33,106 nucleotides of DNA from Microcaldota archaeon (GTDB lineage: Archaea > Micrarchaeota > Micrarchaeia > Anstonellales > Bilamarchaeaceae), in contig JAFGPA010000034.1 of NCBI GenBank assembly GCA_016926175.1, positions 1-33,106 on the forward strand, read 5' to 3'. Position numbers and translations under genes: made by a program. Under the pieces are notes generated by a model. It did not search any database. It was not told the DNA's origin and was given only the letters and a program-made list of their open reading frames with translations. This document shows positions 1-33,106 of the stretch, one piece after another (positions within the stretch are counted from its first letter, which is position 1; each line of letters begins with the position of its first letter).

Positions 1-1192
1 ATTTTCCTTCAGATGGTTTTTTTGCTTCAGGCATTGGTTTTTTAGTTTCTGAATCTGTTTTTTTGTCATTTTCTGAGAACGAGGTTTTAAGGCGTTCAAC
101 GATACTGTTTTTGGATTTTTTGTTGCTGGACCCTGCATGGGAAAGCTTTTTTTCAATAACATCGTCAAGAGACTTTTCCTGTTTTGGCTCTGAAACTTCC
201 TGCTCTTTTTGTTGTTTTGAGTTTTTTGCCATTTTGGCTTTTTGGCATTTTGATGCATCTGGTTTTTGTGATGCTTCGCTTTCAGCAACCTGGTCTGTTT
301 TTATTTCAATATAATCCCTTGCCCTGGCATCAAACTTCCGGATATAAAGGTATGGAACCTTCACCGCAGATCCATCCATTGGTATGATCATAGGGCCAAG
401 GTCTGTAGGTAGAATAAAGCCGGTATTTGCAATTGCAGGCGTGAATATTTGCTGAAGTTTGATCTCTGGCGGAAGAGGTATTACTATTTCGTTTGTTTTT
501 TGTTCGTTTGCACATTTTAGTTCGCCAGTATCTCTTTCCATGATAAGAACACTGGTGTCTGCGAGCATCAGTTTTTCACTTCTGAAGCCGCCGTGCGATT
601 TCTCAAATTCTTCTCTGCCCAGCTTCATCATTTTTCTTGCTGCCGGACTGATTTTTGTGCCGCCCTTATACATGCGGTCAAGATCAGAGATTTTTTCCGG
701 ATCGGCATTGTATGGCACGGATCTGAGGGAAAGGTCAGTTATGTGTTTTCCAACCCTAAGCTCTTCGGCATTGGGAAAAAGAAGATTCTGGGACTTGTCA
801 ACTGCCATTGGAATTCCCTGTGATCCGACAAAAAAATGGATTCCGCCGTCAGAATTTCTGGAAGCTGCAATGGCGGCGCTCCTTACAAATCCGGAATTTT
901 CAAAATTTGAAAAATCAGCCTCTGCAACTCTTTTTGGATCCCCTTTGACCAGGAGCTGATCGCCGATTTTAACTGCAACTATTTCATGACTGTTGAATTC
1001 CGGGTAATATACCTTTGCAACCCCTCCCCGGTTTTCCTTTGCTATTTTCAATATAAGCTCATCGGCAGTTGCCCCTTCATTGATGTGGGTGGAAAACTTC
1101 CTGCCATTCAGTGTTACAGTGGCCTTGACAAGAAGCGGCTTGTAGAATTTTGGCTGCACAATAGGCTGCAGTTGTAGTCGTAATCCTCCCAT
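1..1192 (-). CDS. Unknown protein, 3' end outside the window
   Basis: I do not recognise this gene. The reading frame stays open from the ATG at 1192 to the left edge (397 codons). The first ~310 residues look like a folded, mixed alpha/beta cytoplasmic protein. No signal peptide or membrane segment is seen. From about residue 315 it becomes a Lys/Glu/Ser/Gln-rich low-complexity tail, probably a flexible linker or extension. It follows thrS on the same strand after a 104-base gap that contains its own TATA-like box (1212-1225), centred about 27 nt before the ATG, so it is probably transcribed independently as a leaderless mRNA. Antisense open frames across this stretch are shorter and do not look like proteins. 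The existence of the gene is well supported; its function is unknown. Confidence 0.75.
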   Translation of the reverse strand, partial: MGGLRLQLQPIVQPKFYKPLLVKATVTLNGRKFSTHINEGATADELILKIAKENRGGVAKVYYPEFNSHEIVAVKIGDQLLVKGDPKRVAEADFSNFENSGFVRSAAIAASRNSDGGIHFFVGSQGIPMAVDKSQNLLFPNAEELRVGKHITDLSLRSVPYNADPEKISDLDRMYKGGTKISPAARKMMKLGREEFEKSHGGFRSEKLMLADTSVLIMERDTGELKCANEQKTNEIVIPLPPEIKLQQIFTPAIANTGFILPTDLGPMIIPMDGSAVKVPYLYIRKFDARARDYIEIKTDQVAESEASQKPDASKCQKAKMAKNSKQQKEQEVSEPKQEKSLDDVIEKKLSHAGSSNKKSKNSIVERLKTSFSENDKKTDSETKKPMPEAKKPSEGK

Positions 1193-1211
1193 AGGGCAAC
1201 GATTACTGTGT

Positions 1212-1225
1212 TTAATTTTATAAAG
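1212..1225 (-). promoter_or_regulatory. TATA-like promoter element of the left-edge gene
   Basis: On the minus strand the sequence reads GCTTTATAAAATTA, centred about 27 nt upstream of the ATG at 1192. This is the spacing expected for an archaeal TATA box driving a leaderless transcript. It lies in the gap between thrS and the next gene. Confidence 0.5.
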
Positions 1226-1296
1226 CTAGATGATAATTTCTGCGGAAATAAATATTGCATTTTTTTATTTATAAAGAAAAGGCCGGACAAAATTTT

Positions 1297-3171
1297 TCAT
1301 CTAAGTACCGGCAATTTACTCATCCGCATATTCAGGGAAAGCTTTTCGAATGGTTTTCCTTCATTTTCTTTTTCTATGATTTCAATGAGCTCGCTTTCAG
1401 TCATTTGTTTTTTTCCGCCGCTGCTACGAATCGTAACTGTGAGGCTGCCGGATTCTATTTCCTTATCGCCAATAACAGCTATATAGGGTATCCATTCTTT
1501 CTCAGCATCACGTATTTTCTTGCCCAGCGTCTCATCCCGGTCATCGCAGTCAACACGAAATCTGTGCTCAGCCAGCTTTTCTGCAAGTTTTAAGGCATGC
1601 TCTTTCTGTTTTTCAGAAACAGGAATAATCCTGAGTTGATTTGGAGAAAGCCATACCGGGAACATGCCTTTTTCACCTTTTTTCATTTTGAGTGCTTCTT
1701 TCTCCAGCAAAGCATAGATTACGCGTTCCAAGGAACCACTAAGCGAAGCATGCAGTATAAGAGGTCTTTTCTTTTCTCCGTTCTTGTCTATAAAGCTGAT
1801 ATCAAAAGTATCAGAGTTTTCAACATCTATCTGCACAGTAGATAACGCGCTTGCTTTTCCCATGACATCAACAAAATTAAATTCGAATTTCGTAATGAAA
1901 TAGGCATAGCGCTCTTTAAATATCTCGACAAGAATTGGCTTGCCGAATTTTTTTACCATGTTGACATACCATGGCTTGTTTTCATTGAAAAAGTCTTCCT
2001 GAACCCTGAAGCCAACCTCATAATCAAGATCCATCATTCGCATCCATTCCAGGCTGATGCCATATTGGTTTTCAAATTCAGCCTTGGCGCTTTCAGTATC
2101 TACGGTTAATGTATGCATATCCGGCATGGTAAATGCTCTTAATCTCTTGAGCCCTGCAAGTTCTCCGCTTTGTTCTCTGCGGAATGAGTATTTTGTTAGC
2201 TCGAAAATCTTGAGAGGCATAATTTTGTATGGAATTGTAGCATCATGCAACATGATGAATGAGCCGAAACATGCAGCGAATCTCAAAAACAGGGTTTTGT
2301 CTTCACTTAGAACAACATATTGCCTTGCAGGGAACCGGTTGAGGTATTTTTTAAGTGCCGGGTGTTCATAATCATACATTATGGGGGTTTCCACTTCCAT
2401 GGCGCCATAATTAACGCACCATTCCGTAATTGCCTTTTCCAGCAACGATTTCATTAGCCGTCCCTTTGGATAGAACCTGAAATTACCAGAATCGCTTCCG
2501 GGCTCATAATCAATAAGCTGATGATCTTTCATAAGCTGGATGTGCGGGGGTTCTTTATCATAGGCTCTTGTTTTTTTCGTTTCATATGTCATGAATTTTT
2601 TCAGATCAGGATATTTGCCATAATCAAATTCCCCGGTCTCATGAAGCTTTCCTTCCAGATCAAGGATGTAGAACTGGCTTTTGAGAGTATTTTCTGCTCT
2701 TAGGCTTGTTGAAACCGGTTCAACCTGGCTCGGCTTGACATCTACGCTTCCAGGACCATGAAACTCCCTTGACAGCTCTGACAGCGGATGGCCCTTGCAT
2801 TTCATTGTATATCCCTTATACCATCCAAACGGAGAATGTGACGTGGTATATCCTTTGCCATTCAGAAGTTCTTCTGCTTTGAAAATTACCTCTTTTGCTA
2901 TTTTTGGGGCAGATGGCTTTGAAGTAAGGTGAACCAGTGGATAAAGAAGGACATTCTTTATTTTGACCTGTTCTGCAACTTTGATTACTTCTTCAGCCAG
3001 TCTTGCGGAGGATGAAACGGCATCCTCATCGCCCTGTTCAACAGATGTGAATACGACCAACACTTCATCAAATCGTTTTTTTTCCTTTGATTTGATTTCT
3101 TCGGCATCCTTGACTGCTTTTTTCATGGGCTCTACTTCTATATAGTCAGAATGAATTGCAAGAATTCTCAT
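1297..3171 (-). CDS. thrS: Threonyl-tRNA synthetase, archaeal type
   Basis: Charges tRNA-Thr with threonine in the cytoplasm. The 624-residue length fits the archaeal form. Residues 1-140 (starting MRILAIHSDY) match the archaeal editing domain, which resembles D-aminoacyl-tRNA deacylase and removes mischarged serine; it replaces the bacterial TGS/N2 editing module. The class II catalytic core follows: motif 2 around YSFRREQSGELAGLKRLRAF and motif 3 around HASLSGSLERVIYALLE. The C-terminal ~100 residues form the anticodon-binding (HGTP) domain. The start lies only 5 bases after the stop of the LAGLIDADG-like gene, so the two are almost certainly co-transcribed. Nothing is missing. Confidence 0.95.
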   Translation of the reverse strand: MRILAIHSDYIEVEPMKKAVKDAEEIKSKEKKRFDEVLVVFTSVEQGDEDAVSSSARLAEEVIKVAEQVKIKNVLLYPLVHLTSKPSAPKIAKEVIFKAEELLNGKGYTTSHSPFGWYKGYTMKCKGHPLSELSREFHGPGSVDVKPSQVEPVSTSLRAENTLKSQFYILDLEGKLHETGEFDYGKYPDLKKFMTYETKKTRAYDKEPPHIQLMKDHQLIDYEPGSDSGNFRFYPKGRLMKSLLEKAITEWCVNYGAMEVETPIMYDYEHPALKKYLNRFPARQYVVLSEDKTLFLRFAACFGSFIMLHDATIPYKIMPLKIFELTKYSFRREQSGELAGLKRLRAFTMPDMHTLTVDTESAKAEFENQYGISLEWMRMMDLDYEVGFRVQEDFFNENKPWYVNMVKKFGKPILVEIFKERYAYFITKFEFNFVDVMGKASALSTVQIDVENSDTFDISFIDKNGEKKRPLILHASLSGSLERVIYALLEKEALKMKKGEKGMFPVWLSPNQLRIIPVSEKQKEHALKLAEKLAEHRFRVDCDDRDETLGKKIRDAEKEWIPYIAVIGDKEIESGSLTVTIRSSGGKKQMTESELIEIIEKENEGKPFEKLSLNMRMSKLPVLR

Positions 3172-3176
3172 TTGTC

Positions 3177-3674
3177 TCAGCTCTTGATGTAATCAAACAC
3201 TTTATGATCCTTATATATCTTCACATAGTTTTTTATGAATGTAAGAAATATTGCAGGCCTCTCTATAATCAGCTTCGGACCGCGTTTTCTTGCGCCAAAG
3301 CCGAGCCTGAGCAGCATTATTTCATCTTCAGGAGTGAATTTCTTCAGGAAAACTATCCCTTTTTCATCAATCTGCCCTGTTGCATCGAACATGCCTGCAA
3401 GATAACTGGCAGCATATTCATTGAGGTACCTGAAGCGTTCAAGTTGTTCCTTTTCTATCTGCTGAAAAAATTTCCGGTATGCAGAATGGTAAAAATAGAC
3501 CTTATTATCATCCGAAAGCATTCTGTCTGAAGAAGAAAGCTGTTTGTCCAGAATTTCCCTGGTGAAAACAGAAACGACCGGCTCATCGCCCCTAACGCCA
3601 ACGCCCTCAGACGTGCGGTTCTTTCGCCAAAGTCCGATGATGTAGGAAAGTTCCGGAGTAAGTTTTATTTTCAT
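3177..3674 (-). CDS. Stand-alone LAGLIDADG-fold protein, probably nuclease-dead
   Basis: A 165-residue protein with two spaced motifs resembling the helices of LAGLIDADG homing endonucleases: LSYIIGLWRKNR (residues 9-20) and YLAGMFDATGQID (91-103). In active enzymes the eighth position of each motif is the metal-binding Asp/Glu. Here those positions are Asn19 and Thr99, so cleavage activity is unlikely. It is not inserted in another gene and sits 5 bases upstream of thrS and 21 bases downstream of another small gene, in an apparently stable operon. This suggests a domesticated DNA- or RNA-binding protein, as happened in bacterial WhiA. The family assignment rests on motif reading only and the function is unknown. 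Confidence 0.65.
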   Translation of the reverse strand: MKIKLTPELSYIIGLWRKNRTSEGVGVRGDEPVVSVFTREILDKQLSSSDRMLSDDNKVYFYHSAYRKFFQQIEKEQLERFRYLNEYAASYLAGMFDATGQIDEKGIVFLKKFTPEDEIMLLRLGFGARKRGPKLIIERPAIFLTFIKNYVKIYKDHKVFDYIKS

Positions 3675-3695
3675 CGAAACCCCTCAATAAAGAGT

Positions 3696-4154
3696 TTATG
3701 CTTTCAGTTTTTTCTTGTCGTTTTGAAACGATACTGATTTTTTCTTTGGAATGGGGATCTCCACTCTCCTTGTGCCCTCAACGAATTCTTTTATTTCTCC
3801 TGCAAGCAATTCATCCAGCTGTACTGTGAACCAGCGCTGTGCCTTGTCTGAAACATATGCCCGTTTGAATATAAGCGCTATTTCTTCCTGCTCTTTGACT
3901 GTAAATGGATTCTGGTCTTCTTCAATCCTTTTTTCTGCTTTTTTAAGGAGTTCTCCAAATTTCTGAATGTCGCTTTCTGGTGCGCCGCCTGCGCTGAGAG
4001 CACTGAGAATGCCTTTTGCAAGGACTGCGTTTCTTTTGCCGGTGCGCTGAAGGAGATTGTCGAGTTTTTTCAGATCTACAGCTGCAAGGCCCCCTTTTTT
4101 TGCAGCTTCTAACACTCTTCGTGCAAATTGGAAAAACCCTCCAATGAATTTCAT
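3696..4154 (-). CDS. Unknown helical protein, first gene of the thrS operon
   Basis: I do not recognise this 152-residue protein. It is rich in Lys, Glu, Ala and Leu, predicted mostly alpha-helical, and ends in a basic tail (KKKLKA). No signal peptide, membrane span or cysteine motif is visible. It is the first of three tightly packed minus-strand genes ending with thrS. A TATA-like box (minus strand TTTATTAATTTTA, centred near 4180) lies about 26 nt upstream of the ATG, fitting a leaderless start. The divergent purM begins 79 bases away with its own box. Confidence 0.7.
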   Translation of the reverse strand: MKFIGGFFQFARRVLEAAKKGGLAAVDLKKLDNLLQRTGKRNAVLAKGILSALSAGGAPESDIQKFGELLKKAEKRIEEDQNPFTVKEQEEIALIFKRAYVSDKAQRWFTVQLDELLAGEIKEFVEGTRRVEIPIPKKKSVSFQNDKKKLKA

Positions 4155-4232
4155 AGAGAAGAAACGCGCATAAAATTAATAAACTGTTTGAAAAGGCAAG
4201 CAATAAAAAAGCAAAAGCCCATTTCAATACTG

Positions 4233-5204
4233 ATGAAATACCAGGTTAATGTGGGAGAGGTCAGAAAAATACAGGATACTATATGGAATCAGATCCGGTC
4301 CACTTTTGAATACAGAAAAGGATATGGAGAAGCACTGCCGGTTTTCGGCCACTATGGAGGGATATTCAGATGCGGAAACGACAAACTTGTCATTCATACA
4401 GATGGCGTTGGAACAAAATTGCTTGTGGCAGAACAGCTTGGAAAATATGATACAGTAGGCATTGATGCGATTGCCATGTCAGTTAATGACATACTTTGTG
4501 TTGGCGCACAGCCTTTGGTATGTGTGGATTATATTGCACTTGCAAAAGAAGACAACGAGATGATTTCAGAGCTTATGAAGGGGCTCGTGAAGGGCGCAAA
4601 AGAATCAAGCATGGCAATCATAGGCGGAGAAACTGCCATTGTTCCTGATCTTCTGAAGAAAGGGGCATTTGACCTTACAGTAACCGCAGTAGGAAAAATA
4701 CAGAAACTTGTACTTGGAAATGAAATTGTAAATGGGGATGTTATCGTAGGGCTGGAAAGTTCCGGAATACATTCCAACGGCTACACCCTTGCAAGGAAAC
4801 TCCTGAATATACGAAAATGGGGAGAGGAAATGCTTAAACCAACAAGAATTTATGCAAATCCGGTTCTTGAAATGATAGATGCCTGCGATGTCCATGGAAT
4901 TGCGCATATAACAGGGGGCGCATTTTCCAAATTAACAAGGCTCAATAAGGAAGTCGGATATTCGCTTGATGACCTTCCTGAGCCTCCGCCCATATTCCTG
5001 GAAATGGGAAAGAAGGTGAATGAATTTGACATGTACAGGACATTCAATATGGGTGTCGGAATGGCAGTCATACTTCCTGAAGATCGTGCTGATACTATCA
5101 TCAACATTGCCAACAAACACGAAGTTGAGGCAAATGTTATTGGGAAAATTACGGACAAGAAAGGCGTCTGGATAAAAGGCAGGAATATTGCCTACGAGGG
5201 ATAA
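4233..5204 (+). CDS. purM: Phosphoribosylformylglycinamidine cyclo-ligase (AIR synthetase)
   Basis: Catalyses ATP-dependent ring closure of FGAM to 5-aminoimidazole ribonucleotide, step five of de novo purine synthesis. Family signatures are clear: IHTDGVGTK near the N-terminus, IGIDAIAMSVNDILCVGAQP, the GGETAIVPDL loop, GLESSGIHSNGYTLAR and GIAHITGGAF. The 323-residue length is slightly short but normal. I start at MKYQVN rather than at the in-frame ATG at 4128, because the upstream 35 residues overlap the divergent gene and an A/T-rich TATA-like element (4200-4211) lies about 27 nt before 4233. The lipoprotein gene starts one base after its stop, so the two probably share a transcript. No other purine gene is present here. 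Confidence 0.93.
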   Translation: MKYQVNVGEVRKIQDTIWNQIRSTFEYRKGYGEALPVFGHYGGIFRCGNDKLVIHTDGVGTKLLVAEQLGKYDTVGIDAIAMSVNDILCVGAQPLVCVDYIALAKEDNEMISELMKGLVKGAKESSMAIIGGETAIVPDLLKKGAFDLTVTAVGKIQKLVLGNEIVNGDVIVGLESSGIHSNGYTLARKLLNIRKWGEEMLKPTRIYANPVLEMIDACDVHGIAHITGGAFSKLTRLNKEVGYSLDDLPEPPPIFLEMGKKVNEFDMYRTFNMGVGMAVILPEDRADTIINIANKHEVEANVIGKITDKKGVWIKGRNIAYEG

Positions 5205-5205
5205 A

Positions 5206-5745
5206 ATGAAATTTTTAGCTTGTATATTATTGATAGGTTTGGTTTTGGCCGGGTGTACTTCAGAAGCGCCTGCTGAAAATGATGAGGGAGTAGTTCCTGA
5301 AGAAGAAATTACCGATGAACCTGTAGTGGCTGAAGAACCTGAAGAGATCCTGAAAGAGGAGGTCCAGGAACCTGAACTGCCCCAAGCTGAAGAATCGCCT
5401 GCAACCCAGAATGAGTGTTCAACTCTTGCTCCGGACTGTTATTCCTGTGTAGCAAAGAAAGGATGCGGCTGGTGCAAGACAAGCAATTCATGCTTCAGCG
5501 GAACTTCTGCAGGACCAGCAGTAAGTTCCTGCGAACCGGCAGACTGGGCATATGATGAAATTGCATGCCAGGGCCCAAAGGGCGGCAAAACATGTGAGGC
5601 ACAGTACAATTGCGCTGACTGCCTTACAGGTGCAGGATGCAAATGGTGCATTCAGGGATCTCTGTGCGCTTCCGCCGATTCAGAAATGGAATGTTTCGGA
5701 GGCTGGCTTACAGAGTCATTCAGATGCAACTACGCATCAAGATGA
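5206..5745 (+). CDS. Lipoprotein with two PSI-like cysteine-rich domains
   Basis: A 179-residue exported protein. Residues 1-17 form a short lipoprotein signal peptide ending in the lipobox LAGC, so the mature protein should be lipid-anchored outside the membrane. A Glu/Pro-rich acidic spacer follows. Then come two cysteine-rich modules, CYSCVAKKGCGWC and CADCLTGAGCKWC with flanking cysteines, matching the plexin-semaphorin-integrin (PSI) pattern C..C......CxWC.....C. PSI domains are small disulfide-bonded modules that position extracellular binding domains; here they are the only folded part. The start is the ATG one base after the purM stop. The gene is convergent with dph6 and overlaps it by 9 bases. 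The ligand is unknown. Confidence 0.85.
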   Translation: MKFLACILLIGLVLAGCTSEAPAENDEGVVPEEEITDEPVVAEEPEEILKEEVQEPELPQAEESPATQNECSTLAPDCYSCVAKKGCGWCKTSNSCFSGTSAGPAVSSCEPADWAYDEIACQGPKGGKTCEAQYNCADCLTGAGCKWCIQGSLCASADSEMECFGGWLTESFRCNYASR

Positions 5746-6375
5746 TTTTTCCTTTATTTCTATTTCTTTTATTTTGGCTATGCCCCTGACCCCGTCAAAT
5801 GATTTGTCCCAGGATTTTATAACGATTCTTTTTTTGAAGAAAGGAGCATATGTCACAAATGTCTCACCCTCTCCTCCTTCAAGAAGCAGGTGGATGCCTG
5901 ACAGTCTGGCATCGACAATCTTCTGAAAAGGCTGTCCGAGAAATTTTTCATCCAGGCCTTCTGCAGACACTGCAGTAACATAGACTTCGAAATCCCGGAT
6001 TTCTTCCAGAATTTCCTTTTCCCTGTGCCAAAGAGGGGCGTAGGCAGGAATTCCGAGTTCTGCAGCGACAGAATCGATTCTTTTTTTCTGGTATTGGCTT
6101 GCAATTGCTCCGGTAACAATGCCTTTTACCTGAAGCTGCCTTAATTTTTCAATCAATTTGCCCCTCCAGTTTTCTTCAGTAGTTTCTACAAATTCCTGCG
6201 GCAGTTCCATTGCCTGTGCCTGGTATTTGGTAAATTCAATATTGGGATGATGAAACATCATGGAATATTCCGGGGGCTTGACAGTAACCAGAATAGGATC
6301 GAATCCTTGCTTCAGAGTCCATGAAGTGGCAAGAACACTGTCTTTGCCTCCTGAAAAAAGAACTGCTACGCGCAT
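5737..6375 (-). CDS. dph6: Diphthine-ammonia ligase (Dph6-like PP-loop ATPase)
   Basis: Last enzyme of diphthamide formation on elongation factor 2: it activates diphthine with ATP and amidates it with ammonium. The protein (212 residues) has the N-terminal PP-loop SGGKDSVLA at residues 9-17, followed by the family pattern GAIASQYQKKRIDSVAAELG and the C-terminal GEGETFVTYAP segment typical of the ATP_bind_4/Dph6 family. The divergent HAD gene starts 34 bases away. The two promoters must therefore interleave: TATA-like sequences for each gene fall near 6383 (plus) and 6401 (minus). It overlaps the PSI lipoprotein gene end to end. Confidence 0.88.
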   Translation of the reverse strand: MRVAVLFSGGKDSVLATSWTLKQGFDPILVTVKPPEYSMMFHHPNIEFTKYQAQAMELPQEFVETTEENWRGKLIEKLRQLQVKGIVTGAIASQYQKKRIDSVAAELGIPAYAPLWHREKEILEEIRDFEVYVTAVSAEGLDEKFLGQPFQKIVDARLSGIHLLLEGGEGETFVTYAPFFKKRIVIKSWDKSFDGVRGIAKIKEIEIKEKSS

Positions 6376-6408
6376 AATCTAAAATAAGTGAGCTAGGATA
6401 TTAAAGCC

Positions 6409-7161
6409 ATGAAGACGGTTATTTTCGACCTGGATGGTACCATATTTCTTGGCAAAACGGCCATTCCGGGAGCCAGAGAAAAAATTGAAGAGCTCAGGTC
6501 AAATGGAGTCAGAACTTTGTTTTTGACAAATGCGGGAACGCGCACCAGAAAGGGAGTTAAGGAAAAACTTGCAAAGATGGGATTTGAGATTAATGAGCCG
6601 GAAATATACACAGGGGCCTATTCCCTTGCAAGGTATCTTGCCGGCAATCACCCTGGCAAAAAGGCATATGTTGTAGGCGAAACAGGACTGGTTGAAGAAC
6701 TTGAAAATGCAGGCATCAAAATTGCCAGGGAGGATTCAGATATCGTAGCTGCAAGCCTTGACAGGAGGTTTACATACAAAAAACTCGCTATGGCACAACG
6801 GCTTTTGCTGCATGGTGCAGTTCTAGTGGCAACCAATTATGACTACACCTTTCCTGTTGAAGGCGGCGTACGGCCAGGCGCGGGTTCAATAGTAGCGGCA
6901 ATTGAAGCTGCTTCAGGAAAAAAAGCCATCTCCATTGGAAAGCCCGGCACATATGGCTTTGAGCTGATGCAAAGGGAAAGAGGAATCAAAAGGGAAGAGA
7001 CAATGTTTGTCGGTGACAGGATTGATACGGATATTGCATTTGCAAGGAACTGCGGGATAAGGTGCGCACTGGTACTTACAGGAGTATCAAAAAATAAGGA
7101 CATAAAAAAAATAAAACCGGATTATGTGTTTGATTCAATAGCAGATTTCACTCTTCCATGA
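6409..7161 (+). CDS. HAD-superfamily phosphatase, NagD-like subfamily IIA
   Basis: A 250-residue HAD hydrolase. Motif I is FDLDGTIF (nucleophile and acid Asp), motif II is FLTNAGTRT, the cap domain follows, and motifs III/IV appear as GKPGTYGFELM and FVGDRIDTDIAFA. The C2-type cap between motifs II and III places it in subfamily IIA with NagD and phosphoglycolate/p-nitrophenyl phosphatases. The physiological substrate (sugar phosphate, phosphoglycolate or nucleotide) cannot be read from sequence. It is transcribed divergently from dph6 and its 3' end overlaps the convergent zinc-ribbon gene by 14 bases. Confidence 0.88.
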   Translation: MKTVIFDLDGTIFLGKTAIPGAREKIEELRSNGVRTLFLTNAGTRTRKGVKEKLAKMGFEINEPEIYTGAYSLARYLAGNHPGKKAYVVGETGLVEELENAGIKIAREDSDIVAASLDRRFTYKKLAMAQRLLLHGAVLVATNYDYTFPVEGGVRPGAGSIVAAIEAASGKKAISIGKPGTYGFELMQRERGIKREETMFVGDRIDTDIAFARNCGIRCALVLTGVSKNKDIKKIKPDYVFDSIADFTLP

Positions 7162-7423
7162 TGTCCTGAAGGGTGTTTCTTGGCGTCTCGCTTGGAGTCC
7201 CAAAAATGCTGTCATCAAAGCTGTAGTTCGATGACGGAGGTTCCGCCTGACGCATTTCCTTTGCAGCTTCTTTCTCTATTACGTTGAAGTTTATCTGCAG
7301 GGAGTTTCCGCAGGAACATTTGCCTGACAGGAGGAAATCCCTAAGGTCAAACTGGCTTTGTATATACACTGTGGATTCATTCCCACAACCTGAACATTTG
7401 ATGCTTCTCCGGAGGTCTGTCAT
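7148..7423 (-). CDS. Small zinc-ribbon protein of unknown function
   Basis: A 91-residue protein with an N-terminal CxxC (KCSGCGNE) and a second pair CSC about 24 residues later, which together could bind one zinc ion. The second half is polar and probably disordered, ending in an acidic helix. It lies 26 bases downstream of the 5-formyl-THF cyclo-ligase gene on the same strand and may be co-transcribed with it. I do not recognise a family; candidates are nucleic-acid-binding zinc ribbons or a metal-binding accessory protein. Confidence 0.7.
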   Translation of the reverse strand: MTDLRRSIKCSGCGNESTVYIQSQFDLRDFLLSGKCSCGNSLQINFNVIEKEAAKEMRQAEPPSSNYSFDDSIFGTPSETPRNTLQDIMEE

Positions 7424-7449
7424 CTGATCACCACTGTTTATTACTGCTT

Positions 7450-7974
7450 CTACTTTATTATTCTTTGTTCTGTGATGATCTCGTTCATCGGAACATCGTC
7501 TTCATGGGTTGGAAGCTGATTGAATATCTGGAATTCATAGCAGATTCCGATACGATAGACTTTTGTTTTCTTCAGATATTTGTCATAGTAGCCCTTGCCA
7601 TAGCCAACCCTGTGCATGCATCTTCCGAAAGCAATGCCCGGAACAATGACCAGGCCAGGTTCCAGTGGTACCTTTTCCCTTGGCTCTGGAATGCCGTATT
7701 TTCCTTCAATCAAATCATCTGAAAATTCGCAGAATTCAATATTTTCATTTGTAACTGGCACGGCAACTTTTTTCCCTAGTTTTATTGCTTCATGGATCAT
7801 TTCCAATGTTGGAACTTCGCTGCCTTTGGAGAGGTAGAAGCCCACCACCTGCGCCTGTTTGAATTTTTCTGTTGAAAACAGGTTTTGCATGATTTTCCTG
7901 CTATGGGAAAGAGACTCTTCCTTTGAAAGCTTGTTTCTTTTTTCGAGCATGCCCTTCCTCATAATATGCTTCAT
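7450..7974 (-). CDS. 5-formyltetrahydrofolate cyclo-ligase family protein
   Basis: Converts 5-formyl-THF to 5,10-methenyl-THF with ATP, recycling stored folate. The 174-residue protein carries the family pattern: an N-terminal basic helix (MRKGMLEKRNKL), GFYLSKGSEVPT, the VPGIAFGRCMHRVGYGKGYY motif with the GYGKGYYD loop, and a C-terminal DVPMNEIITE motif. The start could be this ATG or the in-frame one four codons later. The ATG at 7974 is 26 nt from an A/T element centred at 8000, which is also 26 nt from the divergent HD gene. Confidence 0.88.
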   Translation of the reverse strand: MKHIMRKGMLEKRNKLSKEESLSHSRKIMQNLFSTEKFKQAQVVGFYLSKGSEVPTLEMIHEAIKLGKKVAVPVTNENIEFCEFSDDLIEGKYGIPEPREKVPLEPGLVIVPGIAFGRCMHRVGYGKGYYDKYLKKTKVYRIGICYEFQIFNQLPTHEDDVPMNEIITEQRIIK

Positions 7975-7993
7975 GATTTCCTATTATTTAGAA

Positions 7994-8006
7994 GAATTAA
8001 AAATAG
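7994..8006. promoter_or_regulatory. Shared TATA-like element between divergent genes
   Basis: The A/T-rich core TTAAAAATA is centred at 8000. It is 26 nt from the ATG at 7974 (minus) and 26 nt from the ATG at 8026 (plus). A second A/T stretch near 7985 could serve the alternative starts at 7962 and 8011. Confidence 0.4.
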
Positions 8007-8025
8007 CTCCATGGAAAGAAGAATC

Positions 8026-8589
8026 ATGGAATCTGTTACTAAGTATATTTACGAAGCCGGGATGCTGAAAAGAGTTGCAAGGTCAGGATGGTGGGCTGAA
8101 AAAGTGAAACAGCCTGAATCAGTAGCAGACCATTGCTTCAGGGCAGCGATAATTGGATTTTTGCTTGCAAGGATGGAGGGAAAGTCGGAGGATATTGCCA
8201 GGAAAATCTGCACTGCGCTGGTTTTCCATGACATGCATGAAACAAGGATACAGGATCTGAACAAGATTGCAGCAGGATATGTTGATGTGAAAGGCGTTGG
8301 GAAGAAAATCGAGGAAGACCAGGCTGCTCCAATGCCTGAAGAAATAAGAAAATCTGTCTTAGGTGTTTTGGAATTGACAGAAGATGAGGAAACGATAAAG
8401 CATGATGCTGATGCCCTTGAATGCGCTTTCCAGGCAAAGGAGTATGCAGAGATCGGCCACGCAGGGGCGCAGAGCTGGATTGAAAATATAGGGCCGAGAC
8501 TGAAGACGAAAAGCGGAAAGGAGATTTATGAAAAACTGAAAACGACCAGCTCCAACTCATGGTGGGAAGGCCTGAAGAAGATAGATTAG
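8026..8589 (+). CDS. HD-domain phosphohydrolase (HDDC2/YfbR-like 5'-nucleotidase)
   Basis: A roughly 187-residue HD-domain protein. It shows PESVADHCFRAA (first His), FHDMHE (the HD pair) and HDADALECA (last Asp), in the order of the HDDC2/YfbR family, which removes 5'-phosphate from deoxynucleoside monophosphates in a metal-dependent manner. The N-terminus GMLKRVARSGW is also typical. I prefer the ATG at 8026 because homologues begin about ten residues before GMLKR and a TATA-like box sits 26 nt upstream; ATGs at 8011 and 7966 are in frame. Substrate specificity is inferred from the family. Confidence 0.8.
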   Translation: MESVTKYIYEAGMLKRVARSGWWAEKVKQPESVADHCFRAAIIGFLLARMEGKSEDIARKICTALVFHDMHETRIQDLNKIAAGYVDVKGVGKKIEEDQAAPMPEEIRKSVLGVLELTEDEETIKHDADALECAFQAKEYAEIGHAGAQSWIENIGPRLKTKSGKEIYEKLKTTSSNSWWEGLKKID

Positions 8590-8608
8590 TGGAAACCAAA
8601 AGTTGCCG

Positions 8609-8646
8609 ATCGTAAACTATTTAAAGTTTACAATCGTAAACTAATC
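8609..8646 (+). promoter_or_regulatory. Operator-promoter of the wHTH-nucleotidyltransferase gene
   Basis: An inverted repeat GTAAACT (8612-8618) / AGTTTAC (8625-8631) flanks the TATA-like core ATTTAA, whose centre is 26 nt from the ATG at 8647. The unit ATCGTAAACTA occurs at 8609-8619 and again at 8633-8643, the second copy lying across the expected transcription start. A regulator bound here would block TBP or RNA polymerase, so autorepression by the adjacent HTH protein is likely. That role is inferred. Confidence 0.6.
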
Positions 8647-9297
8647 ATGAGAATTTCAAATGAACCAATAGCAAAGCAGGTTTTTGGTTCTGTTTTGAAA
8701 AGAAGGATATTGCATTTCTTATTTCAGGACCAGGAACCGATAAGTGAAAGAGAACTAAGCAGGGTTCTTGGAGTCAGCCATACTGCAGTAAACAAGGCAA
8801 TGAAGCAGTTGCTGGATCTCAACATAGTAAAAGGAAAAACTGTTGGCACTGCAATGGTATGGGAACTGAACAAAAAATCTTTTGCATATCCACATGTCAA
8901 GGCATTTTTGACTGCATCAGAAATCAGTCCATTGGACTGGCTAAAAGAAATGATAAAAAGCAATATTTCATTTTACAACATTCTTACCAAGTTGGCTAGG
9001 GAAAAAGGTCAAATAACAAAAGAGGACCCTGCTATTATAGTCGATGCCTACCTGATAGGCTCAGTAGCAGAAGGAACTGCAAGACCAGATAGTGATGTTG
9101 ATGTTTTACTTATTGTTGAAGAGGGGCAAAACAAGGATATTGTAAGAAATTTGGCTCGCAGTCAAGGTCTAAAACTCCTCGAAAGCTGCGGAAATGAACT
9201 GTCTGTGCATGTATATACCCAAAATGACGTTGATAAGAATAAACCGTCATGGTTGAGAGAATCAATCAAAAAGGGCATAAGGTGCTATAGTGACTAG
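8647..9297 (+). CDS. wHTH-MNT nucleotidyltransferase, antitoxin-like
   Basis: A 216-residue fusion. Residues 1-85 form a winged helix-turn-helix (ISERELSRVLGVSHTAVNKAMK recognition region). Residues ~125-216 form a minimal nucleotidyltransferase with the signature GSVAEGTARPDSDVDVLL, containing the GS and DxD catalytic elements. MNT proteins paired with HEPN genes act as antitoxins, in studied cases by attaching AMP to the HEPN toxin. The gene overlaps the HEPN gene by 8 bases, implying translational coupling. Repeats over its promoter suggest that the HTH part represses the operon. The classification is firm; the antitoxin role is inferred from context. Confidence 0.85.
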   Translation: MRISNEPIAKQVFGSVLKRRILHFLFQDQEPISERELSRVLGVSHTAVNKAMKQLLDLNIVKGKTVGTAMVWELNKKSFAYPHVKAFLTASEISPLDWLKEMIKSNISFYNILTKLAREKGQITKEDPAIIVDAYLIGSVAEGTARPDSDVDVLLIVEEGQNKDIVRNLARSQGLKLLESCGNELSVHVYTQNDVDKNKPSWLRESIKKGIRCYSD

Positions 9298-9706
9298 GGT
9301 AAAACATGTTTCACGGTATAAATATAATGGGTTTGTGGAAAAGGCAGAACAATACTATAATGGAATGAAAAGCGAATTTGAAGGAGAAAGACCGAACAAT
9401 TCAGTAACAATGGCAGTCCATTGTGCAATATCATGGACAGATGCTTTTACAGTTTACAAGCTTGGCAGGAAATCATCGGCCCAGAGCCATGGCGAAGCAG
9501 TAGGTCTTTTGAAAGAAGCAAAATCTTCTGATGAAAAGAAAAAATCCCAGATAATGGATAGCTTACTGGAATTAATTGATATGAAAACGCCTGCAGAGTA
9601 TGAAGATGGGATTCTCGGCAATAAGGATGCAAAAAGAGCGATTAACCTATGTGAAAAAATACGGGCATTTTTCATTAATGAATTTGAAAAAACTAAAGTT
9701 TCTTGA
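9290..9706 (+). CDS. HEPN-domain protein, toxin-like partner
   Basis: A 138-residue, mostly alpha-helical protein starting at a GTG that overlaps the end of the wHTH-MNT gene. The helical stretch around AVHCAISWTDAFTVYKLGRK followed by SSAQSHGEAVGLLKEA resembles HEPN domains. Arg and His in GRKSSAQSH have the R-x6-H spacing allowed for the HEPN ribonuclease motif. The HxY tyrosine that MntA-type enzymes modify in HepT is not present (H-G-E here). Predicted role: RNase toxin restrained by its nucleotidyltransferase partner. The central and C-terminal half resembles the products at 9933-10256 and 10886-11329. Confidence 0.75.
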   Translation: MTRVKHVSRYKYNGFVEKAEQYYNGMKSEFEGERPNNSVTMAVHCAISWTDAFTVYKLGRKSSAQSHGEAVGLLKEAKSSDEKKKSQIMDSLLELIDMKTPAEYEDGILGNKDAKRAINLCEKIRAFFINEFEKTKVS

Positions 9707-9806
9707 TTACATTATCTTTCCCTCTCTTGAATTTTCTGATTTGCAGTTTCTTTGGTTTTGCCAAGGAAATGCCAACTAACCCAAAGTAAAACCAGGCAAA
9801 TAGCAT
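9693..9806 (-). pseudogene. Remnant of a COG2150-type ACT regulator gene
   Basis: The stretch 9726-9773 aligns at the DNA level with the 3' end of the regulator gene at 10340-10389. On the minus strand it encodes GISLAKPKKLQIRKF, matching GTALAKLRNLPIRKI of the intact protein. The stretch 9801-9806 (TAGCAT) with the flanking operator matches the 5' end of the same gene at 10821-10830. The whole middle is missing. A 37-codon frame remains open by chance or reuse, but the 5' part is out of register with the intact gene. I read this as an internally deleted duplicate. Confidence 0.65.
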
Positions 9807-9845
9807 AATGTACAATGTTGTACATAAAAGTATTAAATATGTCAT
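9726..9845. repeat. Segmental duplication, left copy
   Basis: Two blocks (9726-9773 and 9801-9845) match 10340-10389 and 10821-10870 in the same order and orientation. The second block agrees at about 34 of 40 positions from the operator through the TATA region, after a 4-base gap. The right copy contains the complete ACT regulator between the blocks; the left copy has lost it. Confidence 0.65.
9808..9825. promoter_or_regulatory. Palindromic operator, copy A
   Basis: ATGTACAATGTTGTACAT is a palindrome with perfect 8-base arms around a 2-base spacer. It sits just upstream of a TATA-like element (TATTAAATAT, centred near 9837) and has a near-identical counterpart at 10832-10849. It is probably bound by a dimeric regulator; the ACT/HTH protein encoded beside copy B is the first candidate. 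Confidence 0.6.
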
Positions 9846-9932
9846 TGGACAAAAACAATTTTGGTGATTAAATGAAACAAAATCAAGGAAGGGATTTGGT
9901 TTGGCAAGAAGTTAAGGATTTGTAGTGAGGTA

Positions 9933-10256
9933 TTGGCTGAAAAGCACTGTTGTGAAGGACTGTCAGATGAAAGGCACTATTGTGACGATTTCGCAAAATT
10001 AAGGCATTTGCTGGAAAAATCAAACGAAACAACAGAAGAGCAGGCAGGTAAAACAGAGTACAAGTATGCAACAGACAGAGCAGATTTTGCATATAATGAT
10101 GCTTTGGACTTGGCAAAAAAAATGCTTGAAGCCAATAAAGATGATGCGAAAACGCTTTTCAGGTTAAGAGACCTGCTCAGAACAAAAGGCCCGCATGCAA
10201 CTGATCTGATATGTCAGGGGGGTAATACGGAAGGATGCACTGAGAGTATCAAATGA
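9933..10256 (+). CDS. HEPN-like protein, diverged copy A; start uncertain
   Basis: The open frame starts at a TTG and gives 107 residues, mainly helical and Cys-rich at the N-terminus. The part AYNDALDLAKKMLEANKDD with the following LRDLL aligns with SYAEAVGLIKAAMKSGEP...LLL of the 10886 gene and with the HEPN protein at 9290, but the HEPN His is Tyr. The promoter, a GGTGAT Shine-Dalgarno (9863-9868) and an ATG (9872) all lie upstream in another frame, giving only a 17-codon peptide. One indel between 9875 and 9921 would join that ATG to this frame, so the gene may be frameshifted, or the true start may be 9933. Function unknown. Confidence 0.5.
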   Translation: MAEKHCCEGLSDERHYCDDFAKLRHLLEKSNETTEEQAGKTEYKYATDRADFAYNDALDLAKKMLEANKDDAKTLFRLRDLLRTKGPHATDLICQGGNTEGCTESIK

Positions 10257-10283
10257 TGTTGATGGGGTTCTGGTCGAAATGTA

Positions 10284-10313
10284 CAGAAAATTGTTCTGAC
10301 ACCTGTTTTTTTT
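10284..10313 (+). terminator. Probable terminator after HEPN-like copy A
   Basis: A short stem CAGAA/TTCTG with a five-base loop (10284-10298) is followed by a T-run at 10306-10313 and further T-rich sequence. It lies between convergent genes. Archaeal termination depends mainly on the T-tract, and the stem may be incidental. Confidence 0.4.
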
Positions 10314-10332
10314 ATTTTTATTATGCCGGGTT

Positions 10333-10830
10333 TCATTCAATTGAGATTTTTCTGATGGGCAAGTTCCTTAGTTTTGCCAATGCAGTGCCTGGCAGCCTTT
10401 TCTCCAAAACAATTGTCAGTTTTGGATTCGGATAGATATCGGGATCGTCTGAAATTATCTGCCTGATGGAAATTCTGGAATCTGCAATTATTTTTGTAAC
10501 TGAAGCGACAATACCAAAGGCATGGGGCTCTGCCTCTATTTCCAGAACTTCAAAGCCAAGATGATTTGCAACGCCTTTGATTGAAGAGGTTGGCTCAAGA
10601 GCCTCGAATATTTTGAATAATTCTGGAACACTTCGTATAAGATCTGCAGTTTCAATAACAACTCTTCTGTCAACATCAAGAGCACGGGCTATTTTCACTG
10701 GCGAAATCTCAATTTCTCCGCAAAAAATTCTTCCTGTTTTTTCTATTCGTAAGCCACGCCGTAGAAAAAGATCGGCCACTTTTTTGCGCATTGGATAACG
10801 GACAAAGGCACTTTCCAGTATAGCATACAT
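10333..10830 (-). CDS. HTH-ACT regulator, COG2150 type
   Basis: A 165-residue protein matching the archaeal family described as predicted regulators of amino-acid metabolism. The N-terminal ~70 residues are helical with a putative HTH (ISPVKIARALDVDRRVVIET). Residues ~90-165 form an ACT domain (HAFGIVASVTKIIADSRISI, then IRQIISDDP), which usually binds a small ligand. Its ATG faces the ATG of the 10886 gene. The 18-base palindrome 10832-10849 sits immediately upstream, between its start and the shared TATA, consistent with autorepression. An internally deleted relative is present at 9693-9806. Family membership is strong; the ligand and targets are unknown. Confidence 0.82.
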   Translation of the reverse strand: MYAILESAFVRYPMRKKVADLFLRRGLRIEKTGRIFCGEIEISPVKIARALDVDRRVVIETADLIRSVPELFKIFEALEPTSSIKGVANHLGFEVLEIEAEPHAFGIVASVTKIIADSRISIRQIISDDPDIYPNPKLTIVLEKRLPGTALAKLRNLPIRKISIE

Positions 10831-10831
10831 A

Positions 10832-10849
10832 ATGTATAATTTTGTACAT
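10832..10849. promoter_or_regulatory. Palindromic operator, copy B
   Basis: ATGTATAATTTTGTACAT is the same 8-2-8 palindrome as at 9808-9825, with one arm mismatch. It lies between the ACT regulator start (10830) and the TATA-like core, so it would cover the regulator's own transcription start while lying upstream of the TATA for the divergent gene. Confidence 0.55.
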
Positions 10850-10853
10850 AAAA

Positions 10854-10867
10854 GCTATAAATATATC
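10854..10867. promoter_or_regulatory. Shared TATA element of regulator and HEPN-like gene B
   Basis: GCTATAAATATATC, centred at about 10858, lies 28 nt from the ATG at 10830 (minus) and 28 nt from the ATG at 10886 (plus). It can serve both divergent genes. Confidence 0.5.
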
Positions 10868-10885
10868 ATTATAGCAAAAGAGATA

Positions 10886-11329
10886 ATGGTGGAACCAATG
10901 AGGCAGATGCATTCAGGAAAATACGATAACAAGAAAATTCCAAACAAAGAACCTTTGGCAGAGCCAATAATCGAAGCTGCAACGTTTTCAAAGATAATGA
11001 TTCTGCTTGGCACAGCAGGCAGAAGAAGGGATGAAGAGCAGTCAGCAGGAGGGTGGAGCAGCGAAACGAAAACCAGGAAAGTGCCTACAGATGAAGCGTG
11101 CCAAAGCTATGCTGAAGCAGTTGGACTAATAAAAGCTGCCATGAAAAGCGGTGAACCAAAGCTTAAGATTGACATTTACAGGCTTCTTCTGGAAGGAGAC
11201 CCAATGAAGGATGCAGGGGTAATGGATTGCACTGAACTGAAGGACGAACTTGGGAAAATGATTGCAGATGAATATGAAGATGAACTTCAGAAAAACAGCA
11301 AAAGCAAAATAGGATTCGGCAACTTCTGA
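10886..11329 (+). CDS. HEPN-like protein, diverged copy B
   Basis: A 147-residue helical, charged protein. Its C-terminal half (SYAEAVGLIKAAMKSGEP to DEYEDEL) aligns with HGEAVGLLKEAKSSDEK and following residues of the HEPN protein at 9290, but the catalytic His is Tyr and the Arg spacing is altered, so RNase activity is doubtful. It is divergent from the ACT regulator with a common TATA and operator. The ATG at 10886 fits a leaderless transcript; the ATG at 10898, with GGTG upstream, aligns with the ATG at 9872 in copy A and is an alternative. A further upstream in-frame ATG at 10832 lies in the operator and is rejected. Family assignment is tentative and the function unknown. Confidence 0.65.
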   Translation: MVEPMRQMHSGKYDNKKIPNKEPLAEPIIEAATFSKIMILLGTAGRRRDEEQSAGGWSSETKTRKVPTDEACQSYAEAVGLIKAAMKSGEPKLKIDIYRLLLEGDPMKDAGVMDCTELKDELGKMIADEYEDELQKNSKSKIGFGNF

Positions 11330-11362
11330 ATTTTTATTCCTTTCACTGGCTAATAGTGATTA

Positions 11363-12430
11363 ATGGGAATCCAGGAAAGAATAAAAGAGATAGAGGAGGA
11401 AATGGCCCGTACTCAGGTCAACAAGGCCACCGAGTACCATCTTGGGGTTCTCAAGGCAAAGCTTGCAAAGCTGAGAAGGGATCTTGTAACACCTTCAGGA
11501 ACAAGGGGCGCCGGCGGATTTGATGTAAAGAAAAGCGGGGATGCGTCAGTAGTTCTCATCGGATTGCCCAGCGTCGGAAAAAGTACCCTGCTCAACAAAC
11601 TGACAGGCGCCAAATCAGAGATAGCTGCATATGCATTTACAACACTGACTTGCATTCCCGGAACAATGAGATACAAGGATGCAAAGATACAGATACTGGA
11701 TCTTCCGGGAATTATAGAAGGTGCCAAAGACGGTAAGGGAAGGGGGCACGAAATCATTGGAGTAGCAAGGACAGCTGACCTGATTCTGATATTAGTCGAG
11801 GCAAACGCCCCCAAGGCACGAAAAATAATTGAAACTGAACTCTATGGATTCGGAATCAGGATAAATGCAAAAAAACCAAGAATTTCCATTTCCAAAAATG
11901 CAAAGGGCGGACTTGAAATAAACCATACAGTTCCATTGAAAAAGATAAGCAAGAACGAGATCAAGGCAGCCATGAGTGAATACAGAATGTTCAATGCAAA
12001 CATTGTAATCCATGATGATGTGACTGTGGATGAATTCATTGATTTTCTCGAAGGAAACAGGGTATATACCCCAGCAGTTTATGTTATGACAAAATGCGAC
12101 CTGGCAAAAGGCAAGCTGCCGCCAGGTTATGTAAAGATTTCCGCAGATGATGACAGGAGCATTGCAGAGCTGAGAGAAAAGATTTATGCTACCCTTAACC
12201 TCATAAATATTTTCACAAAAAGAAGAGGCGAAAAAGCGGATCTTGAAGAGGCCCTGGTTGTAAGGAACGGGATTACGGTTGCAGGTATTTGTGAGAAACT
12301 GCACAGGGACCTGAAAAAAAACTTCAGATATGCACTGATATGGGGAAAAAGCGTGAAGCATCCGGGGCAACGGGTCGGCCTGGGGCACAGGGTTGCTGAC
12401 GGTGACATAATTCAGATAATAAAAAGATGA
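11363..12430 (+). CDS. DRG-family GTPase with TGS domain
   Basis: A 355-residue translation-associated GTPase of the Obg/DRG group, universal in archaea and eukaryotes. N-terminal coiled-coil/HTH region (residues 1-55), G1 GLPSVGKST, G2 threonines in AFTTLTCIPG, G3 DLPGIIEGA with the following GRGHEIIG, and G4 TKCD. An S5D2-like insertion separates G3 from G4. The last ~70 residues form a TGS domain ending in DGDIIQIIKR. DRG proteins act on ribosomes with partner factors. The start has a GTGAT Shine-Dalgarno two bases before the ATG. The gene abuts the convergent ankyrin gene without a spare base. Confidence 0.92.
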   Translation: MGIQERIKEIEEEMARTQVNKATEYHLGVLKAKLAKLRRDLVTPSGTRGAGGFDVKKSGDASVVLIGLPSVGKSTLLNKLTGAKSEIAAYAFTTLTCIPGTMRYKDAKIQILDLPGIIEGAKDGKGRGHEIIGVARTADLILILVEANAPKARKIIETELYGFGIRINAKKPRISISKNAKGGLEINHTVPLKKISKNEIKAAMSEYRMFNANIVIHDDVTVDEFIDFLEGNRVYTPAVYVMTKCDLAKGKLPPGYVKISADDDRSIAELREKIYATLNLINIFTKRRGEKADLEEALVVRNGITVAGICEKLHRDLKKNFRYALIWGKSVKHPGQRVGLGHRVADGDIIQIIKR

Positions 12431-13471
12431 TTATTTTGCTCCATACTTTTTCAGGCAATCGGCAACAGCAGTGCGCCTGGAACCAGATGCAAAAGCAAGT
12501 GCAGTTCTGCCCAGATTGTCCTCTGCATTTATATCTGCGCCTTTTTCAATGAGAAGCTCTGCAACTTCAGCATCTGAAACGCGCATAAGTGCAGTTTTGC
12601 CGCTCTTATCAGCTGAATTGACATCCGCACCATTTGCAATAAGAAGCTTTACAATTTCCTTATGGCCATACTCCGAAGCCCACATCAAAGCAGTCTCGCC
12701 ATAAGTGGTTTTTGCATTTACATTTGCGCCTTTGGCTATCAGAAGTTCGGCAAGGGATTTGTGATTGGATTTAGAAGCGGCACCAAGAGGAGTCGCGCCA
12801 TATTTATTTTCAGCATCGATAACTGCGCCGTTTGCAATCAGAACTTCTGCAACATCGATTTTACCAAGCAATGAAACCAAAAACAGTGGGGTTTCGCCAT
12901 CTTTGTCTTTTTCATTTGCATCGGCTCCCTTTGCAAGCAGAAACCCGATAACATCTGTTTTGCCTTTTTTTGAAGCGTGGGATAAAGGAGTCTCACCGAA
13001 ATCTGACCTGCTTGAAATATCAGCGCCTTTGGCAACAAGGAACTCGGCAATATGGCTGTCTGATGCATGCATCAGCGCGGTACGGCCGTCAATGTCTCTT
13101 GCATCGACCTGTGCACCGCTGGCAATCAGAAGTTGAACAACTGGCAGATGTCCGTTTTTTGAAGCCTGGATAAGAGGGCTTTGCTCTTCATATCCTTTCG
13201 TATTGACATCAGCGCCTTTTGCAACAAGGATCCGGACTTGATTAACGTCTCCTTTTTCTGCCGCATCAATAAGTTCAGCGCCTAAATTCTCACTTTTCTT
13301 GCTATCGTTTTGTGTATGCCTGCCGGATTTTGGATTTTCAGCTGGAGGGACATTGGTTACTGCAACACAACAGCACACAGTAGAGGTCAAAACAAGAGCA
13401 TTGATGAATGTGAATGCTGTTTTTTGCTTTCTGGAACCAGGCCTTTGTTTTTCAGAATTGAAATTCTTCAT
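12431..13471 (-). CDS. Ankyrin-repeat protein with N-terminal export/anchor segment
   Basis: A 346-residue protein. After a basic start (RKQK) there is a ~22-residue hydrophobic segment (TAFTFINALVLTSTVCCCVA) that could be a lipoprotein signal or membrane anchor; the three cysteines do not form a textbook lipobox. A Pro/Ser-rich linker follows, then nine consecutive ankyrin repeats to the C-terminus. Repeats 3 and 8 are about three residues short. Good consensus GADVNxxDxxGxTAL is present throughout. I choose the ATG at 13471 because TATA-like TTTATTAAG lies 26 nt upstream; the in-frame ATG at 13510 is less likely. Probable role: protein-protein binding on the outer face of the membrane. Partner unknown. 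Confidence 0.85.
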   Translation of the reverse strand: MKNFNSEKQRPGSRKQKTAFTFINALVLTSTVCCCVAVTNVPPAENPKSGRHTQNDSKKSENLGAELIDAAEKGDVNQVRILVAKGADVNTKGYEEQSPLIQASKNGHLPVVQLLIASGAQVDARDIDGRTALMHASDSHIAEFLVAKGADISSRSDFGETPLSHASKKGKTDVIGFLLAKGADANEKDKDGETPLFLVSLLGKIDVAEVLIANGAVIDAENKYGATPLGAASKSNHKSLAELLIAKGANVNAKTTYGETALMWASEYGHKEIVKLLIANGADVNSADKSGKTALMRVSDAEVAELLIEKGADINAEDNLGRTALAFASGSRRTAVADCLKKYGAK

Positions 13472-13579
13472 AACAATATGATGATTAGAAAACTTAATAA
13501 ACCACGACATAACACAAAAACAGGAAAGCCTTTCGCAAAAATTAAGAAAGCTTCAGGGGATTACCCAATAGGAGATAAT

Positions 13580-14197
13580 ATGGCTTATGAAATAAAAAAT
13601 TTCGATGGATTGGTTGGAACTGAAGGATTCAGTGACACTCTGCTAAAAAATCATTTTGCACTTTATTCAGGATATGTGACAAATACAAACAAGGTGAATG
13701 ATGCTCTCACGGTGATGGCAAAGGAGGGAAAGGCCCTGACTCCGGGATATGCAGAACTGAAAAGAAGGTTCGGCTGGGAATTCAACGGCATGCGGCTTCA
13801 TGAACTGTATTTTGGCAACCTGAAAAAAGGCGGAGCAGAACTTTATGGCTCGTCGCCGCTCTCAAAAAAAATAGCACAGGAATTCGGCTCTGTTGAAAAC
13901 TGGGAAACTGATTTCAGGGCAACTGGTGCAATGCGCGGAATAGGCTGGGTTGTTCTGTATCTTGATCCCTGCGAAAAAAGACTGTTCAACTTCTGGATAA
14001 ACGAACATGATGCAGGCCATCCTGCATGCGGAGTGCCATTGCTGGTCATGGATGTTTTCGAACACGCATTTTTCACAGATTATGGATTGAAGAAAGCGGA
14101 CTATATTGATGCATTTTTCAAAAATATTGACTGGAGCAGGGTGGAAGAAAGATTCGGCTTCTGTTCTGAAAAAGACTGTGAATGCTGTAAAAACTGA
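13580..14197 (+). CDS. sod: Superoxide dismutase, Fe/Mn family
   Basis: Converts superoxide to peroxide and oxygen. A 205-residue protein with the metal ligands visible: His in NHFALYSGYV, His in GMRLHELYFG, and Asp and His in MDVFEHAFF. The N-terminal ligand helix differs from the common HYxKHHxxYV pattern, being one residue shorter (HFALYSGYV). The C-terminus carries a cysteine cluster (FCSEKDCECCKN) not usual in this family. The start is the ATG preceded by GGAGA (13571-13575); longer in-frame extensions overlap the divergent ankyrin promoter. Metal preference cannot be decided from sequence. Confidence 0.92.
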   Translation: MAYEIKNFDGLVGTEGFSDTLLKNHFALYSGYVTNTNKVNDALTVMAKEGKALTPGYAELKRRFGWEFNGMRLHELYFGNLKKGGAELYGSSPLSKKIAQEFGSVENWETDFRATGAMRGIGWVVLYLDPCEKRLFNFWINEHDAGHPACGVPLLVMDVFEHAFFTDYGLKKADYIDAFFKNIDWSRVEERFGFCSEKDCECCKN

Positions 14198-14283
14198 GGC
14201 TTTTTTCAGGGAAAAAATTACGTGCCAGGCATATTGACCGTGCATGTAATAAAATTTTGATGTATGGAATATAAGGGATTTAA

Positions 14284-14547
14284 ATGGTCACAAAAGATGA
14301 AATTGACAGGGTAATCGGATGGTGCGAAAACGTCAAAAAGGAAAGAAACAGGATATACGTCATTGAAAGGAACCCTTTCAGGGACGAAGTTGAATGGATG
14401 AGAAGATTTCCACTGATCGAGATCGACAGGCCGAAGGAAGTAGCATCAAAAAACAATCTTGTCTATGATTCCACAACTAGGCAGCTTTGGCAGTACATGA
14501 ATATGGACTGGAGAAGAATTGAGCCTGACGTCAGGATAGAAAAATAA
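14284..14547 (+). CDS. Unknown small charged protein
   Basis: An 87-residue protein with many Arg, Glu, Asp and Trp residues and no signal peptide or cysteine motif. I recognise no family. It stands alone downstream of the SOD gene after an 86-base gap with A/T-rich sequence but no clear terminator hairpin. TATA-like ATAAAATTTT at 14249-14258 is slightly distant (about 30 nt); ATATAAGG at 14267-14274 is too close for this start. Coding character is plausible but not proven. Confidence 0.55.
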   Translation: MVTKDEIDRVIGWCENVKKERNRIYVIERNPFRDEVEWMRRFPLIEIDRPKEVASKNNLVYDSTTRQLWQYMNMDWRRIEPDVRIEK

Positions 14548-14647
14548 CTGTTTTGACCTGTTTTTTGAGAATTCTGGCATTGGGCTTTCATTATTTTGCA
14601 TAAGTGGCCAATAGTGGGGGTATAAGAATGCAGACTGTGTAATATAT

Positions 14648-14809
14648 ATGGTGATAATTTTGACGCTTAAATGCGCAAAGTGCGGTAAAAACAAGGTAGT
14701 AGGCGAAGTAAGCATGCAAAGGGCAAGAACACATATTAAATTGTATTTCTGCAGCAACAAATGCGCCCGTGAATTGACAAAAGCTTTGCCTACAGTAGTA
14801 AAAAAATAA
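14648..14809 (+). CDS. Small TRASH/L24e-like zinc-finger protein
   Basis: A 53-codon gene with KCAKCGKN near the N-terminus and YFCSNKCAREL near the C-terminus. The Cys pairs (CxxC and CxxxC) match the TRASH/L24e-type zinc finger, found in metal sensors, ribosomal protein L24e and small nucleic-acid-binding proteins. A TATA-like GTATAAGA at 14620-14627 is about 24 nt upstream and an eight-base T-run follows the stop codon. The gene is short enough to be missed by size cut-offs. A longer antisense frame over this site has no protein-like character. Confidence 0.65.
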   Translation: MVIILTLKCAKCGKNKVVGEVSMQRARTHIKLYFCSNKCARELTKALPTVVKK

Positions 14810-14957
14810 TTTTTTTTCTTATTTGCCAAAGAGGCTTGTACGCCAGATGGAAGCAGGTTGCACCAGGGAATAACCACTTTTAGCATTTTGCAGCAGATGA
14901 ATTGAGTCTGGCTTCAAGGTGGAATAACTATTTAAAGAACTTCATAGATGAGATAGC

Positions 14958-17627
14958 ATGCAAAAAACCATGGCGCAGCAGAAAGTCGCTTCAATGGTAG
15001 CCAGTGCACAAAAAAGCGACAGCCTTCATGCAGCATTGCTGGTATTCCTGGGGGCATTGTTCCTTATTTCCAGTTTTCCGTTCTATCCTGTTTATGTAAC
15101 AGTAGCAATTTCAGCCCTTTGCGGGGCCATTGCCTACAGAAAGCCGCCTATTGGCGTTCTGGCAGGAGCCATTATTGCATTTTTTGCAGTGATATACCAG
15201 ACCCCGGTATTTGGCTGGATATACGTCCTGGTTTTGGCATTGATAATGTTCGAAGTATTTGACCACTGGAAAATAATAGCGTTTCTGGAAATACTGATAC
15301 TTGCACCATTTGCATTCAGTACATTGCCTTATGTCGGCTGGGCAACAATAGCAGTAATGGCAATTGGAGCGCTGCATTTTGGATCAAGGAAAAGCGTACT
15401 TATATCAGTGCCGTCAGTTTTCATGATTCTGCTCCTGTCATCCATATGGTTAACGCAAAACAGTGCATACATGCCCCTGAACCTCAGCCTTTACAAGCCA
15501 GGCTTTGAACAGCTGCAGGTAACAAAGGCGCCCGTAGCTGTAATGAGCATTATACCGGAAACAGCGAAAAGCATTGGAACTTTCGTAAGCCCGGCAAACC
15601 TGAATTTCATCTGGCAGTCGTTATCCTGGATTTTTAATAATTCAGTGATTCTGATACTTCAGGATTCAATGATAATACAGCTCATTGGCTGGGCTGCTGC
15701 CCTTTATCTCATTGGCTATCTCCCAAGCAGGATCAAAAAAATGCCGCAGACCTTGGCTTCATTCTCGCTGCTGATTGTCGTGGGAGCTTATTTCCTGAAT
15801 TCAGCACTTTACAAAAGTCCTGTTTATTTTGAATTTATAGGGGCTATAGCATTTGCAATTGCCCTTCTGGCGGCTTTTGAGCATATAGGATGGAATATCA
15901 GCAGGGAATCTGAAATCCAGAGATCGGACAGGATGAAATCTTATGGAAAATTCGGAATGAGCGATATTTCACTTGGAGGGAAGGAAAAATCAATGGATGA
16001 TGTTGGCGGATATGATGATGTCAAACAGGAATTGCGTGATGCGATTATGCTTCCTCTGGAAAAAAAGGAAATTGCATACACATATGGAATAAAACCTCCT
16101 GCAGGAATTTTATTGTTCGGACCTCCGGGTACAGGAAAAACAATGCTTATGAGGGCGCTTGCAAAAGAACTGAAGTATAATTTCATTGAAGTTAAATGCT
16201 CCCAGGTTTTGTCACAATGGTATGGAGAATCAGAAAAAAACATCGCTGAGGTATTTGATAATGCAAGGGGCAATGCGCCAACTGTTTTGTTCTTTGATGA
16301 AATTGAAGCGATTGCAAAGAGAAGGGACAAGGATTCTCTTGATGAAGTCGGGCCAAGAGTTCTTAGTGAAATGCTCCAGCAGATAGACGGGGCAAACAAG
16401 GCAAAGGGAACTGTCATGGTGGTTGGTGCAACCAACCTGCCGAATGAGCTTGATTCTGCATTGCTGAGGCCTGGCAGGCTGGACAAGATAATCTATATGC
16501 ACCTGCCTGACAAAAAAGCAAGAAAGGCAATATTTGAAGTGCATCTGAAAGGACTCCCGTTAAAGGACATTGACATGGACCTGCTCGTGAAAAAAACAGA
16601 ACGGTTTTCGGGTGCTGATGTCAAGAATATTGTTGTTGAGGCAAAAGGGCTTGCAGCAAAGGAGGCAAGCGAAAGCGGAAAGATAATTCCCATTTCAATG
16701 GAGCATATGCTGAGGATACTTGACAATGTCAAGCCCAGCACAGGAATCGCCCAGCTGGAAATGTATGATAAGTTCAGGCTTGACTATGAGAGAAGAGTTG
16801 GTGAAAAGAAGCCAGAAGCCAAGAAGAAAGAGGTAAGATGGGAGGACGTTGCCGGCCTTGACCAGGTTAAAGAGGCATTGCTGGAAGCAATACATTTGCC
16901 TCTGCTGCATGAAAAGGAGATGGAGGAATTTGAAGTCAAGCCAAGCAAGGGAATCCTGCTGTTCGGGCCTCCAGGTACCGGAAAGACACTGATTGTAAAG
17001 GCAGCAGCTTCCGAGCTGAAGGCATCATTCCAGAGCCTGTCGGCTGCAGATGTAATGAAAAAAGGCTATGGCAGTGCAGTAACAGTAATCAAGGAAACAT
17101 TCAACCGCGCAAGGGAGAATACCCCTTCAATAATATTCGTTGATGAAATTGAAACTTTTGCTCCTGCAAGAGGGGTTTCAGCTTCATCTGAAATAATAGG
17201 GCAGTTTTTGACTGAGATGGACGGGATAAAAGGCATGCAGGGCGTTGTTGTGATCGCGGCAACCAACAGACCAAGGCTCATGGATCCCGCAATAATGAGG
17301 CCCGGCAGGTTTGACAAAATATTCTACATACCGCCTCCTGACAAGGAGGGAAGAAAGGCAATATTTGCAATTCACCTGGGCAAATTTGCGCTCAATATCG
17401 ACCTTGATCTGCTTGCTGCAATGACTTCGAATTTCAGCGGGGCGGATATTGCTTCAATATGCCAGTCTGCAAAGATGAAATCCCTGAGAAAGAAGATACT
17501 TGGAAAGGAAAGCCCCATTACCACTGATGTCCTCGAGAAGATAACGATGGAAAGAAAGCCTTCTATCACAAAGCAGCTCATTTCAGAGTATGAGAAATTC
17601 CTTGAAGAGTATGGGGAAAGAAGATGA
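14958..17627 (+). CDS. Membrane-embedded tandem AAA+ ATPase, Cdc48-like
   Basis: An 889-residue protein. Residues ~20-320 hold about eight or nine hydrophobic helices, with an extracytoplasmic-looking stretch near 165-215. There is no Cdc48 N-domain. Two complete AAA modules follow. D1 has Walker A GPPGTGKT at 388-395, pore loop QWYGE, Walker B FFDE ending at 448 and RPGR Arg fingers. D2 has Walker A at 670-677, a divergent pore loop KKGYGSA, Walker B FVDE ending at 730 and RPGRFDK. Known Cdc48/p97 unfoldases thread substrates; fusion to a polytopic domain suggests extraction or handling of membrane proteins. The start is 26 nt from a TATA-like CTATTTAAAG. The 3' end overlaps the convergent methyltransferase gene by 45 bases. 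The membrane topology is a hydropathy reading by eye. Confidence 0.88.
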   Translation: MQKTMAQQKVASMVASAQKSDSLHAALLVFLGALFLISSFPFYPVYVTVAISALCGAIAYRKPPIGVLAGAIIAFFAVIYQTPVFGWIYVLVLALIMFEVFDHWKIIAFLEILILAPFAFSTLPYVGWATIAVMAIGALHFGSRKSVLISVPSVFMILLLSSIWLTQNSAYMPLNLSLYKPGFEQLQVTKAPVAVMSIIPETAKSIGTFVSPANLNFIWQSLSWIFNNSVILILQDSMIIQLIGWAAALYLIGYLPSRIKKMPQTLASFSLLIVVGAYFLNSALYKSPVYFEFIGAIAFAIALLAAFEHIGWNISRESEIQRSDRMKSYGKFGMSDISLGGKEKSMDDVGGYDDVKQELRDAIMLPLEKKEIAYTYGIKPPAGILLFGPPGTGKTMLMRALAKELKYNFIEVKCSQVLSQWYGESEKNIAEVFDNARGNAPTVLFFDEIEAIAKRRDKDSLDEVGPRVLSEMLQQIDGANKAKGTVMVVGATNLPNELDSALLRPGRLDKIIYMHLPDKKARKAIFEVHLKGLPLKDIDMDLLVKKTERFSGADVKNIVVEAKGLAAKEASESGKIIPISMEHMLRILDNVKPSTGIAQLEMYDKFRLDYERRVGEKKPEAKKKEVRWEDVAGLDQVKEALLEAIHLPLLHEKEMEEFEVKPSKGILLFGPPGTGKTLIVKAAASELKASFQSLSAADVMKKGYGSAVTVIKETFNRARENTPSIIFVDEIETFAPARGVSASSEIIGQFLTEMDGIKGMQGVVVIAATNRPRLMDPAIMRPGRFDKIFYIPPPDKEGRKAIFAIHLGKFALNIDLDLLAAMTSNFSGADIASICQSAKMKSLRKKILGKESPITTDVLEKITMERKPSITKQLISEYEKFLEEYGERR

Positions 17628-18131
17628 TCTTTTCATAATGAAATTTCCTTCTTCATATTTCAAAATTTCAAAATCCGGAAATTCTTTTTCCATTTGTTGT
17701 TTCGGCAATTTGGTACTTAAAAGGAAATATCCCCCGGGCCTGAGAACTCTTTTGATTTCATTCCTGTAGTTCTCTTTTCTTTGATCTTCCTGCTCATCAT
17801 AGCAGTTTACATCCATTGCAAGATCAAAGAAGCTGTCTTCGAATAAAAGAAAATCAGTAACGTCATGGCAATGGGTTTGGATGCCATTGGATGCAATGGG
17901 GGCAAGAATGGAATCTTTTTTGTCAACTGCATGGACTTCAAAGTTGTTTTTTGCAAATAAAACAGAATTTCTTCCATTGCCGCAGCCAAGATCGATAATT
18001 TTACCTCTCCGGATGTTTTCGGATTTCAGGAATTCAAGGAAAAAAACCGCTGCACGTGCCGGGGGTTCCCTGATTTCCTGCGGTACTGCAATATCTTCAG
18101 GATCCCATGGCGTATCTGGCGATTGTGGCAT
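17583..18131 (-). CDS. Class I SAM-dependent methyltransferase
   Basis: A 182-residue protein with SAM-binding motif I IIDLGCGNGRNS, the acidic end of strand 2 (VHAVDKK), motif II DLAMDV and motif IV RVLRPGGYFLLST, typical of the Methyltransf_11/25 type. The substrate is unknown. The ATG at 18131 (MPQSPDTP) is preferred to the upstream TTG at 18149: a TATA-like CTCTTAAAAAC is centred 26 nt upstream. It lies 62 bases downstream of the pyrophosphatase gene and could also be reached by read-through. Confidence 0.82.
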   Translation of the reverse strand: MPQSPDTPWDPEDIAVPQEIREPPARAAVFFLEFLKSENIRRGKIIDLGCGNGRNSVLFAKNNFEVHAVDKKDSILAPIASNGIQTHCHDVTDFLLFEDSFFDLAMDVNCYDEQEDQRKENYRNEIKRVLRPGGYFLLSTKLPKQQMEKEFPDFEILKYEEGNFIMKRSSSFPILFKEFLIL

Positions 18132-18193
18132 AACTATAATACGGTTCAAAATGTTTTTAAGAGAATAATAACATATTAAATAAAAAGAAAAAA

Positions 18194-20191
18194 TCAGATA
18201 ATTCCCAACGATTGGGAGATTATCAGGCCTGCAAAGACAAGTGAAACAGTATTAACCACTTTTATCAAAGCATTCAATGCTGGCCCTGCCGTATCCTTCA
18301 ATGGATCGCCAACAGTGTCGCCAACAATTGCAGCCTTGTGGGTCTCTGAACCCTTTCCGCCAAGGTTGCCTTCCTCGATAAACTTCTTTGCATTATCCCA
18401 TGCAGCTCCTGCAGTCGTCATTGTCAGGGCAAGCATAAGGCCTCCCGCAATTACACCTGCAAGCAATCCTGCCAGTGCTGCTGCGCCAAAGGCAAAACCA
18501 ACAATCAGTGGAACTGTCACTGCAATTGTGCCCGGGAGAGCAAGCTCCCGCAGAGCAGTGGCCGTTGATATGTCAACGCACTTGGCATAATCTGCCCTTG
18601 CTTTTCCCTGCATAAGGCCCTTGATTTCGCGGAACTGCCTTCTTACTTCTTCGACAATCTCAAATGCTGCCTTGCCAACCGCAAGCATGAGCAATGCCGA
18701 GAAGATGAATGGGAGAAGGCCTCCGATGAAAAGGCCCACCACTACAGGAGTATCCAAAAGGTTCACGGTTTCAAGATGCGCAGCCTCTGCAAATGCAACG
18801 AATAGTGCAAGTGCACCAAGGGCCGCGCCTCCAATTGCAAATCCTTTTGTTGTCGCCTTTGTAGTATTGCCAACTGCATCAAGTGCATCAGTAACTTTTC
18901 TTACTTTTGCAGGAAGCTTTGACATTTCTGCAATTCCGCCTGCATTGTCCGTAATGGGACCGTATGCATCCACTGCAATGATGATTCCGCTAAGGGAAAG
19001 CATTGCCGCTGCTGCCAGACCAACGCCATAAAGCCCTGCCACCTTGAAAGAGATGACAATTGCGAATATGATGACCAGTACCGGAAGGACTGTTGCTTCC
19101 ATGCCAATCGCAAGACCCTGGATTATGTTTGTTGCTGCGCCTGTCTTGGATGCATTTGCAACCATCTGGACAGGCTTGTTGTCTGTTGCCGTATAGTATT
19201 CTGTTATCATGAAAAGAAGCATTGTCACTACAACACCCATGATAACTGCGACAAACAATGAAGTTGCCGGAATTGGCAGGTCTGCCGTATTGGTTAGGTA
19301 ATAGTACGAACCCGCAAGCATCACTATTGCCGCTGCAAGGATTCCTGTGTAGAAATAGGACATGATCTTCTTTTGTTTACCGATCCCTACGAACATGGAC
19401 CCGAATATGCTTGCAATAACGCCTATTGCCGCAATTGCAAGCGGAATCTGGATCATGACATCTGTCGCTGCAAATGTCAGACCTATGAGCATTGACGCTA
19501 TGACAGTAACAACAAATGATTCAAAGACGTCCGCGGCCATGCCTGCACAGTCTCCGACGTTGTCGCCGACGTTGTCTGCAATTACTGCCGGATTCCTTGG
19601 ATCATCTTCAGGAATCCCTGCTTCGATCTTTCCAACAAGATCTGCCCCGACATCAGCTGCCTTGGTGTAAATGCCACCTCCGACACGGGCAAACAGGGAG
19701 ATCAAAGATGCTCCGAACCCATAGCCTATAAGAGGTACAAGATCGCCAAAGTACATGTACAATCCGGCAACACCAAGAAGCCCGAGGCCTGCAAGTGCCA
19801 TGCCAGTTACTGCACCGCCGTTGAATGCAATGCCAAGGGCCGGCTTAAGGCCTTGCTTGGCTGCTTCTGCAACCCGGACATTTGCACGTACAGACACCTG
19901 CATTCCTATATAACCGGCCAAAGCAGAGGAGAACACACCTACAATGAATGCAAGTGATGTCGGAATATCAACCCCATAGCCGATTAAAATTCCCAATATT
20001 ATCACGATTGGAAGCAGGGTCTTGTACTGCCTCATAAGGAATGCGTTTGCTCCTTCCTGGATTGCCTTTGAAATCTCAATCATTTCAGCTGTACCGGAGG
20101 GAGAACGTATTACCCTGAAGGCAAGAAACAACGCATATACCAGCGTCAGAACACCTGCAACCAAAGCTAATATAACTGCATCTATCATCAT
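18194..20191 (-). CDS. hppA: Membrane-bound pyrophosphatase, K+-independent H+ type
   Basis: Couples hydrolysis of pyrophosphate to ion export across the cytoplasmic membrane. A 665-residue protein with about 16 membrane helices. PPi-binding signatures are intact: GGGIYTKAADVGADLVGK, DNVGDNVGDCAGMAAD, DAYGPITDNAGG and the C-terminal GDTVGDPLKDTAGP. The residues GNTTKATTKG (441-450) carry Lys where K+-dependent enzymes have Ala, which by known subfamily rules predicts a K+-independent proton pump. Two ATGs are adjacent; AGGTGA lies directly before them, and the second ATG (20188) has the better spacing. TATA-like sequence is at 20225-20240. It helps drive biosynthesis by removing PPi and may add to the proton gradient. 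Confidence 0.95.
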   Translation of the reverse strand: MMIDAVILALVAGVLTLVYALFLAFRVIRSPSGTAEMIEISKAIQEGANAFLMRQYKTLLPIVIILGILIGYGVDIPTSLAFIVGVFSSALAGYIGMQVSVRANVRVAEAAKQGLKPALGIAFNGGAVTGMALAGLGLLGVAGLYMYFGDLVPLIGYGFGASLISLFARVGGGIYTKAADVGADLVGKIEAGIPEDDPRNPAVIADNVGDNVGDCAGMAADVFESFVVTVIASMLIGLTFAATDVMIQIPLAIAAIGVIASIFGSMFVGIGKQKKIMSYFYTGILAAAIVMLAGSYYYLTNTADLPIPATSLFVAVIMGVVVTMLLFMITEYYTATDNKPVQMVANASKTGAATNIIQGLAIGMEATVLPVLVIIFAIVISFKVAGLYGVGLAAAAMLSLSGIIIAVDAYGPITDNAGGIAEMSKLPAKVRKVTDALDAVGNTTKATTKGFAIGGAALGALALFVAFAEAAHLETVNLLDTPVVVGLFIGGLLPFIFSALLMLAVGKAAFEIVEEVRRQFREIKGLMQGKARADYAKCVDISTATALRELALPGTIAVTVPLIVGFAFGAAALAGLLAGVIAGGLMLALTMTTAGAAWDNAKKFIEEGNLGGKGSETHKAAIVGDTVGDPLKDTAGPALNALIKVVNTVSLVFAGLIISQSLGII

Positions 20192-20323
20192 TTCACCTAA
20201 AATTAAGCAGCAGGATAAACAATGTAAATATTTAAAAAGCTGGCTGGAATCAGACTCTGATTCTAGTAAATGTATTTAAAGACTAACTGCTTTAGGTTTT
20301 GAGAGAATATTAATGGTGATTTA

Positions 20324-20707
20324 ATGGGATTGTTTGATAAGATCTTTGGAAAAAATGAAGAATCAGCAGACGTATCAGATCTTGAAGATTTAATGCAATC
20401 AGAAGGAGATGTCGTAAGCCCCCCTGCAGATTTTTACGTTAAAAGAGTAGACCTGAGAAATGAAGGCGATGGCGACCTTGCAATAAAGGAGCTTGAAGAC
20501 AAGAACATCATAATAATAAACGTAAAGCCCTTGTCCAAGCAGCCAAACAGGCTGAAAAACATCATTTCAAAATTAAAGGTTTATACTGGAAAGACAAACG
20601 GGGATATTGCCCTTCTTACGACTGAAACAATAATTTTGACTCCTCAGAATGTCAAAATTGTAAAGTCAAAGCCAAAACCAAAGAGAGAAGGAACAGTTAT
20701 CTCCTGA
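20324..20707 (+). CDS. sepF: Cell division protein SepF, archaeal
   Basis: Membrane anchor for FtsZ in archaea lacking FtsA. The 127-residue protein begins with a short amphipathic helix (MGLFDKIFGK) that binds membrane. A linker and the SepF/DUF552 core follow, from about residue 35 (DFYVKRVDL) through IIIINVKPL to GDIALLTTETIILTP. The start is set by GGTGAT three bases before the ATG; TATA-like TATTTAAAG near 20277 gives a leader of about 20 nt. It is divergent from hppA and convergent with scpA, so division and chromosome condensation genes are neighbours. FtsZ itself is not in the window. Confidence 0.92.
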   Translation: MGLFDKIFGKNEESADVSDLEDLMQSEGDVVSPPADFYVKRVDLRNEGDGDLAIKELEDKNIIIINVKPLSKQPNRLKNIISKLKVYTGKTNGDIALLTTETIILTPQNVKIVKSKPKPKREGTVIS

Positions 20708-20715
20708 TTTTTTTT

Positions 20716-21405
20716 CTATTTTTTATTTATATGAATAAAAATATCGCCGAACATCTTATCCTGCTTTATATTTATCGAATCATTTTGAACAAGGTATAAC
20801 AGACAAAGAAGGGTGTAAACAACAGCCCTTACCTCATATCCCCGCGTTATTGCCGAAAACAGCGACCAGCCAGTTTCATCAGTATTCTGCCTGATCTTGT
20901 CCATTACATCCAGCATGTCCTTTTCCACATCATGCTCAGAAAGCTCAAGGTCAATAGTATCAACTATGGAGCCTCTTGGGATTCTTACATGATCCACATT
21001 TTCATATTTGATTATTTTTTCCATTTCCTGAATAAGCTCTTCGGCAGTTATCTGCCTCCTCGGAGGAATCCTGGCCGATAATGTGAGCTGAGGGATCTCT
21101 TCGATAGGTTCAATGGCTTCTTCAATGGGAAAGTCATTGAGTTCAGACTGATAGCTGAGGAATTTCAGGTAATCGCTCTTGTATTTCAGAAGTATGGAGG
21201 CTGCAAGTATGACATTTGCCTGCATTGTGAAATCCAGGTTTTCCATTTCCCTGACCTTTGAAATGAACGCATCTGAAAGGTCAATCAAATCAATATTCCA
21301 CGGATCGACTCGGTTTGAGGATACCAGCTCCAGAAGTATGTCCTTCCAGGTAGGTTTCGACACCATACTTTCAAAGTGTGCGAATGAGGTGAGCTGATGC
21401 GCCAT
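20716..21405 (-). CDS. scpA: Segregation and condensation protein A (kleisin)
   Basis: Bridging subunit of the SMC complex that compacts chromosomes. A 229-residue protein with the N-terminal SMC-neck-binding helices (KPTWKDILLELVSS, then VDPWNIDLIDLSD), the helix MQANVILAASILLKYKSDYL, an acidic/proline middle, and a C-terminal winged helix (TRGYEVRAVVYTLLCLLYLV). The ATG at 21405 is 26 nt from the TATA-like element at 21428-21434, which also serves the divergent CBS gene. An in-frame ATG at 21366 is possible. No SMC or ScpB gene is visible nearby. Confidence 0.9.
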   Translation of the reverse strand: MAHQLTSFAHFESMVSKPTWKDILLELVSSNRVDPWNIDLIDLSDAFISKVREMENLDFTMQANVILAASILLKYKSDYLKFLSYQSELNDFPIEEAIEPIEEIPQLTLSARIPPRRQITAEELIQEMEKIIKYENVDHVRIPRGSIVDTIDLELSEHDVEKDMLDVMDKIRQNTDETGWSLFSAITRGYEVRAVVYTLLCLLYLVQNDSINIKQDKMFGDIFIHINKK

Positions 21406-21426
21406 ACCGTTTATATAACTATTCTG

Positions 21427-21436
21427 CTTTATATCA
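21427..21436. promoter_or_regulatory. Shared TATA element of scpA and the CBS-protein gene
   Basis: CTTTATATCA, with core TTTATAT (21428-21434) centred at 21431, is 26 nt from the ATG at 21405 on the minus strand and 26 nt from the ATG at 21457 on the plus strand. A second TATA-like sequence at 21410-21420 is too close to 21405 to be its main promoter. Confidence 0.5.
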
Positions 21437-21456
21437 TTTTCGAAAGCGTGATTTGT

Positions 21457-22527
21457 ATGGAAATAAAACAGGCAATAATTATGGACTGCTCTGAGCCTCT
21501 CTCAAAGGCACTGGTAAAACTCGACGAAACCCCTGCAATAGTAATTACCCGTGGAGGGAAATACTATGGGATAATTGATCACAGCAGTGTGAGTTCAGGC
21601 ATAAGAAACCCCAAAAAGACAAAATGTGAAAATGCAATTGTAAAGCCTCCAACAATGGTTGAAAGCACCGGGGTAATTGAAAGGATCAGCGCATTTTTGC
21701 TCGGCCATTTCAAGGCATTGCCTGTTTTGGACGACAATGGAATTCCAATAGGAATAACAACGCGGGTTGAACTTCTGCAGGATATGAAAAAAGAGAATCT
21801 TATGCCCAACGGACCGGTTACGGAATTAATGAACAGCCCGGTATATACAATACCGGAAGATGAGAACATTGCAAACCTCAAAAACGTGTTCCGGGAAAAG
21901 AATGCAAGAAGAATGGTTGTCACAGGAGAAGGGAACCCGATAGGGCTTGTTTCAACGTTTGATATCGGAATGTGGAGTTCAAGGCCAAACTTTTCAGGAG
22001 GAAGAATGGATCCACATTCAGAGAAAAGAGATATTGATGGCATGCCAATAAAGAGTTTCGTCAGGCCAGACATAACAACAATGAATGGCCAGAAAACAAT
22101 ATCAGACGCCGCAACAGTAATGATCAAAAAACAGGTTTCATCGGTGATTATTACAGACGGCAAAAAAGCTGTAGGAGTATTATCTGCTTTTGACATATTC
22201 AAAAAAGTGCAGGATATGATTCAGGAAAAAACAGTGATCACCATATCAGGGCTTTCAGAAGATCAGAAGCCAATGTATAATGACATAAAAGACACAATAG
22301 GAAAGGTGATTGAAAAATTCAACAGTTCCTTTGACATAAAAAACGTTAGTATCCATACAAAAGAAGGGAAATCCAATGTGATGGTCAATATTTATTTTGA
22401 TACCAACGAGGGATATATTACACTGAAAGGCGAGCGGACTACCTTAAAAGAAACAGTGGACGAGCTTGCTGAGGAGCTTGATAAGGTCCTTAGGAACAGG
22501 AAGGATCTGCGGTTGAAGCGCGGATAG
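21457..22527 (+). CDS. Four-CBS-domain protein with C-terminal HPF-like domain
   Basis: A 356-residue cytoplasmic protein. Four CBS motifs occupy about residues 1-55, 60-115, 122-175 and 203-260. Such pairs usually bind adenine nucleotides and sense energy state. The last ~90 residues show the beta-alpha-beta-beta-beta-alpha order of hibernation-promoting factor/S30AE proteins: VITISGL, a helix, KNVSIHT, VMVNIYF, YITLKGE and a final charged helix DELAEELDKVLRNRKD. This suggests a ribosome-binding module controlled by nucleotide levels. I choose the ATG at 21457 because of its TATA spacing; the ATG at 21397 has a GAGGTGA upstream but lies inside scpA coding sequence and adds a hydrophobic stretch unlike CBS proteins. 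CBS domains are certain; the HPF-like reading is by eye. Confidence 0.82.
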   Translation: MEIKQAIIMDCSEPLSKALVKLDETPAIVITRGGKYYGIIDHSSVSSGIRNPKKTKCENAIVKPPTMVESTGVIERISAFLLGHFKALPVLDDNGIPIGITTRVELLQDMKKENLMPNGPVTELMNSPVYTIPEDENIANLKNVFREKNARRMVVTGEGNPIGLVSTFDIGMWSSRPNFSGGRMDPHSEKRDIDGMPIKSFVRPDITTMNGQKTISDAATVMIKKQVSSVIITDGKKAVGVLSAFDIFKKVQDMIQEKTVITISGLSEDQKPMYNDIKDTIGKVIEKFNSSFDIKNVSIHTKEGKSNVMVNIYFDTNEGYITLKGERTTLKETVDELAEELDKVLRNRKDLRLKRG

Positions 22528-22573
22528 GGCTTTTTAAGCTTTATTATATCATATTTAACCACAGATGATTATT

Positions 22574-23020
22574 ATGAAAGGACAAGTAAGTACTGAACTT
22601 CTTATTATTGTAGGAATTGTGCTGCTGATTTTTATCCCTCTGATCACTCTTGTTTACTTAAAGGCAAATGAGGCAAATGCACAAATTGCAGCATATCAGG
22701 CAGAGCTTTCGGTATCAAGGATTGCATCACTCGCTAATTCTGTAGGCTCACTGGGAACAGATACTTCAGTAACAACGGATGTTTTCATTCCGCCAAACAC
22801 AATTGAGATGAAAACAGAAAATACTGGCACTGGAGCTGAGCTATACCTGACAATTGAGGGCCCTCAGGGACCTACAACTCCAATTGTCCAGATAATCAGA
22901 TACCCTGTCAAGAACCCCGGGGTGATTGCTGATTCAACAAATGCCGGAGGCTGGACAAGAATCAGGATAACATCCGACTTCGAGAACAATGTTGCCCAGA
23001 TAAGGATCGAAAGGGTCTAA
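22574..23020 (+). CDS. Pilin-like protein with class III signal peptide
   Basis: A 148-residue protein beginning MKGQVSTELLIIVGIVLLIF. The QxSxEL motif just before a hydrophobic helix is the class III signal of archaeal type IV pilins, cleaved before Gln by an EppA-type prepilin peptidase. The rest is a beta-rich extracellular domain with Thr/Asn-rich loops and no cysteines. It may form a surface filament or be a minor subunit. The ATG at 22574 is chosen over that at 22565: TATA-like TTATATCAT is centred about 26 nt upstream. No pilus ATPase or membrane-platform gene is nearby. Confidence 0.85.
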   Translation: MKGQVSTELLIIVGIVLLIFIPLITLVYLKANEANAQIAAYQAELSVSRIASLANSVGSLGTDTSVTTDVFIPPNTIEMKTENTGTGAELYLTIEGPQGPTTPIVQIIRYPVKNPGVIADSTNAGGWTRIRITSDFENNVAQIRIERV

Positions 23021-23091
23021 TTTTTCCATTTTATTTTGTGTTTAAAGGAGACCAAAAGTGTTTTAAACTAATTGTTCCACTAATATTAGAT

Positions 23092-23667
23092 ATGAGAGGG
23101 AGAATCAGGAATGCTGCGAAAGCAGCCGGTATTGGTTTAGCACTTGCATTGCCATTGACAAGCTGCCATTCTGAAAAGAGGGCAGAACATCCTGCGTATA
23201 ATGAGAGTCAAAAAACACAGGCCAGCTACTACTGGTATGATAATTATTACAAACCAGCATACGGCAGACAAACGATAGATGTCGGGACCAGTAATGAGGC
23301 AGCTGCACTATATCAGATCGCAACTCTTAATGACAAAGAATCAGGAGCATTCTATGGTTATATCAGGATAGCTGCAGGATATGATTTGGAGACTCCAAAG
23401 GCCAGGAAAACAATTGCAGAAACAGCAGTCAGGCTTACGGTTCTTAATCGCAATTTGGTTGAAGGATATTTTGAAGCTCTCGGAAGGCTTGTGGATGAAT
23501 GCGAGGATGATAAGAAAGGGTTCGAGGCAAAGGTCGGGGACTTGCTGAAGAAAGTAGACACCGAAGTCAAAAGAGATATGAAAGAGCCGCCTTCCGATGA
23601 AATGAGTTTTAGGGCAGCAATAACAAGAATGGAAAATCTGATTTCTGAAGCTGCAGAAAGCTGCTAG
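23092..23667 (+). CDS. Unknown lipoprotein
   Basis: A 191-residue protein. The signal peptide MRGRIRNAAKAAGIGLALAL is followed by PLTSC, a lipobox, so it should be anchored outside the membrane. The mature part has a Tyr-rich segment (SYYWYDNYYKPAYG), then a helical domain. I know no matching family. The ATG at 23092 lies about 28 nt from TATA-like TTTTAAACT (23061-23069); the in-frame ATG at 23038 is less likely because it would displace the signal peptide. It is convergent with pyrC and overlaps it by 4 bases. Confidence 0.72.
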   Translation: MRGRIRNAAKAAGIGLALALPLTSCHSEKRAEHPAYNESQKTQASYYWYDNYYKPAYGRQTIDVGTSNEAAALYQIATLNDKESGAFYGYIRIAAGYDLETPKARKTIAETAVRLTVLNRNLVEGYFEALGRLVDECEDDKKGFEAKVGDLLKKVDTEVKRDMKEPPSDEMSFRAAITRMENLISEAAESC

Positions 23668-24833
23668 ACAAAGTGATATTCGTCGTAAATTATTTTTCCG
23701 TTTTTTATTACTGTCTTTGCTTTTCCCCTGAACTTGAATCCTTCGAATGGCGACCATCTGCATTTTGTTTCAAAATCAGCCCCTCTCACTTCCCATTCTT
23801 TTTTTGGATCGATAATTGTAATGTCTGCCAGATAGCCCGGCTTTAAACGGCCCCTGTCTTTCAGATTAAATGCATCTGCAACGTTTTCGGTCATTCTCTG
23901 CATAAGCCATATCTTGTCGCATATGCCACGATTGCAAAGATCAAGCATGGCACCAAGGGATGTTTCAAGACCTGGAAAGCCGGCTGCGCCTGCATCCTTG
24001 TCTTCTATGGTATGGGGAGCATGGTCACTGCCGATACAGTCAACCTTTTCAAGTGCACTGAGAAGCATGATCTGTTTTTGGGGGGATTTCAAAGTCGGCA
24101 AGACATTTCTCATTCTTGCAAGCCTTGGATAGTCTTTTGTAGAAAGAAGGAGATGGTGCGGTGCGGCTTCTGTTGTAACATTGGAATGCTGCTTTGCCAT
24201 GGAAATCTCCTTTTTTGATGAAACATGAGCCAGGTGAAGCCTCCTGCCCCGGGCAATTCTATAAACCTTCTGCTGGAGATCGTATGTTTCTTTTAGATTT
24301 TCTTCTTCATCCTCCTTGTCTGAACATGCATGAAGCACTATCGGACGCTCTTTGGGAAAGCTGTCAAAATGCTTTTTTGCAGTTTCTAGGTCAACAATGA
24401 GGCTTCCTGTGGTTTTTGCAAGATAAAGTTTCAGTGATGGAGGGTTTGCCTTTTTCACTTCGCTGACATTATCTGCCGTTGCACCAAAATGAAGGATAAC
24501 ATCACAGATGGCTTTTTTTGCAAGCTTCTTTTTTTTCTCATAATTTTCTGCAGTGATCGTGGGAACAGAATTGTTCGGCATATCCATTACAGTTGTGAAT
24601 CCTCCTGCAATTGCAGCTCTTGAACCGGTGAGGAAATCTTCTTTGTAACTGTCCCCCGGCTCTCTCAGGTGTACGTGGGGGTCTATTAGTCCCGGAACAA
24701 CAAGCATGCCTTTTGCATCTATAATCTTGCCTGCTGAAAATGCCCCTATCCCCCTGATTTTTCCGCCCTCAATCAGAATATCTTTTTCAAGAAAAGCGCC
24801 GTCAATAAAGGCCTTGCCACCTTTAATGATCAT
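23664..24833 (-). CDS. pyrC: Dihydroorotase
   Basis: Cyclises carbamoyl-aspartate to dihydroorotate in pyrimidine synthesis. A 389-residue class I amidohydrolase with DPHVHLREPG (first two metal His), a lysine in LKLYLAKTTG at the place of the carboxylated bridging Lys, metal His in VLHACSD and HLAHVSS, and catalytic Asp in GSDHAPHT. Small N- and C-terminal composite beta segments complete the fold (MIIKGGKAFIDG and ADITIIDP). Its ATG overlaps the stop of the TPR-AAA gene as ATGA, so translation is coupled to that gene; no other pyr gene is here. Confidence 0.93.
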   Translation of the reverse strand: MIIKGGKAFIDGAFLEKDILIEGGKIRGIGAFSAGKIIDAKGMLVVPGLIDPHVHLREPGDSYKEDFLTGSRAAIAGGFTTVMDMPNNSVPTITAENYEKKKKLAKKAICDVILHFGATADNVSEVKKANPPSLKLYLAKTTGSLIVDLETAKKHFDSFPKERPIVLHACSDKEDEEENLKETYDLQQKVYRIARGRRLHLAHVSSKKEISMAKQHSNVTTEAAPHHLLLSTKDYPRLARMRNVLPTLKSPQKQIMLLSALEKVDCIGSDHAPHTIEDKDAGAAGFPGLETSLGAMLDLCNRGICDKIWLMQRMTENVADAFNLKDRGRLKPGYLADITIIDPKKEWEVRGADFETKCRWSPFEGFKFRGKAKTVIKNGKIIYDEYHFV

Positions 24834-26569
24834 ACGATTCTTCCACCTTCTGTAATGAAAACTATAACACGAAGGATAAAGACTATGACTATCTTGAATA
24901 TCTTGAGGAATATCTTTGTCCAGGGGGTACTCTTGCTGTTGATTGTTCCAAGCAGATCCTTGAATGCTTCCTTTTCACCAGGCCCCATCTTTGAATCAGT
25001 AACTTTCTTGTGTTCCTTGCCGTCAATGACTGTGAGTTCTTCCTGCTTTCCGATCTGCTTCTTTGCCTGCTCATACCAGGGAGGGAGAGAAGATCTTTTT
25101 TTTGCAATGGCCTTTACGAAATCACCAAGAGTAAGTGGCCTCTGGTTCACCTGTTTTTTTGCAAGTTCAACTGCCTGCTCCCTTTCCATATTGTGGGATT
25201 TCATCATCTGGTCTGCTTTTTCCTCAATGCCCTTGAATGCTTCCCTCCAGGGGATGGTTGCCGCATCGTCAACAATGGCCTTATGGTCTGCAGAAGCATA
25301 GCTCATGGTTGCAATGCCAAGAACCCAGAATGGTATGAATCCTCCGAGAGGCCTTTTCCTTGAATGCATTTTAAGTATTGCAACGCGAGATGAATAATCA
25401 GGTTCCGGGATATAGATGGTTTTGCTGAAACGGCCTGATCTCCTGAGGGCAGGATCAACATCCCATGGAGCGTTTGTTGCTGCAATGATAAGAACGTTCT
25501 GGTTGTTTGCCTCAACACCATCCATCTCGTAAAGCATCTGGTTGACAGCCATCTTCATGTACTGCTGGCCCTCACCCTGATCTCTCCTTCCGCCTATAGC
25601 ATCAACTTCATCGAAGAACAGGATGCAGGGGGGATTCTTTCTTGCCAGTTCGAAAACCTTGTGAATGTTCTTTTCTGTGTTACCAACATACATATCGAGA
25701 AGGTCTGAAAGCTTTGCATTTATGAAACCTGCACCACACTCGCCGGCCGCAGCTTTTACGATATATGTTTTGCCGCAGCCCGGAGGGCCGTACATCAGAA
25801 TGCCTCCGCCGCCGAGCTTGCCGTATTTTCTTGCAAGGTCAGGGTTCCTCATTGGATAAACGACTGCTTCCCGGATTTCTTCCTTCATCTTTTTCATGCC
25901 GGCAACATCTTCGAAGGTCATGTTTGGCTTTGAAAGCATTTTGATGTCTGCCGTTCCGCCTTCGCCGCCGCCTTTGCCTTCCTGGTCTTTTTTTGCCCTC
26001 GCACCCTCAAGATGGGTTTTGGCTTCTGTAAGGTCAGGATTGAGCTCCAGTGCTTTTTCATAATCTCCTACTGCACTGGAAATAGAACCTGCATATTCGT
26101 GTGCAAGGCCACGAAGATGGTATGCCTCTGCAAAATCGGGCTTCAGTTTTACGACTTTGGAGAAATCTTCAACTGCTTTTTCATATTCTTCCATTGAAGC
26201 ATAGGAAAGGCCCCGATTGTAAAATGCCTTGAGATAATTCGGATTTAGGGTAATTGCCTTGTCATAATCCTTGACTGCAGACTGGAAATCCTGCTTCCGG
26301 TAGAATGCATCGCCCCTGTTATTGTAGATGATAGGATTCTGGGGGTCAAGCTCCATTGATTTTGTGTAATCTGCAATTGACTTGTCGAAATTTTTCAGCT
26401 GGTAATATGACAATGCCCTGTTGAAGTAGGCTTCTGAAAATACCGGATTGAGAAGGATAGCCATATTGTAATTCTCTATGGCCCGGTCATAGTCGCCCTT
26501 CTCGTAGTAATCATTGCCCATCTGGTAGTATGTTTTTGCATCTGTAGGATTGGGTTTTCTCTCTGCCAT
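24830..26569 (-). CDS. TPR-AAA+ ATPase with C-terminal membrane helix
   Basis: A 579-residue protein. Five TPR repeats fill residues ~10-180 (each with the AxxxxG/AxxY...A...Y..A..L.P pattern). A Gly-rich linker follows at ~197-206. One AAA module comes next: EDVAGMKKMK, Walker A GPPGCGKT at 261-268, pore loop MYVG at 293-296, Walker B FFDE ending at 321, sensor AATNAPW and Arg fingers RRSGRF. After a helical region the last 30 residues contain a hydrophobic helix (IFLKIFKIVIVFILRVIVF). This looks like a membrane-tethered VPS4/Cdc48-related remodeler that recruits clients by its TPRs. The ATG is 27 nt from a TATA-like ATTAAAAATAT. It shares an operon with pyrC. Confidence 0.87.
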   Translation of the reverse strand: MAERKPNPTDAKTYYQMGNDYYEKGDYDRAIENYNMAILLNPVFSEAYFNRALSYYQLKNFDKSIADYTKSMELDPQNPIIYNNRGDAFYRKQDFQSAVKDYDKAITLNPNYLKAFYNRGLSYASMEEYEKAVEDFSKVVKLKPDFAEAYHLRGLAHEYAGSISSAVGDYEKALELNPDLTEAKTHLEGARAKKDQEGKGGGEGGTADIKMLSKPNMTFEDVAGMKKMKEEIREAVVYPMRNPDLARKYGKLGGGGILMYGPPGCGKTYIVKAAAGECGAGFINAKLSDLLDMYVGNTEKNIHKVFELARKNPPCILFFDEVDAIGGRRDQGEGQQYMKMAVNQMLYEMDGVEANNQNVLIIAATNAPWDVDPALRRSGRFSKTIYIPEPDYSSRVAILKMHSRKRPLGGFIPFWVLGIATMSYASADHKAIVDDAATIPWREAFKGIEEKADQMMKSHNMEREQAVELAKKQVNQRPLTLGDFVKAIAKKRSSLPPWYEQAKKQIGKQEELTVIDGKEHKKVTDSKMGPGEKEAFKDLLGTINSKSTPWTKIFLKIFKIVIVFILRVIVFITEGGRIV

Positions 26570-26602
26570 TGTATATCACTTATTAGAGGCATATTTTTAA
26601 TG

Positions 26603-27817
26603 TTACTCCATCTGCATTCTTTCTTCAATTCTGAGCAGCTGATTGTATTTGCTGATCCTTTCTCCTCTTGCCGGAGCTCCTGTTTTTATCTGGCCTGCAT
26701 TGATGCCGACAGAGAAATCGGCAATGAATGAATCCTCTGTTTCTCCGGATCGGTGGCTCACCACGATGCTCATCTGATTCTGCCTGCAGAGCTGGATGGC
26801 ATCCATCGCCTCAGAAACAGTGCCTATCTGGTTTATCTTCATGAGCAGAGCATTCATGGATTCGCTGTCAATGGCCTGTTTTATCCTCTCTACATTGGTG
26901 ACCACAAGATCATCGCCTACGATCTGGACATCCGGAAGCTCCTTGTTAAGCGCTGCAAATGCCTGAAATGATTCCTCATGGAAAGGATCCTCGATGCTCA
27001 CAATCGGATAGGTTCCGACAAGATCAGCATAATAGTCAATAAGTTCATGCTCTGAAAGCGTTTTGCCGTCAACATGATACTTGTTGTTTTTGTAGAACGA
27101 CGATGCTGCACTGTCAAGCGCAAATCCGCATGAATTATGATAGCCTGCTTCCTCCACTGCAGCCGCAATTGAATCAAGGGCTTCGTATGCGGTTGAAATG
27201 CCAGGAGCAAAGCCCCCTTCATCTCCGACATTTATTGCGCATTTGCCGTATTTTTTCACAAGTTTTTGTTTGAGCGTATGGTAGATTTCACAGCCCATCC
27301 TGAGCCTTTCAGTGAATGTTTCTGCTTCGGGGATTATCATGAATTCCTGTATTGCCAGAGAGCTTCCGGCATGCTGGCCTCCGTTGATGATATTGAACAT
27401 TGCATGTGGCAGAGTACTCCCCCCCATATGCTGATAAAGCATCTTATTCTGGGATGCTGCCCCGGCCCTCAGGCATGCCATGGAAGTTGCAACTATAGCA
27501 TTGGCCCCAAGGCGGCTTTTGTCTTTTGTACCGTCAAGACTGATCAGCGTTTTGTCAATATCCCTCTGGTCATTAACATCCTTTCCCATGATAGCAGGAG
27601 CTATAGTCCGGTTTACATTTTCAACTGCACGAAGAACCCCTTTCCCAGAATACCTTGTCCCGCCGTCACGAAGTTCAACTGCTTCGTGCTTGCCGGTTGA
27701 TGCGCCGCTTGGAGCAGCGGCACTTCCAAAAAAAGTGTCTCCAAAGACATCTACTTCAACGGTTGGATTGCCTCTTGAATCCAGAATCTCTCTCGCCCAG
27801 ACAGATTTGATCTCCAT
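26603..27817 (-). CDS. eno: Enolase
   Basis: Interconverts 2-phosphoglycerate and phosphoenolpyruvate. The 404-residue length is slightly short, with small loop deletions. Signatures are complete: AREILDSRGNPTVEVDV, PSGASTGKHEAVELRD, the metal ligand segments SIEDPF and VGDDLVVTN, catalytic Lys in LLMKINQIGTVSEA, and SHRSGETED. The start MEIKSVWARE at 27817 is certain from homology; a longer in-frame extension to 28024 is antisense to the sulfur-carrier gene. The TATA-like element at 27837-27846 lies between this gene and its divergent neighbour. Confidence 0.96.
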   Translation of the reverse strand: MEIKSVWAREILDSRGNPTVEVDVFGDTFFGSAAAPSGASTGKHEAVELRDGGTRYSGKGVLRAVENVNRTIAPAIMGKDVNDQRDIDKTLISLDGTKDKSRLGANAIVATSMACLRAGAASQNKMLYQHMGGSTLPHAMFNIINGGQHAGSSLAIQEFMIIPEAETFTERLRMGCEIYHTLKQKLVKKYGKCAINVGDEGGFAPGISTAYEALDSIAAAVEEAGYHNSCGFALDSAASSFYKNNKYHVDGKTLSEHELIDYYADLVGTYPIVSIEDPFHEESFQAFAALNKELPDVQIVGDDLVVTNVERIKQAIDSESMNALLMKINQIGTVSEAMDAIQLCRQNQMSIVVSHRSGETEDSFIADFSVGINAGQIKTGAPARGERISKYNQLLRIEERMQME

Positions 27818-27836
27818 AAAATAACAACGTAGGGAG

Positions 27837-27846
27837 ATTTTATTAT
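27837..27846. promoter_or_regulatory. Shared TATA-like element of eno and the sulfur-carrier gene
   Basis: ATTTTATTAT lies midway between the ATG of eno (27817, minus) and that of the ubiquitin-like gene (27864, plus), about 23-25 nt from each. Only one such A/T core exists in the 46-base gap. Confidence 0.45.
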
Positions 27847-27863
27847 CTTTATGGATCACAATT

Positions 27864-28058
27864 ATGATAGTGGAACTTATTTTTGACAATGAACGGCAAC
27901 AGATGGAATTCGATGGCACACTGGCAGAACTGCTGAAAAAAATGAAAGTGAGCAGGGAAGAGGTCGTTGTAAAAGTCAATGGTAAGCTGGTTCCTGAGAC
28001 CAGGGAAGTAAAGGCTGACGACAAAATAGAGATAATAAAGGTAGTTTTCGGTGGATAG
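27864..28058 (+). CDS. Ubiquitin-like sulfur carrier (MoaD/ThiS/SAMP type)
   Basis: A 64-residue beta-grasp protein ending in the diglycine VVFGG. In such proteins the C-terminal Gly is adenylated and thiocarboxylated by an E1-like enzyme and delivers sulfur, or is conjugated to lysines as SAMP. The hydrophobic core pattern (MIVELIF, TLAELLKKM, EEVVVKVNG, DDKIEIIKVVFGG) is typical. It overlaps the tRNA-thiolase gene by 8 bases, so its sulfur most likely goes to tRNA uridine or ribothymidine, as for TtuB or Urm1. The activating E1 gene is not in the window. Confidence 0.88.
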   Translation: MIVELIFDNERQQMEFDGTLAELLKKMKVSREEVVVKVNGKLVPETREVKADDKIEIIKVVFGG

Positions 28059-28959
28059 CTGTTCGGTATGTAAAAAAGAGGCAGTAGTATTTATCCCCTA
28101 CTCGAAAAAACATCTTTGCGAAATTCATTTCATTGAGATGTTTGACAGAAGATTCAGGAAAACATTGAGGGAATTTTCATTGCTGAAAAAAGGGGAGAGG
28201 ATAGCTGTAGGTTTATCAGGCGGAAAGGACAGCTGCGCTCTTTTGCATTCTTTGGTCCAGTTGAATCTTCCTTTGGATCTTGTAGCAGTCACAATCAATG
28301 AAGGCATTGCGAATTACAGGGAAAAGACCCTTGAAACCGCAAAAAGGGAATGCAAAAAGCTCGGAATAGAGCATATTGTTCTTGATTTCAAGAACGAAGC
28401 CGGAATGATGCTGGATGAGATAGTAAAAAATGACAGCGAAAACATACCGTGCAGCCATTGCGGGGTGATAAGGAGATACCTTCTGAATAAGGGGGCAAGG
28501 GAAGCCGGCGCTGACAAACTGGCCCTTGGACATAACCTTGATGATGTTGCCCAGACAGTAATGATGAATATAATGCGCAACGAGCCTTCAAGGCTTGCAA
28601 GGTTCAATACGCCTTTTGTGAATGACAGGAAATTCGTACAAAGAATACGGCCGTTTTTGAAGACTCCTGAAAGGGAAATTGCCATTTACTGCATTCTGAA
28701 AGAGATTGAAATTGAAAGCATTGAATGCCCTTATACGAGATTTGCATTCAGGGCTCATGTAAGGTCAATACTGAATAATATGGAGGAAAGATTTCCCGGG
28801 ACAAAATTCAGGGTCGTGAATTCATTTCTTGAAATTGAGGATGCCCTTCAGGCAAAATATACAAAAACAGGACTTGGGTTCTGCAGACAGTGCGGCGAGC
28901 CCTCTGCAAATGAAATATGCATGTTTTGCAAAAACATAAAAATGTACAAAGGATGTTGA
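28051..28959 (+). CDS. tRNA 2-thiolation enzyme, TtuA/NcsA (CTU1) family
   Basis: A 302-residue PP-loop ATPase that adenylates the C2 of a tRNA uridine or ribothymidine before sulfur insertion. An N-terminal zinc site (CSVCKKEA...LCEIHF), PP-loop SGGKDSCALL, the Fe-S cluster cysteines CSHC and later IECPY, the GHNLDDVAQTV motif and a C-terminal zinc ribbon (FCRQCGEP...CMFCK) match TtuA/Ncs6. Whether it acts on position 34 or 54 cannot be told. It begins at a GTG overlapping the sulfur-carrier gene, so the donor and the enzyme are translated together. Confidence 0.92.
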   Translation: MDSCSVCKKEAVVFIPYSKKHLCEIHFIEMFDRRFRKTLREFSLLKKGERIAVGLSGGKDSCALLHSLVQLNLPLDLVAVTINEGIANYREKTLETAKRECKKLGIEHIVLDFKNEAGMMLDEIVKNDSENIPCSHCGVIRRYLLNKGAREAGADKLALGHNLDDVAQTVMMNIMRNEPSRLARFNTPFVNDRKFVQRIRPFLKTPEREIAIYCILKEIEIESIECPYTRFAFRAHVRSILNNMEERFPGTKFRVVNSFLEIEDALQAKYTKTGLGFCRQCGEPSANEICMFCKNIKMYKGC

Positions 28960-28963
28960 TTTT

Positions 28964-29722
28964 ATGGAAGTTGTTTTTCTTGGATCAGGAGGCGGAAGGA
29001 TCAATCTGATCAGGCAGGTCAGGGCCACCGGCGGATTCAGAATCAACTCTTCAAGCGCAAACATCCATGTCGACCCGGGCCCTGGAGCACTTGTTCATTC
29101 TGTTAAAATGAAACAAAGCCCATTGAGCCTTGATTGTGTGATTGTAACTCACAATCATACTGACCATGTCAGTGATGCGCAGGTAATGGTTGAAGGAATG
29201 ACGCATTACTCCCTCAAGAAAGCAGGGATCTTCATTGCAAGCAGAAATGTCATTGATGAGAATGGCATCAGCCCATGGCACCAGAGCAAGATAGAACATC
29301 TTTATATTGCAAAATGGGGGGAAAAGAAAAAATTTGAAACCAAAAAAGGCTCTTTTGAGATTGAGATAATTGAACTGAAGCATGAGGAGCCGACGGTTTT
29401 TGGATTCAGGCTTTATTTAGACAACAGGATTATCGGCTATGTTTCAGATACCGAATACTTTGAAGGGATTGGGGAGAGCTTTACGGGCTGTGACCTGCTT
29501 ATTGTCAATTGCATCAAGCCTGAAAGCGATGCCTATGAAGGCCACCTGACAATAAAGGGGGTTATGAAAATTCTTGAGAAGGCGCAGCCCAAGGAAGCTG
29601 TCATTACACACATGGGAATGAAGATGCTCAGGCTTGGACCGGCCACTGTTGCAAAGGAACTCCAGGACAAAACAGGGGTCAGGACAATTGCGGCAAAAGA
29701 CGGTCTGAAGCTGGAGCTATGA
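28964..29722 (+). CDS. Metallo-beta-lactamase-fold hydrolase
   Basis: A 252-residue MBL-fold protein with the metal motif THNHTDHVSD, a conserved Asp in VSDTEYFE and His in ITHMGMKM. The N-terminus (MEVVFLGSGGGRINLIRQ) is like that of RNase Z/phosphodiesterase-type members. It starts four bases after the tRNA-thiolase stop and is probably in the same operon, which hints at a role in tRNA or nucleotide metabolism; this is inference from context. A beta-CASP domain is absent. Confidence 0.85.
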   Translation: MEVVFLGSGGGRINLIRQVRATGGFRINSSSANIHVDPGPGALVHSVKMKQSPLSLDCVIVTHNHTDHVSDAQVMVEGMTHYSLKKAGIFIASRNVIDENGISPWHQSKIEHLYIAKWGEKKKFETKKGSFEIEIIELKHEEPTVFGFRLYLDNRIIGYVSDTEYFEGIGESFTGCDLLIVNCIKPESDAYEGHLTIKGVMKILEKAQPKEAVITHMGMKMLRLGPATVAKELQDKTGVRTIAAKDGLKLEL

Positions 29723-29774
29723 TTTTTTCATGGATTTCAAAACACTTAAATATTGAACTAAACTACTTATTTTT

Positions 29775-31052
29775 ATGAAAACTACAACAAAAAGGCTTGT
29801 TTTTGCCGGGAGTGCAGTTTTGATTGCAACAGCTTGCGCAAAAAAACAATCACCCTGGTTCCAGCCCCCATCCGTGCCTTCATGGGTTCAGCAACAGGCA
29901 CCGCTTCAGGAAACCCCTGTGGGAAAAACAGATTATTCTTCCAAAGACGGACTGTTCACTGCAAAAAAAAGGCAATTTGGGGAATATGAAATCAACATCA
30001 TAAGCAATGTGCCCGAACCGGCTGATGCAAAGAAATTATTCACTGAAAATGGAACGCTGTACTATGCCGAATTCCAGGGTGCAGTGAATAATGTGACTGT
30101 TGACTATGTAAAAAGCAAGAAAAGCACCACTTCCTGGAAGGTTGTGATATCCGGAATGCTCAGGAATGAAGGATTGAAAGCTTTAGTATTCGGCATGGAG
30201 AATGAAGGAACCATTGATTTTTCTGGATTTGAAAGGCTTGTTGAGGCTCTGTCGGGAAAGAAACCGACAAGTTTTATGGTAAGCAAAAGCAATTACAGTA
30301 AAAAATCTTATGAGGGATTAAGCATTGATTCAAATGTCATGGCAGCGTATTTCTTCCCCCAAGATGAGAAAGGACCAATTGGGAATGGGGAGTGGGGGCG
30401 GATTGCAATGGGAATCACAGTCGATGCTGTCAGCCAGAAAATAGAATGTGGAATTGTCTTGGTTCCGGAAAACATTGAAGCATTAGAAGCAAGGCTGGGC
30501 AGGTCGCTAAAGATTTCAAAAAGCAAGGTTCCTCTAGAAAAACTTGTTGCGAATTCCCCCTATCAGCAGGTAAACAGCAGCAGGCAGAGCAGCATTGACA
30601 TTCCAGGGTTGGGGAGATTCATATATGACGGCAAGCAGGTCACGGTATTGAGGCAGGGGAACTATGATGTCATAGATGCGGGCAGTTTCAGACATTCAAT
30701 AGTCAGAATGGCAGTGGAGAAAACAGATGGTGGAGTGGCAGTGATAATAGTGCCTGGAGATAAAGATCCTGGCAATGAAGGGCAGGCCGTCTTCATTGCA
30801 GGAATCAAGAAGGGAAAGATATTTGGCAGTGAATATTTCCTGAAAACAGAGGAAAGGCAAACTCCTTTGGGTGGGGGGTTAGGATGGTTAGAGCGTGCAT
30901 TCATAAAGTATGACAGGGACCTTGAATCTATGAGGGTAATAGGTGAAGACCTTAATGAACAACAACGAAAAGAAATGCTTGAGGCGTCTGAAAAAGCAGG
31001 TATGAGCAAAGATGCAATTGAGGCTGTCAAAAAAGAGTGGGGAATCGAATAG
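29775..31052 (+). CDS. Unknown lipoprotein with C-terminal LNxxQRxxML motif
   Basis: A 425-residue protein. The signal peptide (MKTTTKRLVFAGSAVLIATAC) ends in a lipobox Cys. The mature part is a beta-rich domain or domains of no family I recognise, with a Pro/Gln-rich linker after the lipid site. Residues 393-425 are helical (LNEQQRKEMLEASEKAG, then SKDAIEAVKKEWGIE) and closely resemble residues ~170-202 of the protein at 31946-32929. The ATG is 26 nt from TATA-like CTTAAATATT. It may be lineage-specific, judging only by my failure to recognise it. Confidence 0.75.
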   Translation: MKTTTKRLVFAGSAVLIATACAKKQSPWFQPPSVPSWVQQQAPLQETPVGKTDYSSKDGLFTAKKRQFGEYEINIISNVPEPADAKKLFTENGTLYYAEFQGAVNNVTVDYVKSKKSTTSWKVVISGMLRNEGLKALVFGMENEGTIDFSGFERLVEALSGKKPTSFMVSKSNYSKKSYEGLSIDSNVMAAYFFPQDEKGPIGNGEWGRIAMGITVDAVSQKIECGIVLVPENIEALEARLGRSLKISKSKVPLEKLVANSPYQQVNSSRQSSIDIPGLGRFIYDGKQVTVLRQGNYDVIDAGSFRHSIVRMAVEKTDGGVAVIIVPGDKDPGNEGQAVFIAGIKKGKIFGSEYFLKTEERQTPLGGGLGWLERAFIKYDRDLESMRVIGEDLNEQQRKEMLEASEKAGMSKDAIEAVKKEWGIE

Positions 31053-31241
31053 CTAAGATTTATAAGTTTTTTGAAAATAATGTAAAAACTATATAGCATC
31101 GAGACAGGAAAACGTAAAAAATCACAGGAATGTGTTGAAAAACAGTATAATTTAGTAGAGTGATGATTTATAGAAAAAAGTGAATTTTAGTTTTATTTTT
31201 AAACATTTCTGTACTCTAATATATAAGGGGAGGGGATGTAT

Positions 31242-31910
31242 ATGAGGAAAAACCATATTGAAAAGCCGGAAACGCCGGAAATAAGCAGGAGAAGTTTTGT
31301 CAAGGCTGCAGGAACAGGCCTGGTAGCTGGTCTGGCACTTTGCGCTGCATCAAATTTCATCGCACCAAGAATTGCAAACAGCCAGGATTCCGAGACCAGA
31401 GAAGTTGCAGGACAAAAAGTAAAGGTCACAACTTTAGGAGATTCATACAAGAAAGTTGATGAGGAGTCTGAGAAATACAGGTATGGGGAGCGTTTTCCAG
31501 ATAAAATAAATCCTACATACACAAATGTAGCATTACTTCAAGGTAAAGTAACATTCATAGTAGCATTCGATACAAAAACTGACGAAAAGGAACTTGGAGT
31601 TATTGTAAAGGGACAATCTTCTGTAGGAACAGACTTAGGTTTATTTGCAGCATTGGTTACTGATGCCACAAATAAAGACCTTAAAAGAGTGAGAATTCTT
31701 ATAGAGACAGGTACATTCGGAGAAGGCTCAAACAAAAAAGAGTTCGTGAATGCATATATTGTACCAGTAAATGACAGTGGCAATCCAACAACGCATTTGG
31801 GAAATGGAGAATACCTGATCTATGGTGTAACGCAGGTTGAAAGCAGGGTGTTTGGAAACCCGTATGTTATGAAGGATCCTGGATACCAGATGGTTGTTGC
31901 CCAGAAATAA
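31242..31910 (+). CDS. Unknown Tat-exported protein
   Basis: A 222-residue protein whose N-terminus has the twin-arginine signal SRRSFVKAAGTGLVAGLALC and a likely cleavage region near PRIANSQ, so it should be exported folded through the Tat pathway. The mature domain is beta-rich with no recognised family and no cofactor motif. I prefer the ATG at 31242: GGAGGGGAT (31229-31237) resembles the archaeal anti-SD complement and stands four bases away; the ATG at 31236 is in frame. Its codons lean more to A/T third positions than the housekeeping genes, as for the following gene. Confidence 0.75.
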   Translation: MRKNHIEKPETPEISRRSFVKAAGTGLVAGLALCAASNFIAPRIANSQDSETREVAGQKVKVTTLGDSYKKVDEESEKYRYGERFPDKINPTYTNVALLQGKVTFIVAFDTKTDEKELGVIVKGQSSVGTDLGLFAALVTDATNKDLKRVRILIETGTFGEGSNKKEFVNAYIVPVNDSGNPTTHLGNGEYLIYGVTQVESRVFGNPYVMKDPGYQMVVAQK

Positions 31911-31945
31911 CCTATTTTTAACTTTTTCTTAACAATTCAATTCAT

Positions 31946-32929
31946 ATGACAGCTCAGCCTATGATGCCTACGGAACAAGAAGGAGCCGAATTTTCAAAAA
32001 AAGATAGTAGTTCATTGACAGAACGGGGAATAACATATGCAACGAACGATAGACTTGCAAGAGATTTACTACAACTTCCACCCATAGATACACTTCCTCC
32101 ACTTGAAAGAAAAATGCAGGATACCCAAATTAGCGTATTGATACGGTATGCAGAACAGGGGGATAAGGACAAATTCGTAGAAGCAGCACAAGAATTGTCC
32201 CCTGGAATAGATGTGGACGAAGTATTTGCAAAATACCAAAAATTAGTACAATTTCATATAGATTTATTAAAGCAGAAAAGGGAATATGATCCAAATGCAA
32301 ATGAAGAGCAAAAAAAGGAACATCTTCATAAGATAGAATTAAGCACAAGAAATATTGAAGAACTCGATGGACCAATAGACACTCCAGAACGCCAAAAAAA
32401 ACTTGATGAAAGACAAATGCAAAATTTGGAAGACATAAGCAAAATACACAATCTTAATGACACACAAAGAAGAGACATGCTTGCTGCTGCTGCATTGTCA
32501 GGATTCAGCGCTTCGGTCATATTGAGCCTTGAAAGAGAATGGAAACTAGATACCCCGGAAGAGGAAACATCTACAATGAGACTCCCTGGTACTGCTGTAA
32601 CTGGGGCAGGGGAAAGAGTAGCCCAATCACTGTTCCATGAGCAGATAAAGGAAAACAACAGGAACCAGGCCCGCGAACTTGACGACATACTGGACAGGAC
32701 CAAAAAACCTGAAGACAGAATTGAAGAAGCACAGAAAACAGAACAGTATGCCGAACTTGCAGGCAGAATAGGAACTGCCGGGGCAAACAGGTTCGTAACA
32801 AGCAATCTAGGCACCTTTGACCAAAGGCTGGACGATGCAGTGCATCAGATATATGTCCTTGAAAGGATGAGGGGTCCTCCACCGGACATGGCTGCCGTAC
32901 CGCAAAAAGGACCGATAAACGCAGAATAA
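31946..32929 (+). CDS. Unknown helical cytoplasmic protein sharing a motif with the 29775 lipoprotein
   Basis: A 327-residue, highly charged, almost entirely helical protein with no signal peptide or membrane span. Residues ~170-202 (LNDTQRRDMLAAAALSG, then SASVILSLEREWKLD) match the C-terminal motif of the lipoprotein at 29775, with 12 of 33 identical positions and most others conservative. The rest is Gln/Glu/Lys-rich and could form coiled coils. The ATG lies about 28 nt from TATA-like TATTTTTAAC. T-runs after the stop codon (32930-32946) may terminate transcription. Function unknown. Confidence 0.72.
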   Translation: MTAQPMMPTEQEGAEFSKKDSSSLTERGITYATNDRLARDLLQLPPIDTLPPLERKMQDTQISVLIRYAEQGDKDKFVEAAQELSPGIDVDEVFAKYQKLVQFHIDLLKQKREYDPNANEEQKKEHLHKIELSTRNIEELDGPIDTPERQKKLDERQMQNLEDISKIHNLNDTQRRDMLAAAALSGFSASVILSLEREWKLDTPEEETSTMRLPGTAVTGAGERVAQSLFHEQIKENNRNQARELDDILDRTKKPEDRIEEAQKTEQYAELAGRIGTAGANRFVTSNLGTFDQRLDDAVHQIYVLERMRGPPPDMAAVPQKGPINAE

Positions 32930-33026
32930 TTTTTTACTTTTTTAGCAATTCATAGAATATAGGTCATTAGGACGGATCTTTGCCAAGGCAGTATCTGCAA
33001 AAGCCAGCAAAGTGAATGATTGTGAA

Positions 33027-33106
33027 CTACCCTAACCTGCCTGATGGCAAGGTTATGGCTTCCTGCTTCCCAGACGTTGCTATTGCATCATCTCCACAGG
33101 CGTTAC
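33027..33106 (-). CDS. Probable 3' end of an IS605-type TnpB gene
   Basis: At the right edge the minus strand encodes 25 residues to a TAG stop at 33027-33029: NACGDDAIATSG, then KQEAITLPSGRLG. This resembles the tail following the zinc-ribbon of IS200/IS605 OrfB (TnpB) proteins, where ACGD and KQEA often occur. Too little is visible to be sure. The adjoining 32945-33026 may include the element's right end. If right, a mobile element flanks the unknown gene cluster. Confidence 0.45.
   Translation of the reverse strand, partial: NACGDDAIATSGKQEAITLPSGRLG

Follow-up and report, generated by a model that had tools for sequence, protein, structure and literature searches.

A duplicated tryptophan-repressor locus in a micrarchaeal genome contains a gene that is probably controlled by a translational tryptophan sensor. 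The window, by which we mean the whole 33,106-nucleotide stretch of DNA analyzed here, carries a TrpY/TRP-box unit, and the left of its two target genes quite probably adds a tryptophan sensor that acts through a +1 ribosomal slip at a UGG codon. Scarcity of charged tRNA-Trp is the most likely trigger for +1 frameshifting into such tryptophan-responsive genes, as suggested by the codon at the slip site. On balance, we favor a broader reading in which programmed +1 frameshifting at a hungry UGG codon serves widespread end-product sensing in archaea, through a prfB-like cassette that is common to trpE, trpB and TrpY-regulated orphan genes, would move between non-homologous genes and would be kept on an orphan gene after the loss of trp genes.

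The window encodes one intact TrpY-family repressor. The preliminary description of this DNA had noted an amino-acid-sensing ACT-type regulator, and this was borne out: the trpY gene (minus strand, 10333-10830) encodes an N-terminal DNA-binding region and a C-terminal ACT domain, the latter with weak Pfam ACT matches, and its product matches NCBIfam TrpY_fam (NF053754) over residues 4-157 with E=1.4e-50 and 171.5 bits against a curated cutoff of 180 bits. Conserved residues are seen in alignment A1. Judged by sequence, the ACT-type protein is thus the archaeal tryptophan repressor TrpY, with the TRP box as its operator. The closest orthologues are found in other Micrarchaeota and are 65-73% identical. 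A search for the same regulator-operator unit in related genomes recovered regulator and box together, with a trpY orthologue of 65-72% identity facing trpE in seven relatives (G004, G006, G009, G010, G011, G016 and G032); in G098 it faces trpB. The operator, TGTACA-N4-TGTACA, overlaps the trpY start and is followed on the divergent side by a TATA-like box, a layout that recurs beside trpY in relatives. In the window, the right TRP box (TGTATAATTTTGTACA, 10833-10848) is a perfect palindrome at a site that recurs in relatives, and the right promoter carries the TATA-like box CTATAAATA (plus strand, 10855-10863), whose position relative to the box is likewise conserved. The whole genome contains only two perfect TGTAYAN4TRTACA palindromes, both at the duplicated locus, and a genome-wide search for further TRP boxes found one-mismatch sites to be no more frequent than a control pattern. 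The genes trpE, trpC and trpB were not found in this genome, the assembly of which is 93% complete. In Methanothermobacter, TrpY attaches to TRP boxes and, together with tryptophan, shuts down the trp operon, but some TrpY homologues do not regulate trp genes, the one of T. kodakarensis being an example (PMC6737238). Given this exception, homology makes trp-type repression a putative function of the window's TrpY. As in the control of trpEGCFBAD by TrpY and TRP boxes in M. thermautotrophicus, the repressor is divergent from its targets and the operator lies in the shared promoter region (PMC6737238). In contrast to that system, the boxes in the window precede two orphan genes, no trpE, trpC or trpB was found and a putative frameshift leader is added as an extra layer.

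The regulator-operator unit is present as a tandem copy with one decayed regulator. A duplicated unit of regulator, operator and downstream gene had been proposed, with two blocks matching, in order, the 3' end and the 5'/operator region of the ACT-regulator locus, and both points hold. The blocks form direct repeats of 78% identity over 45 nt (9729-9773 and 10345-10389) and 81% over 52 nt (9804-9855 and 10828-10879), and their DNA similarity is significant, as none of 500 dinucleotide-preserving shuffles scored as well for either repeat. The left copy has lost nearly all of its regulator and has retained the operator, a TATA-like box and the downstream gene. What is left of the second trpY is a 37-codon open reading frame on the minus strand (9693-9806), which carries the 45-nt similarity to the trpY 3' end and translates as MLFAWFYFGLVGISLAKPKKLQIRKFKRGKDNVIKKL followed by a stop codon. 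Its middle matches the TrpY C-terminus GTALAKLRNLPIRKI, and the second regulator copy is therefore an internally deleted reading frame. The left TRP box (TGTACAATGTTGTACA, 9809-9824) is again a perfect palindrome within the 81% repeat of the right operator and promoter, and the left promoter follows with its TATA-like box TATTAAATA (plus strand, 9831-9839). The two downstream genes show no DNA similarity to each other (166 of 500 shuffles as good); their products resemble one another as well as proteins encoded in two further genomes, G022 and G008.

These four proteins, one each from G022 and G008 and the two in the window, make up an orphan family that occurs in three of the 301 genomes of the class, with no member found in the remaining 298. 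The G022 member is divergent from trpY in a genome that likewise lacks trpE and trpC. The small first genes of G012 and G037 do not belong to this family. The right orphan gene (plus strand, 10898-11329) encodes 143 amino acids with four predicted helices in a single frame and has no recoding leader. Its start had been placed at 10886; it most likely lies at 10898, led by the Shine-Dalgarno sequence GGTG (10888-10891) with a spacing as in trpE leaders. AlphaFold models of two family members, the right product (pLDDT 66) and the G008 protein (pLDDT 73), the latter folded in its unshifted form in place of the trans-frame product, show four helices at moderate confidence. The simplest guess is that the orphan protein helps the cell to respond when tryptophan runs short.

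The left orphan gene has no conventional start codon and is preceded by a short overlapping reading frame. Its body (plus strand, 9903-10256) is open for 117 codons, and its protein has a shortened C-terminus. In the frame of the gene there is no ATG, GTG or TTG between the TGA at 9873 and the TTG at 9933, which itself has no well-placed Shine-Dalgarno sequence. Upstream, the Shine-Dalgarno sequence GGTGAT (plus strand, 9863-9868) leads a 17-codon frame, ORF1 (MKQNQGRDLVWQEVKDL and a stop codon; plus strand, 9872-9925), which begins at ATG 9872 and contains the Trp codon TGG at 9902-9904; from this codon onward, the +1 frame holds the gene body. The candidate recoding motif around the joint, AGGGAT-TTG-GTT-TGG-C (plus strand, 9890-9905), has homologous counterparts in other genomes, described below. 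If the ribosome slips here, with GTTT translated as valine, the trans-frame product would comprise 127 amino acids. The leader of the G008 family member, MREKQGQRDSLW, has the same layout in a locus that is unrelated and has no TRP box; 27 of 34 bases from the ATG to TTTGGC are identical to the window, with one in-frame 3-nt gap, and the similarity ends thereafter. The preliminary description did not mention a +1-frame leader.

The layout of ORF1 and a main gene in the +1 frame is conserved in other archaea. We identified 18 further leaders of this kind in Micrarchaeota and Diapherotrites, located before trpE (G017, G019, G024, G055, G075, L082, L085, L087 and L094), trpB (L070, L072, L081 and L246) and orphan genes (G008, L081 and three in L076, besides the left gene of the window). 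L076 contains three tandem cassettes, one of which precedes a radical-SAM/methyltransferase gene. The sequences L082 and L094 belong to Diapherotrites, L070 is the complete genome CP058998, and most cassette-bearing sequences are metagenome-assembled genomes. The collection began with a shared-string search that led to the start of the G019 trpE, after which all TrpY-linked starts were read for the layout. The genes behind the 19 cassettes encode unrelated proteins, and 10 of the 19 lack any main-frame start codon upstream of the joint; possible weaker main-frame starts are present in G017, G019, G055, G075, the L081 orphan frame and unit 2 of L076. The TrpE proteins of L082, L087 and L094 and the TrpB of L070 have a conserved N-terminus upstream of any possible start, that of L070 TrpB being shared with other archaea and preceding the first possible start codon in its entirety. 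Across 18 aligned cassettes the consensus is AGGGRT-NNN-CTT-TGG, with AGGG in 17 and CTTT in 11 (GTTT in the window, TTTT or CGTT in others). Among the third positions of main-frame codons, motif positions 0, 3 and 12 are invariant and position 15 is variable, a pattern partly imposed by the search. The trpE of G075 and the trpB of L081 encode valine instead of phenylalanine in the main frame, yet retain TGG. The cassette of L246 (genome G096, trpB divergent from trpY) consists of the Shine-Dalgarno sequence GAGGTG, an ORF1 reading MKPGELLW and the joint CTT-TGG-C, with no main-frame start. It came from a trpB homology search of 30 loci and, having no AGGG element, was out of reach of the motif search. 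Most readable starts among those 30 trpB loci are ordinary, as are the starts of trpE in the genus to which the window belongs; the cassette is thus the less common arrangement.

Motif scans with control codons associate the TGG joint with a long +1 frame. We searched 2.18 Mb of TrpY and trp loci together with the window for AGG(G/A)(A/G)N-NNN-N(T/G)T-TGG behind an in-frame, Shine-Dalgarno-led ATG or GTG and obtained 15 distinct sites. Of these, 14 combine a short ORF1 with a +1 frame of 100 or more codons, and none has a long +2 frame. With 13 other codons in place of TGG, a long +1 frame followed only one of 17 sites. Omitting the Shine-Dalgarno filter gave 17 motif sites with long +1 frames and two with long +2 frames. 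A scan for NTT-TGG without the AGG requirement showed no +1 excess (34 versus 31), and the Shine-Dalgarno-like AGGG is thus needed for specificity. A pattern search of the 301 genomes returned 14 matches, seven at cassette leaders and seven in unrelated genes. A broader scan for any Shine-Dalgarno-led short frame overlapping a main frame without a start gave many false positives, and for that reason only the motif-based scan was counted as evidence. Since the search was seeded on TTTGG, part of the motif's invariance was built in. Evidence independent of this seed comes from the control-codon scan, the lack of start codons, L246 and the changes from phenylalanine to valine that keep TGG.

These observations amount to strong comparative evidence and make tryptophan control at two levels, by TrpY and by the leader, probable. 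By analogy with characterised TrpY, the repressor together with tryptophan would repress the two divergent promoters, and scarce tryptophan would allow both orphan genes to be transcribed. Translation would begin with the Shine-Dalgarno-led ORF1 (ATG 9872); on reaching UGG, the ribosome would have a slippery NUU codon in its P site and the Shine-Dalgarno-like AGGGAU six nucleotides upstream of UGG. With charged tRNA-Trp present, UGG would be read and translation would stop at 9923. With charged tRNA-Trp scarce, the P-site tRNA would slip +1 onto UUU, bringing GGC into the A site and leading to synthesis of the gene body. In a typical cassette, the peptidyl-tRNA on CUU would shift to UUU while the A-site UGG stays empty; re-pairing on UUU is predicted to be weaker in the window because its P-site codon is GTT, not CTT. 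We infer both the occurrence of slippage and its control by tryptophanyl-tRNA, the latter from the codon only. In the window, repressor and both boxes would have outlived the trp genes, with one orphan gene keeping the translational sensor.

An alternative that we regard as unlikely is that ORF1 is an ordinary Trp-containing upstream frame and that the gene body starts independently, at AUU, GUG or AUG at motif positions 4-6, or by reinitiation, the Trp codon merely stalling ribosomes to expose or couple the start without any frame change. Positions 4-6 are indeed mostly RTN (ATT in nine, ATG in three and GTG in two of 18 cassettes), and real in-frame ATGs exist in the trpB of L072 and, led by a Shine-Dalgarno sequence, in the trpE of L085. 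However, AAGGG directly abuts the codon at positions 4-6, leaving no Shine-Dalgarno spacing, and ATT predominates although ATG is one step away. L246 carries AGT at these positions, unit 3 of L076 has an in-frame TAG between them and the joint, and conservation extends through TTTGG, with TGG kept where phenylalanine is replaced by valine. It is very unlikely that the left gene is a decaying pseudogene that lost its regulator after the duplication and acquired a frameshift near its 5' end: a remnant regulator, a short C-terminus and a right copy in one frame would fit such decay, but ORF1 has a good Shine-Dalgarno sequence, the body is open for 117 codons, the G008 gene shares the +1 layout and 27 of 34 ORF1 bases at an unrelated locus, and 17 further cassettes occur in other genes.

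A third reading, that the two products are catalytically dead paralogues of a HEPN toxin under the ACT regulator, perhaps modulating the neighboring MNT-HEPN pair, is the least probable. This pair consists of an HTH and MNT nucleotidyltransferase protein with the motif GSX10DXD (plus strand, 8647-9297; Pfam NTP_transf_2, 3e-9) and a HEPN protein (plus strand, 9290-9706) assigned by Pfam PF05168 (3.8e-6), a profile match to PDB 2hsb and MNT-HEPN synteny. It adjoins DRG in G011 and G001, with trpY and trpE further along those contigs, and is a separate syntenic module, found beside DRG in relatives without the orphan family. The claimed likeness of both products to the HEPN protein around [HY]xEAVxLxK stood for the right product (phmmer 16.9 bits, 0 of 1000 shuffles as good) and failed for the left (204 of 1000), and a HEPN gene is present in all three genomes with the orphan family, but the family members of G022 and G008 are not adjacent to HEPN genes. 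Pfam searches of both orphan products gave no HEPN (PF05168) match. A 21-member HEPN profile scored 4.4 bits against the right product (18 of 2784 shuffles as good), with a second score of 3.0 bits, and gave no significant match to either the left product or the G008 homologue. Profile-profile comparison of HEPN with the orphan family gave an hhalign probability of 20%, and Foldseek searches with the AlphaFold models found no PDB match with E below 0.001 and no convincing HEPN structure. Descent of both products from a HEPN toxin is thus unsupported by profiles or folds: after Pfam, NCBIfam, phmmer with shuffles, hhalign and AlphaFold with Foldseek, all that remains is a local similarity between the right product and a single HEPN protein. 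We did not file the orphan family as HEPN because the HEPN family profile does not recognize it.

The proposed cassette combines features of several known recoding and leader systems. In bacterial trp attenuation, a short Shine-Dalgarno-led frame with a Trp codon before the trp genes reports charged tRNA-Trp. The cassette likewise places such a frame ahead of trp genes, but it has a single Trp codon, overlaps the gene body in another frame and would yield a frame change instead of RNA folding and termination. The programmed +1 frameshift motif of bacterial prfB, encoding release factor 2, is AGGGGG-NNN-CTTTGA-C (PMC12421855). Compared position by position, both arrangements have a Shine-Dalgarno-like AGGG hexamer, three nucleotides, a slippery sequence (CTTT in prfB and in 11 of the 18 aligned cassettes) and a slow A-site codon beginning with TG, with the remainder of the protein in the +1 frame near the gene start (PMC12421855), and the spacing AGGGAT-TTG-GTT in the window, AGGGxx three nucleotides before the slippery codon, is of the prfB type. 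Unlike in prfB (PMC12421855), the A-site codon is the sense codon TGG and not the stop TGA, the genes are trpE, trpB and TRP-box orphans of archaea rather than bacteria, and the presumed signal is charged tRNA-Trp rather than RF2. With TGG in place of a stop, the cassette would therefore work like prfB but is no prfB frameshift. The +1 slip of a P-site CUU while the A-site aminoacyl-tRNA is scarce also resembles hungry-codon frameshifting (Gallant; PMC5009743) and the Ty1 site CUU-AGG-C. Hungry-codon frameshifting was, however, described as an effect of starvation in the laboratory (PMC5009743), whereas the conserved cassette stands on genes that make the very amino acid concerned, and in the retroelement Ty1 the slip relies on a rare tRNA. 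A review from 2021 lists just one frameshift as reported in archaeal cellular genes, and it is a -1 shift (PMC8211752). We found no description in the literature of tryptophan sensing by a frame change upon tryptophan shortage.

Repressors, attenuators, T-boxes and TRAP are known means of controlling amino-acid genes. If the proposed mechanism is true, a change of reading frame at the sensed amino acid's own codon would be a further way to control them. It would bear directly on the natural use of hungry-codon frameshifting under starvation, an open question in the recoding literature (PMC5009743), and would mean that trpE and trpB of cassette-bearing archaea are mis-annotated, with missing N-termini or apparent frameshifts. 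The locus in the window would be a case of a tryptophan repressor that persists in a reduced genome after the loss of the trp genes.

The archaeal tryptophan repressor family, TrpY, also adjoins genes other than trpE. At two loci (L101 and L104), what reads as a tryptophanyl-tRNA synthetase gene lies divergent from trpY, downstream of TrpY and a TRP box, and the distance to the start of this apparent synthetase gene is 270 nt. Three genomes (G062, G072 and G080) each encode two trpY paralogues, one adjoining trpE and the other variable non-trp genes. At L040 (G012:C19), the first gene of the trp operon is a 130-aa orphan located between the TRP box and trpE (3535-3927, minus strand), which has no sequence relationship to the family of small helical orphans found behind the window TRP boxes. 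A single TrpY locus, L076, carries three putative recoding cassettes in tandem (minus strand, offsets 4268, 4512 and 5124), which precede genes for two orphans, of 60 aa and 182 aa, and for a protein of 619 aa with radical-SAM and Methyltransf_33 domains. In the complete genome of Ca. Fermentimicrarchaeum limneticum (CP058998), trpB (G098:C1:80569) encodes a conserved N-terminus with no start codon ahead of it.

In the window, an HTH-MNT protein with a GSX10DXD motif adjoins a PF05168 HEPN protein with conserved histidine and tyrosine residues (8647-9706). The pair is syntenic with the neighbouring gene DRG in relatives; the DRG neighbourhood seen in G011 is broken in the window by an ankyrin-repeat gene (12431-13510). 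The HTH-MNT and HEPN genes look like a Class II HEPN/MNT pair as defined in PMC7641770.

Follow-up and report, generated by a model that had tools for sequence, protein, structure and literature searches.

What would an archaeal cell do with two tandem AAA modules, of the kind found in Cdc48, that are built into its membrane? The question is raised by a gene, here called memAAA, in the genome of a Microcaldota archaeon (1.05 Mb in 39 contigs, 93% complete). The window, meaning the whole stretch of DNA that was analyzed, comprises 33,106 nucleotides, and the features of the gene within it are listed in Table 1. A named family with the same architecture, which the initial annotation had set beforehand as refuting evidence, was not found in Pfam, NCBIfam, or the PDB, and a search of the literature on membrane AAA proteins in archaea or Micrarchaeota retrieved no paper describing memAAA.

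Table 1. Features of the memAAA gene, in window coordinates
Feature	Position	Strand	Basis or remark
memAAA gene, 889 aa, ATG start: polytopic membrane domain, AAA D1, and AAA D2	14958..17627	+	ORF, Pfam
N-terminal membrane domain, residues 1-315	14958..15902	+	Hydropathy of 45 members, AF2
First helix bundle, AF2 helices 21-38, 45-61, 63-81, 83-118, 126-141, 143-164	15018..15449	+	
Segment 165-237, probably outside; two less hydrophobic helices 195-209, 218-234	15450..15668	+	
Last three membrane helices 238-257, 263-285, 292-309	15669..15884	+	AF2, charges
Charged cytosolic helix (317-327) and short linker, membrane domain to D1	15906..15986	+	
AAA module D1 with lid	15990..16733	+	Pfam AAA at residues 384-515
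D1 Walker A GPPGTGKT	16119..16142	+	Residues 388-395
D1 pore loop 1 SQWYGE	16212..16229	+	Residue 421 aromatic in most members
D1 Walker B VLFFDE	16284..16301	+	Residues 443-448
D1 arginine fingers R504/R507	16467..16478	+	
AAA module D2 with lid	16830..17573	+	Second Pfam AAA stretch
D2 Walker A GPPGTGKT	16965..16988	+	Residues 670-677
D2 pore loop 1 MKKGYGS	17055..17075	+	Y704
D2 Walker B IIFVDE	17130..17147	+	Residues 725-730
D2 arginine fingers R781/R784	17298..17309	+	
Conserved C terminus YGERR	17610..17624	+	Alignment of members

Membrane domain of memAAA

The N-terminal part of memAAA is polytopic, as had been proposed from the window alone. It spans about 310 residues that are hydrophobic in every member, with 5 to 9 hydrophobic 19-mers in each of the 45 members analyzed by hydropathy, and no 19-mer above the threshold was found in the AAA part of any of them. 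The AlphaFold model, for which 48 N-domains served as input, is all helical (pLDDT of 94.8, pTM of 0.90). The count of transmembrane helices is based on helix lists, hydropathy, and charges. Loops at residues 1 to 20, 59 to 65, 139 to 147, 256 to 264, and 309 to 330 present an excess of lysine and arginine (5.3 K/R per member at residues 309 to 330), and those at residues 39 to 44, 80 to 84, 118 to 126, 234 to 238, and 285 to 292 do not. This pattern fits a topology with both termini inside, and the C-terminal flank of the last helix is predicted to be cytosolic because of the positive-inside distribution. The charges suit about ten crossings; the number of membrane helices is given as eight to ten because residues 83 to 118 are modelled as one continuous helix. 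Segment 165 to 237 shows lower hydropathy and no excess of positive charges, which suggests that it is probably located outside the cell. Residues Y80, Q81, W104, D236, and Q241 are invariant or nearly so across the order.

Against Pfam, at most two of the 44 members compared matched any given family, and sequences of the PDB gave chance-level scores only. Foldseek searches with the N-domain model against the PDB and the viral library BFVD retrieved nothing at an E value of ≤0.001 (best PDB E value of 0.7, with TM-scores of about 0.2 or less), and the idea of a Derlin- or rhomboid-like fold thus gained no support. As the libraries were the PDB and BFVD, a structurally unsolved cellular relative could exist.

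AAA modules and their relation to Cdc48

Pfam identifies AAA twice in memAAA, together with AAA_lid_3. In an alignment of 64 members, the Walker A, Walker B, and arginine finger motifs are intact in both modules, which bears out the initial annotation. The catalytic residues of D1 are invariant (64/64), those of D2 are kept in at least 61 of the 64, and a sensor-1 asparagine is present at residues 493 (D1) and 770 (D2). In two members of family f6 (L048 and L049), the D2 Walker B is degraded and appears to have lost its acidic residues (DE to E plus K/R), and D2 is probably inactive in these proteins. Residue 421 in pore loop 1 of D1 is W, Y, or F in 56 of the 64 members, and the tyrosine of D2 pore loop 1 is found in 43.

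Pore loop 1 of D1 is also a point of intein insertion, after the E of W.GE, in at least eight relatives. The inteins of L035 to L041 measure 490 to 538 aa, lie exactly after W.GE, start with serine, and end in HN followed by S; that of L037 contains Intein_splicing and LAGLIDADG_3 domains. In L119 (G097, positions 634 to 6282), the pore-loop intein is joined by a second, immediately ahead of the D1 Walker B (HN followed by CILFFDE), and L195 (G019) carries at the same pore-loop site a 177-aa mini-intein that is too short for the usual endonuclease domain.

The best NCBIfam match of memAAA is CDC48 (TIGR01243), at 511.2 bits and below the cutoff of 802.65. The initial annotation had assumed that the N-domain of Cdc48 was replaced by membrane helices, and this claim gained no support. 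The substrate- and cofactor-binding N-domain is indeed absent, as residues 1 to 330 consist of membrane helices with no Pfam match, but the same genome encodes a separate, ordinary Cdc48 (a 721-aa frame ending in MYR) that is about 41% identical to memAAA over D1 and D2. When D1 and D2 are scanned singly, it is the D2 half of the CDC48 model that each of them matches best. In a PMSF tree of 88 modules, with PAN and Vps4 not in the sample, memAAA D1, memAAA D2, and Cdc48 D1 each form a fully supported group, and the best tree places memAAA D1 as sister to memAAA D2 with weak support (76/98). A simple swap of the Cdc48 N-domain is thus without support from the tree or the module scans, though AU tests did not reject trees in which memAAA D1 was forced to group with Cdc48 D1 (P = 0.10) or memAAA D2 with Cdc48 D2 (P = 0.125).

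The strong matches to classical AAA proteins in this genome are Cdc48, memAAA, and a third protein, encoded in the window at positions 24830 to 26569 (−), which combines a single AAA module with TPR repeats at its N terminus and a hydrophobic stretch, perhaps a tail anchor, at its C terminus. Relatives also encode frames of about 555 to 595 aa with a similar single AAA match.

Distribution and gene neighborhood

A profile of the N-domain matched 247 of 301 Micrarchaeota genomes, including 86 of the 96 of best quality, nearly always as one copy per genome in a frame of approximately 890 to 960 aa, or more with an intein. All 59 relatives examined have a memAAA match, most of them full length at 41 to 70% identity, and a homologue with 56% identity occurs in an uncultured “Candidatus Micrarchaeota” archaeon. 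The protein is not a one-off fusion, and its recurrence is far beyond chance. No genome of families f22 to f28 matched the N-domain profile. In eleven of these genomes, all matches to the full-length query were to its AAA part, most of them in frames of Cdc48 size (704 to 800 aa); two lie in longer frames (934 and 1,392 aa) that probably carry insertions. These families appear to live without memAAA.

The initial annotation had proposed a search for co-occurring genes. Among 43 neighborhoods, an S-layer gene (PF05124; E values of 1e-14 to 3e-17 in the three neighbors tested) lies shortly downstream of memAAA and on its strand in ten loci, which represent seven families (L040, L042, L044, L052, L054, L109, L110, L113, L114, and L115), and no neighbor is conserved more often. 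Nine of these loci have the two genes 220 to 560 nucleotides apart, and in L110 the distance is about 2.3 kb. A second secreted protein, of ~700 aa and no assigned family, is encoded after the S-layer gene in seven of the ten. The S-layer neighbor was not seen beside the window gene, in the family of the window, or in the f20 and f21 loci examined; S-layer-like fragments are present on other contigs of the window genome. No conserved operon was found in the genus of the window beyond scattered neighbors. A gene for an H+-translocating pyrophosphatase (window positions 18197 to 20191, −) lies near memAAA in seven loci, all from the window's family.

Proteolytic setting and proposed function

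FtsH is absent in archaea, where the ATP-dependent proteases are only the 20S proteasome and LonB (PMC4343526). No FtsH M41 peptidase scored over the cutoff in any of the 59 relatives or in the window genome. PAN was not found over the cutoff in any of 117 genomes; memAAA itself reaches 445 bits against the PAN model (cutoff of 500), a score that is the sum of its two modules. Subunits of the 20S proteasome are present in all 59 relatives. The window genome also encodes a LonB-like protein with membrane helices in its interior, which weakens the idea that memAAA stands in for FtsH where there is no other membrane protease: it would not simply be the missing FtsH, because LonB is apparently present as well.

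Most members of the family end in YGER(R/K), and nearly every complete one ends in YGER with no more than one residue after it or in something close to this; 19 further complete members end in YGER or FGER plus one residue. An HbYX end, which is thought to allow the attachment of Cdc48 to 20S (PMC5070193) and is found in about 0.9% of archaeal proteins (PMC11475706), is missing in the window protein and in nearly all members. Three members (L009, L013, and L017) have a charged linker beyond YGER and end in HYR, HYR, and MYR, respectively. Cdc48 ends in MYR in 14 of the 16 relatives fetched, including the hosts of these three. Judged from the residues, MYR is a proper HbYX end and HYR a near-HbYX end, its histidine not being hydrophobic. 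The comparison of the tails was made post hoc on three cases, all of which agree. Since 20S occurs in all 59 relatives and three tails resemble that of Cdc48, memAAA may be coupled to the proteasome, directly or indirectly. The initial description of memAAA as a motor without a protease is therefore sustained in part: the protein contains no protease domain and extraction is the best reading of it, whereas, given the 20S of all 59 relatives and the three H/M-Y-R tails, the words “without a protease” should be read with caution.

We consider that memAAA has about an even chance of being a double-ring AAA unfoldase, anchored in the membrane, that removes membrane or exported proteins and directs them to degradation in the cytosol. 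Six copies would assemble into two stacked rings, as expected from knowledge of the family, with the N-terminal helices in the cell membrane, D1 adjoining it, and D2 distal. Both rings would hydrolyze ATP, and the aromatic pore loops would draw polypeptides out of the membrane and on through the pore to the cytosolic side, a direction suggested by the likely order of membrane domain, D1, D2, and cytosol. Candidate substrates are membrane proteins that are misfolded or in excess and exported proteins that have stalled, the S-layer perhaps among them. They would be handed over to 20S directly where a Cdc48-like tail exists and otherwise via Cdc48 bound to 20S, or alternatively be released to refold; hand-over that is direct in few species and indirect in most is plausible. 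The retained ATPase sites, the aromatic pore loops, the order of membrane part and ring as in FtsH, the positive-inside pattern, the lack of FtsH and PAN, the presence of 20S, the three tails ending in YR, and the S-layer gene downstream in ten loci suggest extraction, and the lack of HbYX in nearly all members, the apparent presence of LonB, the apparent lack of memAAA in families f22 to f28, and the missing S-layer neighbor in the family of the window count against it. A more specific arrangement, in which memAAA would cap 20S at the membrane and thread membrane proteins straight into it, seems unlikely.

A small share of the probability goes to a membrane chaperone similar to NSF or Msp1, which would dissociate or remodel complexes and release its substrates without proteolysis. 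The missing protease domain and the conserved YGER end, which most members have in place of a proteasome-docking tail, agree with such a role, as do the two f6 proteins with a degraded D2 Walker B, a condition seen where one ring is structural; the three YR-ending tails that match the end of Cdc48 indicate instead that some species, at least, couple the protein to the proteasome. It is also rather improbable that the rings drive proteins outward, for example in secretion or assembly of the S-layer. The S-layer gene is the neighbor most often kept, and Bcs1, a single-AAA membrane protein, offers an outward mechanism, but in tandem AAA rings the polypeptide normally enters at the N-terminal face, which in memAAA is the one toward the membrane, and leaves at the C-terminal one. 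Furthermore, the intergenic gap has room for a promoter of the S-layer gene itself, the adjacency could be ancestral gene order, and neither the window's family nor the f20 and f21 loci examined show the link. Least of all do we expect a transporter or channel gated by cytosolic AAA rings: the domain is rich in helices, has a highly confident fold, and keeps the few near-invariant polar and aromatic residues named above, but resembles no transporter in sequence or fold (Pfam, PDB, Foldseek), and classical AAA motors act on polypeptides.

Among known systems, memAAA shares with Cdc48, VAT, and p97 two classical AAA modules with intact sites, which score best against TIGR01243. It differs from them in the membrane domain that takes the place of the N-domain, in modules that form their own clades, in a D2 pore loop without the GES motif, and in ending in YGER rather than MYR. 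As in FtsH, an N-terminal membrane part directly precedes a classical AAA ring, and the unfolding of membrane proteins is a likely shared function; unlike FtsH, memAAA has two AAA modules, no M41 domain, and, where FtsH has two membrane helices, about eight to ten. Msp1/ATAD1 and Bcs1 are likewise membrane-anchored classical AAA proteins without a protease, but each has just one AAA module and crosses the membrane with one helix. PAN is an ATPase partner of 20S but is single-ring and soluble, and LonB, a membrane-bound ATP-dependent machine of archaea, differs from memAAA in carrying its own protease and a membrane segment inside the AAA module. Plant Spaf-like proteins of the Cdc48 family combine Cdc48-type domains with a membrane anchor, which in these core eudicot proteins is a C-terminal transmembrane region and in memAAA is polytopic and N-terminal (PMC5070193). 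What is new is the combination of tandem classical AAA rings with a polytopic domain without known fold relatives, across most of a phylum.

memAAA is a second tandem-AAA machine in most Micrarchaeota and a candidate extractor of membrane proteins for archaea with reduced genomes. It provides a testable case of an unfoldase built into the membrane without a protease of its own. If the membrane-tethered proteasome were true, memAAA would be a functional equivalent of FtsH made from a new membrane fold and tandem AAA rings.
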